64,000 bases of DNA, from assembly GCF_020515625.1 (NCBI RefSeq), contig NZ_JAIWPJ010000001.1, positions 1,302,001 through 1,366,000 of the forward strand, read 5' to 3'. The notes beneath the pieces were generated by a model that was given only the letters and a program-made list of their open reading frames with translations, ran no database searches and was not told where the DNA came from. Shown here one piece after another: positions 1 to 64,000 of the stretch. This DNA is from Natrinema amylolyticum (lineage in GTDB: Archaea; Halobacteriota; Halobacteria; Halobacteriales; Natrialbaceae). The first letter of the stretch is position 1, and every line of letters begins with the position of its first letter. The position numbers and the translations under genes are program-made.

Positions 1-8
1 AAACCGGG

Positions 9-644
9 TTACGCGGCGTCTTCGATCGTTTCCTTCACGTCTTCCCACACATCATCGGGAGCCTGCTCACCGTCGATTCGCTCGAGGTCGCCCTGTTCCT
101 CGTAGTACTCGATAACTGGCTCGGTGTTCTCGTGGAAGACTGAGAGCCGCTCTCTGACCGTCTCTTCGGTGTCGTCGTCCCGCTGGACCAGTCGCTCCTC
201 GACCTCGGGGTCCTCGGGCGGGTTGTACTCGACGTGGTAGATGTCGCCCGTGTCGGGATCCATCCGACGGCCCGTTAGCCGGTGGACGAGTTCCTCCTCG
301 CCGACGTCGAGGTAGAGGACGACGTCGAGGTCGGTCATGTCCTCGAGTTCCTCGGCCTGCTCTATGTTCCGCGGATAGCCATCGAGGACGAAGCCGTCGG
401 CTTGACTGAGCGCTTCGTCGACGATGGCGTTGACGACCTCGTCGGGGACGAGTTCGCCCTGGTCCATGTACTCGCCCGGCGTGTCGTACTCGGTGTCCAT
501 GTCGGAGATGTCCATCTCCTTGTTGTTCCGGAGCGCGTCACCAGTGGTGATGTGGTCGACGTCGAACTCTTCGGTGATCTTTGCACTCTGGGTCCCCTTT
601 CCCGCCCCGGGCGCACCCAGGATCAGGATTCGTGGCTGTGCCAT
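9..644 (-). CDS. adk: Adenylate kinase
   Basis: Reversibly converts ATP and AMP to two ADP in the cytoplasm. The 211-residue protein starts with a hydrophobic strand followed by the P-loop [10 protein letters not shown] (residues about 10-19). It has the NMP-binding DGYPRN motif near residue 89 and the LID-side TGRRMDP motif, and lacks the Cys4 zinc site of some LID domains, as is usual in haloarchaea. The family and length fit a long-type bacterial-like Adk. In many archaea adk follows secY directly; here about 9.4 kb separate them. It has its own promoter facing the next gene divergently. Confidence 0.97.
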
Positions 645-672
645 ACGCCACCGTTCAGGGGCGGCACATAAA

Positions 673-681
673 GGCTTAAAG
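673..681. promoter_or_regulatory. Near-palindromic TATA-like box shared by two divergent genes
   Basis: The sequence GGCTTAAAG reads as a TATA-like element in both directions. It lies about 23-31 bases upstream of the ATG at 704 on the plus strand, and about 30-37 bases upstream of the adk ATG at 644 on the minus strand. Haloarchaeal leaderless genes place this element about 25-30 bases before the start. A second minus-strand candidate (CTTTATGTG) is at 664-672, so sharing is an inference. Confidence 0.4.
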
Positions 682-703
682 AATCGGGCACGTTCGTCCG
701 ATT

Positions 704-1153
704 ATGACTCGATTCGATGCCGCCGAGCCCGCCGAGCGACGGAAACTCTACGTCGACGCCATCACCGCCCATCGCGAGCGCGGGAGCGCGTTTCTGACAC
801 TCGAGGTCGACGAGGGAGCGCTCGAGACGAACGATGAGACGGGGACCGAACGCGAGTCCGACAGCGAATCGGACGATGGATCCGCGGAAGCGGGCGTCCC
901 GTGGGTTCAATTCGGTGACGGAACGATCAATCTCGACTGTACCGACGACGAGTTAGACGCCCTGAAAGCCGTCCTCGAGGAGTTCCCGGCGTTCAAAATC
1001 GACGACCTGATTCGACCCGAGGACGCAACGGGCGTCAACGTCCGAATCAGTGCGAAGGCCGATCAGAACCGGATCGCCCAGTTCGTCGACGACGTGTTCC
1101 TCGAGGTGTACGACCTGCCGGCGACGGTTCGCGTCTGGGCTGTCGACGTCTGA
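704..1153 (+). CDS. Conserved haloarchaeal hypothetical protein
   Basis: I do not recognise this 149-residue acidic cytoplasmic protein. It has an N-terminal segment of about 40 residues, a low-complexity acidic linker rich in Glu, Ser and Asp (residues about 42-62), then a compact C-terminal half with alternating strands and helices ending in VRVWAVDV. No cysteine cluster, signal peptide or membrane segment is visible. The start is supported by the TATA-like box about 25 bases upstream, which fits a leaderless transcript. Codon use matches the neighbours, so it is very likely a real gene. It is transcribed away from adk. Confidence 0.75.
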   Translation: MTRFDAAEPAERRKLYVDAITAHRERGSAFLTLEVDEGALETNDETGTERESDSESDDGSAEAGVPWVQFGDGTINLDCTDDELDALKAVLEEFPAFKIDDLIRPEDATGVNVRISAKADQNRIAQFVDDVFLEVYDLPATVRVWAVDV

Positions 1154-1517
1154 CGAAAGCCCAACTGAAACGAATTACACCGATTTCGCGGTTGCCATCC
1201 GATCGGTCGGATACTGGCTCGATCTGCGGTCAGGAACATCCAGCCGTGCGGGCCCGGTCTCGAAAGAAGTCTGTCGAGGCCCGTGAGACCGATTCGGTCG
1301 TCTCGGTCGTGTCCGAGACGAATATATTCGGCACAAGATCCGCTTATCGGGCACACGTGTATTGGGTCCTACATGTGCCGGCCCGGACAGCGACAGAAAA
1401 AAGAGTACTGGGCCCAACGAGACAGTGATGGACCAACGAGACGGAAATCGGTCGATCAGTGAATCGAGACGGCGATCCGCCGTCCCGGAGACCGATAGAC
1501 GGCGTCAGTCGGGCGGT
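1154..1517. other. Gene-free interval upstream of the oxidase genes
   Basis: I see no convincing gene here; short open frames lack haloarchaeal coding character. The main landmark is a perfect 12-base palindrome CGAATATATTCG at 1319-1330, about 250 bases before coxB. A purine run (GACAGAAAAAAGAG) at about 1391-1404 is also present. Confidence 0.5.
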
Positions 1518-1563
1518 TTCCAAATAGATAAGTGCCCCCAGCAATCAATCTCCGACATATAAC
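1518..1563 (+). promoter_or_regulatory. Candidate promoter of the cox genes
   Basis: Two A/T-rich boxes precede coxB: CAAATAGATA near 1521-1530 and ACATATAAC at 1555-1563. The first would start transcription around 1552-1556 and leave a short leader containing AGAGG just before the GTG at 1579. The second is too close for the GTG but is well placed for the alternative ATG at 1612. Confidence 0.4.
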
Positions 1564-1578
1564 CGGAGTTCAAAAGAG

Positions 1579-2583
1579 GTGAATACAATCATCAACCTAC
1601 TGACTATCCCGATGCAAGGGACACGTGTCGACGTGTTCGAGCGGATCTTCCTGGTCTTCCTGGGACTCGGTGCGCTCGTCGGAATCGTCGTAGTCGCGTA
1701 TACCTTGTACAACGCGTACAAGTACCGTGACACCGGCGAGGCCGGCGAGGATGAAGATCTGCCATCCGTCGGGGAGTTACCGACAGGCGGAAAGGGCGGT
1801 AAGAAACTGTTCCTCTCGTTCGGCATCAGCGCCGTCATCGTCATTTCGCTGGTGATCTGGACGTACGGGATGCTCCTGTACGTCGAAGATCCCGGTGACG
1901 GTGGCGATAGCGCGCAGGAAGAAGCGCTCAATGTCGAAGTGACCGGCGATAGCTTCGCTTGGTTCTTCGAGTACGACAACGGTATCGAATCGACAGCTAC
2001 TCTCCGCGTCCCCGCCGGTGAGCAGGTCTGGATACAGTCGACGTCAGGTGACGTCTGGCACGCGTTCGGCATACCCGAGCAACGGGTAAAAGCCGACGCG
2101 ATTCCGGGCGAATACGACGAAACCTGGTTCGAGACGAAGGAATCCGAAGCCGGCCAGCAACAGGAGATCAAGTGCTTCGAACTCTGCGGCGAGTACCACA
2201 CCTCGATGGTCGGGACGCTCCAGATCATGGACTCCGACGAGTTCGACCAGTGGATGGACGACCAGCTGACGATGGAGTTCACGATCGAGGATCAAAACGA
2301 GTCCCGCGTGACCGAGGGCTACGAGCTCACTCTCGAGAGTCAGGAATCCGACTTCGAGGAGAGCTATACGGCCGACGAGTTCGAGAACGGCTCCATCGAG
2401 ATCACCGACATCGAGCAGGGTGGCGAGTACAACGTGACGATCGAACCGACCGACGGTCAGTTCGAGCCGGTCGAAGATCAGTTCGACATGACCGGGCCGG
2501 TCAGCGAAACCTACCAGCTCGAGATGAACGCAACGGAAAGTACTGCCAATGAAAGCGAAACGAACGACGGAGGTGGGGCCTGA
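1579..2583 (+). CDS. coxB: Cytochrome c oxidase subunit II
   Basis: Carries the dinuclear CuA centre that takes electrons from the soluble or membrane donor and passes them to subunit I. The 334-residue protein has two N-terminal membrane helices (about 21-45 and 76-101) and an external cupredoxin domain. CuA ligands are visible: H161, C199, E201, C203, H207 and M210 in KCFELCGEYHTSM. After the cupredoxin domain comes an acidic beta-rich tail of about 110 residues, longer than in the bacterial protein. The GTG start follows AGAGG; an in-frame ATG at 1612 is an equally possible start. The stop overlaps the start of coxA-coxC (TGATGA), so the two are translationally coupled. Confidence 0.95.
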   Translation: MNTIINLLTIPMQGTRVDVFERIFLVFLGLGALVGIVVVAYTLYNAYKYRDTGEAGEDEDLPSVGELPTGGKGGKKLFLSFGISAVIVISLVIWTYGMLLYVEDPGDGGDSAQEEALNVEVTGDSFAWFFEYDNGIESTATLRVPAGEQVWIQSTSGDVWHAFGIPEQRVKADAIPGEYDETWFETKESEAGQQQEIKCFELCGEYHTSMVGTLQIMDSDEFDQWMDDQLTMEFTIEDQNESRVTEGYELTLESQESDFEESYTADEFENGSIEITDIEQGGEYNVTIEPTDGQFEPVEDQFDMTGPVSETYQLEMNATESTANESETNDGGGA

Positions 2584-5066
2584 TGAGTGACCTTCCGCCG
2601 ATGCGGTCGGTCAAGCGCTGGTTGGTCACGACCAATCACAAGGACGTCGGCATTCTCTACATATCGACGGCGTTGTTCTTCCTCGTCTTCGGTGGCGTCC
2701 TCGCGCTGCTGTTCCGCACCCACCTGTGGGAAGCCGGCGGTACGGGGCTGCTCACGAACGACCAGTACTACCAGTCCGTCACTGCTCACGGACTCATAAT
2801 GGTATTCTGGTTCCTGTCACCGGTTGCGAGCGGATTCGCGAATTACTTTGTGCCGCTTCAGATCGGCGCAAAAGACCTCGCGTTCCCCCGCCTGAACGCC
2901 CTGAGTTACTGGTTCTATCTGTTCTCGGGGATTCTGCTGGGGATCTCGTTCTTCCAGGGTGGCTCGTTCTCCGGCGGTTGGACGATGTACGCCCCGCTGA
3001 ACGTGCCGACATATACGGGCGCGATGCAGGCAGTGACTGGCGGAAACGCGACGGTTCTCGCACTGACCCTGTTCGTCATCTCGATCACGATCGGGTCGGT
3101 GAACTTCCTCGTGACCATGCATCGGTCCCGTGCTGAAGGGCTCGGCCTGTGGAACATGCCGATGTTCTCCTGGTCGTGGCTGCTTACCGTCTGGATGATG
3201 CTGTTCGCGTTCGCGGCGCTGCTGGCAGCGCTCCTGTTGCTGTCGGTCGACCGCCTGTTCCTCACACAGTACTTCGCGACCGACCAGGGATCGGGCCTCC
3301 TGTGGGCGCACGTCTTCTGGTTCTTCGGTCATCCGGAGGTGTACATCGTCTTCTTCCCCGCGCTCGGGATCATGTTCGAAATCTTCCAGACGTTCACCGG
3401 GCGACGGCTCGTCGGCCGCAAGTGGGTCATCATCGCGATGGTCCTCGTCGCGGTGCAGTCGTTCCTCGTCTGGATGCACCACATGTTCCTGTCGACGATC
3501 AATCTCCCGATCAAGACGCTGTTCATGGCGACGACGATCGGGATTTCGCTGCCCTTCGACCTGATGGTCTTCTCGCTGATCTACACGATGGTCAAAGGGC
3601 GCGTTCGCTTTACCACGCCGTTCCTGTTCTCGCTGGGTGCGCTCGTGTTGTTCATCCTCGGCGGGATCACCGGCGTCTTCCTCGGTGCCGTCGTGCTCGA
3701 CTACGAGTTCCGGGGCACCTACTGGGTCGTCGCTCACTTCCACTACGTGATGGTCTCCGGCGTCACCGCGCTGTTCGGCGGCCTCTACTACTGGTGGCCC
3801 AAGATCACCGGCAAGATGTACTCCGAGCGACTCGGGAAGCTCAGCTTCGCGGTCTACTTCCTCGGCTTCAACCTGCTGTACTTCCCGATGTTCCTCGCGT
3901 GGGAGACGCCACGCCGTGTCTTCCACTACGCCGAGAGCGCACAGATCTATCACCAGCTGGCGACCGTCGGGGCGTTCGTCCTCGGACTGGGTGTCCTTCT
4001 CGTGTTCGTCACGCTCGCGAAGAGTCTGATCACCGGCCCCGCTGCGCCGGACAATCCGTGGACCTACTCGCGAACCGCCGAGTGGGCGATTCCCTCGCCG
4101 CCGCCGCTCGAGAACTGGCCCGACCGACCCAGCTACGCCAGCGGCAAGCTCGAGTTCGTCGACGACGCCGCGACCGCGACCGACGGCGGTGTCGCACAGG
4201 AAGCCACCGCTCCGGCGGCCACGGCACACGAGGAGGAACACGCCGACCACGCCAGCATCTGGCCGCTCGGCATCGGTGCCGCGACCTTCACGTTCTTCCT
4301 CGGACTCAGCGGCATCACGCCGTACGTCTTCTCGTTCGTCGAGTCACACATCCACAGCGACGTCGGTAGCTTCGTGACCCTCGACTCGGCGCCCGCACAG
4401 AACGTCATCTATCCGGTCCTCGTGGTGCTCGGACTGGGAATGATGGCCGTCACGCTGTTCCAATTCGGTCGCGAGCAGTTCGACGCGCCCGAGATGGCCG
4501 TCGCCGAGCGCTGGCCGTTCGGCGGCGTCAGCAACGAGAAGATGGGCGTCTGGGTCTTCCTGGCCTCGGACGTCGTCGTCTTCGGTGCCGCGATCGGCGC
4601 GTACGTGTTCATGCGCATCCACATGGGATGGAGCAACTGGCACCTCGACTCGATCACCATGGCCGGCCTGTTCAACACGTACGTCCTGCTGACCTCGAGT
4701 TTCACGGTCATCCTCGCACACGTGATGGCCGAACGCGAGAACAAGAAGGGGCTGCTCGGCGCGCTGAGCGTGACGGTCCTGCTCGGACTCGTGTTCATGG
4801 GCGTCAAAGCCTTCGAGTACAGCAGCAAGTTCGCCAACGATCACTACTGGTTCAGCGGGATCGAGTACTCGATTTACTTCGTGACGACCGGCCTGCACGC
4901 GCTGCACGTCCTCCTCGGGCTGTTGATCGCGCTGTTCATGATCTACCGCGTCGTCTCGGTCGACGCCTACCTCGAGGATCACATGCCGGTCGAGTTCTTC
5001 GGGCTCTACTGGCACTTCGTCGACATCGTGTGGGTCTTCCTGTTCCCACTGTTCTACCTGATGTAG
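2583..5066 (+). CDS. Fused cytochrome c oxidase subunits I and III
   Basis: Terminal oxidase core reducing O2 to water with proton pumping. Residues about 1-560 are subunit I: heme-copper ligands are visible as H250 with Y254 in HPEVY, H299-H300 in WMHHMF, and H385 and H387 in AHFHYV. A soluble Ala/Glu-rich linker (about 515-560) leads to a subunit III domain (about 640-827) with SNEKMGVWVFLASDVVVF and a C-terminal HFVDIVWVFLFPLFY segment. The 827-residue length equals subunit I plus III. It overlaps the coxB stop by a few bases. Separate coxA and coxC genes are not present in this window. Confidence 0.95.
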   Translation: MSDLPPMRSVKRWLVTTNHKDVGILYISTALFFLVFGGVLALLFRTHLWEAGGTGLLTNDQYYQSVTAHGLIMVFWFLSPVASGFANYFVPLQIGAKDLAFPRLNALSYWFYLFSGILLGISFFQGGSFSGGWTMYAPLNVPTYTGAMQAVTGGNATVLALTLFVISITIGSVNFLVTMHRSRAEGLGLWNMPMFSWSWLLTVWMMLFAFAALLAALLLLSVDRLFLTQYFATDQGSGLLWAHVFWFFGHPEVYIVFFPALGIMFEIFQTFTGRRLVGRKWVIIAMVLVAVQSFLVWMHHMFLSTINLPIKTLFMATTIGISLPFDLMVFSLIYTMVKGRVRFTTPFLFSLGALVLFILGGITGVFLGAVVLDYEFRGTYWVVAHFHYVMVSGVTALFGGLYYWWPKITGKMYSERLGKLSFAVYFLGFNLLYFPMFLAWETPRRVFHYAESAQIYHQLATVGAFVLGLGVLLVFVTLAKSLITGPAAPDNPWTYSRTAEWAIPSPPPLENWPDRPSYASGKLEFVDDAATATDGGVAQEATAPAATAHEEEHADHASIWPLGIGAATFTFFLGLSGITPYVFSFVESHIHSDVGSFVTLDSAPAQNVIYPVLVVLGLGMMAVTLFQFGREQFDAPEMAVAERWPFGGVSNEKMGVWVFLASDVVVFGAAIGAYVFMRIHMGWSNWHLDSITMAGLFNTYVLLTSSFTVILAHVMAERENKKGLLGALSVTVLLGLVFMGVKAFEYSSKFANDHYWFSGIEYSIYFVTTGLHALHVLLGLLIALFMIYRVVSVDAYLEDHMPVEFFGLYWHFVDIVWVFLFPLFYLM

Positions 5067-5392
5067 CGCTCCGCCGCTACACGGGCTTCCGTTTTCGTTC
5101 GGTTTGTGTTCTGGTCCGCGACCGATACCAGCGGATGGTGACCGACATCAGTCCTCTCGATCGAAGACGATACGGAGCGCGTTCCGTACTGGCAGGAGTG
5201 ACACGTGCGTGACGTCGCCGATCAGTCGCGCTATCGTCGCCGCGCAGTGGCCGGAGTTCTCAGTCACTCGTTGTCGGACGAATAGCTGCGGTCCCGTCTC
5301 ACCGACTCATCGGAGTCGGATCCGGTTTCGACGATATCTCGGTCGTCGTCGACGGATCTGACTGTCGCTACCGTCGACTCGGATCGGACGCG
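5067..5392. other. Interval between convergent oxidase and protease genes
   Basis: I see no gene. The first 50 bases after the oxidase stop include the T-rich stretch CCGTTTTCGTTCGGTTTGTG (5089-5108), a plausible terminator for the cox transcript. The remainder is unremarkable. Confidence 0.45.
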
Positions 5393-7033
5393 TCACCGCG
5401 TCCCGATTCGGTGCCGAGCCAAGAGAGTGAGAACCAGACTGACCGCGACGAGGACGACGCTGCCGGCGAGGACCGGAATCGGGAGTGGGCCGGATTCCTC
5501 GGTCGGGTCGGGATCGCTCGAATTCGCTACCGTCGGTTCGGTCGTTCCGCGGGCGGTAACGAGCGCGTCGGCGGCGACTCTGGCGTCGACGATCCCGTGC
5601 CCGTAGCGGGTATCGGTCGGTTCGCGGCTCCCGATCGTCGTCTCCCCAGTGGCCGCATTGCCCTCGGGCACTCGAGCCGTTTCGGTCAGCGTCGTCGTGA
5701 TTTCGTCGGGAGAAGCGTCGGGCTCGACTGAGAGGAGTAACGCGGCCGTTCCGGAGACGTGGGGCGTCGCCATCGACGTTCCCGGCATCGACTGGTAGCC
5801 ACCGCCCGGGGCGGCGCTCGTGACTGCAACGCCGGGTGCGACGACGTCGGGGACGACGTACGACGACGGCGCTCCCCAGTCGGTCGGCGCTCCCGTCCAG
5901 TCGGTTCGGTTGATCCGCTGTCCGCCGGAGAACGAGGGGACGACACCGGCTCGATCGACCGCGCCCACGCTGATCGTCTCGTAGACATTCCCGGGAGAGC
6001 CCGACGTTTCCGCTCCGTCGTTTCCGGTCGCCCCGACGACGACCGCGCCGCTCTCTCGCGCGTTTCGAACCGGATCGATAAAGGGCGCGTGTTTCCCGGT
6101 CGCACCGAGGCTCAGACTGATCACGTCGGCGTCCTCCCGAACGGCCCACTCCATACCGGCGACGACCTGCGCGAACGACCCGCTCGTCCCGCCCAATACG
6201 AGCCCGTGAAGCAACTCCGCCTCGGGCGCGACGCCGATCGCGGTACCGCTCGCCGATCCGCCGGTGACCGTTCCGCTGACGTGTGTTCCGTGCGTTCCCG
6301 TATCGTGTGGCGTCGAGCCCACGACGCGTCCGCCGGTCGCATCGAACTCCGCCCAGCCGCCGGGATAGGTCGGATCCGACGGATCGTCCGTCGCGAGTTC
6401 GAGGTCCGGGTGGCTGACGTCGACCCCGGTGTCGAGCACCGCGACCCGGACGCCCTCGCCCCGCGTGTCGTAGGCGTCCCAGACGGCGGACGCGTTCACC
6501 TGTGCGAGTCCGGTCGTCGTCGGTCGCTCACCGACCGCCGACGCGGCGGCTCCCGACGCCGTCGCGTTCACGCGATCCGGCGGCTCCGGAACGGACACCT
6601 CGAAGTTCTCGTGGACGGCCTCGACCGCGCCGAACCGTTCGAAGACCTCGTAGTCGACGGTATCGGTATCGACCTCGAGCAACACGGCATTGGTCAGCCA
6701 GAACGTCTCTTCGACCACTAGCCCGTCTCTCTCCCGTACGTACTCGAGGAGCGGCTCCTGCGTCGACTCGGCGTGGGTCTCGAGCCGGCGCTCCGCCGCG
6801 GTCTCGCTCGCGCTCGCAGGGATGCTCGCCTCCTCGAGCCGAACGACGACCTCGACGGTCGGTCCGTTCGTGGGAAGGTCGCCGTCGACGGTGATCGAGT
6901 CCTCGGCGGGTTCCTGCGTGACACCGACGACGCCCGCTCCGAGCGCGGCCGGGGCGAGAACTGAGATGGGCAGGAGACAGGCGACGAGGACGACGGTGAG
7001 GATGGGCACCGTTCCGTGGCGGTCTGACGGCAT
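5393..7033 (-). CDS. Secreted, membrane-anchored subtilisin-like serine protease
   Basis: S8-family protease acting outside the cell. It is 546 residues: a hydrophobic signal segment (about 9-34), an inhibitor-like propeptide (about 45-150), the catalytic domain (about 175-465), a Thr/Ser/Asp-rich linker, and one C-terminal membrane helix (about 512-538) followed by RHRIGTR. The triad is visible: D201 in VLDTGVD, H248 in HGTHVSGT, S420 in GTSMATP, with oxyanion N338 in GATGND. The signal lacks a twin-arginine pair (only DRH precedes it), so Sec export is likely, unlike the Tat-exported halolysins. Alone on the minus strand after the oxidase genes; no functional link is evident. Confidence 0.93.
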   Translation of the reverse strand: MPSDRHGTVPILTVVLVACLLPISVLAPAALGAGVVGVTQEPAEDSITVDGDLPTNGPTVEVVVRLEEASIPASASETAAERRLETHAESTQEPLLEYVRERDGLVVEETFWLTNAVLLEVDTDTVDYEVFERFGAVEAVHENFEVSVPEPPDRVNATASGAAASAVGERPTTTGLAQVNASAVWDAYDTRGEGVRVAVLDTGVDVSHPDLELATDDPSDPTYPGGWAEFDATGGRVVGSTPHDTGTHGTHVSGTVTGGSASGTAIGVAPEAELLHGLVLGGTSGSFAQVVAGMEWAVREDADVISLSLGATGKHAPFIDPVRNARESGAVVVGATGNDGAETSGSPGNVYETISVGAVDRAGVVPSFSGGQRINRTDWTGAPTDWGAPSSYVVPDVVAPGVAVTSAAPGGGYQSMPGTSMATPHVSGTAALLLSVEPDASPDEITTTLTETARVPEGNAATGETTIGSREPTDTRYGHGIVDARVAADALVTARGTTEPTVANSSDPDPTEESGPLPIPVLAGSVVLVAVSLVLTLLARHRIGTR

Positions 7034-7151
7034 GATACGCGTACTGTGTAGTCGTGAAATAAAGACATTCTGGGGGCGACTGTCTGAGTGAGGCGATAGT
7101 CAGCCGCGACTGATCGTCCGCTATCCGTCGTGATCGCTGCGCGAATCGGCC

Positions 7152-7439
7152 TCAGCCCGCCCAGACCAGCGCGTAAATGAACGTAAACAGGAAATAGACG
7201 AGAAACACGGAGATGGCCGCCTTGAAGTGGAACGTGAACAGGTCGTACTCCTCGTCGCCACGTTCCTCGTCGAAGGCCTCGCGTTCGGCCTCGGAACACT
7301 CCTCGGCGTGATCGACGCCGACGTGGAACGTCACGTATCGCTCGGCTCGGAACGGCCGGCCGCAGTACGGACAGGTCGCGGCGGGCGTCTCCTCCGCGGG
7401 CACGTCGTACTCGCGCTCGAGCGCTCGATCGGTCGCCAT
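7152..7439 (-). CDS. Small zinc-finger-like membrane protein
   Basis: 95 residues. An N-terminal soluble half carries CPYCGRPF (about 23-30) and HVGVDH (about 39-44), a C2H2-like arrangement of two Cys and two His. An acidic stretch follows, then one C-terminal membrane helix (about 72-93). This is the pattern of a membrane-tethered zinc finger. It lies 70 bases downstream of the multi-pass membrane protein at 7510-8910 on the same strand, both beside the subunit-IV gene at 9018, so an oxidase assembly role is conceivable but not shown. Confidence 0.75.
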   Translation of the reverse strand: MATDRALEREYDVPAEETPAATCPYCGRPFRAERYVTFHVGVDHAEECSEAEREAFDEERGDEEYDLFTFHFKAAISVFLVYFLFTFIYALVWAG

Positions 7440-7509
7440 TCGATCGCCCGTTGTGGTGGCGCGAAGAAGTGTTTGCCGGTCCGAGTCGCGAGCGACGATC
7501 GAGGCCCCG

Positions 7510-8910
7510 TCAGCTCGGGACGTAGGGAGGACTCATCGTCCCCTGCGAGACGAGGTAGAGGCTCACCATGGTGAAGAAGACCATGACGACGATGAGCGGA
7601 TACTGGCTCCTGATCGCCTGGAGCTTGCCGGGGAACAGGTCGAAGGAAACGGTGTGAGCGACCCACACTGCGAGGACGTGTCCCAGCAGGATGCCGGCGA
7701 TCTCGACGTAACCGAACCAGCCCGGCAGCGCGTATCGAGTCGGGTTCGGCGGCGGGTGCAACGGCATCGCCAGGGCGTCGAGCAGCGACGGCCACAGCGA
7801 GAGCCCGAACCCGACGTAGTGTGCGAGGTGATAGCCGGCGGCGATGGCGAGCAGCGGCGCGGCGAGTCTGTAGCCGAGATATCGGCGGGAGAGATACGTC
7901 TCGGCTCGCTCACGGGTTCGGTCGATGGCGGCCCAGTAGACCTTCCAGAACAGGCCGAACCCGCCCACGAGCAAGATGAGATAGACCAGCACCGGCGGCA
8001 GTCCGAGTCCGACCAGCGTTTCGACGGTCCAGACGCCCGCCGGCGTGACGATGAACCCACTGTAGGTCAGTTCCCAGACCAGCGCGAGCACGAACGCCAC
8101 GAGCGACGTGTCCGTGATGAGATCCGGCTCGCTCAGCCGCGATCCGGGATATCGGAGTTCGAACCCGTCGTCGGTTCGCTGGATCGGTGCGACGGCTCCG
8201 TAGAGCCGAAACCACAGCGAGAGGGGGTCCCCGCGTCGGAACCACGTCGCCGGCGAAAACACGACCGCACCCGAGATCGTAAACAGCGAGTACATCGTCA
8301 GTACGAATATCAGTGCCTGGGGCGACGACGTTAGGGGCGCGACGACCTCGAGCCAGACGAAGGTCAACAGCGCGATGACGGCGGGCCAGGAGTCGTACGA
8401 CGACGGATAGGATTCGTAGCCGTTCGGGAGCGCCTCGGCGATCCGTCGCCAGGGGTTGAGTGCGGGCCACGGGTTTCCGACGGCGTAGGCGACGATCGTC
8501 AGCAGCGCGCGTCCGCCGACGAACGTCACCAGAACGGCCGCGCTGACCAGTCCGATATTCGGCCCGCCGATGCCGGCTGCGAAGACGAGCGCGAGTCCGA
8601 GGAGCCCGATCACGCCCAACAGGAGCGAGCCCGCGGTCAGCAGCCGGTCGAGGGACGGCTCGAGCGCGTGGTCGTGATAGGAGCCGATCACGTCACGGTC
8701 GGTGACGAGCATCGTCAGCAGGGCCGAGGCACCGACGGCACCGCCACCGGTCGCGAGATAGAGCCACGTCGGGACGCTCACGTCGGCGCTTCCACCGAGG
8801 CCGGCGGCGACGTTGCTCGCGGCGACGACGCCGGCACTCGCCGCGAGGGAGACGAGGACGAACCCGAGGACGATACCGGTTCGGCGAGCGAGAGCCGACC
8901 GTTCACTCAT
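7510..8910 (-). CDS. Multi-pass membrane protein near the oxidase genes
   Basis: I do not recognise a named family. The protein is 466 residues if it starts at the ATG at 8910 (MSERSALARR); an upstream start at 8937 would add nine residues. About ten to twelve membrane helices are visible. Polar loops carry conserved-looking motifs: NPWPALNPWRR near 150, SYDSWPAV near 175, and histidines in HLAHYVGF and LHPPPNPTRY. It sits divergently from the subunit-IV gene, with 107 bases between starts. Possible roles include heme or copper handling or oxidase assembly, from context only. Confidence 0.75.
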   Translation of the reverse strand: MSERSALARRTGIVLGFVLVSLAASAGVVAASNVAAGLGGSADVSVPTWLYLATGGGAVGASALLTMLVTDRDVIGSYHDHALEPSLDRLLTAGSLLLGVIGLLGLALVFAAGIGGPNIGLVSAAVLVTFVGGRALLTIVAYAVGNPWPALNPWRRIAEALPNGYESYPSSYDSWPAVIALLTFVWLEVVAPLTSSPQALIFVLTMYSLFTISGAVVFSPATWFRRGDPLSLWFRLYGAVAPIQRTDDGFELRYPGSRLSEPDLITDTSLVAFVLALVWELTYSGFIVTPAGVWTVETLVGLGLPPVLVYLILLVGGFGLFWKVYWAAIDRTRERAETYLSRRYLGYRLAAPLLAIAAGYHLAHYVGFGLSLWPSLLDALAMPLHPPPNPTRYALPGWFGYVEIAGILLGHVLAVWVAHTVSFDLFPGKLQAIRSQYPLIVVMVFFTMVSLYLVSQGTMSPPYVPS

Positions 8911-8986
8911 TGGCGGCGATTCGTCCCGGCGACCCATCTACGTATCGCTTCAACACGGTTCCCGTCGGACGTTCGCATGAGGAAGG

Positions 8987-8994
8987 TATAAGTA
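8987..8994 (+). promoter_or_regulatory. TATA box of the subunit-IV gene
   Basis: TATAAGTA lies 24-31 bases upstream of the ATG at 9018, the spacing expected for a leaderless haloarchaeal transcript. It also supports that ATG over upstream in-frame codons. Confidence 0.65.
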
Positions 8995-9017
8995 TCCGTC
9001 ACCCACATTCCCCACTA

Positions 9018-9284
9018 ATGGCGAGTCTACGGACGTACACCCTCATTTACGTTGCACTGATACTGCTGGCAACAGGGAAGTTCGTCTTCTTCCACTTCCC
9101 CGAGATATTCAACTACCAGATGGCAGTGGGCGGCACGATGATCCTGGCGGTGATCAAGGTGTCGCTGATCGCCGGCTACTTCCAGCACCTGAAAGACGAG
9201 CCGCGGTCGATCACCTACCTGATGCTCACCGCGGTGTTCATGGTGTTCCTGCTGACCCTCGCCGCGGGTTACTCGATCCAGTAA
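9018..9284 (+). CDS. Cytochrome c oxidase subunit IV-like protein
   Basis: 88-residue membrane protein with three hydrophobic helices: about 6-24, 36-54 and 66-84. The middle segment KVSLIAGYFQHLKDEP matches the prokaryotic cytochrome oxidase subunit IV (COX4_pro/CyoD-like) signature, in which a helix ends in a YFMHLK-type motif. It most likely completes the oxidase encoded at 1579-5066, though several kilobases and the opposite-strand genes separate them. It is monocistronic, with its own promoter. Confidence 0.85.
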   Translation: MASLRTYTLIYVALILLATGKFVFFHFPEIFNYQMAVGGTMILAVIKVSLIAGYFQHLKDEPRSITYLMLTAVFMVFLLTLAAGYSIQ

Positions 9285-10033
9285 TCCGCCTCGAGGATTC
9301 GACCGTCTCGCGGAGCAGTTCTCCACGTTTCTCGCCGTTTTCCGCATCCCATAGCGCCAGCTCTCCCGGCAATCCGCTGATCTTGGTAGTCGCCGTCTCG
9401 CTCGATCTCCGACAGGGCTCGCCCCCAGCCATCGCAAGCGAAAGCGACCGAAACGGCCCCGATCAGCTGCTCGTCACGCCCCGCTGAGAGCGATACGTCC
9501 ATACGTGTGCAGTGGCTGGCTCACCGAACGAGCGCCCGTTTCTCGAGGACCTGTCGCTGTCAAGCGCGACAGTTTCTCCGCAGTGTCGGCGTCGTACGTC
9601 GTGTCCGAAGCCCGACGGTATCTCGCGGTGTTCGCCGTCTGATCACTACTCACCAATCCCTGTCGTCAATTCTACTGAGCGGGCGCTTGGAGACGTTTCA
9701 CACGCTTCTACAGTACGTACAGATCCTCCTGTACGACCGATTCGGTCGACCGACCACTGGACTCGAGGGGGACTCTTCATAAACCCGTTCGACCGATGGG
9801 ATCGGCGTGTGCGCTTCGATACCGGTCGTTCTAGACGGCGTTCGTTCGCGGGACTGAACCCTTACATCGGGCTCGAGAGGTCAACGGACGATGGCGATGG
9901 TGGTCACGAAACTGGGGCGGCCGACGATCCGAACATCTTCCGGTTGAGCGAAGCCACAGAACGAATTCCGGTCGGGCAGGAGCCACATGTCGTCGCGGGT
10001 TTCGATCGCTAACGCAGCAGCTTCCGGGTCCAA
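9285..10033. other. Long gene-poor interval between the oxidase block and secY
   Basis: About 750 bases without a gene I can support. Short open frames exist on both strands, but none has a recognisable family. On the minus strand about 9290-9500, two frames give locally protein-like stretches (AFACDGWGRALSEIE, then ALWDAENGEKRGELLRETVE), which could be a decayed, frameshifted gene. An A/T box (TTCATAAAC, about 9776-9784) has no gene after it. Confidence 0.4.
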
Positions 10034-10053
10034 CGAACGGAAAGAAAACGAGA
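10034..10053 (-). terminator. T-rich terminator after secY
   Basis: Just past the secY stop the transcribed strand reads CTCGTTTTCTTTCC, a pyrimidine/T-rich run of the kind that ends archaeal transcripts. It would end the long ribosomal protein operon. Confidence 0.45.
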
Positions 10054-10061
10054 CCGAGTCG

Positions 10062-11537
10062 TTATTCGCTGCCGAACATCTGGCGCATCATCGGATGCAT
10101 TTCCATCATCTGCTCCTCGGCGATCTCCTCGTACAGCTTGTACGTGATGGAGACGGCCAGCAGCAGCCCGGTTCCGGTCACGCCGCCGATGGTGCCGAGC
10201 ATGTTCGCACAGACGGCCAGCAGGCCGACCAGCGCGCCGCCGATGACGGTCACTTGCGGGATGTACCGCTCCATGACCTTCTCGATGACGCCGACGTTCT
10301 GTCGGAAGCCGGGGATCTGCATCCCGGAGTTTTGGATCTGTTGTGCCGTCGATTCCGGACCCATGTCGGTGGTCTCCACCCAGAAGATGGCGAAGATCGC
10401 GCCACCGACGACCATGAAGGTGACGTCGATGCCGATCCGGATCATTACCTGCCACCACTCCTGGGTGACGGCGGACGTCCACCACATCCAGTCCTGTCGG
10501 GAGTAGATCGGGGCCACGTAGTAGAAGAACCCACTGACAGGATTACCCTGTTGGGAGTAGGTTCCGAGCCACCCGGGCATGTTACCCCACTGGCTGTTCA
10601 GGATCTGCCCCATGAACTGGACGTTCGCCTGCACTGCGCGAACGAGGATCATGGGCAGGACGCTCGCGTAGATGAGCTTCACGGGGAAGCGCCCGCGAGC
10701 ACCCTTGACCCGGGCGTGGCTGAGCGGGATCTCGACGCGAACCGACTCCGCGTAGACGACGATCCCGAAGATCAACAGCGTCGTCACCAGCCCGATGAGG
10801 TTCCCCTCGGAGACTAACAGGGCATAGAGCCCTTCTCCGGAGGCGATCGACCCGATATCGACCTGTCCGGTCAGAATCTGGTACCAGCTATAGAAGAACC
10901 CTTCCGAGTTCGGCTGGATGAAACCGGTGACCAGACGCTGGCTCACGCCGGCGATGATGAACAGCCCGATCCCGCTGCCGACGCCCCATTTACTGACGAC
11001 CTCGTCCATATAGAGGATGAGGATCCCGCCAATGAGGATCTGGGCGAACATCAGGACCTGGATCTGCGTCGCGGTGAGTGCGATCCCACCGAGTTGCATT
11101 GACGTCTGGGCTGGCAGGAAGCCCCCTCCCGGCGGACCGGAGAACACCATCGGGAGCCCGGTCAAGATGACCATCAGGATGACCAGCAGCTTCTGGAGAC
11201 CCTGATAGAGGACCTGGTCCCGGGGATCGTCCGTGTCGAGTCCGAGTAGGTTCGCACCGCCGAGCAACTGTAAGACGATGCTCGCGGTGACGATCGGACC
11301 GATACCGACCTGTAGGACTGATCCGTGTGCTCCGGCGAGGATCGCACGGAACTCCCCGAAGAGGTCGCCCGTCCCGCCGGCCTGATAGCCGAGCAGCGTG
11401 ATGCTCGTCAGGAAGAAGTACAACATCAGGATGCCGGCCGTCCACATCAGTTTGCGCTTGAAGGGGACGTGCCCCTCCGGACGGCGCACTGCTGGCATCC
11501 GCGTGAGGACCGGTTCAGCGGCTTCCTTCCATCCCAT
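10062..11537 (-). CDS. secY: Protein translocase subunit SecY
   Basis: Channel-forming subunit of the Sec translocon in the cytoplasmic membrane, partner of SecE and Sec61-beta. 491 residues with ten predicted membrane helices. The archaeal-type N-terminus (PEGHVPFKRKLMWT), the plug region after helix 1 and the C-terminal YKLYEEIAEEQMMEM tail are visible. It is the last gene of the ribosomal protein operon, three bases after uL15, which ties membrane insertion capacity to ribosome synthesis. The adk gene usual next to it in many archaea is at 9-644 instead. Confidence 0.97.
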   Translation of the reverse strand: MGWKEAAEPVLTRMPAVRRPEGHVPFKRKLMWTAGILMLYFFLTSITLLGYQAGGTGDLFGEFRAILAGAHGSVLQVGIGPIVTASIVLQLLGGANLLGLDTDDPRDQVLYQGLQKLLVILMVILTGLPMVFSGPPGGGFLPAQTSMQLGGIALTATQIQVLMFAQILIGGILILYMDEVVSKWGVGSGIGLFIIAGVSQRLVTGFIQPNSEGFFYSWYQILTGQVDIGSIASGEGLYALLVSEGNLIGLVTTLLIFGIVVYAESVRVEIPLSHARVKGARGRFPVKLIYASVLPMILVRAVQANVQFMGQILNSQWGNMPGWLGTYSQQGNPVSGFFYYVAPIYSRQDWMWWTSAVTQEWWQVMIRIGIDVTFMVVGGAIFAIFWVETTDMGPESTAQQIQNSGMQIPGFRQNVGVIEKVMERYIPQVTVIGGALVGLLAVCANMLGTIGGVTGTGLLLAVSITYKLYEEIAEEQMMEMHPMMRQMFGSE

Positions 11538-11540
11538 ATG

Positions 11541-12029
11541 TTATTCCTCGTCCTGTTCAGCGTCGGCTTCAGCGTCGTCGTCCTCCTGGCCTCGCTCCGA
11601 GACAACTGCCTCGCCGCCGGCAGCCTCGAGCTTCTCCTCGGCCGTATCGGAGAACGCGTCCGCCGTTATCTCGAGCGTGTTCCGGACCTGACCGGAGCCG
11701 AGGACCTTGACGACGTCGACTTCGTGGCCGTCCTCGACGACGTCGCGTGCATCGAGTCGGTAGCCGTCGTCGGTCTCCTCGGCGAGGCCGTCAGCGACGT
11801 AGAGGATCGCGTCCTCGTCTAGCTTCTGGACGTCGATCTCCGCGACATCCTCGCGGATGTCGTGGGGTCGCGTGAAGCCGTGTTTGCCCTTCGGTTCGTA
11901 GTTGTGGAACTCGTGTTTGCTGCGCCCGGCACGGCCGCGGCCACCACGGTGGCCCGCACCGCGTCGATTCTTGTGTGAACCGCCGCTGTGGGTCCGCGAT
12001 CCGCGCTGGCGTCGTTTTTTGCTCGTCAT
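11541..12029 (-). CDS. rpl15: Ribosomal protein uL15
   Basis: Large-subunit protein, 162 residues. The basic, Gly-rich N-terminus (TSKKRRQRGSRTHSGGSHKN, then GRGRAGRSKHEFHNY) binds 23S rRNA. The C-terminal part is acidic and ends in a run of Glu/Asp typical of halophilic proteins. Two bases separate it from uL30 upstream and three from secY downstream. Confidence 0.97.
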   Translation of the reverse strand: MTSKKRRQRGSRTHSGGSHKNRRGAGHRGGRGRAGRSKHEFHNYEPKGKHGFTRPHDIREDVAEIDVQKLDEDAILYVADGLAEETDDGYRLDARDVVEDGHEVDVVKVLGSGQVRNTLEITADAFSDTAEEKLEAAGGEAVVSERGQEDDDAEADAEQDEE

Positions 12030-12031
12030 GG

Positions 12032-12499
12032 TTATCGCATCGATTCTAGGAGGTCGTTAATCTCCCCTGTTGTATGCTTTCCGAGTTGGCCGCCCTCAAC
12101 GGTCGGCTTCTTGATACCGTCGTGACCTCCCCGCGGTGGGTGAAGTCGAAGGGTCGGTGACAGTCCCTCGTCACGAAGTGTCGTCTCCTCTGCCAGGAGC
12201 GCCTCGGCCAGTTCGCCGAAGCCGTCGTACTCCGTGTTGTCGGACAGCCACGCCTCGTCGACGTCCGACTGGTCGCCCTCGAGAGGCTCCGCTCGCTTCG
12301 CGAGCAGGGTCTCGAGCACGTCAGCATCGGGCTCGCCGACGGCGACGTAGTCGTTGACCTTCGCGATCATCCCCTCGTAGGCGTCGGTCTCGGGGACGAG
12401 CGCACAGTGGTTGACGTTGTGAATGTTGAGCATCGACAGGGTGTCCTGAACGTCTTCCTGTCGGTTCACTTCGCCGCGGATCTGGACGATCGCTTTCAT
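12032..12499 (-). CDS. rpl30: Ribosomal protein uL30
   Basis: Large-subunit protein, 155 residues, the longer archaeal/eukaryotic-type L30. N-terminal [20 protein letters not shown] is the L30 fold strand-helix; the C-terminal THRGEV-type region is represented by [14 protein letters not shown]. It overlaps uS5 by four bases, so translation is probably coupled. Confidence 0.97.
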
Positions 12500-13161
12500 T
12501 GGTCAGCCACCTCGGCTTCGTCCCGGTGCCGGTCGCTCCGTCGTCGCGGGTGACGCGACTGGGAGGCGTTTTCGAGCGCGTTGTAGGTCGCTTTCGCGAG
12601 ATTGACCGTCGTTCGAGTGTTGCCGTGACTCTTTGTCCAGGCGTTCTCGATGCCGGCCAGCTCGAGGACGTGACGGACGGTGTCGCTGGCGGCCAGCCCC
12701 AGCCCTTCGGGGGCGGGGATGACTTCGACCTCGACGGAGCCGGCTTTGCCGGTCGTCCGTCGGGTCAGCGAGTGTGGCCGGTCCGAGCGGTCCTCCCAGG
12801 AGCCCGAACCGCGCGGGACCTGGATCATGTTCAGTTTCGCGATACCGATCGCCTTCTGGATGGCAGAGCCGACCTGATCGTCTCGGCCTTCGGCGTAGCC
12901 GATGAACCCATCGCGGTTGCCGACGGCGACGACACAGCGGAACTTCACGCGTCGTCCGGAGTCGGTCATCCGCTGGACCATGTTGATGTCCAGCACTTCG
13001 TCTTCCAGTCCGGGCAGGAGCTGGTCGACGAGTTCGGGTTCCTTCAGCGGCAGTCCAGAGTTGAGAGCGTCCTCCATCGTCTCGATTTCGCCCTCCTGGA
13101 CCATCCGGCCGAGACGGGTAACGGGCTCCCATCCGCCGTCGTTGTAGTTGTTTCCACTCAT
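12496..13161 (-). CDS. rps5: Ribosomal protein uS5
   Basis: Small-subunit protein important for decoding accuracy, 221 residues. The double-stranded RNA-binding-like domain shows [20 protein letters not shown] and the C-terminal domain [20 protein letters not shown]. Overlaps uL30 and uL18 by four bases each. Confidence 0.97.
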
Positions 13162-13706
13162 TCGAGAATCGCCTCTCGTACCTCGTCGAAGTGTTCGGGG
13201 AGATCCGTCGCGTCGAACTCGCCGCTGTACAGCGGCTCGTCTAACTGTTCGGCGTACTCGGCGATGTGCTCGCCGCGCGTGCGCGACCAGTCCGCCAGTA
13301 CGCTATCGTTGTGCGGGATCTCGAGGCCCGCGTCGATCGCGCCCTCCTGTACCGCGAACACCTTGTTGCCGGGCGTGGCCGTGTTGAGGCCGATGTCGAG
13401 GACCGCTTCCTCGAGACCGGCTTCGACGGCCCGCTGGCCGGCCAGCAGGCCAGTCAGATATGCCGCGGAAATGTTACTCGTGGGTGCGTCCCAGCCGTAC
13501 TCCGCCAGATCGCTCGAGTGTGCACTCGCAAGCGTCTCGTCTCCCTGAGGTCCGGGAGTGATCAGCTGCGCCGTAGTATGCTTGTTACTCTTGCGAGCAA
13601 CGAGGCGGGGCTTTCCCGATTTCAGCAGGCGCAACCTCTGGTGGTAGTCCGTCCGGACCTCACGGCGACGCCGCATCGGTACTTTGTATCGTGGTCCTGT
13701 CGCCAT
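13158..13706 (-). CDS. rpl18: Ribosomal protein uL18
   Basis: 5S rRNA-binding large-subunit protein, 182 residues. N-terminal basic [20 protein letters not shown] and [15 protein letters not shown] are the archaeal L18 signature. The acidic C-terminus is longer than the bacterial form. Start and stop overlap the neighbouring genes by one and four bases. Confidence 0.97.
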
Positions 13707-14155
13707 TATTGGTCACCGTAGTTTTCGTCGATGTAGTTCATCAGGTACCGGACGCTACGGAACTCCCCGCCGCCAGCCTTCTTGTAGAGCTCGCGGTACT
13801 GCGTGGGCGTCAGTTCGCCCTTGTCGCGGAGTTCGCGCAGCTTCCGTCGCTGTGCGCGAATCTTGTTCTGCCATTCGTCCTTCTCGTTCTGGCGTGCGCC
13901 CTTCTTGCCGCGTCGCTTGCCCTGGCCGTTCTGGTGGCCGTAGGCGCGCTTCGCGTTCCGTTCGCGGGCGCGGCCGCGAGAGTTGCCCGAGGCGTCGTCA
14001 GCCTGAATGCGACCCTCGTCGACGAGTTCTCGGATCTCGTCGCGCGTGATCGCTTCGGCGATGTCTCCCTGAGCCTCCGGATCGAACCAGACGCGGTTCT
14101 TACCGACGTCCATGACGTCGGCAGCCAGTCGCTTCTGTGCTGAGAGATCAGTCAT
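13706..14155 (-). CDS. rpl19e: Ribosomal protein eL19
   Basis: Archaeal/eukaryotic-specific large-subunit protein, 149 residues. Visible signature: [20 protein letters not shown] then a basic central helix rich in Arg, Lys and Gln ([20 protein letters not shown]) that penetrates the rRNA. Overlaps eL32 by eight bases. Confidence 0.97.
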
Positions 14156-14861
14156 TGGATTCCACCTCGACTTCCTCGTAGGTCGGGTTCAGGACGCGAA
14201 CGTCCTGCTCTTCGGCGAGTTCTTCGATCCGCTCGCGCTTGCGCGCACCGACAGCGGATGCGATCCGAACCGCCTCACGAGAGCCGTCGACGCCCTCGAG
14301 GTCGTCCGTGTTCTCGACGTAGACTTCCTCGAAGCCGCTGGGGTGTTTGCCGCGGACTTCTTTGGGCGTGCGGTAGCCGGCCTCGACTTTCGGGCCCTTG
14401 CCCTTGACGCCGCGTCGCTGCTTGGACAGCTGACCGCGAGGTCGCCGCCACGATTTGGGCGTCCGCTTTTTCTTGTGGTAATCCTGCCGGTTGAACTGCG
14501 GTTTCCCTTCGCTCTTCCGACGGTTGAGGAGTCGTTCCTCCTTGTCGGAGAGCTCGGGCGTCTTCTCGGTCAGCCCGCGGGGCTGCAGTTCGGTCTCGAC
14601 GTCTTCGTCGGGTTCCGCCTCCTCCTCGACCCCTTCGTCTTCGATCTCGGCCTCGGTCTCCTCGGTGACCTCGAGGTCACCGACGTCGGCCTTGATACGG
14701 GCGGCGAGTGCGTTCCCGACGCCGTCGGCCTCGGCGAGGTCGTCCTGATCGGCTTCCTTGACGTCCTGGATGGACTCGAAGCCGGCGTCACGCAGTGCGT
14801 CTGCCTTGCTCGCACCGACGCCGCTGATATCCTCAAGTTCCTGGGGTTCGTCGTCTGCCAT
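14148..14861 (-). CDS. rpl32e: Ribosomal protein eL32 with helix-hairpin-helix N-terminal domain
   Basis: Large-subunit protein, 237 residues, about 100 longer than the core family. Residues about 7-60 form two helix-hairpin-helix repeats ([17 protein letters not shown] and [15 protein letters not shown]), then an acidic Glu-rich linker (to about 95), then the conserved eL32 domain (about 110-237) with [18 protein letters not shown]. The extended form is known from other haloarchaea. Lies three bases after uL6 and overlaps eL19. Confidence 0.96.
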
Positions 14862-14864
14862 CTA

Positions 14865-15398
14865 TCAGGCACCTCCTTTCGCGGGTTTGTTGGTGATGTA
14901 GACCCCGTCCTGGAAGACGCGGGTGTCCTTGCCGCTGACCTTCGTCAGCTGCTCGATGTCCGCCGCCGTCTGTCCGACATCTTCCTTGCTGGGGCCGGAC
15001 AGGACGATCTGCTCGTCGTCGACGGTGACCTCGGTCTCACCGTGGATAGTCGTTCGTCGCGGTGCCTTTTCGCCGAGGAAGTTCTCGATGACGACTTCCT
15101 CGCCCTCCACGCGGACCTGCATCGGGAAGTGAGAGTAGAAGACTTCCATCTCGTACTCCCAGCCCTCAGTCACGCCGTGGACGGCGTTTCGGATGTGGCT
15201 CTCGAAGGTGCCGACGGTCGAATTCGTCTTCGCGTCCTCGGCACCGCTCTCGATTACCACCTGATCGTCGTCCGCTTCGACGGTCACGTCAGGGTACCAG
15301 AGACGGCGCGTAATGGCGCCTTCCGGGCCCTCGACGGTGACGTCGAAACGGTCGACCTCGACGGTTACGTTCTCGGGGATTTCCAGTTCTACTCGCAT
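14865..15398 (-). CDS. rpl6: Ribosomal protein uL6
   Basis: Large-subunit protein near the sarcin-ricin loop, 177 residues. It begins MRVELEIPENVTVEVDRF at the ATG at 15398; the longer open frame upstream runs into uS8 and is rejected. Two L6 domains and the C-terminal QDGVYITNKPAKGG are visible. Two bases separate it from uS8. Confidence 0.97.
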   Translation of the reverse strand: MRVELEIPENVTVEVDRFDVTVEGPEGAITRRLWYPDVTVEADDDQVVIESGAEDAKTNSTVGTFESHIRNAVHGVTEGWEYEMEVFYSHFPMQVRVEGEEVVIENFLGEKAPRRTTIHGETEVTVDDEQIVLSGPSKEDVGQTAADIEQLTKVSGKDTRVFQDGVYITNKPAKGGA

Positions 15399-15400
15399 GG

Positions 15401-15793
15401 TCAGTAGACGTATGCGATCACCTGACCCCCAATACCCTTCTCGCGAGCCTCGTAGTGGCTCATGATGCCACTGCTCGTCGTGACGACGAGGGCACCGAAG
15501 TCTCGAGCGGGGAGATAGCGCTTCTCCCACTTCTCGAAGTCCTCGGAACCAACGGCGTAGCGGGGCTTGATGGGGCCGCACTCGTTGATCGCTCCTTTCA
15601 ATTCGATCTCGAACTGACCGGCTTTGCCGTCGTCGACGTACTCGAAGCCGTCGATGTACCCGCGGTCGTAGAAGACCTCGAGCACGCTGCCGATTTCGTT
15701 CGAGGCGGGCGTTACCTCGTGGGTGAGATGACCCACGCTCTCGGCGTTATCGAGTCCCGAGAGCGCGTTGCTGAGTGGATCGTTTCCGGTCAT
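15401..15793 (-). CDS. rps8: Ribosomal protein uS8
   Basis: Small-subunit assembly protein binding the central domain of 16S rRNA, 130 residues from the ATG at 15793 ([18 protein letters not shown]). The C-terminal [20 protein letters not shown] is the universal S8 signature. The frame stays open upstream but overlaps uS14, so the internal start is chosen. Confidence 0.97.
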
Positions 15794-15794
15794 G

Positions 15795-15980
15795 TTATCG
15801 GTACTTCCTGAATCCCATGTCGCGGGCGATCTCGCGGAAACACTGCCGGCAGAGGTTGATGTCGTACTTCCCGACAAGCCCCTGCTCGCGGCCACAGCGC
15901 TGACAGGACTCGATCTGTCCCGTTCGCTTCGCCGCGTGCTCGCCCGTGTGGTCGTTTTCTTCTGTTTCGCTTTCACTCAT
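15795..15980 (-). CDS. rps14: Ribosomal protein uS14 (zinc form)
   Basis: 61-residue small-subunit protein. [10 protein letters not shown] and [19 protein letters not shown] supply four zinc-binding cysteines, the C+ type. It has an acidic N-terminal extension of about 20 residues. One base separates it from uS8 and eight bases overlap uL5. Confidence 0.97.
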
Positions 15981-16512
15981 CGTCTGTGCCCTCCACGGTC
16001 ACGTCGAAGTTAGCCTCGAGGAAGCCGATGGCGTCCTCGGTAGTCAGTCGATGCTTCGACGGGATCGACCGAGTGGCCTTGTCGCGCTTGGCGATACGGT
16101 AGCCCGGACGCACCAGGTTGACAGTGACGTCCAGCCCGAAGATTCCGATGCTCGGGTCGTACTCCTGGCTCGGGAAGTCGGTGTGTTCCTCGACGCCGAA
16201 GCTGAAGTTACCCGTATTGTCGAACTGCGCCGCGGAAATTTCCGTCAGCGGCAGCGACTTGTCGAGAAATTCGTAGGCGTCGTCGTCGCGAAGAGTGACC
16301 TTCGCGCCGATCGGATCGCCCTGGCGAATTCCGAAGTCGGGTTCGGTTCGCTTGGCCTGGGTCCGGACGCTCTCCTGACCCGTGACCTCCTCGATGATAT
16401 CCTCGGCCTTACCGAGCTCGCGACCGCCCTGGCCGACGCCCATGTGGACGACGACTTTTTCGACGCGCGGTTCGCGCATCTCGTGGAAGTCACCGGATTC
16501 GGCTTCACTCAT
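15973..16512 (-). CDS. rpl5: Ribosomal protein uL5
   Basis: Central-protuberance protein that binds 5S rRNA, 179 residues from ATG 16512 ([20 protein letters not shown]). A GTG at 16521 would add three residues; I prefer the ATG. Signature stretches [14 protein letters not shown] and [20 protein letters not shown] are visible. Overlaps eS4 by eight bases. Confidence 0.97.
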
Positions 16513-17254
16513 CGTCCGCACCTCCAGCGCTCACGGTATCACCGTTCGCGTCTTCCGACGCGTCGGCGTCGCCCGTGAAGTTCTCGTCGATAACGACGAC
16601 GTACTCTTCGACGGTTTCGAAGCCGCCGTCGTCCGTCGAGACGCCGACGCTGTTCGAGCCGCTGCCCGGCGTGATGTCGATCGCGTCGATCTCGCCGACC
16701 TTGCCACCGTGGTTGCCACGGACGGCCGTCACGAGCGCACCCTCCTCGTAGGGGAAGTGCGCGACGACGGACTTGTCGTCGTTGTCGATGACGATCGAGT
16801 CCTTCGAAGCGTACTCGTCGTCGACGATGACGTTCGTGCCGTCGTGCAGCGTCAGCTGGGTGTCGCCACCCGCCACTTGCTGTTTGTTCACGATCTTGCC
16901 GAGGCGGCTCCCCGCCGATTCCTCGTCGATCTCGGTCAGTGCGAGTCGACCACCCTCGTCGGGGAAGACGCGGTAGTACTCTCCGCGACCCGGGAACGCA
17001 ACGATGTCGAACATGCCGATCGGGCGCTGTTCGTCGTTGATCGGGTCCCCGTTGATGAGGATCGAATCCTCGGAGAGGGCGTATCGTGCTTCCTTGCGCG
17101 AGTCCACGTAGCCGAGGACGTCCCGCAGGAGGACGACGAGCGGCACGCCGTCTTCACCGTGCGGTCCGGCGTCGGCCTTGACCGTGAAGGTCTCGGTCTT
17201 TCGCTCGACCGGCCAGGACTTCGGTACCGAGAGTCGTTTCTGGTGTTTCGTCAT
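16505..17254 (-). CDS. rps4e: Ribosomal protein eS4
   Basis: Archaeal/eukaryotic-type small-subunit protein, 249 residues: an S4 RNA-binding domain ([20 protein letters not shown]) followed by the central eS4 domain and a KOW-like segment ([14 protein letters not shown]). The last 40 residues are acidic. Four-base overlap with uL24. Confidence 0.97.
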
Positions 17255-17607
17255 TCGCTATCACCTTCGAGACGCGCCTCGCGACGCTCGTCCTCGAGAT
17301 CGAGCTCCGTGATCCGGACGTTCGAGGGGTCGAGCGGCCGCGGCACTTCCTCGCCGTCGGCCGTCTCGACGGTCACGTCCTCGACGTGGATGGTCCCATC
17401 CTCGAGGATTGCGCGCATGACCTCGCCTTCGTCGCCGGCGTGGTCGCCGCGCATGACCTCGACCGTGTCGCCCGCGTTGACGCGGGTTCGACGGGTGTCG
17501 TACTCCTCGCGGAGCTCGTCGGACAGCGTCGCGTGCAGCTGCTTCTGTCGCTCGTGCAGCGGCGCGTTTCTCGTCTGCGTTCGCTGTTTGTGTGGTTGTT
17601 CAGTCAT
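17251..17607 (-). CDS. rpl24: Ribosomal protein uL24
   Basis: Assembly-initiating large-subunit protein, 118 residues, with a KOW motif ([20 protein letters not shown]). N-terminal [20 protein letters not shown] is typical of archaeal L24. Two bases after uL14. Confidence 0.97.
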
Positions 17608-17609
17608 AT

Positions 17610-18008
17610 CTATACGATCATCGTCGCCGTACTGGCGATTGCTCCGAAGCGCTCTGCGACTTCGCGGGCGATCGGCCCCTTGATCTCCGTGCCGCGGGGC
17701 TCCTCGTTCTCGTCGATGATGACCGCCGCGTTGTCCTCGAACTTGAGCCGCGTGCCGTCGGGCCGGCGGATCGATTTCCGCTGGCGGACGACGACGGCCT
17801 CGAGGACCTGTCGGCGCATCTCCGGGGTACCCTTGGTGACCGAGACGGTCACCTTGTCACCGATCCCCGCCTTCGGCTGGCGGTTCTTGGTGCCGTGGTA
17901 GCCCGCGACGCTGATGACCTTCAGCTCACGCGCGCCGGTGTTGTCGGCACACGTGATCAGTGAGCCCTTCTTCAGGCCCTGCGTGACGTCGGCCTTCATC
18001 GCCTCCAT
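17610..18008 (-). CDS. rpl14: Ribosomal protein uL14
   Basis: Large-subunit protein at the subunit interface, 132 residues from ATG 18008 ([20 protein letters not shown]). The GTG one codon upstream is less likely, because the ATG overlaps the uS17 stop as TGATG. Signature [20 protein letters not shown] is visible. Confidence 0.97.
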
Positions 18009-18445
18009 CACTGATCACCCTCGTCTGCGGCCGCGGCGAGGTCCTCGTCGGAGAGCTCCGGCTCAGGCTCGGCCTGGCTCGTGAGCTCTGCGAGGTCCTC
18101 TGCAGTCGCTTCTTCGGTTACTTCGACGACCACGTGCGATTTCGTCTTCGACAGTGGTCGGGTCTCTGCGATCTTGACCGTGTCACCGACCGAGAGCGGC
18201 TCGAGCACGCCCGGAACGTGTGCCGGGATGCGCGAGCGTCGTTTCATGTGTCGGTCGTACTTCGGGACCGCCACATCGTACTCTCGCTCGACGACTACGG
18301 TCTTGTCCATGTCCGTCGAAACGACGGTCCCTTCGAGGATCTGCCCTCGAACGGAGAGTTCGCCGTAGAACGGACACTTTTCGTAGTCGTATTCCTCCGG
18401 GTTTTCCGGTTCCGGAGGGGTTTCAACGTCTAGTCCTATTGCCAT
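18008..18445 (-). CDS. rps17: Ribosomal protein uS17
   Basis: Small-subunit OB-fold protein, 145 residues, longer than the usual 110 because of an acidic C-terminal tail of about 35 residues. Core motifs: [20 protein letters not shown] and [20 protein letters not shown]. The start overlaps the end of the RNase P protein gene by ten bases. Confidence 0.97.
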
Positions 18446-18900
18446 GGTGAGTCACCACTCGTTTCCGTGCGTCGGGCGGGTCGTGAGAGCAGCCGCGATC
18501 CATCGACCGTAACGTAGGCTACGTCCTCGCCAGCAGCGCGACTGCGGTCCCGGGAGGGACCGTCGTCGCGACAGCCAGCGACATTGCCGCCGGCTCGGTC
18601 CGCCGAAGTGGATCGCTCCTCCCCAGCGGGTTGAGTATCGGCCAGTTTGGACGCAGTCCCCGATCCCTTCTCGAGATCGGCGGCGTCATCTGTGATCGCG
18701 AACTCGAACGTCGAGCCCGATTTCGGCACCATCACGACCCGAGACTCGCCGTCGTCACGAATCTCGATCGACAGGGTCTTCGTCGTCTCGATGACGACGC
18801 GGCCCGTCAGACCCACCCGTGAGGAGTCGTCACTCTCGACGACTCGGACGGGGAGCCCGTTGAGTTCGTGTCGCGGCAGCGTCTCGGGTGTCAGTGCCAT
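18436..18900 (-). CDS. rnp1: RNase P protein component 1
   Basis: Protein subunit (Rpp29/Pop4 family) of RNase P, which trims tRNA 5' ends. 154 residues. The Sm-like barrel shows GLTGRVVIETTKTLSIE and MVPKSGSTFEFAI. A disordered insert of about 55 residues (about 78-135), rich in Ser, Arg and Asp, separates this from the terminal VAYVTVDGSRLLSRPARRTE. Its place between uL29 and uS17 is the usual haloarchaeal one. It lies 15 bases after uL29. Confidence 0.94.
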   Translation of the reverse strand: MALTPETLPRHELNGLPVRVVESDDSSRVGLTGRVVIETTKTLSIEIRDDGESRVVMVPKSGSTFEFAITDDAADLEKGSGTASKLADTQPAGEERSTSADRAGGNVAGCRDDGPSRDRSRAAGEDVAYVTVDGSRLLSRPARRTETSGDSPWQ

Positions 18901-18915
18901 TGGTGTGTGGTTGTG

Positions 18916-19143
18916 TTATTCGGCAGTCGCTTCTACGTCGTCCAGGTCGCCTTCCTCTCGCTGAATCGTCTTGATTCGCGCGATGGTGCGACCAAGTTCG
19001 CCGATACGGCCCGGATTCTCCGGAGCCCCACCGGCCGCGAGGACGGACTTCGCGTTCAGCAGCTCGGTCTCGAGCTCCTCGAGTTCCTCCTGCCGTTCGG
19101 CAGGCGTCATGTCGCGGATCTCTTCGACGTGGAGGATCGCCAT
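18916..19143 (-). CDS. rpl29: Ribosomal protein uL29
   Basis: Large-subunit protein near the exit tunnel, 75 residues, two long helices with the turn at [20 protein letters not shown]. Starts [20 protein letters not shown]; overlaps the uS3 stop by one base. An acidic tail closes it. Confidence 0.96.
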
Positions 19144-20099
19144 CAGGCGTCACCTCCCTCGTCTGCGTCTGCCTCGTCTTCCATCTCTTCGACGAGTTCC
19201 TCGGCCTCCGCTTCGACGTCTTCCTCGAGCTCTTCGAGATCTTCTTCGACGTCTTCGTCGCCGCCGGGGACCTCGACCTCGTCGAACTCCTCGTCGGCGT
19301 CGGCCTCGACCTCTTCCTCGATGACCTCCTCGACGACGTCTTCGTCGAGGTCGGCCTCGGCGTCGGGCTCTGCGGCCTCGTCAGCCGCGGCCTCGGCATC
19401 CGCTTCGGCGGCCTCGGCCTCCTCGGGTTCGCCCTCGAGGAGTTCCTCGACGCCACCTTCCGCGTTGACTTCGACGGCGTCCGGAACGACTTCTTCCGGA
19501 TCCATGTCCTCGTTGACCTCGAAGTCGTCGGGCAACTCGGCACCCGGCGGGATGATCTTCACGTCGACACCGATGGTGCCGAGTTTCATGACCGCGACGC
19601 CCTGGCCGTGGTCGACGACCTCCTCTGCGGGCTCGCCGTTGTGCTTGATGTAGCCGCGGTTGAACTTCTCGACGCGCGATCGCGCGCCGGTAACCTTCCC
19701 GGACAGGACGATCTCCGCGCCGAGCGCACCGGCTTCCATGATGCGGTCGATCGTCGTGTGACCGGCCTTCCGGAAGTACCAGCCGCGCTCGAGTGCGTTG
19801 GCCAGTCGGTCCGCGACGATCCGTGCGTTGAGGTCGGGTTCTTCGACCTCTTGGACGTCGATCTGGGGGTCCTCGAGGTTGAACTTCTCCTCGAGAGCCG
19901 TCGTGACCTTCCGGATGTTCTCGCCGCCTTTGCCGATGACCATCCCGGGCTTTTCGGCCTTGAGGACGATCTGGGTACCCATCGGCGTCTTGGCGACGTC
20001 CATACCACCGTAGCCCGCGCGGCCGAGTTCTTCTTGGAAGAACTCGTCGATCTGGGACCGCTGCAGGCCGTTTTCGATGAATTGGTGTTCGTCAGCCAT
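19143..20099 (-). CDS. rps3: Ribosomal protein uS3 with long acidic tail
   Basis: Small-subunit protein at the mRNA entry, 318 residues. The KH domain carries [17 protein letters not shown], and the C-terminal domain ends near residue 205. The last 110 residues are almost entirely Glu, Asp, Ala and Val, an extreme form of the acidic tail seen in haloarchaeal S3 proteins. One-base overlaps on both sides suggest coupled translation. Confidence 0.96.
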
Positions 20100-20578
20100 T
20101 AGCTATCGTCCTCCTCGTCGGTGTCGGTCTCTTCGACGATGATCTCGACGTCGACCTGTGGCGTATTCCACGAGGACGCACGCCCCATCGCGCGGGGCTT
20201 GCGGCCTACGGACTCGCCGATCTTGTGAGCGGCGACGTGGACGATCTCCATGGATTCGCCGTCGAAGCCCTGATGATCCGCGTTGGCTTCGACGTTCTCG
20301 AGCAGATCGAGGAATTCCTTGGAGACCTTCTCCGGGTACTTGCCGGCGTCCCAGCCGTCGATGTCGGAGCGGTGTCCGGCACCGGCGTTGTGGGACTTAA
20401 ACGGCACCGACTGGTTCTCGTCGATGACGTCTTGTAGGTACGCCTGGGCCTCGCCGACGGTTCGGCCCTTGAGTTCGCGTGCGACCTCTTTGCTGTGCTT
20501 GTTGCTCATGTGACGCTCCCGAAGCATCGCTTTCGCGGTGGCGTCGGGATCGGCGTCGACTGAGTAGTTGATTCCCAT
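20099..20578 (-). CDS. rpl22: Ribosomal protein uL22
   Basis: Exit-tunnel protein, 159 residues. Archaeal signature [20 protein letters not shown] and the tunnel loop region [20 protein letters not shown] are visible. It ends in an acidic tail. Seven bases separate it from uS19. Confidence 0.96.
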
Positions 20579-20585
20579 ACGATGA

Positions 20586-21008
20586 TCACTTCAGTGGGAC
20601 GAACTTCGACGATCGGGTCGCGCCGATACCGGCCTGTCCGTGCTCGACGGAGGTCCGCGTCAGCTGGAACTCGCCGAGGTAGTGGCCGATCATTTCGGGC
20701 TCGACGCGAACGCGCTCGAACGCCTGTCCGTTGTAGACCTCGAAGGTCATGCCAACGAACTCCGGCAGGATCGGCATATCCCGCAGGTGCGTTCGGATCG
20801 GGTCGTTCGCCGTTTCTTCCTCGCCCTTCTCGCGGGCCTCCTCGAGAAGCTTCTCCTTCTCGACGGAGAGACCGCGTTGGATACTTCGCCGCTGACGTGC
20901 GGGGAGCAGTTCGACGACCTCGTCGAGCTCCAGTGCCTGCAGCTCCTCGAGCGTGTGGCCGCGGTAGGTGAACTCACCTTCACGGCCGGTTCGGTACTCC
21001 TGACTCAT
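20586..21008 (-). CDS. rps19: Ribosomal protein uS19
   Basis: Small-subunit head protein, 140 residues. N-terminal [20 protein letters not shown] and C-terminal [20 protein letters not shown] identify the archaeal/eukaryotic S15-like form. Four-base overlap with uL2. Confidence 0.97.
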
Positions 21009-21727
21009 TTGTTGCCACCTCGACCGGTACTCCGGGAGGCGATGTCACCGACCTTCCGTCCCGGCGGGGCGTCCCGCGAGACGGACTTGGGTTTGCCGGG
21101 GTGTTGCCGGCCGCCGCCACCGAACGGGTGGTCGACGGCGTTCATGGCGACACCGCGGACGCGAGGCCACTTGGTGCCCCGGGACTTCATCTTGTGATAC
21201 TTGTTCCCTGCCTTGACGAACGGCTTCTCCGTTCGGCCACCGCCGGCGACGACGCCGATCGTGGCACGACACTGCGGATCGAGGCGTTTGACCTCGCCGC
21301 TGGGAAGCTGGATGACCGCTGCGTTGCGGTCGTGGGTGATCAGGTCCGCGTTCGTTCCCGAGGCGCGTGCGAATCGACCGCCGTCGCCCGGGTTCGACTC
21401 GACGTTACAGACCGGCACTCCTTCGGGGATCTCCGCGAGCGGGAGCGTGTTACCGGGCTTGATCTCCGCGGTGACGCCGACCTGTAGCTCCTCGCCGACG
21501 GTGATACCTTCGGGGGCGAGGATGAGGCGCTGATCGCCGTCATCGAACTCGACGGCGGCGATCGGCGCGGATCGTGCCGGGTCGTGTTCGATGTCGACGA
21601 TCGTCCCACGGACGAGGTCGTCGTCTTCTTCTTTCTTGTGTTCGAGGTCCGCCTTGTAGCGGTGCGAGGGGGCACGGAACGTGGAGGTCCCGCGACCGCG
21701 TCGTTGTCCTTGAATGCGTCGTCCCAT
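21005..21727 (-). CDS. rpl2: Ribosomal protein uL2
   Basis: Large-subunit protein needed for peptidyl transferase assembly, 240 residues from ATG 21727 ([20 protein letters not shown]). The frame is open further upstream, but that part overlaps uL23. The C-terminal [20 protein letters not shown] contains the conserved histidine loop near the active centre. Two bases from uL23. Confidence 0.97.
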
Positions 21728-21729
21728 TC

Positions 21730-21984
21730 TCAGAACACCCCGATTCGCGAAGCGACTTCCTGTGCGTCGTCCTCCTCGGAGAGGCGGACGATCGCTTTCT
21801 TTTTGCCGTTCATCGTTACCTGCGTGTTGATGTTCTCGACGGAGATCTCGAACCGCTCCTCGACCTCGTCCCGAATTTCGGGCTTGGTCGCGTCCGGGTT
21901 GACGACGAACTGGAGCTTGTTTTCGAAGTCCATGTCGTTCATCGCCTTCTCGGTCACGAGCGGGTGTTCGATGGCCGAACTCAT
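21730..21984 (-). CDS. rpl23: Ribosomal protein uL23
   Basis: Exit-site protein that docks SRP and other nascent chain factors, 84 residues. IEHPLVTEKAMNDMDFENKL is the typical N-terminus. Overlaps uL4 by four bases. Confidence 0.97.
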   Translation of the reverse strand: MSSAIEHPLVTEKAMNDMDFENKLQFVVNPDATKPEIRDEVEERFEISVENINTQVTMNGKKKAIVRLSEEDDAQEVASRIGVF

Positions 21985-22733
21985 CGGTCGGCCACCTCCT
22001 CGAGTGCGCTCTCGGTCCAGACCGTGAGTCGTCCCGGCTGTGCACCGGGCGCGAGATCCTCCGCGTTGACCTCAGCGGCCGTCGTCACGTCGGCACCCGC
22101 GAGGTTCCGGGCCGCACGGGACGGGCCGGTCTCGCTGGAGGTGACGAAGAGGATCGACGTCGGCGTCTTGTACTTGCGGCCACGGGCTTTCCCCTGACCG
22201 GAACGGACGCTGCGACCCTCGTCGGCGCGTTCGATGTCGTCCGCGAGGCCGGCTGCCTCGAGGAATTCGACGACCTCCTGTGTCTTATGGAGGTCCTCGA
22301 ACTCGTCGTCGACGACGACGGGGGTCTCGACGTCTTCATCGAACTCGTGGCCGCGATCGGCGACGAGTTCGGCGTCGGTCGTCGCAGCGATGGCGCTGCG
22401 GACGGCCAGTTTCTTTGCTTTCGTGTTGATCGATTCGGACTGGTCTTTCTCGGCTTTCGGCGGGTGTGCCTTTCGCCCTTTGACGGCCTGAGGAACGCGG
22501 CGAGCGCGACCCTCCTGCCGTGGGACGTGGGCCATACCGCGGCCGCTACCGAACGATTCGGCCGGCGTTCGAAGGCCGGCGAACTCGTCGGCACCGTAGT
22601 CCTGTTTTCGGTTTGCCTGTGCGGCGCGAACGGCACGAGCGATCAGGTCCGGGCGGTACTGGGTCTCGAAGACCGCCGGGAGCTCGATCGTGTCCGCGTC
22701 CGAGCCGTCCAGGTTTCGTACTGTTGCGTCCAT
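21981..22733 (-). CDS. rpl4: Ribosomal protein uL4
   Basis: Large-subunit protein with a tunnel loop, 250 residues. MDATVRNLDGSDADTIELPA and the loop region TPAESFGSGRGMAHVPRQEG identify the archaeal/eukaryotic L1e/L4 form. Three bases after uL3. Confidence 0.97.
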   Translation of the reverse strand: MDATVRNLDGSDADTIELPAVFETQYRPDLIARAVRAAQANRKQDYGADEFAGLRTPAESFGSGRGMAHVPRQEGRARRVPQAVKGRKAHPPKAEKDQSESINTKAKKLAVRSAIAATTDAELVADRGHEFDEDVETPVVVDDEFEDLHKTQEVVEFLEAAGLADDIERADEGRSVRSGQGKARGRKYKTPTSILFVTSSETGPSRAARNLAGADVTTAAEVNAEDLAPGAQPGRLTVWTESALEEVADR

Positions 22734-22736
22734 GTG

Positions 22737-23756
22737 TTATCCCTGGTTGGATGCGGTGGAGACGTAGCGCACCTCGGGATCGAGGCGCGGCTGGTCTCCG
22801 GGTCGGATCGCCGGGCGGAAGCGTACGAGACGCTGCTGTGGCCCGGGGAGCGAGCCCTTGATCAACGCGTGTGGTCCGTCGACCTCGCCGTAATTGACGA
22901 AGCCGCCGTCGACCGTCGCGTCTGCACCGTCGCCGATGTCGACGAGGCGCTTGTTCAGTTCCGTCCGCTGATGGTAGCCCATCTGGCCCTGCTGCGGGAC
23001 CGTCGAGCGGACGCGGGACGGGTTCCAGGGGCCGAGGTTACCGATGCGGCGACGCCAGCCCTGCCGGGCGTGTTTGCCCTTGCGTTTCTGGACGCCCCAT
23101 CGCTTGACGGGGCCTTGGGTCCCTTTGCCTTTCGTGACGCCGCTCGCGTCGACGTACTCGCCGGCGCGGAACACGTCGTTCATGACGTGTTCGCCGCCGT
23201 CCTCGATGATCTCGAGGGCGAAATCGACGCGGTCGTCGACGGAGCCGCCGCCGACGCGCGTTTCCATCACGTCCGGTTTCTTCTTGGGCACCGAGGGAAC
23301 GTCCCCCGGAACCGTGTGGGTGATGACGCGGACGTCATCGACGCGACCCTCCTCGTGGAGTCCACGGAGCTCGTCCGTGGCGGCGTCGGTGTCGTACCCG
23401 TCACCGGGAAGGTCCAGAACGCGATCGAGTTCGGGAACGAACTCGTCGGTCCAGACCTCGGTTATCGGCTTCATACCGTACGGCGTGTCTTCGTACGCTC
23501 GCAGAGCGACGGCGCGCATCGGCGGCGTCTCCACGATCGTCACAGGGACGGTCTCTTCCATCCCTTCGGTCGGCGAGTTCGCTTTATCGTCGACCATGAC
23601 GACGTGGGTCATGCCGGCCTTGTAGCCCGCGAAGCCCTGAAGCGTCGGCTGTCCGTCGTCGTCCGGCCACGAGTTGAAGCGTGGGACCTCGCTGGTCGCA
23701 CGCTTTCGTGGGCCGAACCCGAGTGAGCCTTTGCGTGGTGTATTTGCTTGTGGCAT
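22737..23756 (-). CDS. rpl3: Ribosomal protein uL3
   Basis: Early assembly protein of the large subunit, 339 residues, archaeal/eukaryotic-type. MPQANTPRKGSLGFGPRKRA at the N-terminus and KGTQGPVKRWGVQKRKGKHA in the central extension reach toward the peptidyl transferase centre. Four bases after the methyltransferase-like gene upstream. Confidence 0.97.
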   Translation of the reverse strand: MPQANTPRKGSLGFGPRKRATSEVPRFNSWPDDDGQPTLQGFAGYKAGMTHVVMVDDKANSPTEGMEETVPVTIVETPPMRAVALRAYEDTPYGMKPITEVWTDEFVPELDRVLDLPGDGYDTDAATDELRGLHEEGRVDDVRVITHTVPGDVPSVPKKKPDVMETRVGGGSVDDRVDFALEIIEDGGEHVMNDVFRAGEYVDASGVTKGKGTQGPVKRWGVQKRKGKHARQGWRRRIGNLGPWNPSRVRSTVPQQGQMGYHQRTELNKRLVDIGDGADATVDGGFVNYGEVDGPHALIKGSLPGPQQRLVRFRPAIRPGDQPRLDPEVRYVSTASNQG

Positions 23757-23760
23757 TCTA

Positions 23761-24666
23761 TCACTCTCTCAGTGAGAGGGGAGCGAGCGTCGCGAACAGA
23801 GCCTCCTCCGTTCGCACGACCTCGCTTCCCTGATCCGGAACCGTGTTTAGCCAGAGGTCGAACCCCGGATCGGCAGTGGGTTCGACTCCGTTATCGGCCG
23901 CGTCGTCCCGGTTGGACGACGGTTCGACTGCGTCGCCTTGTCCGGACGACGCTTCGATGGCCGATTCCTCGATTTCGAGGATAGCCGGCAGCCCTCTCTC
24001 GGGCGCGCCGAAGGCGACGGTCATCCCGTCGCGCTCGGTACGTCCGGCCAGCGTCTCGAGCCGCCCGACGGTGAGCTCTTCACCGAATCGGGAGGCCGCG
24101 ATACGGACGCCGGCGTCCTCACGGCCGAGTGCTGCCTGCAGGTCCGTCTGCTCGATCGAAAGTCCCGGGAGGGGATCATCGACGAGCTTCGCCCGGACCG
24201 GTCGTCGCGAAGAGATCCTGACGGTCACGCGCTCCCCCTCTTCGACCGCCATTTTCGGCGGTACGTTGAGGGAGATCGGGTGTTGCAGTCCGCAATTGAC
24301 CCGGACGCGCCCTTCAGGTCCGACCTCGGTCACGATTCCTTGTCTTGACGACCCCGAACCGGTAGATTCGGAGCCGGTCTGTGACATGGCGCGGAGCGGC
24401 GGCAAGACGCCCGCGTACTCCAGTTCGTCCCGCATCCCCCATGCCTCGTTGCGGAGGTATGGAGGCGTTGCGGCGTATCGCAACACGGTTTGTACGAACC
24501 CGCCGTCGAACTGCCCGGTTTCGCCATCCCGATCGGGATAGACGACCAGGCGATCAGCCCGGAAGATCGTCGCCGCGCGGGCGACGTATCCGAGCTTTCG
24601 GGTAGCCTCGCGTTTGTCTTCGGCTTCCCGACTGATCGACGACGGCACGAGCACGCTGACAGTCAT
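23761..24666 (-). CDS. SPOUT-family RNA methyltransferase-like protein
   Basis: 301 residues of the DUF171 family, annotated in archaea as putative RNA uridine N3-methyltransferase and related to eukaryotic SPOUT1/C9orf114. N-terminal MTVSVLVPSSISREAEDKRE starts the SPOUT fold; a small beta domain (residues about 115-170) is inserted in the middle. The C-terminal part returns to the knot region (ALFATLAPLSLRE). It is the first gene of the ribosomal operon, as in other haloarchaea, which points to rRNA modification. The enzymatic specificity is inferred from the family. Confidence 0.85.
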   Translation of the reverse strand: MTVSVLVPSSISREAEDKREATRKLGYVARAATIFRADRLVVYPDRDGETGQFDGGFVQTVLRYAATPPYLRNEAWGMRDELEYAGVLPPLRAMSQTGSESTGSGSSRQGIVTEVGPEGRVRVNCGLQHPISLNVPPKMAVEEGERVTVRISSRRPVRAKLVDDPLPGLSIEQTDLQAALGREDAGVRIAASRFGEELTVGRLETLAGRTERDGMTVAFGAPERGLPAILEIEESAIEASSGQGDAVEPSSNRDDAADNGVEPTADPGFDLWLNTVPDQGSEVVRTEEALFATLAPLSLRE

Positions 24667-24703
24667 GCCGAGACGCTTCGACGCCGCGTCACTAGACTGT
24701 AGC

Positions 24704-24732
24704 GATATATTGCGGAGAGGGTCTTAAAAGAA
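24704..24732 (-). promoter_or_regulatory. Promoter region of the ribosomal protein operon
   Basis: On the minus strand, CTTTTAAGAC (24722-24731) and CAATATATCG (about 24704-24713) are TATA-like. They lie 56-65 and 38-47 bases upstream of the first ATG, implying a leader of roughly 15-35 bases. Confidence 0.45.
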
Positions 24733-24931
24733 TAGCGGATTCGATTCCGGCTGACAACGCCTCACACCCTCGAATTCGTGCCGAACAGACACACACTCAC
24801 TCACGGTAACTTATCGCAGACGGCCTCCAGGAAGAGGCGGTTGATGTTGCCGGGTCACACCGTCGCCTGCCGGCTCGATCGCTCGAGAATCGGCATGCCG
24901 CAGCATGCCGATGCCGGTTCGATTCGCAACC
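24733..24931. other. Interval between operon promoter and tRNA-Gly promoter
   Basis: No gene seen. A perfect inverted repeat CGGCATGC-cgca-GCATGCCG occupies 24891-24910, about 20 bases upstream of the tRNA promoter box. It is not positioned as a terminator for either flanking transcript; its role is unknown. Confidence 0.45.
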
Positions 24932-24939
24932 CTTATACA
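24932..24939 (+). promoter_or_regulatory. TATA box of the first tRNA-Gly gene
   Basis: CTTATACA is 32-39 bases upstream of the tRNA 5' end, giving a predicted start near 24960 and a short 5' leader to be removed by RNase P. Confidence 0.5.
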
Positions 24940-24970
24940 CCTATCCGGTGGTAGATATGAGTGCAGCAGG

Positions 24971-25041
24971 GCGCTGGTAGTGTAGTGGTATCACGTGACC
25001 TTGCCATGGTCACAACCTGGGTTCAAATCCCAGCCAGCGCA
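24971..25041 (+). tRNA. tRNA-Gly (anticodon GCC), copy 1
   Basis: 71 nucleotides folding as a cloverleaf: acceptor GCGCTGG/CCAGCGC with discriminator A, D arm GTG...CAC, anticodon stem TGACC/GGTCA with loop TTGCCAT, T stem CTGGG/CCCAG with loop TTCAAAT. CCA is not encoded. Identical to the copy at 25576. The last 21 bases are repeated three more times in the array that follows. Confidence 0.97.
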
Positions 25042-25202
25042 CTTCTACGGCGAACAACTTCGGCGAGCACCGCGTAGCGTGTGCTCGCCATCCGTGAGCC
25101 GTAACTTCGTACTGGATTTGAACGAGAGAAGACGCAGCCCGCACAGCGAACGGAGTGAGCGAGCAGGACCGTCTTCGCGTTGTTCAAATCCCAGCCAGCG
25201 CA
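25042..25202 (+). repeat. tRNA-linked hairpin unit 1
   Basis: Starts immediately after tRNA copy 1. Hairpin A pairs TACGGC (25046-25051) with GCCGTA (25098-25103), with an inner stem GGCGAGCAC (25062-25070)/GTGCTCGCC (25081-25089). A ten-base linker follows. Hairpin B pairs GGATTTGAAC (25114-25123) with GTTCAAATCC (25182-25191), and inside it GAAGACG (25128-25134) with CGTCTTC (25170-25176). The 3' arm of hairpin B is also the first part of an exact copy (25182-25202) of the tRNA 3' end. Confidence 0.85.
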
Positions 25203-25281
25203 TTTCTCCGAACACAACGTCACGAGCGACGCGATAACTGTATCTCGAGGAATCTTCGACCCCTCGAGCAGTCGCCGTTTC
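25203..25281 (+). repeat. Truncated hairpin A unit
   Basis: TTTCTCCGAACACAACGTCA right after the first tRNA 3' fragment is the 5' arm of the hairpin seen complete at 25779-25833. The closing arm is missing and the sequence loses similarity after about 25228. It looks like a decayed or recombined unit. Confidence 0.6.
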
Positions 25282-25323
25282 GCGCTGACGACCGGGAAAT
25301 GAGCGTCGCGAACAGTCAGCGCA
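25282..25323 (+). repeat. Short acceptor-like hairpin
   Basis: GCGCTGAC (25282-25289) pairs perfectly with GTCAGCGC (25315-25322), followed by A and then CTTCTCCGAGA, which resembles the sequence after the tRNA copies. The 5' arm resembles the tRNA acceptor start (GCGCTGG) with the last bases changed, and the 3' arm carries the matching changes. Confidence 0.55.
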
Positions 25324-25503
25324 CTTCTCCGAGATCAATTCCAACGCACACCGCTCGAGGTGCTTGCCAGCTGTACAGTCTTTCCTCAAGCCGTACCGAT
25401 AATATCGAGTCAGCGGCTGCGGCTCCGCGTCGTCCGTAACCGCGAGCAGCGAATCGATTCGCACGGACGGGATCGAGGCGAGCGTCTCGCTCGAGCTTCG
25501 TCA
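25324..25503. other. Interval between hairpin remnants and second tRNA
   Basis: No gene seen. Contains fragments of hairpin-like sequence (GCGGCTGCGGCTCCGC near 25413-25428, and CGCGAGCAGCG near 25441-25451) resembling the loop sequences of the array, but no complete unit. Confidence 0.4.
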
Positions 25504-25513
25504 TTTATAAATA
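25504..25513 (+). promoter_or_regulatory. TATA-like box upstream of the second tRNA-Gly
   Basis: TTTATAAATA lies about 63-72 bases before the tRNA 5' end, farther than for copy 1, implying a leader of about 35-40 bases. No closer A/T-rich box is present. Confidence 0.4.
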
Positions 25514-25575
25514 GATGTGGTGCTATCGTCCAGTTACACTCGAGACAGAGTGTGACGGCGCAGCACCGATCGAAC

Positions 25576-25646
25576 GCGCTGGTAGTGTAGTGGTATCACG
25601 TGACCTTGCCATGGTCACAACCTGGGTTCAAATCCCAGCCAGCGCA
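25576..25646 (+). tRNA. tRNA-Gly (anticodon GCC), copy 2
   Basis: Identical over all 71 bases to the copy at 24971, with the same cloverleaf and GCC anticodon. The 5' flanks of the two copies differ, so the duplication was confined to the tRNA and the sequence 3' of it, or the genes were homogenised. A second array of hairpin units follows. Confidence 0.97.
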
Positions 25647-25775
25647 TTTCTGTCGCGAACAAATCCGTGAGCGACAGAATCGTTCTGGATTTGAACGAGA
25701 GAAGACGCAGCCCGCACAGTGAACGAAGTGAGCGAGCAGGACCGTCTTCGCGTTGTTCAAATCCCAGCCAGCGCA
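25647..25775 (+). repeat. tRNA-linked hairpin unit 2
   Basis: Hairpin A pairs TTCTGTCGC (25648-25656) with GCGACAGAA (25671-25679), a sequence unrelated to hairpin A of unit 1. The linker TCGTTCT follows. Hairpin B pairs GGATTTGAAC (25687-25696) with GTTCAAATCC (25755-25764) and GAAGACG (25701-25707) with CGTCTTC (25743-25749). It differs from unit 1 inside the loop at a few bases. It ends in an exact tRNA 3' fragment at 25755-25775. Confidence 0.85.
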
Positions 25776-25918
25776 TTTCTCCGAACACAACGTCACGAGC
25801 GTTGCGTAGCAACGCGAGTAATCGTGTTCGGAGGCATCGTTCTAGATTTGAATCAGACCGAGGTTCTGCGAGCGCAGCGAGCAGGTTCTCGGGCGTAGTT
25901 CAAATCCCAGCCAGCGCA
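25776..25918 (+). repeat. tRNA-linked hairpin unit 3
   Basis: Hairpin A pairs CTCCGAACAC (25779-25788) with GTGTTCGGAG (25824-25833), enclosing CGTTGC/GCAACG (25800-25814). After a ten-base linker, hairpin B pairs AGATTTGAAT (25844-25853) with GTTCAAATCC (25898-25907; eight central pairs remain) and CCGAG (25858-25862) with CTCGG (25888-25892), replacing the GAAGACG/CGTCTTC stem of units 1 and 2. It ends in an exact tRNA 3' fragment at 25898-25918. Confidence 0.85.
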
Positions 25919-26029
25919 GTTCTCCGAACACAACATCACGAGCGTTGCATAGCGACGCCGCGAGTCGAAATCGTCTCGAGCCAGAACGCGAACCGTAACT
26001 ACCAATCGACGAACCCGGCTCGCCTCGAG
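25919..26029 (+). repeat. Terminal truncated hairpin A unit
   Basis: GTTCTCCGAACACAACATCA after the last tRNA fragment is again the 5' arm of hairpin A, with no closing arm. Similarity fades by about 25955, and the rest up to the next gene is unremarkable. Confidence 0.55.
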
Positions 26030-26473
26030 TTAATCGATAGTGACGACTTCCGGTCCGCTTTCCGACTGCCCGCTCTCGTCGGCGAGATCCTCGAGAGCGA
26101 GCTTCAGGTTCCACTTGTTGGCCTTCCAGAAGGCGTCGAAGACGACGCCGAGGACAGGGACGGAGCCGATAACGGTGTCGACGCCGATGTTCGCGAGCAT
26201 GCGAAGCAGCGTCGACTGGGAGACGCCCAGACGGGCGGATTCGACGACGAGATACAGCGAGACGGCTGCAGCAGCGGTGTCTCCGGCTCCGGGGAGGATC
26301 CCGACGATCGGATCGATTCCGATCCTGAAGTCCGTTCCCGGGACCCGAGCGCCTTCGTCGAGGGCGTGGGCGACGACGTGCATGCGCTTGATCGCCGCCT
26401 CGTCGACGGCGGCGGGGAGGTCGTTCTTGAGCGCCTCGAGTTCCGAACTGCTGTCGCTTGAACCGGTAGCCAT
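26030..26473 (-). CDS. DUF4112 membrane protein
   Basis: 147 residues from ATG 26473 (MATGSSDSSSELEALKNDLP); the upstream open frame is arginine- and serine-rich and not coding-like. The region DFRIGIDPIVGILPGAGDTA and two membrane helices (about 58-78 and 98-120) with SVPVLGVVFDAFWKANKWN identify the DUF4112 family, found in bacteria and archaea with no assigned function. It transcribes toward the tRNA hairpin array. Confidence 0.88.
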   Translation of the reverse strand: MATGSSDSSSELEALKNDLPAAVDEAAIKRMHVVAHALDEGARVPGTDFRIGIDPIVGILPGAGDTAAAAVSLYLVVESARLGVSQSTLLRMLANIGVDTVIGSVPVLGVVFDAFWKANKWNLKLALEDLADESGQSESGPEVVTID

Positions 26474-26824
26474 ATTTGTTCGATTGGGCGCGTGCGTGGA
26501 TAAGCGCGCGGGCGGCCGTGGCAAGCGGCTGACCGATCGACCGTCGTTCGTTCCGGCCCGCCTCGGGCGTTGCCGGGCGAGAGCGCCGACCAGCGGGGGA
26601 GAAATCGCTGGTTGCGTCACAAAAGCTCGTATTATCCTGAACGTGCCCGACGACGATCCGCTGAATCGCGAAATGATCGACCGTGAATGACTACGCGACC
26701 AGCATTTACCAAATGAATTCATTTTAACTCGAATTTCACGTACGAATACTGTTTCCGGCGACGAGTGGCTTTTATAGCGTGGGTAACTACAGTCTAATAC
26801 ACGATTGAACGATCAGATATAGCA
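26474..26824. promoter_or_regulatory. Divergent control region with a 14-base palindrome
   Basis: 350 bases between divergent genes, with no gene of its own. A distinctly A/T-rich part at about 26700-26780 contains the perfect palindrome AAATGAATTCATTT (26711-26724) and a TATA-like TTTATAGC (26771-26778). The latter would start the HalOD1 gene with a leader of about 20-25 bases. The palindrome could be an operator. Confidence 0.45.
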
Positions 26825-27178
26825 ATGCAGACGGAACTCTCACCCGCAGACGGTACCGACGATCTCCAGTACGACCAGCCCAACGACCGCTACGTCTTCC
26901 ACCACGACCCCGACGGGACCGCGACGATCACGACGACGATCGTCCACGCGCTCGCGTCGATCGCGGACACCGACGTCTCGCAGGGCGAGTTCTCGCTCTA
27001 CGACAGCGTCGATCCGGACGCGCTCGACCGCATCTTCAGCAAGAAGGCGGACGGGACCGAGCGAACGGGCGGCCACATCGCCTTCACCGCCCTGGAACAC
27101 GAGGTGTACGTCTACGCGAACGGCGACGTCATCATCTACCCGCCCGCCGAGACGCCCCGGACGCCGACCACGAACTGA
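26825..27178 (+). CDS. HalOD1 domain protein
   Basis: 117 residues matching the haloarchaeal output domain HalOD1 along most of its length: TITTTIVHALASIADTD, then LYDSVDPDALDRIF, then a strand pair ending in EVYVYANGDVIIYP. In two-component systems this domain is a putative output module; stand-alone copies are common in haloarchaea. No partner receiver domain is next to it. The A/T-rich region upstream suggests its own regulated promoter. Confidence 0.85.
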   Translation: MQTELSPADGTDDLQYDQPNDRYVFHHDPDGTATITTTIVHALASIADTDVSQGEFSLYDSVDPDALDRIFSKKADGTERTGGHIAFTALEHEVYVYANGDVIIYPPAETPRTPTTN

Positions 27179-27349
27179 CGCGGAGGCAGTCACACGCCGC
27201 TCGCAGTCGTCCTGATCGTTTTTCTCCGACCGCTTCGCGATCGACCCGCGAGCGACGCGGCCGTCTCGACCCGTGAACTGCGCTGCTGCCGCCGGAAAAA
27301 CGGTCTACATGACACGGCTTTAGGTTCCTGCCGCTCGTCAGTGACCGCT

Positions 27350-27664
27350 ATGACGGTAGTCGCACTACTGAGCGTCGCACCGGTGATCGAGGACAGTATG
27401 GCCGGCGAGGTCGCGAAAGCGGTCGAGGCACTCGAGGAGCACGACGTCACGTACGAGACGAACCCGATGGGGACGGTGATCGAAGCCGAGACGACCGACG
27501 AACTCTTCGCGGCCGCACAGGCGGCCCACGACGCCGTCGACGGCGATCGAGTGAGTACGGTTCTGAAGATCGACGACAAACGGACGCGAGACGTCGACGC
27601 GTCGGAGAAGGTCGAGGCCGTCGAAGAGCACCTCGGTCGGCCGGCGACGAATCGCGACGAGTAG
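27350..27664 (+). CDS. MTH1187-family thiamine-binding-like protein
   Basis: 104 residues of the MTH1187/YkoF-like (DUF77) family, a ferredoxin-like fold that binds thiamine or related ligands in characterised members. Visible motifs are LLSVAPVIEDSMAGEVAKAV at the start and TYETNPMGTVIEAE in the middle, both hallmark regions. A TATA-like CTTTAGG (27318-27324) lies 26-32 bases before the ATG at 27350, which fits leaderless expression. No thiamine biosynthesis gene is next to it. Confidence 0.88.
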   Translation: MTVVALLSVAPVIEDSMAGEVAKAVEALEEHDVTYETNPMGTVIEAETTDELFAAAQAAHDAVDGDRVSTVLKIDDKRTRDVDASEKVEAVEEHLGRPATNRDE

Positions 27665-27766
27665 CGGTCGCGACGTGCGAGCCGGCTCGCGTCGCTACCC
27701 CGCGCCGGCGTCCTCGCTCGGCGGTCGCCCGTCGCAGACGGGCAAGTCTCACCTCGTCGGAGCCCG

Positions 27767-27969
27767 TTGTCCGACGTGGAACAAGCCACGCCCGCAGTCA
27801 CCGACATGTCCTGGATGGCTGTGAACGGAACGTGGCCGAAGCGCTCGAGGCGCTCGAGGGAGTCACAGCGTACGTGTAGATCGGGAACTCGAGGAGGGAC
27901 GAGTCGAGGGTCGACGCGGCGTCGCTGGCGGGGACGATCGAAGGTGCGGGCTATACCGTCGGCGAGTAG
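27767..27969 (+). pseudogene. Disrupted HMA-type metallochaperone gene
   Basis: Reads as a copper-chaperone-like HMA domain if one lost base is restored. After ATG TCC (27806-27811), TG followed by GAT GGC TGT would be Cys-Asp-Gly-Cys with one base missing at about 27812-27813. The shifted frame continues ERNVAEALEALEGVTAYV, hits TAG at 27877, and resumes in the same frame as DAASLAGTIEGAGYTVGE before TAG at 27967. The intact relative at 49215-49427 has MSCDGCERTVESAL at the same place. Two lesions make a functional product unlikely. Confidence 0.8.
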
Positions 27970-28044
27970 AGAGATGACCCGTGTCTGACACCGGTCAGAC
28001 GCCAACGGACAAACGGTTTTACCACGGAGGCTGAACCACGGTGC

Positions 28045-28977
28045 ATGGAAAGTCTCAATCGCATGGCGATCGAGCTGGTCGACGAGGCCCTCGACTACGC
28101 CGAGGAGTTGAATATCGGCGGTTACGACCTCGAAAACGATGCGACGGTACTCGACTTCGGGCTCGAGTTCGACGGCGGGATCGAGGCCGGACTGTTGCTG
28201 ACCGAGATACAGACCGCGGGAATGGCGACGCCGAGCTACGAACTGGGTGAGCTCGGCGACGCCTCGATCCCCTACGTCGAGCTATCGACGGACCAGCCGG
28301 CGCTCTCGCTGCTCTGTTCGCAGAAGGCGGGCTGGGAAGTGATGACCGAGGACTTCGAAGGCCTCGGGAGCGGTCCCGCCCGGGCACTGGTGGCCGAAGA
28401 GGACGAGTTCCGCCGCATCGGCTACACCGACGCCTTCGACCTGACGGCGCTGGCCATCGAGACGGACATGGATCCGACCGAATCCGTGGCCGAACACGTC
28501 GCCGATCGCGCCGAGGTCGAGACGAGCAGTGTCTTCCTGCTCGCCTATCCGACCGCGAGCCTCGCCGGGAGCATTACGAACGCCGCTCGCACCGCCGAAC
28601 TCGCGACGTTCCGGCTCTCCGAACTCGGCTACGATCCCCGCGATATCGTCTCGGCGACGGGGAAGGCACCAGTCGCGCCCGTCGCGGGCGACGAGCGAAC
28701 GGCCATCGCCCGGACGAACGACGCGATCGCGTACGGCGGCCGAGCACATCTCACCGTCCGAGAGGACGCCGATATCTTCGATTCGGTCCCGTCGACCGCC
28801 GCCGAGGATCACGGCCGGCCGTTCAGCGAGGTCTTCGACGACCTCGACTGGGATTTCTCGGAGGTCCCCTCGGACCTCTTCGCGCCCGCCGCCGTGACGA
28901 TCGACGTGATCGGCGGTCCGACGTACGTCCACGGCGAGACGGACGAGGAGCTGCTCGTCGACTCCTTTGGCCTGTAG
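28045..28977 (+). CDS. mch: Methenyltetrahydromethanopterin cyclohydrolase
   Basis: Hydrolyses methenyl-tetrahydromethanopterin-type cofactor to the formyl form in archaeal C1 metabolism. 310 residues, the family length. Signature regions: MESLNRMAIELVDEALDYAE at the N-terminus, SLLCSQKAGWEV, SEVPSDLFAPAAVTI near the end. Haloarchaea keep Mch although they are not methanogens, presumably for C1 transfer on a pterin or folate carrier. A TATA-like GGTTTTACC sits about 25-30 bases before the start. Confidence 0.95.
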   Translation: MESLNRMAIELVDEALDYAEELNIGGYDLENDATVLDFGLEFDGGIEAGLLLTEIQTAGMATPSYELGELGDASIPYVELSTDQPALSLLCSQKAGWEVMTEDFEGLGSGPARALVAEEDEFRRIGYTDAFDLTALAIETDMDPTESVAEHVADRAEVETSSVFLLAYPTASLAGSITNAARTAELATFRLSELGYDPRDIVSATGKAPVAPVAGDERTAIARTNDAIAYGGRAHLTVREDADIFDSVPSTAAEDHGRPFSEVFDDLDWDFSEVPSDLFAPAAVTIDVIGGPTYVHGETDEELLVDSFGL

Positions 28978-29174
28978 TCGTCTCGTTCGAGCCGGTTTCC
29001 GATCCGCCAGCGGACCGCACGTCCTCGAGACGGTCCGACGAGCCCTTTCCCCGCGACCGCTGTCGGCGGCTCGTTCACGTTTCTGCGCGCTCGAGGTTCG
29101 CGGTGGAGAAAACGGGAACGGGAGATCGGGTTATCGACTCGCGCATGCGTAGGCGCGAGACGATCGATTAGCAG
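28978..29174. other. Convergent intergenic region with inverted repeat
   Basis: Between the ends of mch and proA. CTCGCGC (29138-29144) pairs with GCGCGAG (29153-29159), followed by ACGATCGATTAG. It may serve as a bidirectional terminator; the GAG-ACGA ending resembles the tag of the palindromic insert in pyrF and dppD. Confidence 0.4.
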
Positions 29175-30512
29175 CTATTCGTCGGCGAGGCGGCCGGGCG
29201 TCCACTCGGCGTCGAGTTCCGCGTGCGTGTACGGTTTGGCGTCCTCGCCGGCGTAGGTGGCGACGAGCTGGCCGTCGCCCTCGAGGTGGTACTTGTAGGT
29301 GGTCAGCCCCTCAAGGCCGACGGGACCGCGGGCGTGGATCTTCCCGGTACTGATGCCGACCTCGGCACCGAGGCCGAACCGGTAGCCGTCTGCGAAGCGG
29401 GTCGAGGCGTTGTGGAAGACGCTCGCGGAGTCGATGCTGCGCATGAACGCGCTCGCGCGGTCGGCGTCCTCGGTGACGATCGACTCCGTGTGCTTCGAGC
29501 CGTGGGTCGTGACGTGATCGATCGCTGTCTCGAGCGAGTCGACGACTCGGATCGAGACGATCAGGTCGCCGTACTCGGTGTCCCAGTCGGCATCCGTCGC
29601 GGCGTTCACGTCGACGATCTCGCGGGTCGTTTCGTCGCCGCGGATCTCGACGTCGGCGGTCTCGTAGCGGTCAGCGATCGCCGGCAGGAACTCCCCGGCG
29701 ACGTCCTCGTGGACCAGCAGCGTCTCGACGGCGTTACAGACGGCCGGGTACTGGACTTTGGCGTCGAACGCGATGTCTTCGGCCATCGAGAGATCGGCCT
29801 CGTCGTCGACGTAGACGTGACAGATGCCCTCCGTGTGGCCGAGAACGGGAATGCTCGTGTTGTCCTGAATGTAACTCACGAACTCGGAGCTCCCTCTGGG
29901 CATGAGGAGGTCGATCGAATCGTCCATCTCGAGGAGGGCGTCGACGTCTTCGCGGGCCTCGATGTGCTGGGCCCAGCCGTCCGGAACGCCGGCCTCGGAC
30001 GCGGCGTCCTCGATGATCTCGAAGAGGATTCGGTTCGAGTGCAGCGCCTCGCTGCCGCCCTTGAGGATCACCGCGTTGCCCGACTTCAAGCCGAGCGCGG
30101 CGATCTGGACGAGCGCGTCGGGGCGAGACTCGAAGACCGTCCCGACGACGCCGATCGGAACGGCGACCTTGTACAGTTCGAGGTCCTCGTCGAGTTCCCG
30201 TGCGGAGAGCGTCTTTCCGAGCGGGTCCTCCTGCTCGGCGACGCTGCGGACCATCTCGGCGATGCTCTCGATTTTCGACTCCGAGAGCTTCAGCCGATCG
30301 ACCAGTGCCTGCGTGTACTCGCCCTCCTCGAGCAGTCGTTCGCCCTCCTCGACGTCCCGCTCGTTTTCCGCGAGGATCTCGTCGGTGCGGGCTTCGATCG
30401 CGTCGGCGATCTCCCGAAGCGCCCCGCTTCGCTCCTCGTCGGAGAGTTTCGCGAGCTCGAGAGCCGCGGTCTGTGCCTCCTCGACGTCGTTTTCGATATC
30501 GGTTTCAGTCAT
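29175..30512 (-). CDS. proA: Glutamate-5-semialdehyde dehydrogenase
   Basis: Second step of proline synthesis: reduces glutamyl 5-phosphate with NADPH. 445 residues, slightly longer than the bacterial enzyme. Aldehyde dehydrogenase superfamily; the nucleophile Cys is in [37 protein letters not shown] and the terminal [20 protein letters not shown] are ProA hallmarks. Last gene of proC-proB-proA, overlapping proB by eight bases. Confidence 0.97.
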
Positions 30513-31338
30513 CGCTCACACCGTTGATAGGGACGAATATGGTCCCCACGGGCTTGGCAGTAGCGATCTTCTCGAGGACGTCGGGTTCGGTGGACTTCGC
30601 GATGACGGCGGGCACCCCGTGCTCGCTGACATCGCGTGCGCCCTCGACTTTCGTCTGGATACCGCCGAACCCGTCGGAGGTCGTCTCGCTGATGATCTCC
30701 TGGACCGTGTCGTAGTTCGTGCCGACCGCTTCGATGCGCTCGGCGTCGGAATCGTGCTTCGGGTTGCCGGTGTAGACGCCGCCGACGTCGGTCAGCGTGA
30801 CCAGCAGGTCCGCGTCGACGCCCATCGTCGCTGCCGCCGAGAGCATGTCGTTGTCACCGATCCGGAGCTCCTCGGTCGCGACGGCGTCGTTCTCGTTGAT
30901 GATCGGGACGACGCCCCAGTCCAGCAACGTCTCGACGGTGTTTCGGAAGTTCGTGAATCGCTCGGGGTTCTCGAGGTCGTGCTGGGTCAGCAGGAGCTGG
31001 GCCACCTTCCGATCGTACCGCCCGAAGCTCTCGGTGTAGCGGTGCATGAGGGTGCTCTGGCCGACGGTCGAGAGGGCCTGGGTCTCCTCGAGGGTTTCGC
31101 TGCCCTGTTCGATCCGCCCCGTCCCGGCCCCGACCGCGCCCGACGAGACGAGGATCACCTGCTTGCCCCGCGAGAGGAGGTCCTCGATGTCGTCGACCAG
31201 TTTGTCGAGTTTCCCGTCGTCCAGGTTGGAGTCCCCGTCGGTCAGGGAGTTCGTCCCGGCCTTGACGATCACGCGGTCGGCGTCGGCCGCGAGCTGTCGC
31301 GCCTCCGCGACGGCCGACTCTTCGAGTCCCTTACTCAT
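30505..31338 (-). CDS. proB: Glutamate 5-kinase
   Basis: First step of proline synthesis, ATP-dependent phosphorylation of glutamate. 277 residues: the amino-acid-kinase domain alone ([57 protein letters not shown]). The C-terminal PUA domain of the long bacterial form is missing. Eight-base overlaps with proA and proC indicate one transcript. Confidence 0.96.
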
Positions 31339-32107
31339 TGTTGAATTCGGCCGCCAGTTCCGCAGAGCGTTCTTCGGCCGCCGCCACCGCCTCGGCGACG
31401 TCCGCCTCGGCGTCGCTGTCCCAGAGGACTTCCATGCCTTCGATGGTCGTCCCGTTGGGCGAACAGACGGCGTCGATCAGTTCCTCGACGTTCCGGTCCG
31501 ACCGGAGGACGGTCTCGGCCGCGCCCTTGAACGTCTGTGCGGCCAGCGTCTCGGCGTCGTCCGGCTCGAGGCCGCCCTCGACGCCCGCGTCGGCCATCGC
31601 CTGAATGAGATAGAAGACGAAGGCGGGGCCGCTCCCGTTGACTGCGGTCGCGATGTCCATCTTCGCCTCGTCGATCTCGGCGAACTCGCCGACGTCGTCG
31701 AGCAGTTCCCGTACCTCGTCGGTGACGCCCTCGGCGGTCACGGCCGCCGCCATGTCGCCCGTCTCGGCCGCGAGGTTCGGCATGATCCGGACGACGTTCG
31801 CGTCGGTCCGCGCTTCGACGAAGTCGGTAGAGACGCCCGCAGCGATAGAGACCAGCGTCTGCTCCGGCGAGAGATCGAGATCGTCCAGTACCGCGCCGAC
31901 GATGTCCGGTTTCACCGCGACGATAACCACGTCCGACTCGGCCGCTTCCGATACGTCCGACGTCGTGTGGTCGACGTAGTCGGCGACCGACTCGAGTGCG
32001 TCGGGATCGAGATCACACGCGATTACCGTGTGGTTCCCGGCCCGCCAGAGGCCCTTGATCAGGGCGCTCCCCATGTTGCCACATCCGATAACGCTCGTCT
32101 GTACCAT
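31331..32107 (-). CDS. proC: Pyrroline-5-carboxylate reductase
   Basis: Final step of proline synthesis, NAD(P)H-dependent. 258 residues from ATG 32107 ([20 protein letters not shown]); the Rossmann glycine motif is at the very N-terminus, which decides this start over the codon 36 bases upstream. The C-terminal part has [20 protein letters not shown] and the terminal signature [15 protein letters not shown]. First gene of the operon. Confidence 0.96.
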
Positions 32108-32229
32108 CTTGTCTAGGGTGAGGAACCGAGGCGGACATACCAACTTTGGTTTCGGTCGGCCCGGCGAGTCGACCGAGACAGCGTGACACGCACTGCGGAG
32201 GCAGGTCAGCGATCGCTCGAGCGGTACGG

Positions 32230-32925
32230 TCAGACGAACCCGAGGACTACGGACGTGATCGCCTCGACGATCGTCTCCCAGACCGAAACGCCCGTGACGA
32301 GCTGCAACACCGTGTCGAGCCCGAAGAAGAGGAAGATTCCCGCGCCGGCGAGGTGGGCCAGCCTGGCATCGAAGCGGTGGGAGAACGTGTGGAAGAAGTA
32401 GGCGTTGGCTGCACTCACGGGAACGATCGCGAGCATTTCGCCGGCCCAGATCGCAGGGTGGGCGCCGTACTGGACGGCGAGCCCGATAGTGACGAGCTGG
32501 GTCTTGTCACCGAACTCCCCGACGGCCATCAGGGCGAAGATGGGAACGAACCCGCGGAGATACGACGGGACGTCGACCCCGAGGACCGAGATATCGATTT
32601 CGTCGGCCGTCGCCGCGCCGCCGTTCGTCGCGGCCGGTCGCCGACTCGTCTCGGGCGCCGACCTGACGAGCAGCGCCGCGAAGAGCAAGAACAGCCCCGC
32701 CGTGATCGCATCGAGGTACACGGTCGGGAGGACGCCCTGGATCGCCGCACCGAAGGCTATCTCGAGGGCCGTCCAGCCGGCGAAGGCGCTCCCCGCGGCG
32801 GCGACCACGATCCAGGGGTCGAATCGAGTCGCGAGACCCGCGATGATGAACTGGACCTTCTCCCCGGGGAGCACCGTTAGCTGCAGGACGAACGCGGCGA
32901 CGAGGACCTCGAGCCAGCCAGTCAT
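32230..32925 (-). CDS. Gdt1/TMEM165-family (UPF0016) membrane transporter
   Basis: 231-residue protein with six to seven membrane helices arranged as two repeats. The family motif E-x-G-D-K-T/S is present in the second repeat (AVGEFGDKTQLVTI), but the first repeat has LTVLPGEKVQFII. Characterised members transport Mn2+ or Ca2+ in exchange for protons. A soluble acidic loop (about 89-115) separates the repeats. It stands alone, with promoters on both sides unclear. Confidence 0.85.
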   Translation of the reverse strand: MTGWLEVLVAAFVLQLTVLPGEKVQFIIAGLATRFDPWIVVAAAGSAFAGWTALEIAFGAAIQGVLPTVYLDAITAGLFLLFAALLVRSAPETSRRPAATNGGAATADEIDISVLGVDVPSYLRGFVPIFALMAVGEFGDKTQLVTIGLAVQYGAHPAIWAGEMLAIVPVSAANAYFFHTFSHRFDARLAHLAGAGIFLFFGLDTVLQLVTGVSVWETIVEAITSVVLGFV

Positions 32926-33206
32926 ACGTAGAGAGCGGTGGGAGAGCGACGTCGTTCAGTCACGCCACCGAGTACGCCGTGGTTTAGCCCCGTCTAATGT
33001 ATACATGTTATGGACTAACCCGAGGGAGAGTTGACGATACGGGCCGTAACCGAATGATGATTACTCGTTTGGCTTAATTAGGAGCGGAAACTGAGTCAGA
33101 TCGGGCGGAACCATTGTCGTCCATCGGAGGGGAAATGACGCCCAGTCTCCGCCGGAGAGAACCGACTCGATCGAGCGGACCGCGGCCGAGGTCGAGGTCG
33201 AGGCCG
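32926..33206. other. Intergenic region with a 10-base palindrome
   Basis: No gene. The perfect palindrome ATGTATACAT lies at 32997-33006, about 72 bases upstream of the Gdt1-like start. The A/T-rich stretch around 33050-33090 (TTGGCTTAATTAGGAG) may include the GTPase gene terminator. Confidence 0.4.
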
Positions 33207-34808
33207 TCACTCCATCGGGGAGACGTCGGTGACCGTGCCGACGCCCTTACTGCGACCCTCGCGGAAGACGAACTTCTGGCCTTCCTCGACGAGGTACGGA
33301 CGGAACTTGAACCGGACGGTGCTCTTGCCCGTATCGCCCGGCAGGAGGCGGCCGTTCTCGGGATAGAAGGCGGCGGCCTCGCCGATCGTCTCGAGGTGGA
33401 CGACGGGCTCGTACCCCTCACCGATGCGGGTGGGGTGGTTGAGGACCATGACTTCGGCCTCGAACTCGCGGACCGGCTCGGGGTCGGCGTCGCGGGGGAG
33501 CAAGACCATGCCGCGCTCGATGGCGCTCTCCTTGATCCCCTTGAGGGCGATCCCCACGATCCGGCCGGCCTGGGCCTTGTCGACGCGGTGGTAGTGCATC
33601 TCGATCGAGCGGACCTCGACCTCCTGGAAGCGACCGTCCGACATCGGGCCGATCAGGAGTTCGTCGCCAGCTTCGACCTCACCGGACATCACCGTCCCCG
33701 AGGCGACCGCGCCGACGCCGGTCACCGAGTAGCTCCGGTCGACGTACATCCGGAACTCGCCGGTGTCCTGTGACGTCTTCGGAAGCCGGTCGAACAGTTC
33801 GTCCAGCGTCTCGAGGCCGTCCATCGTGATCGCGCTGGTTTCGACGATCGGAACCACGCGCTCGTTGATCTCCTCGACGGCGGCGTCGACGCCGTGGCGG
33901 CTGACCCGCAGCGGCGACTTGTCGACCTCCCGCAAGAGGCGTTCGACCTCGCGTTCGACCTCCTCGATGCGCTCCTCGTCGACGGTGTCGGTCTTTGTGA
34001 TCGCGACGATCGTTGGGAGGTCGGTGGCAAGCAGGACGCCGAGGTGTTCGCGCGTGGTGCGCGTGGGGCCGTCGTCGGCGGCGACGACCAGCAGCCCGTA
34101 GTCGAGTTTCTGCCCGACGAGACCGCGGATCGTCGTCCGGAGCCACGGCTCGTGACCGACGGTGTCGACGAACGAGACGAGTCTCTCGGCCTCTTGGACG
34201 ACTTCAGCGCGATCGGCCTTGCGATTCGGATTCCGGACCCGGACCGGCCCCTCGTCGTCGAAACCGTAGACGGCGTAGGACAGGTCGGCGGAGAGGCCGC
34301 GCTCGACCTCGTGGGGCTGAACGTCGAGGAACGCGCGGGTCGCACCGTCCCCGTCGTCCGGTTTGCCCGTCACCAGCGAGCCGACGAGCGTACTCTTCCC
34401 GTGGTCGACGTGGCCGGCGGTCCCGACGACGACGTGTTCGTCGTCCGTCTCGAGGACGCCGCCCTCGCGGACCTGCGCGACCCCGACGAGTCCCTCGTTG
34501 ATGCCCCAGGTCTGGACGTCCTCGATGTGTGCGTCGGCCTCCTCCGCGAGGAGGGAGAGGACGTCCATCGTCTCGGAGAACGTGTCGGGATCGACGCCGG
34601 CGAGGCCGCCGTCGTCGGTGACGCCGACGACGTACGTCGCCTCGCCGTCGCCCGAAAGGAGTCGATGTCGGAGTTGCGCGGCCAGGCTCTCCCGCCGTCC
34701 ACCCTCGAGGTGGACGTCTCGTGACAGTCGTTCCTTGAACTCGACGTTGCCACCGTCCTGTTCGCCACGGTCCAGGGCTCGCTCGAGGAGAGCCCGGTCA
34801 CGGCTCAT
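33207..34808 (-). CDS. GTPBP1-type translational GTPase-like protein
   Basis: 533 residues from ATG 34808 (MSRDRALLERALDRGEQ); an earlier start would add nine residues. Residues about 22-100 form an N-terminal domain with VEFKERLS and TYVVGVTDDGGLAGV. The GTPase domain has G1 GTAGHVDHGKST, G3 DTVGHEP and G4 TKTD, and is followed by two EF-Tu-like beta-barrels (GTVMSGEVEAGDELLIGP; GDTGKSTVRFKFRPYL). GTPBP1/2 relatives in eukaryotes act on stalled ribosomes or mRNA turnover; the archaeal role is not established. Alone in its transcript. Confidence 0.9.
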   Translation of the reverse strand: MSRDRALLERALDRGEQDGGNVEFKERLSRDVHLEGGRRESLAAQLRHRLLSGDGEATYVVGVTDDGGLAGVDPDTFSETMDVLSLLAEEADAHIEDVQTWGINEGLVGVAQVREGGVLETDDEHVVVGTAGHVDHGKSTLVGSLVTGKPDDGDGATRAFLDVQPHEVERGLSADLSYAVYGFDDEGPVRVRNPNRKADRAEVVQEAERLVSFVDTVGHEPWLRTTIRGLVGQKLDYGLLVVAADDGPTRTTREHLGVLLATDLPTIVAITKTDTVDEERIEEVEREVERLLREVDKSPLRVSRHGVDAAVEEINERVVPIVETSAITMDGLETLDELFDRLPKTSQDTGEFRMYVDRSYSVTGVGAVASGTVMSGEVEAGDELLIGPMSDGRFQEVEVRSIEMHYHRVDKAQAGRIVGIALKGIKESAIERGMVLLPRDADPEPVREFEAEVMVLNHPTRIGEGYEPVVHLETIGEAAAFYPENGRLLPGDTGKSTVRFKFRPYLVEEGQKFVFREGRSKGVGTVTDVSPME

Positions 34809-35034
34809 ATCCCCTGGTAGTGGGGCACACGGCAAAAGGCTTCCCGTGTATTGACAATGTTTCCCATAGTATAACTGCCGAGCCGGAGAAAACTACGTCG
34901 CCGGCCGCTCTCCCGATGCTGTGGCTGAGTACCGCCGTCGCGTTCCCTCTCCCGTGCGCCACAGTTCTGGGTCGACGGGCCGGTTCGAACGTGCCGGGCT
35001 CGCTTTCAAGCCCCTCGAGCCCGTTTCTCGAGAC

Positions 35035-35214
35035 ATGAGTGTCAGCGGCCTCTGTCAGATCTGCGAATCCCGTCCCGCACAGGAACGGTGTTCCAACTGC
35101 GGCACGCTCGCGTGCGAGGTCCACTTCGAGGACAGCATGGAGCTGTGTGCCGACTGCGCCTCGCAGGCCCAGCCGGGCCCCGGGAACGACGACGTCGAGA
35201 TCAACCGGTTCTGA
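35035..35214 (+). CDS. Small HIT/B-box-like zinc protein
   Basis: 59 residues from ATG 35035 (MSVSGLCQICESRPAQERCS); the upstream extension is not coding-like. Cysteines are arranged CxxC (CQIC), CxxC (CSNC), C-x3-H (CEVH), CxxC (CADC), enough for two zinc sites in a cross-brace. No other domain. The next gene begins 45 bases downstream and may be cotranscribed. No role can be assigned. Confidence 0.8.
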   Translation: MSVSGLCQICESRPAQERCSNCGTLACEVHFEDSMELCADCASQAQPGPGNDDVEINRF

Positions 35215-35258
35215 GTCGACCGACCGCGACTGCATCGACCGCGAACGCACTCGATATC

Positions 35259-35525
35259 GTGACCTCCATCCGCGACCTGCTCGGCGAGGCACTCGGCGTC
35301 GGCGAGACCTATCGCCTCCGGCTCGAAGAGCGCGACGGAACGCTCGTTGCCGAGCATCCGAACGACGCCAGTCCGATGGACGTCGCCGTCGTCGAGGGGC
35401 TGGACCGGCTCGCGGAGCGGCCGCCGACGGAGCCGGTGACGGTTGAGATCGTCGGTCGGGTCGTCGACGGCCGGATCGCGGCGCGGGTCATCAATGCGGA
35501 ACGCGAGGCGAAGTCATCCTCGTGA
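35259..35525 (+). CDS. Small conserved haloarchaeal protein
   Basis: 88 residues from a GTG start at 35259 (VTSIRDLLGEALGVGETYRL). Acidic alpha/beta protein without cysteines or membrane segments. The frame is open upstream but overlaps the zinc-protein gene, and that part is arginine-rich. I do not recognise a family. Codon use is like the neighbours. It follows the zinc-protein gene closely and is probably in the same transcript. Confidence 0.65.
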   Translation: MTSIRDLLGEALGVGETYRLRLEERDGTLVAEHPNDASPMDVAVVEGLDRLAERPPTEPVTVEIVGRVVDGRIAARVINAEREAKSSS

Positions 35526-35713
35526 CAGCGGGTCGGAGAGAACAGTCGCTCCCGATTTCGTATTCAAATCCGCCTGTGAAGAGGTCGAAGCCGTCGGGAC
35601 CGTGTCCCATCGATTCCCTCCGTGCCTCGTCGGCCGCCAGAAACCACGGGACGCCTCCATGGGTCGTCCCGATCGGGACTTCCGTCCGTGGCTGTGCCCG
35701 ACTCGAACCCGGG
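35526..35713. other. Interval before the lipoprotein gene
   Basis: No supported gene. The minus strand gives one protein-like stretch (THGGVPWFLAADEARRESMG, about 35590-35670) without a start or a known family, possibly a fragment of a lost gene. Confidence 0.3.
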
Positions 35714-35721
35714 ATTTTTAT
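35714..35721 (+). promoter_or_regulatory. TATA box of the lipoprotein gene
   Basis: TTTTTATT lies 23-30 bases before the ATG at 35744, fitting a leaderless transcript. Confidence 0.5.
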
Positions 35722-35743
35722 TCCATTTCTCGTGTTAATTACT

Positions 35744-36145
35744 ATGTTCTTCACTCGGCGGCATTTTATTGGAAGCGCTACACTTCTGCTTGGAATCGCC
35801 GGTTGTAGCGGTTCCACCGACGATACCCCGCTCCAAGAGCTATATCTCGAGGTATTGAATCTGACGGATGAGCCACACACGTTCCACTTCGTGCTTGAAT
35901 CGGACGACGGGCTCGGGCAGTGGCAGGATTTCGAACTCGATGCTGACGCTCTCCGAGAAGTCGTTATCGAGCCCGAAACGGACCGCGAATGGTCGGGATA
36001 TCAGGTAGTTACGAGCGATAAGCGGGCATCCGGATCACTACTCGGACAGGGAGACGAACAGACTTGCCTGCAACTCAACTGCCGGATCACAGACGACGAT
36101 ATCTCGTCTACGATGTCGACGGATCGCCCGCTGTGTAACTCGTAA
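35744..36145 (+). CDS. Tat-exported lipoprotein of unknown function
   Basis: 133 residues. The N-terminus MFFTRRHFIGSATLLLGIAG has a twin-arginine motif (RRHF) and a hydrophobic stretch, ending in the lipobox IAGC with C20 as the likely lipidated residue. The mature part is acidic and beta-rich, with two late cysteines (TCLQLNC). It has more A/T-ending codons than the neighbouring genes, suggesting transfer or relaxed selection. No family recognised. Confidence 0.8.
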   Translation: MFFTRRHFIGSATLLLGIAGCSGSTDDTPLQELYLEVLNLTDEPHTFHFVLESDDGLGQWQDFELDADALREVVIEPETDREWSGYQVVTSDKRASGSLLGQGDEQTCLQLNCRITDDDISSTMSTDRPLCNS

Positions 36146-36276
36146 TCGGGCCGGTCCTGAATACTTGTATTATCCACCCACTGCACTTGTCGTGCAACAA
36201 TGTAACGTCGAAATTCTGATTAGGATCGATCGTCACGGATCAATCGAATCTTCTCCTCAAACCATCGCCGGGACCG

Positions 36277-37125
36277 CTACCGGTACTGATTCAGCCGCTT
36301 CTTGAGCCGCTTCGCCGCCTGGCCGCTCGCTCTCGCGAACTCCTCACCGTCGTCGTCTCGCGGCTCCGCCGCTCGACTGTTCGAGGCGCTTTGCGCCTCG
36401 CTATCTTCCCCCGCGAAGATGATTCCGCGCGAAGAGTTGACCAGCCCGACGCCGTCGGCCAGTCCGTACTCGACGGCCGCCTCCGCGTCGCCGCCCTGCG
36501 CGCCGATTCCGGGGACGAGGAAGGGGAGATCGGGCACCTGCTCGCGCAGTTCCTCGAGTTCTTCGGGCTGGGTCGCGCCGACGACGAGCCCGACGTTGTC
36601 GTTCTCGTTCCAGAGGTCCGCCAGCGCGGCCACGCGCTCGTAAACCGGTTCGCCCGTCTCGAGCTCGAGGTCCTGAATGTCGGCCCCGCCCGGGTTCGAG
36701 GTCCGACAGAGGACGAAGACGCCCGACTCCTCGTCGGCCAGAAACGGCTGCAGGGAGTCCCGGCCCATGTAGGGGTTGACCGTGATCGCGTCGGCCGTCT
36801 CGAGCAACTGCGCGTACTGTCGGGTCGTGTTCCCGATATCGGCGCGCTTGGCGTCCAACAGGACCGGCACGTCCTTTCCGTGGGCGTAGGCGATGGTTTC
36901 CTCCAGAGCGGCCCAGCCGTCGGGGTCCTCGTAGAAGGCCGCGTTCGGCTTGAAGACGGCGGCGTGTTCGTGCGTTGCGTCGATGATGCGGCGGTTGAAC
37001 GCCCACCGCGGGAGATCGTGGTCCCGCAGGTGGTCCGGGATGCGCGACGGATCGGGATCGAGCCCGACCGAGACGACGCTGTCGACCGTTCGAATGCGGT
37101 CGTGCAGGCGGTCGAAGAAGTTCAT
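36277..37125 (-). CDS. pyrF: Orotidine 5'-phosphate decarboxylase
   Basis: Last step of UMP synthesis. 282 residues from ATG 37125 (MNFFDRLHDRIRTVDSVVSV), belonging to the type 2 OMP decarboxylase group. Catalytic region VPVLLDAKRADIGNT (Lys-Arg-Ala-Asp); phosphate-binding region FLVPGIGAQGGDAE and NSSRGIIFA. Between FAGED and GEEFARASGQAAKRLK there is an extra stretch, [18 protein letters not shown], encoded by a palindromic repeat at 36352-36400 (see separate entry). It lies near the C-terminus, where an insert is likely tolerated. Confidence 0.95.
   Translation of the reverse strand: MNFFDRLHDRIRTVDSVVSVGLDPDPSRIPDHLRDHDLPRWAFNRRIIDATHEHAAVFKPNAAFYEDPDGWAALEETIAYAHGKDVPVLLDAKRADIGNTTRQYAQLLETADAITVNPYMGRDSLQPFLADEESGVFVLCRTSNPGGADIQDLELETGEPVYERVAALADLWNENDNVGLVVGATQPEELEELREQVPDLPFLVPGIGAQGGDAEAAVEYGLADGVGLVNSSRGIIFAGEDSEAQSASNSRAAEPRDDDGEEFARASGQAAKRLKKRLNQYR
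36352..36400 (-). repeat. Palindromic repeat inserted in frame in pyrF
   Basis: On the coding strand, hairpin CGAGGCGC-aaa-GCGCCTCG (36382-36400) is followed by AACAGTCGAGCGGCGGAGCC and GCGAGACGAC (down to 36352). The inner part GCGGC-gga-GCCGC is a second hairpin. The last 27 bases match the dppD insert at 61057-61083 in all but one position, and both are read in the same frame as SRAAEPRDD. Confidence 0.8.
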
Positions 37126-37298
37126 GGCGGAACTGGCCCCGCAATGGTCGAAAAGGTTGCTATCCGGTCGGCGTCGATCAGCGGCCGATCGACCGCGGTC
37201 GCACTGCTGTCGCGAGCCGAACGTGTGCCACGGTACACCTACCCGTTCCAAATACTTTAGACATCAGTTACTTCGTCCGTATACTAGTTTATCACTGT

Positions 37299-37565
37299 AT
37301 GAACCTTCGACAAAATGCAGCGTCGTTCTCGCGTCGACTTCAGGAGCAGGTCCGGTCGACGCTGACGGACGAACCGAAAACGGCGGGCGACGAGACCGCA
37401 GAGGGCGACCGCGGGGAAGCGGAGCGCGTCTCGAACGCGTTCGGCAATCTCTTCCACTGCTCGCGGTGTGGCGACGTCTATATCGCTACCGAGAAGCGCG
37501 TCTGTTCGGGCTGTGACGAGGAAGTCGAACAGGTGCGCTCGACGCTCGCGTGCAACGGTCGCTGA
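37299..37565 (+). CDS. Small zinc-ribbon-like protein
   Basis: 88 residues. The N-terminal half is polar (SFSRRLQEQVRSTLTDE), followed by an acidic linker. The C-terminal half carries CSRCGDVYIATEKRVCSGC, two CxxC pairs that would bind one zinc. I do not recognise a family beyond that. Divergent from pyrF with 173 bases between starts. An A/T-rich region (ACTTTAGAC about 37254; TAGTTTATCAC about 37285) precedes the ATG. Confidence 0.7.
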   Translation: MNLRQNAASFSRRLQEQVRSTLTDEPKTAGDETAEGDRGEAERVSNAFGNLFHCSRCGDVYIATEKRVCSGCDEEVEQVRSTLACNGR

Positions 37566-37645
37566 CACCCTCGCGCCACGTTCCGCACATCACGTACCCC
37601 TCGCGCCCTACGGTCCTCGCGTCGCGGTTGCGCTCTCGATTCTCG

Positions 37646-38065
37646 TTACACCTCGAGGACTTCGATCAGGTTCCCCTCCGGGTCGCGCAGAAACATGATC
37701 GTGGTGCCGCTCTCGGTCGTTCGCGGTTCGCTGATCGTCGGCACGTCCTCGGGGAGATTCTCGGCGAAGGTCTCGAGGTCGTCGACCGAGAGGCCGACGT
37801 GCGACGCGCCTGGTTGATTGAGCCCCGCCGCCGGGGAGCCCCGCGCTTCGGGGTCGTACTCGACGAGTTCGATTCGAGTGCCGTTCGCCTCGAGGTGTGC
37901 GAAATCGGCGCTCGCATCCGCGACGCCGACGGCGTCGGCGAAGGCCTCGCCGCCGACGCTGAATCGATCGATGACCGAGAGGTCGAGCACGTCTCGGTAG
38001 AACGCGAGCGTCTCCTCGAGATCGGCGACGGTGATACCGACGTGGTGTGCGCTGAGATCCGTCAT
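37646..38065 (-). CDS. VOC-superfamily (glyoxalase-like) protein
   Basis: 139 residues from ATG 38065 (MTDLSAHHVGITVADLEETL). Two beta-alpha-beta-beta-beta modules: metal-binding-type positions H8 or H9 in HHVGITV, E in RIELVEY, H in ASHVGLSVDD and E in DPEGNLIEVLE match the His-Glu-His-Glu pattern of VOC metalloenzymes. Lactoylglutathione lyase, methylmalonyl-CoA epimerase and dioxygenase members share this fold, so the substrate is open. Confidence 0.88.
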   Translation of the reverse strand: MTDLSAHHVGITVADLEETLAFYRDVLDLSVIDRFSVGGEAFADAVGVADASADFAHLEANGTRIELVEYDPEARGSPAAGLNQPGASHVGLSVDDLETFAENLPEDVPTISEPRTTESGTTIMFLRDPEGNLIEVLEV

Positions 38066-38213
38066 TCGTCCGATCGTACGAGCGCGCCCGAAAAACGCTT
38101 CCGTCTGGGCTCCGGTGGCGGCGGGGACGATCGCTCGAGATCGCCGATCGGTTGGACCGCCCGCATACTCCCGCCGTCTCGTTTTACGTCGTCCCCCGAT
38201 AGGAGACCGCACG

Positions 38214-38570
38214 ATGGTAGACGCAGCCGTAATCATTCTCGCGGGTACCGAATCGCAAGCCGATACCGGCCGCCTCGTCAACGGACTCGAAGCGGCCAGG
38301 GAGTTCGCGGAGACGGCCGGGGACGACTTGGCATTAATCTTCGACGGGGCAGGGACGCAGTGGATCGAGGAGCTCGAGGACGAGGACCACGAGTACCACG
38401 ACCTCTATCGGTCGGTCCGCGACGAGGTCGCGGTCTGTGACTACTGCGCGGGAGCGTTCGGAGCGGACGAGGCCGTCGACGACGCCGGTCTCGTGCGCGT
38501 TGATGAGAACGAGGGACACCCGAGCGTTCGGTCGCTCGTCGACGACGGGTACGACGTACTCACGTTCTGA
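38214..38570 (+). CDS. DsrE-like family protein
   Basis: 118 residues from ATG 38214 (MVDAAVIILAGTESQADTGR). The order strand-helix with a long N-terminal helix, the segment DDLALIFDGAGTQWIEEL, and the cysteine pair CDYCAGAFGADEA match stand-alone DsrE/DsrF-like proteins of haloarchaea. Some relatives move sulfur through that cysteine, but activity here is inferred. The end overlaps by about ten bases the distal end of a GH15 remnant on the other strand. Confidence 0.7.
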   Translation: MVDAAVIILAGTESQADTGRLVNGLEAAREFAETAGDDLALIFDGAGTQWIEELEDEDHEYHDLYRSVRDEVAVCDYCAGAFGADEAVDDAGLVRVDENEGHPSVRSLVDDGYDVLTF

Positions 38571-38940
38571 CGGCCGCTCTCGAGCGCGAGTTCGACCCCT
38601 CGGGTCGGCCACGGATCACCCTCGCGGTCACGAGTCGGTCCCGATAGCGACGGTCGGCTCGCCAAGCCGAATCCCCATCGCCGGTGGACCGGCCGTCTCG
38701 TGTTCCCGGGCGTAACCGAGAGAGAGAGAGGGCGCTGTTGACGATCCCGGTGTGGCTGAACGCCTGCGGGAAGTGTCCGAGGTGCGCATCGGACTCCGGG
38801 TCGATCTCCTCCGCGATGAGTCCGAGTGGGTTCAGATAGGCCAGGAGCGACTCGAACCGAGATCGGGCCGCTTCGACGCGACCGGAGAGGGCGAGCGCGT
38901 TGACCAGCCGGCACGAGCAGCGGACGAAGGCACCCGAACG
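38561..38940 (-). pseudogene. 5'-truncated GH15 glycoside hydrolase remnant
   Basis: The minus strand encodes the C-terminal part of a GH15 (glucoamylase/trehalase-type) enzyme: AFVRCSCRLVNALALSGRVE, then SLLAYLNPLGLIAEEIDPES and HLGHFPQAFSHTGIVNSALS. NPLGL.AEEIDP and FPQAFSH are family hallmarks. No upstream part or catalytic core exists: the frame runs straight into the 3' end of the dioxygenase gene at 38944. After the last hallmark comes a tail without similarity up to TGA near 38561. A GA/TC-rich run (38721-38733) lies inside. Confidence 0.8.
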
Positions 38941-38943
38941 GCG

Positions 38944-39873
38944 TTAGTCCTCGAGGCCGAGATCCGGAAGCCCGTCCTCGATCTCGTCGCGGCGGTCTTC
39001 CAGCCACTCGGGGAGGACGAGGCGCTCGCCGAGCGACTCGAGGTCTTCGTCGACGGTGTAGCCCGGCTCCTTCGTGGCGAACTCGAAGAGCACGCCGCCG
39101 TGTTCGCGGACGTAGACCGACTCGAACCACTTGCGGTCGATGATCTCGGTGGGTCGGAGCCCCTGGCCCTGGAGCACGTCGCGCCACTCTGACTGGTCCT
39201 CGGCGGTCGTCCGGAACGCGACGTGGTGGACGGTGCCGGCACCGGGCTGGCCGCGGGGGGCCTGTGGCTCCTCGCAGATGTCGACGACGTATCCCAGGTC
39301 GCCGTCGCTCTCGTACCGCTGGCGGCTGCCGTCCGCATCGGTTTCGCTGTACCCCATCGTCTTCAGGACTCCCGCGGTTGGGTCGGCCGTCGCCAGCGAC
39401 AGCGTCACGCCGAAGAAGCCTCGAATCGCGTGCTCGTCCGGAACCGGCCCCTCGGGCGGATCGCCGGCGGGTGCGTCGGACCGGGCGACGAGTTCGAGCG
39501 GCAGCCCGTCGGGGTCCTCGAAGGAGATGACGGTGTCGTCGAACCGGTCGGATACGTCGGCGTCGACGCCGGCGTCGGCCAGCCGGTCGGTCCAGAACTC
39601 GACCGATTCGTCCGGGATCAGAAACGCGACCGCGCTGGCCTGTCCGGTGCCGACCTGTCCGGGACGGGCGTCGGTGTACGGGAAGAACGTCATGCTCGTC
39701 CCCGGGCTCCCGCTGTGGTCGCCGTAAAACAGGTGATAGACCGATATATCGTCCTGATTGACGCTTCGTTTCACCAACCGGAGCCCGAGCGTCTCGGTGT
39801 AGAACTCGAGGTTGCGACGGGGATCGCTGCCGATGGCGGTCACGTGGTGGATGCCGGGAATATCAGCGGGCAT
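38944..39873 (-). CDS. VOC ring-cleaving dioxygenase-like protein
   Basis: 309 residues with four VOC modules in two halves, the architecture of the MhqO/MhqA-type ring-cleaving dioxygenases that act on hydroquinones. Metal ligands are suggested by IPGIHHVTAIGSD at the start, VHHVAFRTT in the second half and VLFEFATKEPGYTVDEDL near the end. QDDISVYHLFYGDHSGSPGT is characteristic of the group. The gene's 3' end abuts the GH15 remnant. Substrate uncertain. Confidence 0.88.
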   Translation of the reverse strand: MPADIPGIHHVTAIGSDPRRNLEFYTETLGLRLVKRSVNQDDISVYHLFYGDHSGSPGTSMTFFPYTDARPGQVGTGQASAVAFLIPDESVEFWTDRLADAGVDADVSDRFDDTVISFEDPDGLPLELVARSDAPAGDPPEGPVPDEHAIRGFFGVTLSLATADPTAGVLKTMGYSETDADGSRQRYESDGDLGYVVDICEEPQAPRGQPGAGTVHHVAFRTTAEDQSEWRDVLQGQGLRPTEIIDRKWFESVYVREHGGVLFEFATKEPGYTVDEDLESLGERLVLPEWLEDRRDEIEDGLPDLGLED

Positions 39874-39950
39874 GCACAGATGTATGCGATTCGCGCTGAA
39901 TAATCCCAGGCCTGGAGTCGGAACGGAGGAGCGGACCGGAGACGGACGGG

Positions 39951-40787
39951 TCAGTCTCCGTCGAGGAACTCGCGAAGCCGGTCGCCGTAGGCGTCCGGCC
40001 GGTCGGCCATGACCCAGTGGGTCGCGTCGTCCAGCCCGACGAGTTCGGCGTCGTCGATATCGTCTGCCAGTCGCTCGGCGTAGGAAATCGCCTGAAACTC
40101 GTCGTCAGCGCCCCACAGCAGGAGCGTCCGAGCCGAAATGTCGCTCGGGTCGATCTCCGTCGTGTGGCTCGTGTTCGTTCCGATCGCGTTTCGCGAGAGC
40201 GAGACGACCGCTTCATCGGAGTCCCAGGGTGCGAGCATCCCGTCGATGAATTCCTCATCTGGCTCGCCGGTCAGGGTGTCCCGGAAGAGCCCCTCGAGCA
40301 TCTCCTGTAGGTCGTCGACGCTCATCCCCTCGATCGTCGACGGTAGCCCGAGGTCGACGATCGTCTCGATCGGCCACGAGTCGTAGCTGACCGCGTTCGA
40401 GAGCACGAGGTTCTCGACCGCATCGGGATTGTGCGCGGCGTAGCGAAGCCCCACGCCGCCGCCGAGGTCGTGCCCGACGAACGAGAGCGGCTCGAGGCCC
40501 AGTTCCGCGACCAACCCGTCGATCATCACCTCCTGGGCCCGTATCGAGCGGTCGAACCCGTCGTGCATCGCGGAGTTCCCGTAGCCGACCATGTCCGGCG
40601 CGATCACGCGATAGTCGTCCGACAGTGGCGGTGCGACCTCGCGCCAGAGGAACGAGGAGGTCGGGATGCCGTGGCAAAACAGCACCGGCTCCCCGTCGCC
40701 CTCGTCGTAGTAGGCGACCTCGAGGTCGTGCTCGTCGACGGTGACGGTCGCCGTCTCCTGATTCTCGGCCCACGTCTCGTACTCCAT
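39951..40787 (-). CDS. Alpha/beta hydrolase with Asp nucleophile
   Basis: 278 residues from ATG 40787 (MEYETWAENQETATVTVDEH). Oxyanion-hole region FCHGIPTSSFLWREV; the nucleophile elbow FVGHDLGGG has Asp where esterases have Ser, as in haloalkane dehalogenases and epoxide hydrolases; the catalytic His lies in LDDATHWVMADRP. The cap domain (about 130-200) is helical. Dehalogenase and epoxide hydrolase cannot be separated from sequence alone; a dehalogenase reading fits the two haloacid dehalogenases nearby. Confidence 0.88.
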   Translation of the reverse strand: MEYETWAENQETATVTVDEHDLEVAYYDEGDGEPVLFCHGIPTSSFLWREVAPPLSDDYRVIAPDMVGYGNSAMHDGFDRSIRAQEVMIDGLVAELGLEPLSFVGHDLGGGVGLRYAAHNPDAVENLVLSNAVSYDSWPIETIVDLGLPSTIEGMSVDDLQEMLEGLFRDTLTGEPDEEFIDGMLAPWDSDEAVVSLSRNAIGTNTSHTTEIDPSDISARTLLLWGADDEFQAISYAERLADDIDDAELVGLDDATHWVMADRPDAYGDRLREFLDGD

Positions 40788-40902
40788 ACCGTGTCGCGCT
40801 GCCACGCCGAGGTCAAAAGAGGTTTCACCGGTCGGAATTCGGACGGGTTCGCGGAATCGGATTCGAGACCCGTCGGCGGGACGACCGGTCCGGTCGCCCC
40901 TC

Positions 40903-41193
40903 TCACGAACGGGGCTCTCGAGCGGACGGGTCCGCGAACCGATCGCCGTTGAGGGAGTAGATATGCTGTCTGGCGTCCGCAAAGGAGATCTGCGAGTCGA
41001 CGAGGTCGTGCTCCTCGAGTTGCTTCAGCGCGTAGCGGACGGTCCGAGCGGGGAGCATCGTCTCCTCGGCGAGGCGGGACTGCGTCAGGCTACCTTCGTG
41101 GGCGAGGACCGTCAGCACGAGTTTGGCACTGGGCGGGGTGTCGTCGACGGCGTCGGGAGCGGTTTCCGCGGTGAGAACGACCTGATCACTCAT
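40903..41193 (-). CDS. Winged-helix MarR/TrmB-like regulator
   Basis: 96 residues from ATG 41193 (MSDQVVLTAETAPDAVDDTP). The helix-turn-helix is seen in SLTQSRLAEETMLPARTVRY with the recognition helix ALKQLEEHDLVDSQ. It lacks an effector domain. On the same strand and 115 bases upstream of the hydrolase gene, so it may regulate that gene or the neighbouring redox pair. A TATA-like CATTAAAGG about 26-35 bases upstream fits leaderless expression. Confidence 0.85.
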   Translation of the reverse strand: MSDQVVLTAETAPDAVDDTPPSAKLVLTVLAHEGSLTQSRLAEETMLPARTVRYALKQLEEHDLVDSQISFADARQHIYSLNGDRFADPSAREPRS

Positions 41194-41325
41194 ATATCGG
41201 TCCTCTCGCCGCGGACTGCCTTTAATGATACCCTGCAATGTATCGCACTCACACACCCGCGGTAACAACTACCGTTCGAAAGAATCCCTCCGTTCGAAAG
41301 TGTCCGCGCGCGACCGACGAGAACA

Positions 41326-41808
41326 CTACTCGCCGAACGGGTCTTCGTAGTCGTTCCGGATGAAGTAGCGAACCCAGTTACCGTAAGTGCGGTCGGTCGG
41401 ATCGTCCGCGACCTGTTCGTAGCGGACCGTCCCTTCCTCGTCGACGACGTAGACGCCCGCGATGCCGGTGAGACCGTGGCTCGTCTCCTCGGTCCCGCTG
41501 TACTGATCGGCGACCTCGCCGTCCGGATCGGCCTGAAGCTGGATCTCGAGGTCGTAGCGGTCGCGCATCTCGGTGAGTCGCGGCAGGGTGTCGGTCACGA
41601 CCGGCAGGACGTCGACGGTATCGTTGAACCAGAGGTCGTAGGAGACCTCGCTGAACGTCTGGAGCTGTTCCGCACAGAAGCTACACCAGTGGCCGCGGTT
41701 GATGATGACGATGGCCGGGCCCTCCTCGAGTCGGTCGGAGAGCGAAACCTCGTCGCCGGCGGTGCTCGGAAGCGTGAAGTCGGGCGCTTGCTCGCCTTCT
41801 AATCCCAT
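41326..41808 (-). CDS. Peroxiredoxin-like AhpC/TSA protein with CxxC
   Basis: 160 residues from ATG 41808 (MGLEGEQAPDFTLPSTAGDE). Thioredoxin-fold redoxin; the active site is INRGHWCSFCAEQL, a CxxC rather than the single peroxidatic Cys in the PxxxTxxC form. The C-terminal part is strongly acidic. It probably works as a thiol oxidoreductase or atypical peroxiredoxin. It is divergent from the FAD oxidoreductase gene at 41922, with 113 bases between the starts. Confidence 0.87.
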   Translation of the reverse strand: MGLEGEQAPDFTLPSTAGDEVSLSDRLEEGPAIVIINRGHWCSFCAEQLQTFSEVSYDLWFNDTVDVLPVVTDTLPRLTEMRDRYDLEIQLQADPDGEVADQYSGTEETSHGLTGIAGVYVVDEEGTVRYEQVADDPTDRTYGNWVRYFIRNDYEDPFGE

Positions 41809-41921
41809 ACGCCGACGATGGCCCACAGCGGGGTATGTCTGGGGGCTGAATGTGGAAGCACGGGGCGACAGACGCCGGCCGCACACGGATATTTTGGAAC
41901 TGCGCGGTGGAGGGCGTTCCC

Positions 41922-42944
41922 ATGACGGACGACTCGACCGATCAGCGGGAGTACGACGTCGTCGTAATCGGTGGCGGACCGGCGGGGCTGACCGCCGGGC
42001 TCTACACCACCAGACTCGGCCACTCGACGGCCGTCGTCGAGCGTGGCGGCGGCCGCGCGGCGATGATGCAGGACGTCCACAACCTCGTCGGCGTCACGGA
42101 GGACGCGAGCGGGAACGAGTTCCTCGAGACGGGCCGCGAGCAACTCGAGTCCTACGGCTGTGACGTGGTCCGCGACTTCGTCTCGTCGGCCGGCGAGACG
42201 GACGACGAGCGGTTCCACGTCTGCGGCAACGACGCGGATTACGTCGCGGACTGCCTCGTCCTCGCGACGGGGTTCGACGACGTCCATCCCGATCCGCCGC
42301 TGCCGCGGACCGGCCGCGGACTCCACTACTGTCTGCACTGCGACGCGTACATGTTCGTCGACGAGCCGGTCTACGTGATGGGGAGCGGCGAGAGCGCGGC
42401 CCACGTCGCCGCGATCATGCTCAACTTCACCGACGACGTGGATCTGCTGACGCGGGGTGACGAGCCCGAGTGGAGCGACGAGACCGCGTCGATGCTCGAG
42501 GGCCATCCCATCGATATCGTCCGCGAGGAGGTTACCGGCGTCCGGAACGGCGAGGACGGCTGGCTCGAGGCCCTCGAGTTCGCCGACGGGTCGGTCCGGG
42601 AGTATAGGGGCGGATTCGGAATGTACGGCTCCGAGTATCACAACGGGCTGGCGGCGAATCTGGGCTGCGAGATCAACGACGACGGAACGGTCGCCGTCGA
42701 CGACCACGGGCGGACGAGCGTCGACGGCGTCTTCGCGGTCGGCGACGTCACGCCGGGACACAATCAGGTCCCGATCGCGCTCGGCGAGGGCGCGAAGGCC
42801 GGCATCGCGATCCACTGGGAACTGCGAGAGTTCCCCCGCGAACTCGAGGAGACGGAGACGGCCGGCCCCGTCAGGGACGAGGAAGTGCCGGGGATTCCGG
42901 ACGAACTGCTCGAGCAGGCCATCGAGTTCCACACCTACGATTGA
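41922..42944 (+). CDS. Thioredoxin-reductase-like FAD oxidoreductase
   Basis: 340 residues from ATG 41922 (MTDDSTDQREYDVVVIGGGP). FAD-binding GGGPAGLTAGLYTTRLG; active-site pair C-x-x-C in HYCLHCDAYMF; second nucleotide fold VYVMGSGESAAHVAA; FAD-binding GVFAVGDVTPGHNQVPIALG. The HRRxxxR motif that grips the NADPH phosphate in classical TrxR is absent (LLTRGDEPEW instead), so the electron donor may not be NADPH. Divergent from the CxxC peroxiredoxin-like gene. Confidence 0.9.
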   Translation: MTDDSTDQREYDVVVIGGGPAGLTAGLYTTRLGHSTAVVERGGGRAAMMQDVHNLVGVTEDASGNEFLETGREQLESYGCDVVRDFVSSAGETDDERFHVCGNDADYVADCLVLATGFDDVHPDPPLPRTGRGLHYCLHCDAYMFVDEPVYVMGSGESAAHVAAIMLNFTDDVDLLTRGDEPEWSDETASMLEGHPIDIVREEVTGVRNGEDGWLEALEFADGSVREYRGGFGMYGSEYHNGLAANLGCEINDDGTVAVDDHGRTSVDGVFAVGDVTPGHNQVPIALGEGAKAGIAIHWELREFPRELEETETAGPVRDEEVPGIPDELLEQAIEFHTYD

Positions 42945-42975
42945 CCGAGTCGCTCGATCGGCGCTGTCGGCCCGG

Positions 42976-44067
42976 TCACTCCCAGAGGAAGTCGCTGGCG
43001 AGGCTGGGGAACACCGTCTCTCCGAAGTGGACGGTGAGGACGACGACGATCGGACCGAGGAACAGTCCCCACCAGCCGAACGCGAGCGTCCCGAGGAAGT
43101 AGCCGAGGAGGACCAGTCCCATGTGAACCCCGCTGCGGGCGGAGAGGAACGACCGCGCGAAGAAGTCGGGAATGGTGTCGACGACGACGAGCGTGAGGGC
43201 GAAGAAAGCGACCGGATGCCAGAGCGGCGTCGGCGTCGTCAGCGCGGCGACGAGGATAAGCAACCCGTAGGGGACGTAGACGATCTTCATCCCGACGGCC
43301 GGTATCAGCGTCCCGATCCCGATGAGCAGAGAGAGCAACACCGGTGTCCAGACGACGGGGCCGCCCGAGGCGAGGACGTTGAGGCCGTAGTACGTGATTG
43401 CGGCGGCGCTGGCCGCCACCAGAATAACCGCCAGGTTACTGAGGAAGATCGTCTCGAGGTCGTCGTCGACCGCCTGCGTGTACGAGACGATCTCGTCGTC
43501 GTGGTCGATGCTCTCGTAGAACCACTGGCGCAGCTTCCAGTCGTCCCGCAGGAGGTAGAAGAGGAAGGTGACCATGAGGAAGAACTTCGCGAGGATCGAG
43601 AAGACGGACGCGAGTATCGTTCGGAGACGCCCGACGACGCCCGGCAACCCCTCGCGGAGCGCGCTCGTGATCGAGCTAGCCGAGCCGGACGTGATCGCGT
43701 CTCGAAGGCGATCGATATTCCCCGCCCTGACGACTCCCAGGTACGGCTGGAAGAGCGACCGATACGCCTCGAGGTCGTTCGCGGCGAGGAGCTGGTTCAG
43801 CTCCCTGAGTCCGACGACGATCGCGTAGGCGACGACGGCGAGCATCGGCAGGATGACGAACAGTATCGTGGCCGTCGCCGTCACGTTCGGGTGGTCGATG
43901 ACCCGATCGAGTCGGCGGTAGAGCGGCCGCGTCGCGTAGTACAGGAAGATCGCGAAGAGGAACGGTCCGACGTATCGAAAGAGAGCGAGTCCGATCAGCG
44001 CCGCGACGACCAGTCCGAGCACGACCCAGCCGACGCGCTTGCCGTCCCAGGCGTCGAAAACGGCCAT
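42976..44067 (-). CDS. AI-2E/PerM-family permease
   Basis: 363 residues from ATG 44067 (MAVFDAWDGKRVGWVVLGLV). Eight predicted membrane helices, with a long soluble loop between about residues 80 and 140. GVHMGLVLLGYFLGTLAFG and WGLFLGPIVVVLTVHFGE near the C-terminus are family marks. Members include the Bacillus Na+/H+ antiporter-like and the TqsA/PerM group; the substrate is not predictable. Confidence 0.88.
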   Translation of the reverse strand: MAVFDAWDGKRVGWVVLGLVVAALIGLALFRYVGPFLFAIFLYYATRPLYRRLDRVIDHPNVTATATILFVILPMLAVVAYAIVVGLRELNQLLAANDLEAYRSLFQPYLGVVRAGNIDRLRDAITSGSASSITSALREGLPGVVGRLRTILASVFSILAKFFLMVTFLFYLLRDDWKLRQWFYESIDHDDEIVSYTQAVDDDLETIFLSNLAVILVAASAAAITYYGLNVLASGGPVVWTPVLLSLLIGIGTLIPAVGMKIVYVPYGLLILVAALTTPTPLWHPVAFFALTLVVVDTIPDFFARSFLSARSGVHMGLVLLGYFLGTLAFGWWGLFLGPIVVVLTVHFGETVFPSLASDFLWE

Positions 44068-44213
44068 GATCACTGCCACAGGAGCGTGCGGCAAAAACGT
44101 CTCCCACGCGAATCGAGACGGGTATTCACCCGTGACAGTCGCGTCGCTGTTTACGCGTACTCATCACCGATCGATCGGGAGGTGTCGGGGAGCGGAGCTC
44201 TCGTTTCGGTTCG

Positions 44214-44912
44214 TCACTCGCCGCTCGACTCGAGTTCGTCCGCGAGGTCGTGGAAACTCTCGATCGTCAGATCGGGATCCGTCTCGTACGGTCCCCAGAT
44301 GGTGTCCTGGCGGTTGATCCAGACGCCCTGCATCCCGGCGTGGATCCCGCCGGGCACGTCCCACCAGCCGGCGGCCACGAACGCGATTTCCTCGATGGGC
44401 GTCCCGATCTCGTCGGCCGCGCGGCGGTACAGCTCGGGTTCGGGTTTGAACCGCTCGACCTCGTCGGCGCTGACCGTGTCTTCGATCAGATCGCCGAGGT
44501 CGGCGTACTCGAGCAGCGACTCGAGCATCTCCTCGCTCCCGTTCGAGACGATGTAGCAGTCGTAGCCCGCGTCGCGAAGCCGCTCGATACCGTCGTGGAC
44601 GTCGTCGAAGACGGGCAGATCATGGTACGTCGAGAGGATCTCCTCGCGCTCGTCCTCGCTGACGTCGGCCCCGACCGTCTCGAGGGCGTACCGCAGCGCG
44701 TGACGATTCATCTCGTAGAACGAGTCGTACTCGTCGATGGCGTTGCCCACCATCGCGTAGGACAGCGACCGCTCGCGCCAGAGCTTCGCGACGAGTTCGG
44801 GGTCGCGGTCGTCGAGGTGCGCCGAGAGCGGTTCGGCGACGGCGGAGACGTCCACGAGCGTTCCGTAGGAGTCGAACGCGATCGTCTCGACCGCGTCGGG
44901 ATCGAACGACAT
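44214..44912 (-). CDS. Haloacid dehalogenase type II
   Basis: 232 residues from ATG 44912 (MSFDPDAVETIAFDSYGTLV). HAD core plus a helical cap. Catalytic Asp in FDSYGTLVD, Ser/Asn of motif II in IVSNGSEEML, Lys in RFKPEPELY, and motif AAGWWDVPGGIHAGMQGVWI, which matches the L-2-haloacid dehalogenase type rather than phosphatases. It would hydrolyse L-2-haloalkanoates to D-2-hydroxy acids. Divergent from the unrelated DehI gene at 45059. TATA-like AGCTATTTCG lies about 23-32 bases upstream. Confidence 0.9.
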   Translation of the reverse strand: MSFDPDAVETIAFDSYGTLVDVSAVAEPLSAHLDDRDPELVAKLWRERSLSYAMVGNAIDEYDSFYEMNRHALRYALETVGADVSEDEREEILSTYHDLPVFDDVHDGIERLRDAGYDCYIVSNGSEEMLESLLEYADLGDLIEDTVSADEVERFKPEPELYRRAADEIGTPIEEIAFVAAGWWDVPGGIHAGMQGVWINRQDTIWGPYETDPDLTIESFHDLADELESSGE

Positions 44913-45058
44913 GGCTCGGCCTACCCGACCGCCGTCGAAATAGCTTGGCCCGGCACTGCGTCTCCGCGAGCGCAGTTCTCTCGGCCCTCGGGGACGGCGA
45001 TTCGGACCGGACCGCTCGCCGGCACGGAACTGATAGGGCGTCCCGTGGACGGCACAGT

Positions 45059-45940
45059 ATGGATCGAAGCGCACAGCTGTACGAGCGGGACGCGACCGGC
45101 TGGCAACGCGGCATGTACGAGGACATCGAGACGACCTTTCGCGCGCTGATCGTCAACTGGTTCTTCCGGACGCTGACGGCCAACGAGCCGGCCTTCGCGC
45201 GGTACATGTGGGGACAGCTCAAACCGCTCTTCCAGACGCGCGCGTTCGGGGACTACACCGTCTCGTACCGAGACGCCGTGCTCTCGGCGCTCGAGGACGG
45301 CTCCGCGGACCCGCCGCGCTACCGGCGCGCCGACCTCGAGGTTCAACCGGCGGAGTGGCGCGAACTCCGGGGACAGCTCGCGACGTTCGATATCGTTGCA
45401 CCGCGACTCGCGCTCGCGTTCGCGGTCTGTGACCGGACGATGAACGGCGACCCGCTCGAGGCCGATCTGGACGACGCGGCCTCGACGGCTCCCCTCCCGC
45501 CGTGGCTCGACCGCGACCGCGGTCGGTCGGTGACGATGATCGACGCCGGCGGCGTTCCCGACGACCTCTCGGACACTATCGACGATATCCGCGATTTCCA
45601 CGGCCTCGAGGGCGGACTGCCCAGCATCTACCGCTGTCTCGCGCAGTGGCCGGGGTATCTAGAGCCGGCGTGGACAGACCTCGAGCCGATCCTCGAGAGT
45701 GCGGCGTTCGAACGCGGCTGCGACGACGCCGACGCAGTCATCGACGCGCACCTCGCGGAACTTCCGTACGCGCCTCGGCTCTCGCCGACGGCGCTCGCGG
45801 ACCGGGGGTTCGACGAGTCGACGATCGAGGAGCTTCGGGACTTCGTTCGGTCGTTCAATCGCGGGGCCATCGAAACGGTCCTGCCGGCCATCGCCATCTA
45901 CGCCGCGACGCTCGACGCTGCCGGCGAGCGATCGCTCTGA
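45059..45940 (+). CDS. DehI-family haloacid dehalogenase
   Basis: 293 residues from ATG 45059 (MDRSAQLYERDATGWQRGMY). Matches DehI (halocarboxylic acid dehalogenase, type I), an all-helical enzyme in which two tandem repeats form a pseudodimer: FRALIVNWFFRTLTANEPAF and RYMWGQLKPLFQTRAFGDYT in the first repeat, SIYRCLAQWPGYLEPAWTDL in the second. Characterised members hydrolyse both enantiomers of 2-haloacids without an ester intermediate. Divergent from the HAD type II gene with a 146-base control region. Confidence 0.85.
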   Translation: MDRSAQLYERDATGWQRGMYEDIETTFRALIVNWFFRTLTANEPAFARYMWGQLKPLFQTRAFGDYTVSYRDAVLSALEDGSADPPRYRRADLEVQPAEWRELRGQLATFDIVAPRLALAFAVCDRTMNGDPLEADLDDAASTAPLPPWLDRDRGRSVTMIDAGGVPDDLSDTIDDIRDFHGLEGGLPSIYRCLAQWPGYLEPAWTDLEPILESAAFERGCDDADAVIDAHLAELPYAPRLSPTALADRGFDESTIEELRDFVRSFNRGAIETVLPAIAIYAATLDAAGERSL

Positions 45941-45958
45941 GACGGCGCTCGAACGCCG

Positions 45959-46759
45959 TCACTCGACGACGGCTCGCACCTGGAGGTACTCGACGCGGAT
46001 CGCGTTGTCCCCGAACCAGTCCTCAAGCGCGGCGACGGCGTCCCGACGGAGCGCGGCGCGCGCGTCGTCGTCGTCCATCCGCTGGAGCACCGGTGAGAGC
46101 GGGCCGGACTCCTCGGCGAACTCCCGCCAGAAGTGATGGGGCGTGGCGTACCGGAACTCGAGCAGCCGGCGCTGGAACGAACAGTCGGTGACGTCCGCGA
46201 ACTGCTCGCGGACGAACTCGGGGTCGCCCCACTGGAGATGCGACCACGGATCGCTCGGCGGCTCCGTCACGTGCTCGGTCATGACCTCGGTGAGGTCCCC
46301 GACGACGCCGTTGGGCGACCACGCGGTGAAACAGACTCGACCGCCGGGTTTGGTCACGCGGCGGAGTTCTGCCCCGGCGCGGGTCGAGTCCGGCGCGAAC
46401 ACGTGGCCGAAGTTCGAGAGGACGACGTCGAACGCGTCGTCCGGTGCGGGGAGGGTCTCGGCGTCGCCGGTGAGCCAGCCGATGTCGTCGTAGCCGGCGA
46501 GGGTGGCGTTCTCGCGGGCGAGCTCGAGCATGTCGTGGGCGAGGTCGAGACCGACGACGTCGGCTCCGGCTCTGCGGGCGGTCAGCGCGGCGTTGCCCGT
46601 CCCGCAGCCGACGTCGAGGACGCGGTTACCGGGGTCGATGCCCGCGACGTTGACCAGCCGCGCGATGGCGGGCAGCATGTTCGGTGCCATCGCGGGATAC
46701 CGGCCGGCCGACCAGACGTGTCTCGCGGATCGGTCGCCGGGCTCGGTGGAATCGCTCAT
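45959..46759 (-). CDS. Class I SAM-dependent methyltransferase
   Basis: 266 residues from ATG 46759 (MSDSTEPGDRSARHVWSAGR). SAM-binding VLDVGCGTGNAALTARRAGA, acidic loop VVGLDLAHDML, then ETLPAPDDAFDVVLSNFGH and RRVTKPGGRVCFTAW. UbiE/Methyltransf_11 type; the substrate is not predictable. Divergent from the P-type ATPase gene by about 120 bases. An upstream start in the same frame would overlap the ATPase gene and is rejected. Confidence 0.9.
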   Translation of the reverse strand: MSDSTEPGDRSARHVWSAGRYPAMAPNMLPAIARLVNVAGIDPGNRVLDVGCGTGNAALTARRAGADVVGLDLAHDMLELARENATLAGYDDIGWLTGDAETLPAPDDAFDVVLSNFGHVFAPDSTRAGAELRRVTKPGGRVCFTAWSPNGVVGDLTEVMTEHVTEPPSDPWSHLQWGDPEFVREQFADVTDCSFQRRLLEFRYATPHHFWREFAEESGPLSPVLQRMDDDDARAALRRDAVAALEDWFGDNAIRVEYLQVRAVVE

Positions 46760-46877
46760 ACCACGTATCGAGTCGCCACGGACAAAAATCGGCGGTCGCT
46801 TGAGGAGACGCGTTCGGAACGCTCGCGGTAGCGGCGAGCGGTCGCTTTTGTGGCATGGCGCGCTAGTCCTCTCTACG

Positions 46878-49205
46878 ATGGGGACCGCACAGGACCAGTT
46901 CGCCGTCGGCGGGATGAGCTGTTCGTTCTGCGCCGAGAGCATCCGGAAGGCGTACGACCGCACGGACGGCGTCGATGACGTCGACGTGAGCCTCGCCCAC
47001 GAGGAGGTCCGCGTCCGGTACGACGACGGGGCGGTGAGCGAGGTCGAGTTGAAGGACACGCTGCGGGACCTCGGCTATACGATCCGCGATCCGGACAAAC
47101 GAGAGCGGTTCCGAGAACAGCAGAACGAACTCGAGTCGGGCAAACGCAGACTCGCCCTCGCCGGCGGTGCGTCCGTCGTCACCGCCGCGCTGATGCTCTG
47201 GATGATCGTCGTGCGGGGCCGGTTCGAGTCGGCGTCGCTCGCGATGGATCTCGCGACGCTGGGCCTCGCGCTGGGGACGATGTTCGGCCCGGGACGATAC
47301 ATCCTCGAGAAGGCAACCCAGAGCCTTCGTCGCGGTATCTTCAATCAGCACGTCCTGCTCGAGGCCGGCGCGTTCGCCGGGCTGCTCGGCGGCGTCCTCG
47401 GACTGACGATCTTCCCCGACTTTCCGACGGTCCACTTCTTCGCCGTCTCGGTTTTCGTCACGACCTACCACGTCCTCTCGGAGTACACCAGCCTGCTCGT
47501 CCGCACCCGCGCGTCGCAGGCGGTACAGGACCTGCTCGATCTCCGGCCGGACACCGCTCGCCGCGTCGCGGACGACGGCACCGTCGATGAGGTCGCGGTC
47601 GACGACCTTGCGGTGGGCGACCGCGTTCGGATCAAGCCCGGCGAGAGCGTCCCCGTCGACGGCGTCGTCCTCGAGGGCCGGTCGGCCGTCGACGAGTCGG
47701 TGGCGACCGGCGAGTCGATCCCCGAGGAGAAGCGGCCGGGGGACGAGGTAATCGGCGGGAGCGTCACCCAGACCGGCACGCTCCTCGTCGAGGCGACCGC
47801 GACCGGCTCCGACGCGTTCCTGAACCGGGTCGCCCGCGAGATCGAGGCGGCCCGCGCGACGAAGCCCGGCATCGTCCGGCTCGCCGACCGCGTCCTTCGG
47901 TACTTCGTCCCCGGTGTCCTCCTGATCGCCGGGCTCTCGTTCCTGTTTTGGCTGGTCGTCCCCGCCGTCTGGCTGGGCGGCCCGTTCGGAACGGAACCGA
48001 ACGTCCGGCGGGGTGCGTTCGCCGCGCTGGCGGTCCTCGTGCTCGGCTACCCCTGCGCGCTCGGAATGGCAACTCCGCTGGCGCTCATCCGTGGCGGCGG
48101 GGCGGCCGCGAATCGGGGCGTCCTGTTGCGGTCGGCCGACGCATTCCAGATCCTCCCCGACATCGATCGCGTCGTCCTCGACAAGACCGGGACCATCACG
48201 GTCGGCGAACCGTCGGTCGCCGAGATCGTCTCGCTCGCGACCGAGACCGACGAGGCGGACGTCCTCGCCGCGGCGGCGACCGCCGAGGCGTTCAGCGAAC
48301 ACCCGCTCGCGAACGCCGTGCTCGGGCGCGCAGACGAGCGCGGAGTCCGGTACGACGACCCCGAAACGTTCGACTCGGTGACCGGCAAAGGAGTCCGCGC
48401 CTCGGTCGACGGCGCGGACGTTCTGGTCGGAAAGCCCGACTGGCTCGCAGCCGAGGGGATCGACGTTTCCGGAGCGGCCGAGGAGGTCGAGCACCTCCAG
48501 AGTCGGGGGCTCACGGTGTCCGGAGTCACGCGCGCCGGCGAGCTGATCGGTCTGGTGGGTATCGGCGACGAGATCAAAGCGGACGCCGCGGCGACCGTCC
48601 GACGGCTGCGTGCGGCGGACATCACGCCCGTGATGATCACCGGCGACGACGAACGGACGGCCGAAGCGGTCGCCGACGACGTCGGTATCGAGCGCGTGAT
48701 GGCCGACATTCTCCCCGACGAGAAACGCGACGAGATCGGTCGTCTCCAGGAGTCGGGCCACCGCGTGGCGATGGTCGGCGACGGGATCAACGACGCGCCG
48801 GCGCTCACGCAGGCCGACGTCGGGACCGCGATCGGTGCCGGAACCGACATCGCGATCGAATCGGCCGACGTCGTCCTCGTCGGCGAGCGCCTCGGTGGGG
48901 TGATGGACGCCTACGAGATCGGCCGAGAGAGCTACCGGAAGACGCGACAGAACCTCCTCGGAGCGTTCGCGTTCAACGGCGTCGGCGTCGCCGCGGCGAC
49001 GACCGGACTCGTCCACCCGGTGTTCGCGATGATCGCGATGGTCCTGTCGGTCTCGGTCGTCCTCGCGAACAGCTTCGCCGGGCAGTTGCTCTCGGGAGAG
49101 GGAGTCAACGCGGCATTCGCCGTCCGCGAGGACCGATCGGCGGAGCGATCGACTGACGAGTCTTCGACAGCGGCGACGATCCCGGCGAGGGACCGCGAGA
49201 AGTGA
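46878..49205 (+). CDS. Heavy-metal P1B-type ATPase with a YPC motif
   Basis: 775 residues from ATG 46878. N-terminal HMA domain with GMSCSFC (C15, C18); membrane helices 1-4 (about 87-220); actuator domain with TGESIPEEK; sixth-helix motif GYPCALGMATPLAL, in which Y391-P392-C393 replaces Cys-Pro-Cys; phosphorylation Asp D435 in VVLDKTGTIT; SEHPLANAV; and hinge MVGDGINDAPAL. CopA-like overall, but the Tyr in the transport site may alter metal choice. Next to the HMA chaperone at 49215. Confidence 0.95.
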   Translation: MGTAQDQFAVGGMSCSFCAESIRKAYDRTDGVDDVDVSLAHEEVRVRYDDGAVSEVELKDTLRDLGYTIRDPDKRERFREQQNELESGKRRLALAGGASVVTAALMLWMIVVRGRFESASLAMDLATLGLALGTMFGPGRYILEKATQSLRRGIFNQHVLLEAGAFAGLLGGVLGLTIFPDFPTVHFFAVSVFVTTYHVLSEYTSLLVRTRASQAVQDLLDLRPDTARRVADDGTVDEVAVDDLAVGDRVRIKPGESVPVDGVVLEGRSAVDESVATGESIPEEKRPGDEVIGGSVTQTGTLLVEATATGSDAFLNRVAREIEAARATKPGIVRLADRVLRYFVPGVLLIAGLSFLFWLVVPAVWLGGPFGTEPNVRRGAFAALAVLVLGYPCALGMATPLALIRGGGAAANRGVLLRSADAFQILPDIDRVVLDKTGTITVGEPSVAEIVSLATETDEADVLAAAATAEAFSEHPLANAVLGRADERGVRYDDPETFDSVTGKGVRASVDGADVLVGKPDWLAAEGIDVSGAAEEVEHLQSRGLTVSGVTRAGELIGLVGIGDEIKADAAATVRRLRAADITPVMITGDDERTAEAVADDVGIERVMADILPDEKRDEIGRLQESGHRVAMVGDGINDAPALTQADVGTAIGAGTDIAIESADVVLVGERLGGVMDAYEIGRESYRKTRQNLLGAFAFNGVGVAAATTGLVHPVFAMIAMVLSVSVVLANSFAGQLLSGEGVNAAFAVREDRSAERSTDESSTAATIPARDREK

Positions 49206-49214
49206 TCGGCGTCG

Positions 49215-49427
49215 TCACGCGGTGCCGGGGACTTCGTAGCCGGCCTCCCGAACGGCCGCGTGGAGGTCGTCCTCCGTGACGCCCTCGTCGACGACGACCT
49301 CGACGGTCTCGTTTTCGTGATCGGCCTCGACTCGAGAGACCGACTCGAGATTCGTCAGAGCGCTCTCGACGGTACGTTCGCAGCCGTCACAGGACATGCC
49401 GCTGACGGAAATCGTCTGTCGTTCCAT
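49215..49427 (-). CDS. HMA-domain metallochaperone
   Basis: 70 residues from ATG 49427 (MERQTISVSGMSCDGCERTV). A CopZ-like ferredoxin fold; GMSCDGC binds Cu(I) or another soft metal. The C-terminal AAVREAGYEVPG is standard. It is convergent with the P1B ATPase, the stops nine bases apart, and likely its delivery partner. The pseudogene at 27767-27969 is a broken relative. Confidence 0.92.
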   Translation of the reverse strand: MERQTISVSGMSCDGCERTVESALTNLESVSRVEADHENETVEVVVDEGVTEDDLHAAVREAGYEVPGTA

Positions 49428-49548
49428 GCCGGAGAAGTGGCGCTCGAGCCAAAAGACGGTTCCGCCGACGACGGCCGCGAGCGGTGCCCTCGTGCTCACG
49501 CGGGGTCCCCCGGACAACGTTTTGGGAACCGCGACCGTCTCTCGTCCC

Positions 49549-50247
49549 ATGGCGCACACAGCCGTGATCGCCGGCGTCGGTCCCGGTCTCGGAGAATCGC
49601 TCGCGCGGAAATTCGTCGACGAAGGCTGTCGGGTCGGGCTGTTCGCCCGCTCGGCGGACTACCTCGAGGAACTGGCGTCCGATCTGGGCGACGACGCGCT
49701 CGCCGTTCCGACCGACATCACGGATCCCGAGGCGGTCGAGGCGGGCTTCCGGGCGGTTCGCGACGCGTTCGGCCCCGTCGACGTCCTGATCAATCACGCG
49801 AGCGGCGGTTCGTGGAAGGGGATCCGAGAAATCTCTCCCGACGAGTTCGAACGGGCGTGGCGGACGTCGGCCTACGGGGCCCTGCTGTGCTCACGGGAGG
49901 CCGTCGACGACATGCTGGACGACGGCGGGACGATCATCTTCACCGGCGCGACGTCGGCGGTCCGCGGCCGCGATGGCGCGCTCGGATTCAGCGCGGCCAA
50001 GTTCGCGGTTCGGGGGATGGCCGAGTCCATGGCTCGCGAACTCGGTCCCGAGGGCGTTCACGTGGCTCACGTCGTGATCGACGGCCAGATCGAGACGCCT
50101 CAGGTCCGAGAGTCGCAGCCCGATCGGGACGAGGACGAATACCTCGACCCGGACGCGATCGCCGACTCCTACTGGCACCTCGTCACCCAGGACCGGTCGG
50201 CGTGGACGCTCGAACTCGACGTGCGACCGCACGTCGAGGAGTTCTGA
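49549..50247 (+). CDS. Short-chain dehydrogenase-like protein lacking the catalytic Tyr
   Basis: 232 residues from ATG 49549 (MAHTAVIAGVGPGLGESLAR). Rossmann glycine-rich motif GVGPGLGES; NHASG replaces the NNAG motif; Ser in IIFTGATSAVRGRD; but the YxxxK position reads GFSAAKFAVRG, with Phe for Tyr. Lys is kept. The family otherwise fits classical SDRs. Missing Tyr suggests altered or lost redox activity. Confidence 0.88.
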   Translation: MAHTAVIAGVGPGLGESLARKFVDEGCRVGLFARSADYLEELASDLGDDALAVPTDITDPEAVEAGFRAVRDAFGPVDVLINHASGGSWKGIREISPDEFERAWRTSAYGALLCSREAVDDMLDDGGTIIFTGATSAVRGRDGALGFSAAKFAVRGMAESMARELGPEGVHVAHVVIDGQIETPQVRESQPDRDEDEYLDPDAIADSYWHLVTQDRSAWTLELDVRPHVEEF

Positions 50248-50297
50248 CCGGCGACCGGATTCAACCACCTGATTCGGGGGGCACTCGGAACGGAACA

Positions 50298-50306
50298 GCG
50301 CTTATC
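50298..50306 (+). promoter_or_regulatory. TATA-like box of mgsA
   Basis: GCTTATCCT lies 24-32 bases before the mgsA ATG, the leaderless spacing. Confidence 0.4.
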
Positions 50307-50329
50307 CTCCGCGACGGAGATGGGACCGT

Positions 50330-50698
50330 ATGACACGCGTCGCGCTGATCGCCCACGACGAGAAGAAGCCGGACCTCATCGACTTCGCACGGACCCACGA
50401 GTCGCAACTCCGAGCGTACGAACTGATCGCGACCGGAACCACGGGACGGCGACTGATGGACGAGACCGACCTCGAGGTAGAGCGCAAGGAATCGGGACCG
50501 CTCGGCGGCGACCTGATGATCGGCTCGGAGGTCGCGGAGGAGAAACTCGACGGCGTCGTCTTCCTTCGGGATCCGCTGCGAGCCCAGCCCCACGAGCCCG
50601 ACATCTCGGCGCTGCTCCGGATCTGTGACGTCCACGACACGGCGCTCGCGACGAACCTCGCCTCCGCGGAGTTCCTCATCGAGGGACTGGCAGAGTAG
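50330..50698 (+). CDS. mgsA: Methylglyoxal synthase
   Basis: Converts dihydroxyacetone phosphate to methylglyoxal and phosphate. 122 residues. MTRVALIAHDEKKPDLIDFA at the start, TGTTGRRL, then SGPLGGDLMIGSEVAE with the catalytic Asp of GGD, DPLRAQPHEPDISALLR with the His-Asp pair, and ATNLASAEFLIEGL. All key positions of the E. coli enzyme are kept. It precedes khtT by 75 bases, which has its own promoter. Confidence 0.95.
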   Translation: MTRVALIAHDEKKPDLIDFARTHESQLRAYELIATGTTGRRLMDETDLEVERKESGPLGGDLMIGSEVAEEKLDGVVFLRDPLRAQPHEPDISALLRICDVHDTALATNLASAEFLIEGLAE

Positions 50699-50742
50699 AC
50701 CGCCGCCCGTCGGCGAGACGAGTGCCGACCGAGCGGGGACGC

Positions 50743-50751
50743 TATTTAATA
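50743..50751 (+). promoter_or_regulatory. TATA box of khtT
   Basis: TATTTAATA lies 23-31 bases before the khtT ATG at 50774, implying leaderless transcription separate from mgsA. Confidence 0.6.
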
Positions 50752-50773
50752 CGTCGGCTTCGAACGTATTCGT

Positions 50774-51268
50774 ATGACAGTCTACGAGAGCGACCTCCCC
50801 GGCGTCGGGAAGAAATTCGAGGTCGAACTCGATAACGGCGAGCGGCTCGTCATCGTGACGCACAATACGGGAAAACGAGAGGTCTATCTGAAGCCGGATG
50901 CGGACGCCGACAGCGAGAAACTGTTCGAGGCGTCCGACCGGCTCGCACGAAAGATCGGGACGATCCTCGAGGGGGCGTACTTCCAGCCGGTTCAGGCCGA
51001 ACAGGTAGAGACGATGCTCTCCGAGGACACCTACCTCGAGTGGTACGGCGTCGCCGAGGGGGCCGAAGTCGCCGGCCAGAGCCTCGCCGAGGCGAACGTC
51101 CGCGATCGGACTGGCGTCTCCATCGTCGCCATCCAGCGCGGCGAGGAGTTGATCTCGCCGCCGACGCCGGAGACGGTCCTCGCGGTCGGCGACACGCTGG
51201 TCGTCATCGGCGACCGCGAGGACTGCGCCCAGTTCGAGGAACTGCTCGGAGCCGGTCTCGACGAGTGA
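50774..51268 (+). CDS. K+/H+ antiporter regulatory subunit, KhtT-like
   Basis: 164 residues. The N-terminal half (about 1-70) has ESDLPGVGKKFEVELDNGER, the typical KhtT start; the C-terminal half is an RCK_C/TrkA-C domain (SLAEANVRDRTGVSIVAIQR, then GDTLVVIGDREDCAQFEELL). In Bacillus KhtT gates the membrane subunit KhtU. The next gene follows after 34 bases and encodes the matching transporter, so the two are probably one complex. Confidence 0.9.
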   Translation: MTVYESDLPGVGKKFEVELDNGERLVIVTHNTGKREVYLKPDADADSEKLFEASDRLARKIGTILEGAYFQPVQAEQVETMLSEDTYLEWYGVAEGAEVAGQSLAEANVRDRTGVSIVAIQRGEELISPPTPETVLAVGDTLVVIGDREDCAQFEELLGAGLDE

Positions 51269-51302
51269 TCGCGACGACTGCTCCCGCTCGAGGTGAGGGC
51301 TA

Positions 51303-52634
51303 GTGGCGACTGAGACGGCCCTCGTCGACGTCGGTATCCTCTTTGCCGCGGTCGCTCTCGCCGGCGTCTGCTCGAGTCGGATCGATCAGTCGGTGATCCC
51401 GTTCTACATCATCACCGGCGTCCTGTTGGGATCGAACGTGCTGGGCGAACTGCCCGCGCTCGCGGGTAGCGAAGTCGGAATCGGCGCGGTCACCGTCACC
51501 GTTCCCGACGTGACGATCGGCGGCGTCGACGTGCTGGCGGCGCTCGGCGGGTTCGCGCTCGGCGAGACCGACTTCATCGTCGTCAGCGCGGAGATCGGGA
51601 TCGTCCTCCTGTTGTTCTTCCTGGGCCTCGAGTTCAACCTGGATCGGCTGCTCGCGAGCAAGGACCGGATCGGGAAGGCGGGGAGCGTCGACCTCGCGAT
51701 CAACTTCGGTATCGGACTGCTCTTCGGCTATCTCGTCTTCGGGGGTCTCCTCGCGGCCTTTCTCACCGCGGGCATCGTCTACATCTCCTCGAGCGCGATC
51801 ATCACGAAGTCGCTGATCGATCTGGGCTGGATCGCCAACAACGAGTCCGAGCCGATGCTGGGGACGCTCGTCTACGAGGATCTCTTCATCGCCGTCTACC
51901 TGGCGATCGCGTCCGCGCTCATCCTCGGCGGCGGCGATATCGGTGAGGCGGCGGGCCAGATCGGCGTCGCGGTCGGCGTCATCCTCGCCCTGCTCGCGCT
52001 CGTCACCTTCGGGACCGACTTCTTCCAGCGCTTTCTCGACGTCGACACGAACGAGTTCATGGTCGTCCGCGCGCTCGGCGTCACGATCCTCGTCGCCGGC
52101 GCGGCGCTCGCGCTGGGGGTCAGCGAGGCCGTCGCCGCGTTCTTCGTCGGGATGGCGTTCGCGTCGACCGACCACGCCCACGATCTCGAGCGGCTACTCG
52201 AGCCGCTCCGGGACGCGTTCGCGGCGATCTTCTTCTTCTGGATCGGACTCGTCACCGATCCGGGTCTGTTCACTCTCTCGATCCTCGGAATGATCGCCGC
52301 CGCCGTCGTCGTGACGACGCCGACGAAGATCGTCAGCGGCTACCTCGGCGGGCGGATCTACGACCTCGACGATCGCCGATCGCTCCGCGTCGGATTCGGC
52401 ATGGCCACGCGCGGCGAGTTCTCGCTGATCATCGCGAGCCTCGCGCTCTCCGGGGCCGGCACCGGCATCGCCGCGGAGACGGCACAGACGATCTACGCCT
52501 TTACGGTCGGCTACGTCCTCGTTATGAGCATCCTCGGGACGTCGCTCATGCAGTACTCCGACCGGCTCGAGCCCGTCGCCCTCTCGCTGCTCGAGCGGGG
52601 ACGCAGCGGTATCCCGCGGCCGACCGAGGAGTGA
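51303..52634 (+). CDS. CPA2-family K+/H+ antiporter, KhtU-like
   Basis: 443 residues from GTG 51303. About twelve membrane helices; family signature FLGLEFNLDRLLASKDRIGK, SSSAIITKSLIDLGW, FFVGMAFASTDHAHDLERL, and TRGEFSLIIASLALSG near the C-terminus. The RCK domain of KefB/C is absent because it is a separate protein (KhtT) encoded upstream. It likely exports K+ in exchange for H+ under stress. Next to mgsA. Confidence 0.92.
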   Translation: MATETALVDVGILFAAVALAGVCSSRIDQSVIPFYIITGVLLGSNVLGELPALAGSEVGIGAVTVTVPDVTIGGVDVLAALGGFALGETDFIVVSAEIGIVLLLFFLGLEFNLDRLLASKDRIGKAGSVDLAINFGIGLLFGYLVFGGLLAAFLTAGIVYISSSAIITKSLIDLGWIANNESEPMLGTLVYEDLFIAVYLAIASALILGGGDIGEAAGQIGVAVGVILALLALVTFGTDFFQRFLDVDTNEFMVVRALGVTILVAGAALALGVSEAVAAFFVGMAFASTDHAHDLERLLEPLRDAFAAIFFFWIGLVTDPGLFTLSILGMIAAAVVVTTPTKIVSGYLGGRIYDLDDRRSLRVGFGMATRGEFSLIIASLALSGAGTGIAAETAQTIYAFTVGYVLVMSILGTSLMQYSDRLEPVALSLLERGRSGIPRPTEE

Positions 52635-52697
52635 GCGGGCACCGACGGGCCGGTCGGAAGGGATAGCTTCAACCGGCTCGAGCCCTCTGTCACAGCT

Positions 52698-53357
52698 ATG
52701 CCACGAGCGGTCGTCTTCGATCTCGATTACACGCTCGCCGTTCCCCAACGGGATCGAACGACCATCCTCGAGGAGGCCACGGCCGCGACGGGCGCGCCCT
52801 CGCTCACCCGCGAGTCGTACCTCGAGGCTCACCGACGGAACCTCACCAGCGAGACGCGCGAGCCGATCTTCGCCGACCTGCTCGCGGACAGTGAGAGCGA
52901 CACCGATCCGGCCGCCGTTGCGACGGCCTATCGCGAGACGATCGCTGAGGCCCTCGAGCCGCTGCCGGGCGTCGAAGCCATGCTCGCGGACCTCCGGGGC
53001 GAGTATCGGGTCGGCCTGCTCACGAACGGTCCCGTCCGCGCCCAGCGTGACAAACTCGAGACGCTGGGCTGGGAGGACGCCTTCGACGCCGCGCTCGTGA
53101 CGGGCGAACTCGAGGCGGGAAAGCCGGATCCGCGCGCGTTCGAGGCGATCACCGGCGAACTGGGCGTCGACCCCGCTGACGCGGTCTACGTCGGCGACGA
53201 GGTCGAGGCCGATATTCGGGGCGCGACCGAGGCGGGGATGCGAGCGATTCAGGTGCTGCTCGCGGACGGTCCCGACCCCGATCCGCGGGCGGTCGCCCAC
53301 GTCGAGCAGGCCGACGTCGCGACCGCGGTGCCGGACGTTCTCGCTGACCTCGAGTGA
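52698..53357 (+). CDS. HAD-family hydrolase
   Basis: 219 residues. Motif I VVFDLDYTLA (DxD), motif II LLTNGP, motif III lysine in AGKPDPRAF, motif IV VGDEVEADIRGA: a complete phosphatase-type HAD site, unlike the dehalogenase at 44214. An alpha-helical cap lies between motif I and II (about 20-85). Substrate unknown; phosphoglycolate phosphatase-like. Confidence 0.9.
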   Translation: MPRAVVFDLDYTLAVPQRDRTTILEEATAATGAPSLTRESYLEAHRRNLTSETREPIFADLLADSESDTDPAAVATAYRETIAEALEPLPGVEAMLADLRGEYRVGLLTNGPVRAQRDKLETLGWEDAFDAALVTGELEAGKPDPRAFEAITGELGVDPADAVYVGDEVEADIRGATEAGMRAIQVLLADGPDPDPRAVAHVEQADVATAVPDVLADLE

Positions 53358-53411
53358 ACCGAATCGGTTCTTAGTCCGTATCGGATCGCTCAGCCACCAA
53401 GTACGTCCGTC

Positions 53412-54374
53412 TCAGTCGCCGAGCTGTTCCGAAGCGACGGGCTCGAGGTCCGACGACTGCGCGGCGGTGGTGGCGGGAGCGGTGGATCCGAGGCGTCGAA
53501 CGAGCGAGCTACTCACGAGCTGTTGGACGACGTGAAACGCGGTTATGCTGGCGATGATCGCTCCGCCGCCGAACACCGCGCCGACCATCACCGACACGCT
53601 CAGGTTTTTCATCGAACTGGCGAAGAGCACGGAGATGCAATCGTCGCTTCCCAGCCCGCGCGTGTACAACGCGAACGCGAGCCCCGCGCTGAGACACAGC
53701 GCCGCGACCGCGATACCGGCGACGAGCGCGAGTTGAACGAGGCCGACGGTGAGGGCGGAATCTCCGACGCCGACGTAGATCACGATGCCGAGCGTCGCGA
53801 CCGAGAACCCGTCCAGTTGGCCCTCGGAAACGGTCCCGTTCGGAACGAGAGCCGCGAGGACGCCCGCACTCAAGACGATAGCACCGAGTTCGACGACCAT
53901 CTCGGACGCGGAGAGCTCGACCGGCGAGTCGGCGAAGATCGCGATCGTGGTCGGCATCGCGAGGGGAGCGAGGACCATCGAACCGAGCACGATGACAGTC
54001 GCCAGGAGCGTGTTTCCGCCGCTCAAGCGCGTCCAGATGATCGAGCTGCCGGCGGCCAGCGGAGCCGACAGGACGATGAGGACGCCGAGCAAGACGTCCC
54101 CGGAGAGAACCAGCGCGGCGATCGGGTACAGCGCGATCGGCACGAGCAGGTAGAGACAGACGAGCGAGACGAGAACCGGAATCGAGAACGCCCGCGCCGA
54201 GACGTCGCCGAAACTGAACCCGTAAAACGCGGTGAAGATCAGTCCGGCGACGAGGACCGGAACTATCGGCTGCAACGGGGCGGCGAACGCGGGATACGTG
54301 ACGCCGGCGAGCGTGGCGGCCAGGACGACGACAAGCGAACGCTGTGATCGAACGAAATTTCGGATGCGGCCCAT
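53412..54374 (-). CDS. BASS-family (bile acid:Na+ symporter-like) transporter
   Basis: 320 residues, ten membrane helices, strongly hydrophobic. SAPLAAGSSIIWTRLSGGNT and FASSMKNLSVSVMVGAVFGG correspond to the crossover segments that bind sodium and substrate in BASS proteins. The ACR3 arsenite and bile acid/pantoate groups share this fold; substrate unknown. A perfect palindrome lies at 54392-54401, next to its start. Confidence 0.82.
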   Translation of the reverse strand: MGRIRNFVRSQRSLVVVLAATLAGVTYPAFAAPLQPIVPVLVAGLIFTAFYGFSFGDVSARAFSIPVLVSLVCLYLLVPIALYPIAALVLSGDVLLGVLIVLSAPLAAGSSIIWTRLSGGNTLLATVIVLGSMVLAPLAMPTTIAIFADSPVELSASEMVVELGAIVLSAGVLAALVPNGTVSEGQLDGFSVATLGIVIYVGVGDSALTVGLVQLALVAGIAVAALCLSAGLAFALYTRGLGSDDCISVLFASSMKNLSVSVMVGAVFGGGAIIASITAFHVVQQLVSSSLVRRLGSTAPATTAAQSSDLEPVASEQLGD

Positions 54375-54391
54375 TGGTCGGACGATAGCCG

Positions 54392-54418
54392 CGAATATTC
54401 GAAACGGGGAATATAGGT
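54392..54418 (-). promoter_or_regulatory. BASS gene promoter with operator-like palindrome
   Basis: On the minus strand ACCTATATTCC (54408-54418) is TATA-like, 34-44 bases before the ATG. The perfect palindrome CGAATATTCG (54392-54401) sits between it and the start codon, where a repressor could block transcription. Confidence 0.4.
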
Positions 54419-54554
54419 CTTTTCAAGCGGTTTCCGTTCTGATTCAACTGATGACATCTCTCGAACGGAGCGCGGGAATCCCGATCGCGAGAGGAAGTCA
54501 CCGATACCGAACGCGAGTTCCGCGAGCGATTTCGATTAGCGAACCCGTCTTAGT

Positions 54555-54947
54555 CTACCGATCCGCTCGGCGTAGCGCGCGGCTCACGGTCTGTAAGACG
54601 TCCGTCGCTCGCTTCACCTCGGCTCCGCTCTCGACGAAGACGAGCGTTCTCGGCGGCCTCGTCGCCTTCGGCCGCACCCGAAGATCGGCGTCTGCCGCCG
54701 CTTCGGCCGCCGCGTCTTGACCTGCCTCGAACTCGAGGTGGGCCCTGTCGTCGTGGATGAAGACGCGAGCGAGCCGCTCGTCGCGGCGAGTGATATCGTA
54801 GGCGCGAGCGCCGTCGGCCGTCGGTTCGACGTCTCGATCGGCGTTGGTGACGGCGAACGACGCGAGTTCGCCGTCTTCACGGCCGTCGACTTCGCTCGAG
54901 AGGAGTTCGGCGATCCGGCGGCCGTCGGTGATCCGGTCCTCGACCAT
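54555..54947 (-). CDS. Hypothetical acidic protein
   Basis: 130 residues, no recognised family. The first half is acidic with EDITRRDERLARVFIHDDRA-like strands; a coil-like Ala/Glu/Asp segment sits near residues 75-85, then VRPKATRPPRTLVFVESGAE. It resembles small haloarchaeal proteins of unknown function. Its start lies 23 bases beyond the stop of the DUF2240 gene at 54971, and they may be cotranscribed. Confidence 0.65.
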   Translation of the reverse strand: MVEDRITDGRRIAELLSSEVDGREDGELASFAVTNADRDVEPTADGARAYDITRRDERLARVFIHDDRAHLEFEAGQDAAAEAAADADLRVRPKATRPPRTLVFVESGAEVKRATDVLQTVSRALRRADR

Positions 54948-54970
54948 ACCCGTCGGTCGGGACGGCGGAA

Positions 54971-55429
54971 CTAACCGTCTTCGGTGTCGAGGACGGCCGC
55001 CCGGGCGACCGGCGCGAGGTCGTCGACGTCGATCCCCTCGCGGCGGGCGTAGACTACTGCGGCGGCCTCGATGGTCAGCCCGAGTTCCTGCTGGAGGGTG
55101 TTGATCGCACCGACGGCCTCGTGTTTCTCCATCCCTTCGGCGACCAGCGAATCGAGGACGCGTTCGAACGCCGAGCGCTCCCGCAGGAGGTCCTCGTCGG
55201 GGGTGAAGTCCTCCGGCACCGTCACCGCTGCGGGGTCGAACGTGACCGCGAGCCCGTCGTCGCCGCGCTCGAGGAGTCCCTCGCCCGTGGCGACGTCGAT
55301 CAGCCGCTTGGCCTGATCGGGGGAGAACCAGTCCCGATCGAGCGAGAGGGCGACGACGAACTCGTTTTCCTTGAGGCGGCGCGTCCCGTTCTGGATGAAC
55401 GGGGCGGCGACCGCGACGCGGAGGCTCAT
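54971..55429 (-). CDS. DUF2240-family protein
   Basis: 152 residues from ATG 55429 (MSLRVAVAAPFIQNGTRRLK). The N-terminal half has FSPDQAKRLIDVATGEGLLE, a winged-helix-like unit; the rest is acidic and ends in VYARREGIDVDDLAPVARAA. DUF2240 is a euryarchaeal family without assigned function. It is followed by the hypothetical gene at 54555. Confidence 0.82.
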   Translation of the reverse strand: MSLRVAVAAPFIQNGTRRLKENEFVVALSLDRDWFSPDQAKRLIDVATGEGLLERGDDGLAVTFDPAAVTVPEDFTPDEDLLRERSAFERVLDSLVAEGMEKHEAVGAINTLQQELGLTIEAAAVVYARREGIDVDDLAPVARAAVLDTEDG

Positions 55430-55520
55430 CGGAGACGACTTCCTCGAGCGGTGAGAAAACGATGGCGGTTCCGCCCGACCCGCGGTCGGTGCGGGCGGTC
55501 GGTGCAGTGCCGTCCGGCGA

Positions 55521-56168
55521 TCAGTCGGAGGCGCGACCGCCGCCACCGCCGTTGCGATCGGCTCGAGACGGCGGCGGGAACTCGCCGGCGCTCGGGTCCG
55601 GCGTCTCGGGGAGGACGCAGCGGTCGGGTTCGCGGTTGACGTGACGGTACTGATCCGGTGCGTTGGCGAGCGGGTGAGCGGGGTTCTGATCGCTGTCGAT
55701 CCGGGCGGCCCGCACCTCGTCGAACCCGCTGAGTCGGGCCCGAATCCCGCGCCAGTGGTACTCCGTCGCGGTCGGGACGGAGACGGGACGCGGCGATTTC
55801 CCGTCCGGATGCTGCGTCGCGAGGATGGCGCTGTTTACGTTGCTGGCGAGCGCGTCGTGGTCGATGAGGACGCCGACGTTGGCGTCTCGCGGCGCTCGCG
55901 CGGCGAGGACGTCGAGTCCGAGGTGGAGCGCTCGATACTCCGCGACGTTGTTGTCCGGCGGCGTGTCCGCGGTCGCGACGCGTGCGACGCGGGTGCCGTC
56001 GCGCGTTTCGATAACGGCCCCCAGCCCACCGCCCGATCCCCGGAAGGACCCGTCGGTCGCGACGTAGAAGTCACGGTGATGGGTGCGAGGAGGATGGGCG
56101 ATGTGCGGCGTGGGCGACTCGTCGAACAGATCCCGCAGTGCGGACCGGCCGTGAGCGGCCATACCCAT
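55521..56168 (-). CDS. Ribonuclease H-like protein
   Basis: 215 residues. RNase H fold: first Asp in FYVATDGSFRGSGGGLGAVI, Glu in NVAEYRALHLGLD, Asp in VGVLIDHDALA, and the last acidic position in ARIDSDQNPAHPLANA. An N-terminal extension of about 30 residues and a Gly/Arg-rich tail are present. Resembles archaeal RNase HI-type enzymes, which remove RNA from RNA/DNA hybrids. Start at ATG 56168; the first codons (MGMAAHGRSALRD) leave a choice of start among residues 1-3. Confidence 0.82.
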   Translation of the reverse strand: MGMAAHGRSALRDLFDESPTPHIAHPPRTHHRDFYVATDGSFRGSGGGLGAVIETRDGTRVARVATADTPPDNNVAEYRALHLGLDVLAARAPRDANVGVLIDHDALASNVNSAILATQHPDGKSPRPVSVPTATEYHWRGIRARLSGFDEVRAARIDSDQNPAHPLANAPDQYRHVNREPDRCVLPETPDPSAGEFPPPSRADRNGGGGGRASD

Positions 56169-56365
56169 AGTATGCGATGTAGGTTTCTTAAAGTTATGCC
56201 AGTACTCGATTGCTGCGAGCGGGAACGGACGAGCGTTCCGGCGGTCGACGACGCCGCAGTGGACAGGAGCGTTGTGACGACCGACGGAATGGGGAAAGAC
56301 GACCGACTTTGGACGAAATAACGCCTCAACGGGCAGAAACGAACATATCCCTCACCAACAACCAG

Positions 56366-56377
56366 TATATATAAATA
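56366..56377 (+). promoter_or_regulatory. TATA box of the dipeptide transporter operon
   Basis: TATATATAAATA lies 23-34 bases before the ATG at 56400. It is the strongest TATA-like sequence in the window and predicts leaderless expression. Confidence 0.7.
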
Positions 56378-56399
56378 ATGTCATCGTATTCCATGGCGT

Positions 56400-57995
56400 A
56401 TGCAGGGTGCTGACACGACACGACTCGACCGACGAACCCTCTTGAAGATCACGGGTGCCGCGGGGACGACGGGTCTGGCAGCGATGGGTGGCTGCCTCAG
56501 CGATCCGGGTAGCGACGACGAAACCAACGAGATCACGATCACGCTCTCGCAGTTCCCGGACACCATCGACCCGCTCGATCACATCACCGGGGACTACTTC
56601 GACGTGTACGATCACATCTACGAGCCGCTGTTCGACTTCGAACCCGGTGAGGGAATCTTCTCTCGCGTCGTCGAAGACTGGGAAGCCCAGGGCGACGGCT
56701 CGACCGAGCTCTCCCTCCGGGACGGCGTCGTCTTCCACAACGGCGACGATCTGACCGCGGAGGACGTCGCCTGGACGATCAATCGAACCGTCGATCCGGA
56801 GATGGGCGTTCCGAGCCCGATCGGAACCTACGGGCTGGGTTCGATCGAGGGTGCGAGCGCGATCGACGACACGACCGTCTCGGTCGAGTACTCCGCCGCA
56901 CCCGGGCTCGCGGAGTTCGAGTTCGGGAACTACGCCAGAGCGATCGACAAGGAGTGGGCGATCGAGAACCACGACGCCGAAAACGACGCGATCTCCGGCT
57001 CCGATCCCGAGGACTTCAACGGGACGGGACCGTACGAGGTCGTCGACTTCACGTCCGGCGAGGAGATCGTCCTCGAGCGGTTCGACGACTACTGGGGCGA
57101 CGAGCCACCGTTCGAGCGCGTGACGTTCAACGCGGACGGCGAATCCAGCGGCCGAGTGAACTCGCTCGAGACGGGAGAGACCGATCTCACGATCAACATC
57201 CTCCCGGAGGACGTCGATACGGTCCGGAGCGCCGACGGCGTCGAGATCAGACAGGTGACGAGCTTCCGGAACATCTTCTGTCCGATGAAGAACACGGTCG
57301 AGCCGTTCGACAGTCAGGAGTTCCGGCAGGCGATGAACTACGCCGTCGACAATCAGGAGATCGTCGACACGATCCTCAGCGGGTTCGGCGAACCGCGAGG
57401 CCAGCCCGTCGCGCCGGGGATCAACGGGTTCAACGACGACATCGAACCGTACGAACAGGACATCGGGATGGCCGAGAGCCTCGTCGAGGAGAGCGGCTAC
57501 GGCGGCGTGGAGATCGAACTGACCGCGCCACAGGGGCGATACCTCAACGACGCCGACGTCGGCGAGACCGTCGCCGACCAGATCGATCAGCTCGAGAACG
57601 TCAGTTGCGAGTCGAACATCGTCGACTTCGGGGTCGTCTCGGACGCGAATCAGGCGGGGGTCGATCCCGACGGGTTCGAGATCCCGTTCTACATGATCGG
57701 GTGGGGGACCATCACCGGCGACACCGACTACGGTGTCCAGGGCTTCTTTACGATCCCGGATAACCCGAACCGGACGTTCGACGACGAAGAGCTCAGCGAT
57801 GCGATCCTCGAGAGTCAGCAGATCGAGGACCCGGACGAGCGCCGACAGCAACTCGAGGAGGTCAATCAGATGGCTCACGAGAAGGCACCGTTCGTCTTCC
57901 TCCACACGCAGGAGAGCATCTACGGCGTCAGGGAGGACATCGAGTGGGAGCCGCGCGAGGACGAGACCGTCTACATCTGGGGCATGGAGACGTAA
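56400..57995 (+). CDS. Dipeptide/oligopeptide ABC substrate-binding lipoprotein
   Basis: Extracellular binding protein (SBP family 5) of the five-gene transporter operon. 531 residues. N-terminus: LDRRTLLKITGAAG twin-arginine signal, lipobox AMGGC with C32 lipidated. Family marks include QFPDTIDPLDHITGDYFDVY and DGVVFHNGDDLTAEDVAWTI. The ligand may be peptides or another solute; assignment rests on family. First gene after a strong promoter. Confidence 0.93.
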   Translation: MQGADTTRLDRRTLLKITGAAGTTGLAAMGGCLSDPGSDDETNEITITLSQFPDTIDPLDHITGDYFDVYDHIYEPLFDFEPGEGIFSRVVEDWEAQGDGSTELSLRDGVVFHNGDDLTAEDVAWTINRTVDPEMGVPSPIGTYGLGSIEGASAIDDTTVSVEYSAAPGLAEFEFGNYARAIDKEWAIENHDAENDAISGSDPEDFNGTGPYEVVDFTSGEEIVLERFDDYWGDEPPFERVTFNADGESSGRVNSLETGETDLTINILPEDVDTVRSADGVEIRQVTSFRNIFCPMKNTVEPFDSQEFRQAMNYAVDNQEIVDTILSGFGEPRGQPVAPGINGFNDDIEPYEQDIGMAESLVEESGYGGVEIELTAPQGRYLNDADVGETVADQIDQLENVSCESNIVDFGVVSDANQAGVDPDGFEIPFYMIGWGTITGDTDYGVQGFFTIPDNPNRTFDDEELSDAILESQQIEDPDERRQQLEEVNQMAHEKAPFVFLHTQESIYGVREDIEWEPREDETVYIWGMET

Positions 57996-58058
57996 CGGCG
58001 GACCACGCCCGAGAACGAAAGAGACGGTTCCGACCGTCCGATTCCATGATACGTCCAC

Positions 58059-59048
58059 ATGTCGATGGCTAAGTTTCTCACACGGCGGTTACTGCAGGGG
58101 ATATTCGTCATCTGGGGAGTCGTAACGATCATGTTCGGACTCCGGGCGGTGGCGCCCGGCGATCCGGCGAACATGATGCTCGCGGAGGGTGCGACCCAGG
58201 AGCTGGTCGAACAGGTCAGACGCGAAGAGGGATTGAACGAGCCGGTCTACGTCCAGTACGTGGACTACGTACAGGGGCTGGTCACCGGTGACTTCGGGTA
58301 CTCCTGGCAGTCGAACCGAGAAGTCGAGGCGATGGTCATCGAGCGCATCCCGGCGACGGTCGAACTGACGATCGCCGCGACGATCGTCGCACTCGTCATC
58401 GCGATCCCCCTGGGCGTGATTTCGGCGACGCGCCGGAACGAACCCGCCGACTACGGTGCCACGCTGTTCTCGCTGCTCGGCATCTCGACGCCGAACTTCT
58501 GGCTCGGGCTCATGCTGATCCTCGTGTTCGGCGTCTGGGCCGGTCTCTTGCCGACCGGTCGCCGGCCGGTCGGCTTCGGAGAGGCCGTGCTAACGCTCGT
58601 CCGGTACGGATCGGTCTACGATCTGCTCGTCTGGCTGAAACACATCGCACTCCCCGCGCTCACGCTCGGGACGTACTTCACGGCGCTCATCACCCGCCTC
58701 ACCCGGAGCGGCATGGTCGACGAACTCGGCAAGCCCTACGTCACGGCGAGTCGGGCGAAGGGGCTCCCCTCGGTTCTCGTGCGGTACAAACACGTGCTGC
58801 GGAATACGATGATCCCGGTCATCACGGTCCTCGGGCTCCAGATGGGGACCCTGATGGGCGGTGCGGTCATCACGGAGACCGTGTTCAACTGGCCGGGTCT
58901 CGGACTCCGCCTCATCGACGCGCTCGGCACGCGAGACTGGCCGCTCATGCAGGGGATCGTGGTGTTCATCGCCGTCGCGTTCGTGACGATCAACATCGCC
59001 GTCGACGCCGTCTATAGCTATCTCGACCCACAGGTGAGCGAGGGATGA
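58059..59048 (+). CDS. Dipeptide ABC transporter permease DppB-like
   Basis: 329 residues from ATG 58059, with in-frame Met at residue 3 as an alternative. Six membrane helices. The N-terminal segment FLTRRLLQGIFVIWGVVTIM and the EAA-type loop RLTRSGMVDELGKPYVTASR AKGLPS are typical of DppB/OppB. It forms a heterodimer with the product of the next gene, which overlaps by four bases. Confidence 0.94.
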   Translation: MSMAKFLTRRLLQGIFVIWGVVTIMFGLRAVAPGDPANMMLAEGATQELVEQVRREEGLNEPVYVQYVDYVQGLVTGDFGYSWQSNREVEAMVIERIPATVELTIAATIVALVIAIPLGVISATRRNEPADYGATLFSLLGISTPNFWLGLMLILVFGVWAGLLPTGRRPVGFGEAVLTLVRYGSVYDLLVWLKHIALPALTLGTYFTALITRLTRSGMVDELGKPYVTASRAKGLPSVLVRYKHVLRNTMIPVITVLGLQMGTLMGGAVITETVFNWPGLGLRLIDALGTRDWPLMQGIVVFIAVAFVTINIAVDAVYSYLDPQVSEG

Positions 59049-60040
59049 TCTCGGACCGAATCAAATCGAACCTGGGACAGACGTTCAGGGAGAGCCTGCT
59101 GCCGAAGCTCGGCCTCCTGTTGCTGGCCTCGATCGTCTTCATGGCGGTGTTCGCACCGGTACTGGCCACCCACGATCCGACGCGGACAGGCTACTACGAC
59201 GATCAGGGGGCGGAGTATCCGCCGCTGGGGCACGAATACACGACGTCGGTCTCAGACAGCGGCGATATCGCCGACGTGACGGTCGAGCCGACCACCGAAC
59301 ACGTACTCGGGACGAACAACGTCGGACAGGACGTCTACTCGCGGTTCCTCTACGGAGCTCGAGTCTCACTGCTCGTCGGCCTCCTCGGGACGGCGCTGGC
59401 GATGGCGATCGGCGTTCCGATCGGACTGACCGCGGGCTACTACGGCGGTCGCGTCGACGACGGGCTGATGCGTATCGCCGACACCATGCTCGCGTTCCCG
59501 GCGCTCGTACTCGCCCTGGCACTGATCGGCGTCTTCGGGGAGTCACCGGTCTACGTCCCCGACCCGATCGTGGCGCTCGGACTGGTCGAGGGGATGCCCG
59601 ACTCGATTCCGATCCCGGGGACGGTCACGATCGTCGCCGGACTCGTCACCTGGGTCTGGTTCGCGCGCGTCGCCCGCGGCGAGGCGCTGTCGATCCGCAG
59701 CGAGGAGTACGTCAAGGCCGCGAAGAGCTTCGGGACGAGCGACAGGACGATCCTGATCAAACACGTGCTTCCGAACAGCCTCACGCCAATTATCGTCCTC
59801 GCGACGATTCAGGTCGCCGCCATCATCCTGCTCGAGGCCTCGCTGGCGTATCTCGGGTTCTCCGGGACGACGCTCTCGTGGGGCTACGAGATCGAGCGGG
59901 GACAGGACGTCCTGCGGACCCGACCGTGGGTCGCCATGGTGCCGGGGGTCGGGATCGTCTTGGCAGTGATCAGCGTCAATCTGCTCGGGGACTGGCTCCG
60001 CGACGCACTGGATCCGAACATCGAAGGAGAAGGCCGATGA
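59045..60040 (+). CDS. Dipeptide ABC transporter permease DppC-like
   Basis: 331 residues. N-terminal membrane helix, a long external loop (about 40-95) with LGTNNVGQDVYSRFLYGARV, then five helices. EAA loop region VKAAKSFGTSDRTILIKHVL. Overlaps dppB by four bases and dppD by four, so the permease and ATPase are coupled. Confidence 0.94.
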   Translation: MISDRIKSNLGQTFRESLLPKLGLLLLASIVFMAVFAPVLATHDPTRTGYYDDQGAEYPPLGHEYTTSVSDSGDIADVTVEPTTEHVLGTNNVGQDVYSRFLYGARVSLLVGLLGTALAMAIGVPIGLTAGYYGGRVDDGLMRIADTMLAFPALVLALALIGVFGESPVYVPDPIVALGLVEGMPDSIPIPGTVTIVAGLVTWVWFARVARGEALSIRSEEYVKAAKSFGTSDRTILIKHVLPNSLTPIIVLATIQVAAIILLEASLAYLGFSGTTLSWGYEIERGQDVLRTRPWVAMVPGVGIVLAVISVNLLGDWLRDALDPNIEGEGR

Positions 60041-61422
60041 CAGGGAACATACTTCGCGTCTCCGACCTTTCGACGCGCTACTTCACGCAGGAGGGACAGG
60101 TAAACGCGGTCTCGTCACTCGATCTCGAGATCGAGCGCGGCGAGGTCTTCGGAATCGTCGGCGAGAGCGGCAGCGGGAAGAGCGTCACCGCCCGCTCGGT
60201 CATGGACCTGATCGAGCCGCCGGGCGAGATCACCGACGGCGAGATCCGCTACCGAAACGCCGACCTCGCCGGAGCGATCGCTGACGACCACCCGGACGCG
60301 GTCGACGGGGAGTTCGTGAAGCTGCTCGAGCTCCCCGATCGCGTCAGGCGATCGCTGCGGGGGACGTCGTTCAGCATGATCTTCCAGGACCCGGAGAGCA
60401 GTTTCAACCCGACGCTCACCGTCGGCGAACAGCTCGCAGAGGCCGTCGAGGTCCAGCGGCGGGCCAGCGCCACCCCGCGATCGACCCGTGCCAGAACCCA
60501 GTCCGAGGAGTACTCGCTGGGATCGCTGCTGCTCTCCAAACTACTCCCCTCGCGGGCGTACGTTAGCGAGGAGAGCCGCGAGCGGGCGATCGAACTGCTC
60601 GAGCTGGTCGGCATCCCGGATCCGGTCGAGCGAGTCGACGAGTACCCACACGAGTACTCCGGCGGGATGCTTCAGCGGGCGATGATCGCCCAGGCGCTGG
60701 CCGGCGAGCCGGACGTACTGATCGCCGACGAGCCGACGACGGCGCTCGACGTGACGATCCAGGCCCAGATTCTCGACTTGCTCGACGAGCTGCAGCGAGA
60801 GACCGAGATGACGATCCTGCTGATCACGCACAATCTCGGCGTCATCGCGCGCATGTGCGATCGAGTCGGCGTGATGTACGCCGGCGAGATCGTCGAGCGC
60901 GGGACCTTGGAGGACGTCTTCGACGAGCAGGTCCACCCCTATACCGAAGGGCTGCTCGGCTCGGTTCCCTCCCTCGAGGGGGGCGCGGCGCGACGTCGAG
61001 GGAACTCGGAGAGTTCCCGACCAGTGGAAGACGAAGTCTTCCAAGACGCCGCGGATAGTCGAGCGGCCGAGCCGCGAGACGACGCGGCCGGCCGGCTCCG
61101 GCCGATTCCGGGGAACGTCCCGAGCCTCCTCGATCACGAGATGGGCGACCGGTGTCACTTCGCCGATCGGTGCCCGAAAGCGATGGAGGACTGTCTCGAG
61201 CACCCGCCGGAGTATCCGGCCGACGGGAGTGATGACCACCGAGCGCGCTGTGTGCTCGCCGAAACGGAGTACGACGAGGACGCGGCGCTCCCGGACGGCT
61301 ACTTCGACGAGGCGGAACGGCCGGCCGGAGACAAACACGCCGGGCCGGAGGAGCCCGAGACCGAGCCTCCCGAGGAGCGGTCACGGCCGCCGGCCGAGAC
61401 CACCGGAGGTGAACACCAGTGA
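60037..61422 (+). CDS. Dipeptide ABC transporter ATPase DppD-like
   Basis: 461 residues from ATG 60037. Walker [11 protein letters not shown]-loop [10 protein letters not shown], signature [14 protein letters not shown], Walker [14 protein letters not shown]-terminal region with cysteines ([16 protein letters not shown]) follows. Residues about 316-355, from [11 protein letters not shown] to [13 protein letters not shown], are an insert between GSVPSLEGG and [13 protein letters not shown], made by the palindromic repeat listed separately. A disordered acidic tail closes the protein. Confidence 0.94.
61000..61083 (+). repeat. Palindromic repeat inserted in frame in dppD
   Basis: Three hairpins in a row: GGGAACTC-gga-GAGTTCCC (61000-61018), TGGAAGAC-gaa-GTCTTCCA (61025-61043) and GCGGC-cga-GCCGC (61062-61075), ending in GAGACGAC. 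Bases 61057-61083 match the pyrF insert (36352-36378, opposite strand) at 26 of 27 positions and encode the same peptide, SRAAEPRDD. The other hairpins differ in sequence between the two copies but keep pairing. Confidence 0.8.
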
Positions 61423-62735
61423 GCGCCGACGAGCCGCTCGTCCGCGTCGACGGCCTGCAGAAGTACTTCTGGGAGAACGACTCGCTGCTCGACCGCCTGC
61501 TGGGCGAGGATCCCGTCCCCGTCCGCGCCGTCGACGGCGTCAGCTTCGACATCTACGAGGGCGAGACCCTGGGGCTGGTCGGCGAGTCCGGCTGCGGGAA
61601 GTCGACGGCGGGGGAAACGCTGCTCCGCTTGCAGGACCCCACCGACGGTCGGGTCGAGTTCGACGGCGAAGCGGTCTACGACCTCAGCGGCGCCGCCCTC
61701 ACCGATTTCCGCCGGAGCGCACAGGTCGTCTTTCAGGACCCCTTCTCGAGTCTCGATCCGCGGATGACGATCGGCGATATCGTCCGACAGCCCCTCGACG
61801 TCCACGAGGTCGGGACCGCGGACGAACGACGGGAGCGAGTCCGCGAGTTGCTCGAGCGCGTCGGGCTCTCGGCCGACCAGCTCGACCGCTACCCGCACGA
61901 GTTCTCCGGCGGCCAGCGCCAGCGGATCGGTATCGCGCGCGCGCTGGCCTTAGAGCCCGAGTTCGTCGTGCTCGACGAACCGACGTCGGCGCTGGACGTC
62001 TCCGTACAAGCACAGGTGCTGAACCTGCTCGACGACCTGCAGGCGGAGTTCGATCTCACGTACCTGCTGATCAGCCACGACCTCTCCGTGATCCGGCACG
62101 TCTGTGACCGCGTCGCCGTGATGTATCTCGGCGAGATCGTCGAGATCGGACCCGTCGGAGAGCTGTTCGAGGCGCCGAAACACCCCTACACGCGGGCCCT
62201 ACTCGAGAGCGTGCCTCGGGCCTCGACCGAGGAGCGCGACCGCGATCGGGAGACGCTCGCCGGCGACGTGCCCTCGCCGCGGGATCCGCCGAGCGGCTGT
62301 CGGTTCCGGACCCGGTGTCCGCTGGTGATCCCGCCCGCGGACCTCGAGATCGAGCAGGCGACCTACCGCGAGCTCATGACGCTGCGCGAGCGGATCGAAC
62401 GGCGCGACATTTCCCTCGAGTCCGTCGGCGACGGCGATCGGTTCGCGGTCGAGGACGGCGGCGTTCCGGAGGCCGACGTGCCGGCATTCGTCGCGGCGCT
62501 GCAGGACCGATTGCTCGACGTCGAACTGCCCGCGCGCCACGACGCGATCGTCGAGGACGCGCTCTCGGAACTGGCCGCTGGGAACTGGGAGGCGGCCGCA
62601 GCGCAGTTACGGACGGCCTACGAGAGCGTCTGCGAACGGAATCACCCCGGACTCGGTACCGGGGACCATCCGGTGGCCTGTCACTGCTACGGTGTGGCGA
62701 GCGATCGGACGGTCGATCCGGATTCGCTCTCGTGA
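61419..62735 (+). CDS. Dipeptide ABC transporter ATPase DppF-like
   Basis: 438 residues from GTG 61419, overlapping dppD as GTGA. Walker [11 protein letters not shown]-loop [10 protein letters not shown], signature [13 protein letters not shown], Walker [12 protein letters not shown]. After the ATPase core, CRFRTRCP (about 291-298) and the final HPVACHCYG (about 418-426) form the cysteine pattern of the family. They are separated by about 120 residues, mostly an acidic helical insert ([19 protein letters not shown] and following) absent from bacterial DppF. Confidence 0.93.
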
Positions 62736-62913
62736 CGGCCACATACAGGATCTCGAAACAGTCCCGAAACGATCCATGAACGGCTTATTCGCCGAAATTA
62801 CGGTTTTCCCGGCCCGTAGCGGGATCCTTCGAGATCGAGGTCGAATCGACCGGGTTGGAGACCCAATCTGTGTTGGCAGCAGGGGTAATACCACTGGGGG
62901 GCTTGGAAGAGAT

Positions 62914-63279
62914 ATGAACCAGACGAACGCCAGCCGGATGGAAGCGGCCTGTTCCCTCCTCGCCGAGTCCGAACGGCGGTTTCTGCTCTATCAACTCGCG
63001 GACGATCACACCGCGAACCTCGAGGACCTCGTCACGCAGGTCGCGGTTTGGGAGCTCGACGCCCGTCCGGAAACGATCGACAAGGACGTGAGACAGCGCG
63101 TCTACGTCTCGCTCGTCCACAACCACCTGCCGCGACTCGAGGACTACGATATCATCGAGTACGACCTGCGGAGCGGCGATATCGTGCTAGCGGAGGGATT
63201 CGACGACATCAAACCGCTGCTCGAGCAGTTCCGACAGACCGAGGAGAAACCCGAGATCCGCGAACGACCCCCGCTCTGA
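62914..63279 (+). CDS. DUF7344 winged-helix protein
   Basis: 121 residues from ATG 62914 (MNQTNASRMEAACSLLAESE). The helix pattern LLAESERRFLLYQLADDH, with VYVSLVHNHLPRLEDYDIIE as the wing region, is the DUF7344 family, common in haloarchaea and thought to be DNA-binding. It follows the transporter operon by 178 bases on the same strand, with its own start. No ligand domain. Confidence 0.85.
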   Translation: MNQTNASRMEAACSLLAESERRFLLYQLADDHTANLEDLVTQVAVWELDARPETIDKDVRQRVYVSLVHNHLPRLEDYDIIEYDLRSGDIVLAEGFDDIKPLLEQFRQTEEKPEIRERPPL

Positions 63280-63416
63280 GCCGGCCGTCCGATCCGAAAT
63301 CGGCCGCTGAATACTCTCCACATCCCGTCCTCTTCCGACGAGCGAGCCGCTGGCTCGCTCGACGCCGTATTCGGTCGAATCGAAACGCATAGGGGATCTC
63401 TATCGAGAGAGTCACT

Positions 63417-64000
63417 GTGAGCCGCTATCGAAACCTCGCGCTCTTCCTGACGCTCGCAACGCTGTGGGGATCCGCCTTCGTCGCGATCAGCGCCGGACTC
63501 TCCTACATCCCGCCGGTCCTGTTCGCAGCGTTGCGCTACGATATCGCCGGCCTCCTGATGCTCGGCTACGCGGTGTACGCCGTCGATAACTGGCTGCCTC
63601 GCGGCCGGGCGGAGTGGACGCAGGTCGCCGTCGGTGCCGTGCTCTTAATCGCGGCCTACCACGCCTTCCTGTTCATCGGACAGCAGAACACGACGGCCGC
63701 GGCGGCCGCGATCCTGGTGAGCCTCTCGCCCGTCCTGAGCACCGGGTTCGCGCGGCTGCTTGTCCCGTCGGACGCACTCTCGGTGGTCGGCGTCGTCGGC
63801 GTCGTCGTCGGCCTGCTCGGGGTCGGCGTCATCGTCCGCCCCGATCCGGCCAACCTCCTGGCCACCGACGCCGTGGCGAAGGGGCTCGTCTTCTGTGCCG
63901 CGACCGCGTTCGCCCTGGGCAGCGTCCTCACTCGCCGGCTCGACGCCTCGCTCCCGATCGAGACGATGGAGGCCTGGTCGATGCTCGGCGGTGCCGTCGT
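63417..64000 (+). CDS. EamA/DMT-family transporter (cut at window end)
   Basis: Starts with GTG at 63417 (VSRYRNLALFLTLATLWGSA). The visible 194 residues hold about six membrane helices and the EamA marks TLWGSAFVAISAGLSYIPPV and FIGQQNTTAAAAAILVSLSP; this is the first EamA repeat and the start of the second. The window ends inside the second repeat, so the C-terminal end is missing. Possible metabolite exporter; substrate unknown. Confidence 0.88.
   Translation, partial: MSRYRNLALFLTLATLWGSAFVAISAGLSYIPPVLFAALRYDIAGLLMLGYAVYAVDNWLPRGRAEWTQVAVGAVLLIAAYHAFLFIGQQNTTAAAAAILVSLSPVLSTGFARLLVPSDALSVVGVVGVVVGLLGVGVIVRPDPANLLATDAVAKGLVFCAATAFALGSVLTRRLDASLPIETMEAWSMLGGAV

Follow-up and report, generated by a model that had tools for sequence, protein, structure and literature searches.

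The window analysed here, a stretch of 64,000 nucleotides from the haloarchaeon Natrinema amylolyticum (NZ_JAIWPJ010000001.1, positions 1,302,001 to 1,366,000), carries two identical tRNA-Gly(GCC) genes and three short palindromic units (Table 1). An earlier sequence-only reading had correctly given their coordinates and the 21 bases of the tRNA 3' end that each of them repeats exactly. No splicing is needed to complete the first tRNA copy, and the open reading frames examined in the units of the window include no plausible gene. As that reading had noted, hairpin A has three different sequences in the three units, all of them paired; the hairpins B of units 1, 2 and 3 fold with z = -2.41, -4.14 and -2.21 (single-stranded DNA fold against dinucleotide shuffles). 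Random shuffles do not account for this pairing: 0-5 of 200 dinucleotide shuffles fold as well as the hairpins A and B of the window, and across the class 72% of 291 distinct left halves reach a stem score of 6 or more, versus 3% of shuffles. The 5' arm of hairpin B had been described as the reverse complement of the T-arm, and it is complementary, but imperfectly, with one base missing or one to two bases differing. Truncated hairpin A sequence follows the copies that end at 25202 and 25918, hence the arrays of the window have decayed distal ends. Unit 1 recurs in the congeners G005, G307, G092, G321 and G163, and right halves related to that of unit 2 are found behind tRNA-Gly in several congeners.

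Table 1. Features of the tRNA-Gly(GCC) locus (positions within the window)
Feature	Position	Strand	Evidence
tRNA-Gly(GCC) gene 1 (donor of the 3'-end repeat)	24971-25041	+	ARAGORN, Rfam RF00005
Unit 1, 161 bp, composed of hairpin A, a linker, hairpin B and a tRNA-end copy	25042-25202	+	
Unit 1 hairpin A, TACGGC...GCCGTA, inner hairpin nested	25046-25103	+	DNA fold z -3.45
Unit 1 hairpin B 5' arm CTGGATTTGAAC, imperfect T-arm reverse complement	25112-25123	+	sequence
Unit 1 direct copy of tRNA 3' end (T-loop to discriminator)	25182-25202	+	100% match
Decayed remnant distal to unit 1: truncated hairpin A and degenerate copy	25203-25333	+	
Degenerate copy CAGTCAGCGCA inside this remnant	25313-25323	+	
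tRNA-Gly(GCC) gene 2, identical to gene 1	25576-25646	+	ARAGORN, Rfam RF00005
Unit 2, 129 bp	25647-25775	+	
Unit 2 hairpin A, short type TTCTGTCGC-GAACAAATCCGTGA-GCGACAGAA	25648-25679	+	DNA fold z -4.37; recurrent loop type
Unit 2 hairpin B 5' arm	25685-25696	+	sequence
Unit 2 direct copy of tRNA 3' end	25755-25775	+	100% match
Unit 3, 143 bp	25776-25918	+	
Unit 3 hairpin A CTCCGAACAC...GTGTTCGGAG	25779-25833	+	DNA fold z -4.93
Unit 3 hairpin B 5' arm CTAGATTTGAAT	25842-25853	+	sequence
Unit 3 direct copy of tRNA 3' end	25898-25918	+	100% match
Truncated left half (start of hairpin A), distal array end	25919-25958	+	83-92%, repeat family D2

Throughout the class the units follow one plan, in which hairpin A, a linker, an inverted T-loop complement, a variable hairpin core and a direct copy of the tRNA from T-loop to N73 succeed each other. 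When delimited only by the direct tRNA-end copies they measure 80-200 bp, with a mode of ~110, and the inverted T-loop complement is present in 229 of 233 units so delimited; the core sequence of the unit is GTTCRAATC. The direct repeat extends from tRNA position 53 or 57 to the discriminator N73, with an identity to the own isotype of 0.89-1.00 that is at background level at tRNA position 52 and at flank position +1 (225 pairs), and of the 11 positions that follow the T-loop, 10.37 agree with the own tRNA versus 5.13 with other isotypes. The inverted 5' arm fits its own tRNA through the T-loop and only ~3 bases of the T-stem (189 sites). The consensus of hairpin B, derived from a sample that the scan pattern skews to one core type, consists of the arms, three pairs, a bulged G (87%), a G-C pair and purine mismatches, followed by a terminal stem variable in sequence and length. 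The loop GARCAANNYCGYGA, found repeatedly in short-form hairpin A, the bulged G in hairpin B and the CAGGGAG/CGACCGTGG cores recur class-wide.

The N. amylolyticum genome contains ~25 detectable units behind 16 of its 46 tRNA genes (counted in a scan of these 46 gene loci), tRNA-Tyr having a single partial one. Searched with unit 1, it yielded the same architecture behind tRNA-Lys(CTT) and tRNA-Leu(TAG), in each case with the T-arm and 3' end of the tRNA concerned. A search of haloarchaeal genomes, which the sequence-only reading had proposed, was carried out with the hairpin-B pattern GATTYGAAN{20,50}TTCRAATC; it matched 380 of 391 genomes of Halobacteria and 85 of 86 genera, and the pattern read backwards gave 0 matches among the genomes listed. 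Elsewhere in the phylum, stray matches occur in roughly one of eight genomes, mostly a single match per genome, which is little above the reversed control. Every host named in the scan is a haloarchaeon (Natrinema, Halorubrum, Haloarcula, Haloferax, Natronococcus and others). With a few exceptions, the 30 retrieved class loci are on the sense strand, 33-90 nt behind a tRNA. In the full set of loci, the 300 nt downstream of tRNAs contain 189 oriented sites and the 300 nt upstream contain none; most of the 243 pattern matches without a tRNA are mirror hits, the palindromic pattern also matching the opposite strand. For most first units the distance from the tRNA is in the range of 32-80 nt. The association with tRNA-Gly proposed earlier holds for the window and for congeners and was too narrow, as the units stand behind tRNAs of most isotypes across the class. 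Many tRNAs and orthologues have no unit, and dispersal to intergenic sites away from tRNAs is not the pattern, given that most oriented matches follow a tRNA.

We rejected a viral origin, since matches of the generic pattern in viral contigs look like chance and the specific cores occur in 0, 1 and 0 contigs; phage records gave no match to the units. The one viral-classed contig matched by a core, from IMG/VR (L113:13744-13920), contains a tRNA-Glu followed by a haloarchaeal unit, and represents either host DNA or the edge of a provirus. Free plasmid copies were likewise rejected, as the megaplasmid matches sit behind tRNA-Gly (L473) and an apparent degraded tRNA-Glu (L472). In the latter case, a megaplasmid of Natrinema thermotolerans (L472:2840-3090), the tRNA-Glu is degraded and carries an insert in the anticodon arm, yet is followed by a well-formed unit and copy.

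In the stems of an RNA transcribed from the sense strand, G-U pairs are expected to far outnumber A-C oppositions. The stems of the units have 34 G-T and 43 A-C mismatches, whereas the tRNA stems of the same loci have 16 and 0 (p=1.4e-5); looser mismatch counts agree, and stems swap as blocks with complementarity kept. Given this lack of preference for G-U over A-C, we conclude that the pairing of the units is maintained at the DNA level. The top strand contains tandem G-A motifs and GNA triloops (80 of 223, versus 13 in shuffles), so one DNA strand may still fold. A structured RNA had been one of the two explanations offered by the sequence-only reading; it could be a non-coding RNA co-transcribed with the tRNA as a trailer, decoy or processing signal. 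Its exclusive sense orientation, the narrow distance range of most first units, the G-A motifs and the triloops would all suit such an RNA, but we consider it very unlikely in view of the mismatch ratio, the high turnover of units, the number of unit-free tRNAs and orthologues, and the Rfam search, in which no unit family was matched and only tRNA reached the cut-off.

The arrays have a clear polarity. Of 57 arrays with at least two units, 30 have the more diverged copy at the distal position and 2 at the proximal one (p=2.5e-7), with 1.42 mismatches in distal versus 0.26 in proximal copies, although gene conversion by the tRNA could make proximal copies look younger. In G000, G005, G307, G092 and G321, tRNA-Gly is immediately followed by a unit that in G028 and G107 stands behind another unit and its copy; the two versions align from base 0 to base 0 with scores of 44-54 against a shuffled maximum of 16; by reading, G397 has a similar insertion between the gene and an older unit. 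The genomes compared at tRNA-Gly are scattered on the ribosomal-locus tree, which makes gain simpler than repeated loss. Exact presence and absence is seen between G092, which has a unit, and G034 and G004, which have none at the matching site, and the N. amylolyticum genome has 4 units behind tRNA-Val(TAC) versus 1 in its sister G397, with a homologous flank. Part of these differences could be due to loss rather than gain, and the comparisons are between species and not between strains of one species. Half-units are exchanged as well: among same-isotype pairs, which are not independent, 66 share the left half and differ in the right, and 106 share the right half and differ in the left; in the sisters G394 and G096, for example, unlike left halves precede a right half that both genomes share. 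Gly and Ser arrays have right halves in common over up to 60 nt (4 differences), and left halves hardly ever cross isotypes. The half-units reassort at the T-loop sequence, with breakpoints at repeats of 8-20 nt. All tRNAs have an identical T-loop, so that an exchange at this point spares the tRNA-specific parts, and the arms consequently look custom-made. Proximal gain, precise presence/absence and half-unit exchange bear out the suggestion of a mobile palindromic element tied to a tRNA, and the comparison of relatives that had been proposed shows exact presence and absence of units between congeners. Repeated building of the inverted repeats from the tRNA end by strand switching, as also suggested, may contribute; the majority of modules, however, can be recognised as inherited or exchanged and not as rebuilt.

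Ordinary DNA processes at tRNA genes could in principle build and turn over the units with no dedicated recombinase: template switching at palindromes would keep the arms complementary, and microhomology- or repeat-mediated deletion together with gene conversion in polyploid, mating haloarchaea would shuffle or lose units. The replacement of whole stems as blocks with pairing kept and no wobble bias, the breakpoints at short repeats and the repeat-mediated deletions documented in Haloquadratum (PMC3119063) are all in line with such a scheme. We nevertheless regard it as rather unlikely, since it accounts poorly for direct repeats that end exactly at 53/57 and N73, for decay directed away from the tRNA, and for the class-wide recurrence of the hairpin A loop, the bulged G and the cores, which suggests recognition.

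At tRNA-Ala(CGC), ~17 kb bounded by tRNA 3'-end-like sequence has apparently been inserted between the gene and an old unit array (G000:C1:1453779-1470790; L054, L055, L004); the probable source is an integrative element that entered at a tRNA already followed by an array. Such insertions, which tRNA-end repeats seem to bound, raise the question of whether the units are decayed attachment-site remnants of ordinary tRNA-targeting integrative elements, whose integrases make the same T-loop-to-3'-end direct repeat; haloarchaeal partial tRNAs have been ascribed to integration in earlier accounts (PMC7921747, PMC3119063). Random decay, however, would hardly leave compact segments of 80-200 bp that are near-universal and keep the two-hairpin plan in 229 of 233 cases; by eye, the ends of the tRNA-Ala insertion lack such hairpins, and the units hold no element genes or integrase between their repeats. 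This origin therefore appears distinctly unlikely to us.

The reading that we favour, with a probability of about one half, is that the units are class-wide haloarchaeal non-coding palindromic cassettes addressed to tRNA genes, inserted at the T-loop by a putative tyrosine recombinase acting in trans and lost through repeat-mediated deletion. Recombination within the T-loop, either that of the tRNA or that of the copy closest to it, would let a new unit in; the unit would bring or duplicate the 20-nt 3' end, restoring N57-N73, so that the tRNA stays intact. Older units would be displaced away from the tRNA and then decay, and units or half-units would be lost or fused via deletion between short direct repeats (tRNA-end copies or 5' arms). 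The recombination would most likely be carried out by a tyrosine recombinase of the host or of a mobile element, which possibly acts on an extruded DNA hairpin by analogy to integron attC sites. Tyrosine recombinases (PF00589) are present in 194 of 194 genomes, a ubiquity with no power to single out an enzyme; as nearly all prokaryotes have them, their presence is consistent with the proposal and not a proof of it. Several observations count against the proposal: the units contain no recognised integrase-binding sites, they are absent from phage records, and although the hairpin B arms are inverted sites, there is no inverted right half (0 among 296). A tyrosine recombinase of ~205 aa that comprises the catalytic domain only is encoded in L474-L485 (e.g. 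L478:2317-2934); it recurs in many genera, is well conserved among members of several families of Halobacteria, and shares ~48% identity with PhiCh1 Int2 along 92% of its length. This Int2-like protein has no link to the units and is only a lead as a candidate enzyme.

Other enzymes have less to recommend them. The tRNA 3' ends are known casposon targets, and the direct repeats would fit a target duplication, so that Cas1-type integration with a 20-bp duplication might be envisaged, as might single-strand transposition of the IS200/IS605 type by a Y1 transposase. The two subterminal hairpins indeed resemble the end plan of IS605 and PATE elements (PMC3119063). Both enzymes are too patchy, however, to be required, and were rejected as such: Y1_Tnp occurs in 267 of 391 genomes and was not found in 124, including G028 and G107 with their inferred proximal gain, and Cas1 occurs in 130 and was not found in 261 of 391 nor in the N. 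amylolyticum genome with its ~25 units. A target duplication would also leave the isotype-specific 5' arm of hairpin B unexplained, and we hold either route to be highly improbable.

Among known systems, the anatomy of the units recalls the integron attC site, a folded imperfect palindrome with conserved arms, a bulge and a variable terminal stem, in arrays that grow at one end. The units are likewise imperfect palindromes with a bulge (G in 87%) and a variable stem at the cassette end, and their arrays also appear to grow at one end. Their core is GTTCRAA and not the GTTRRRY of attC, though, and they have no cargo genes and apparently no linked integrase, whereas integron cassettes carry genes; gene cassettes could be discarded as an explanation, the units being, apart from a few longer gaps, too short (80-200 bp) and devoid of cargo. 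A 20-nt isotype-specific repeat is also a feature of the units alone. These differences in core, cargo and repeat are the reason for not filing the units as integrons. It is conceivable, albeit unlikely in our view, that they are integron-like cargo-free cassettes, recombined as folded hairpins at the T-loop by a putative tyrosine recombinase and serving to renew or back up the tRNA 3' end.

In E. coli, the 178-bp repeats of tyrT (RtT RNA) are arranged in tandem behind a tRNA gene and each contains a tRNA 3' end. The units share these traits, but RtT is confined to one enteric locus and has no paired hairpins fitted to each tRNA, and RtT (Rfam RF00391) gave no match in the window up to E=10. 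Like the units, tRNA-targeting integrative elements (reviewed in PMC8371274) have an identity block from T-loop to 3' end and can integrate in tandem at one tRNA; they differ in having genes and an integrase, which the units of ~110 bp lack. REP/BIME, MITE, PATE and SMR elements (for the haloarchaeal ones see PMC3119063) are also short non-coding palindromes that move or exchange, but have not been described as confined to tRNA 3' ends, nor are their arms fitted to each tRNA.

In agreement with the impression of the sequence-only reading that no element of this form had been described, we found no description in the open literature, to which our search was confined. With due caution, we therefore consider the element to be new as a system, of which pieces were earlier seen as "tRNA remnants". 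In the accessible part of the account of Haloferax gibbonsii LR2-5, partial tRNA copies directly beside the full copy are counted as remnants (PMC7921747); these are very likely the same objects as our units, and that part describes them without hairpins, units, arrays or class-wide scope.

An element present in almost every genome of an archaeal class, and located at universally annotated genes, seems never to have been described as a system, and it would explain many of the "partial tRNAs" of haloarchaea. The units are a ready test bed for structure-directed recombination in archaea, and bear on the role of tRNA 3' ends as integration hot spots, as arrays of spare ends may be decoys, landing sites or repair templates. 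If the integron-like interpretation were true, most tRNA genes would be potential cassette platforms, and the cassettes would perhaps shield tRNAs from integrating viruses and plasmids, or receive them.

One unit behind tRNA-Val in G375 (L411) and one behind tRNA-Gly in G387 (L214) carry a second palindromic insert, "...CGTGATGACGAGAGAGC...CTCTCTCGAACCACGA", in the loop of hairpin B. The two units are unrelated, and the insert has the look of a mini-element nested in them. In a tRNA-Leu(TAG) array (L333), one interval contains two successive hairpin-B-like cores, the second with a degenerate copy, and looks as if units had fused.
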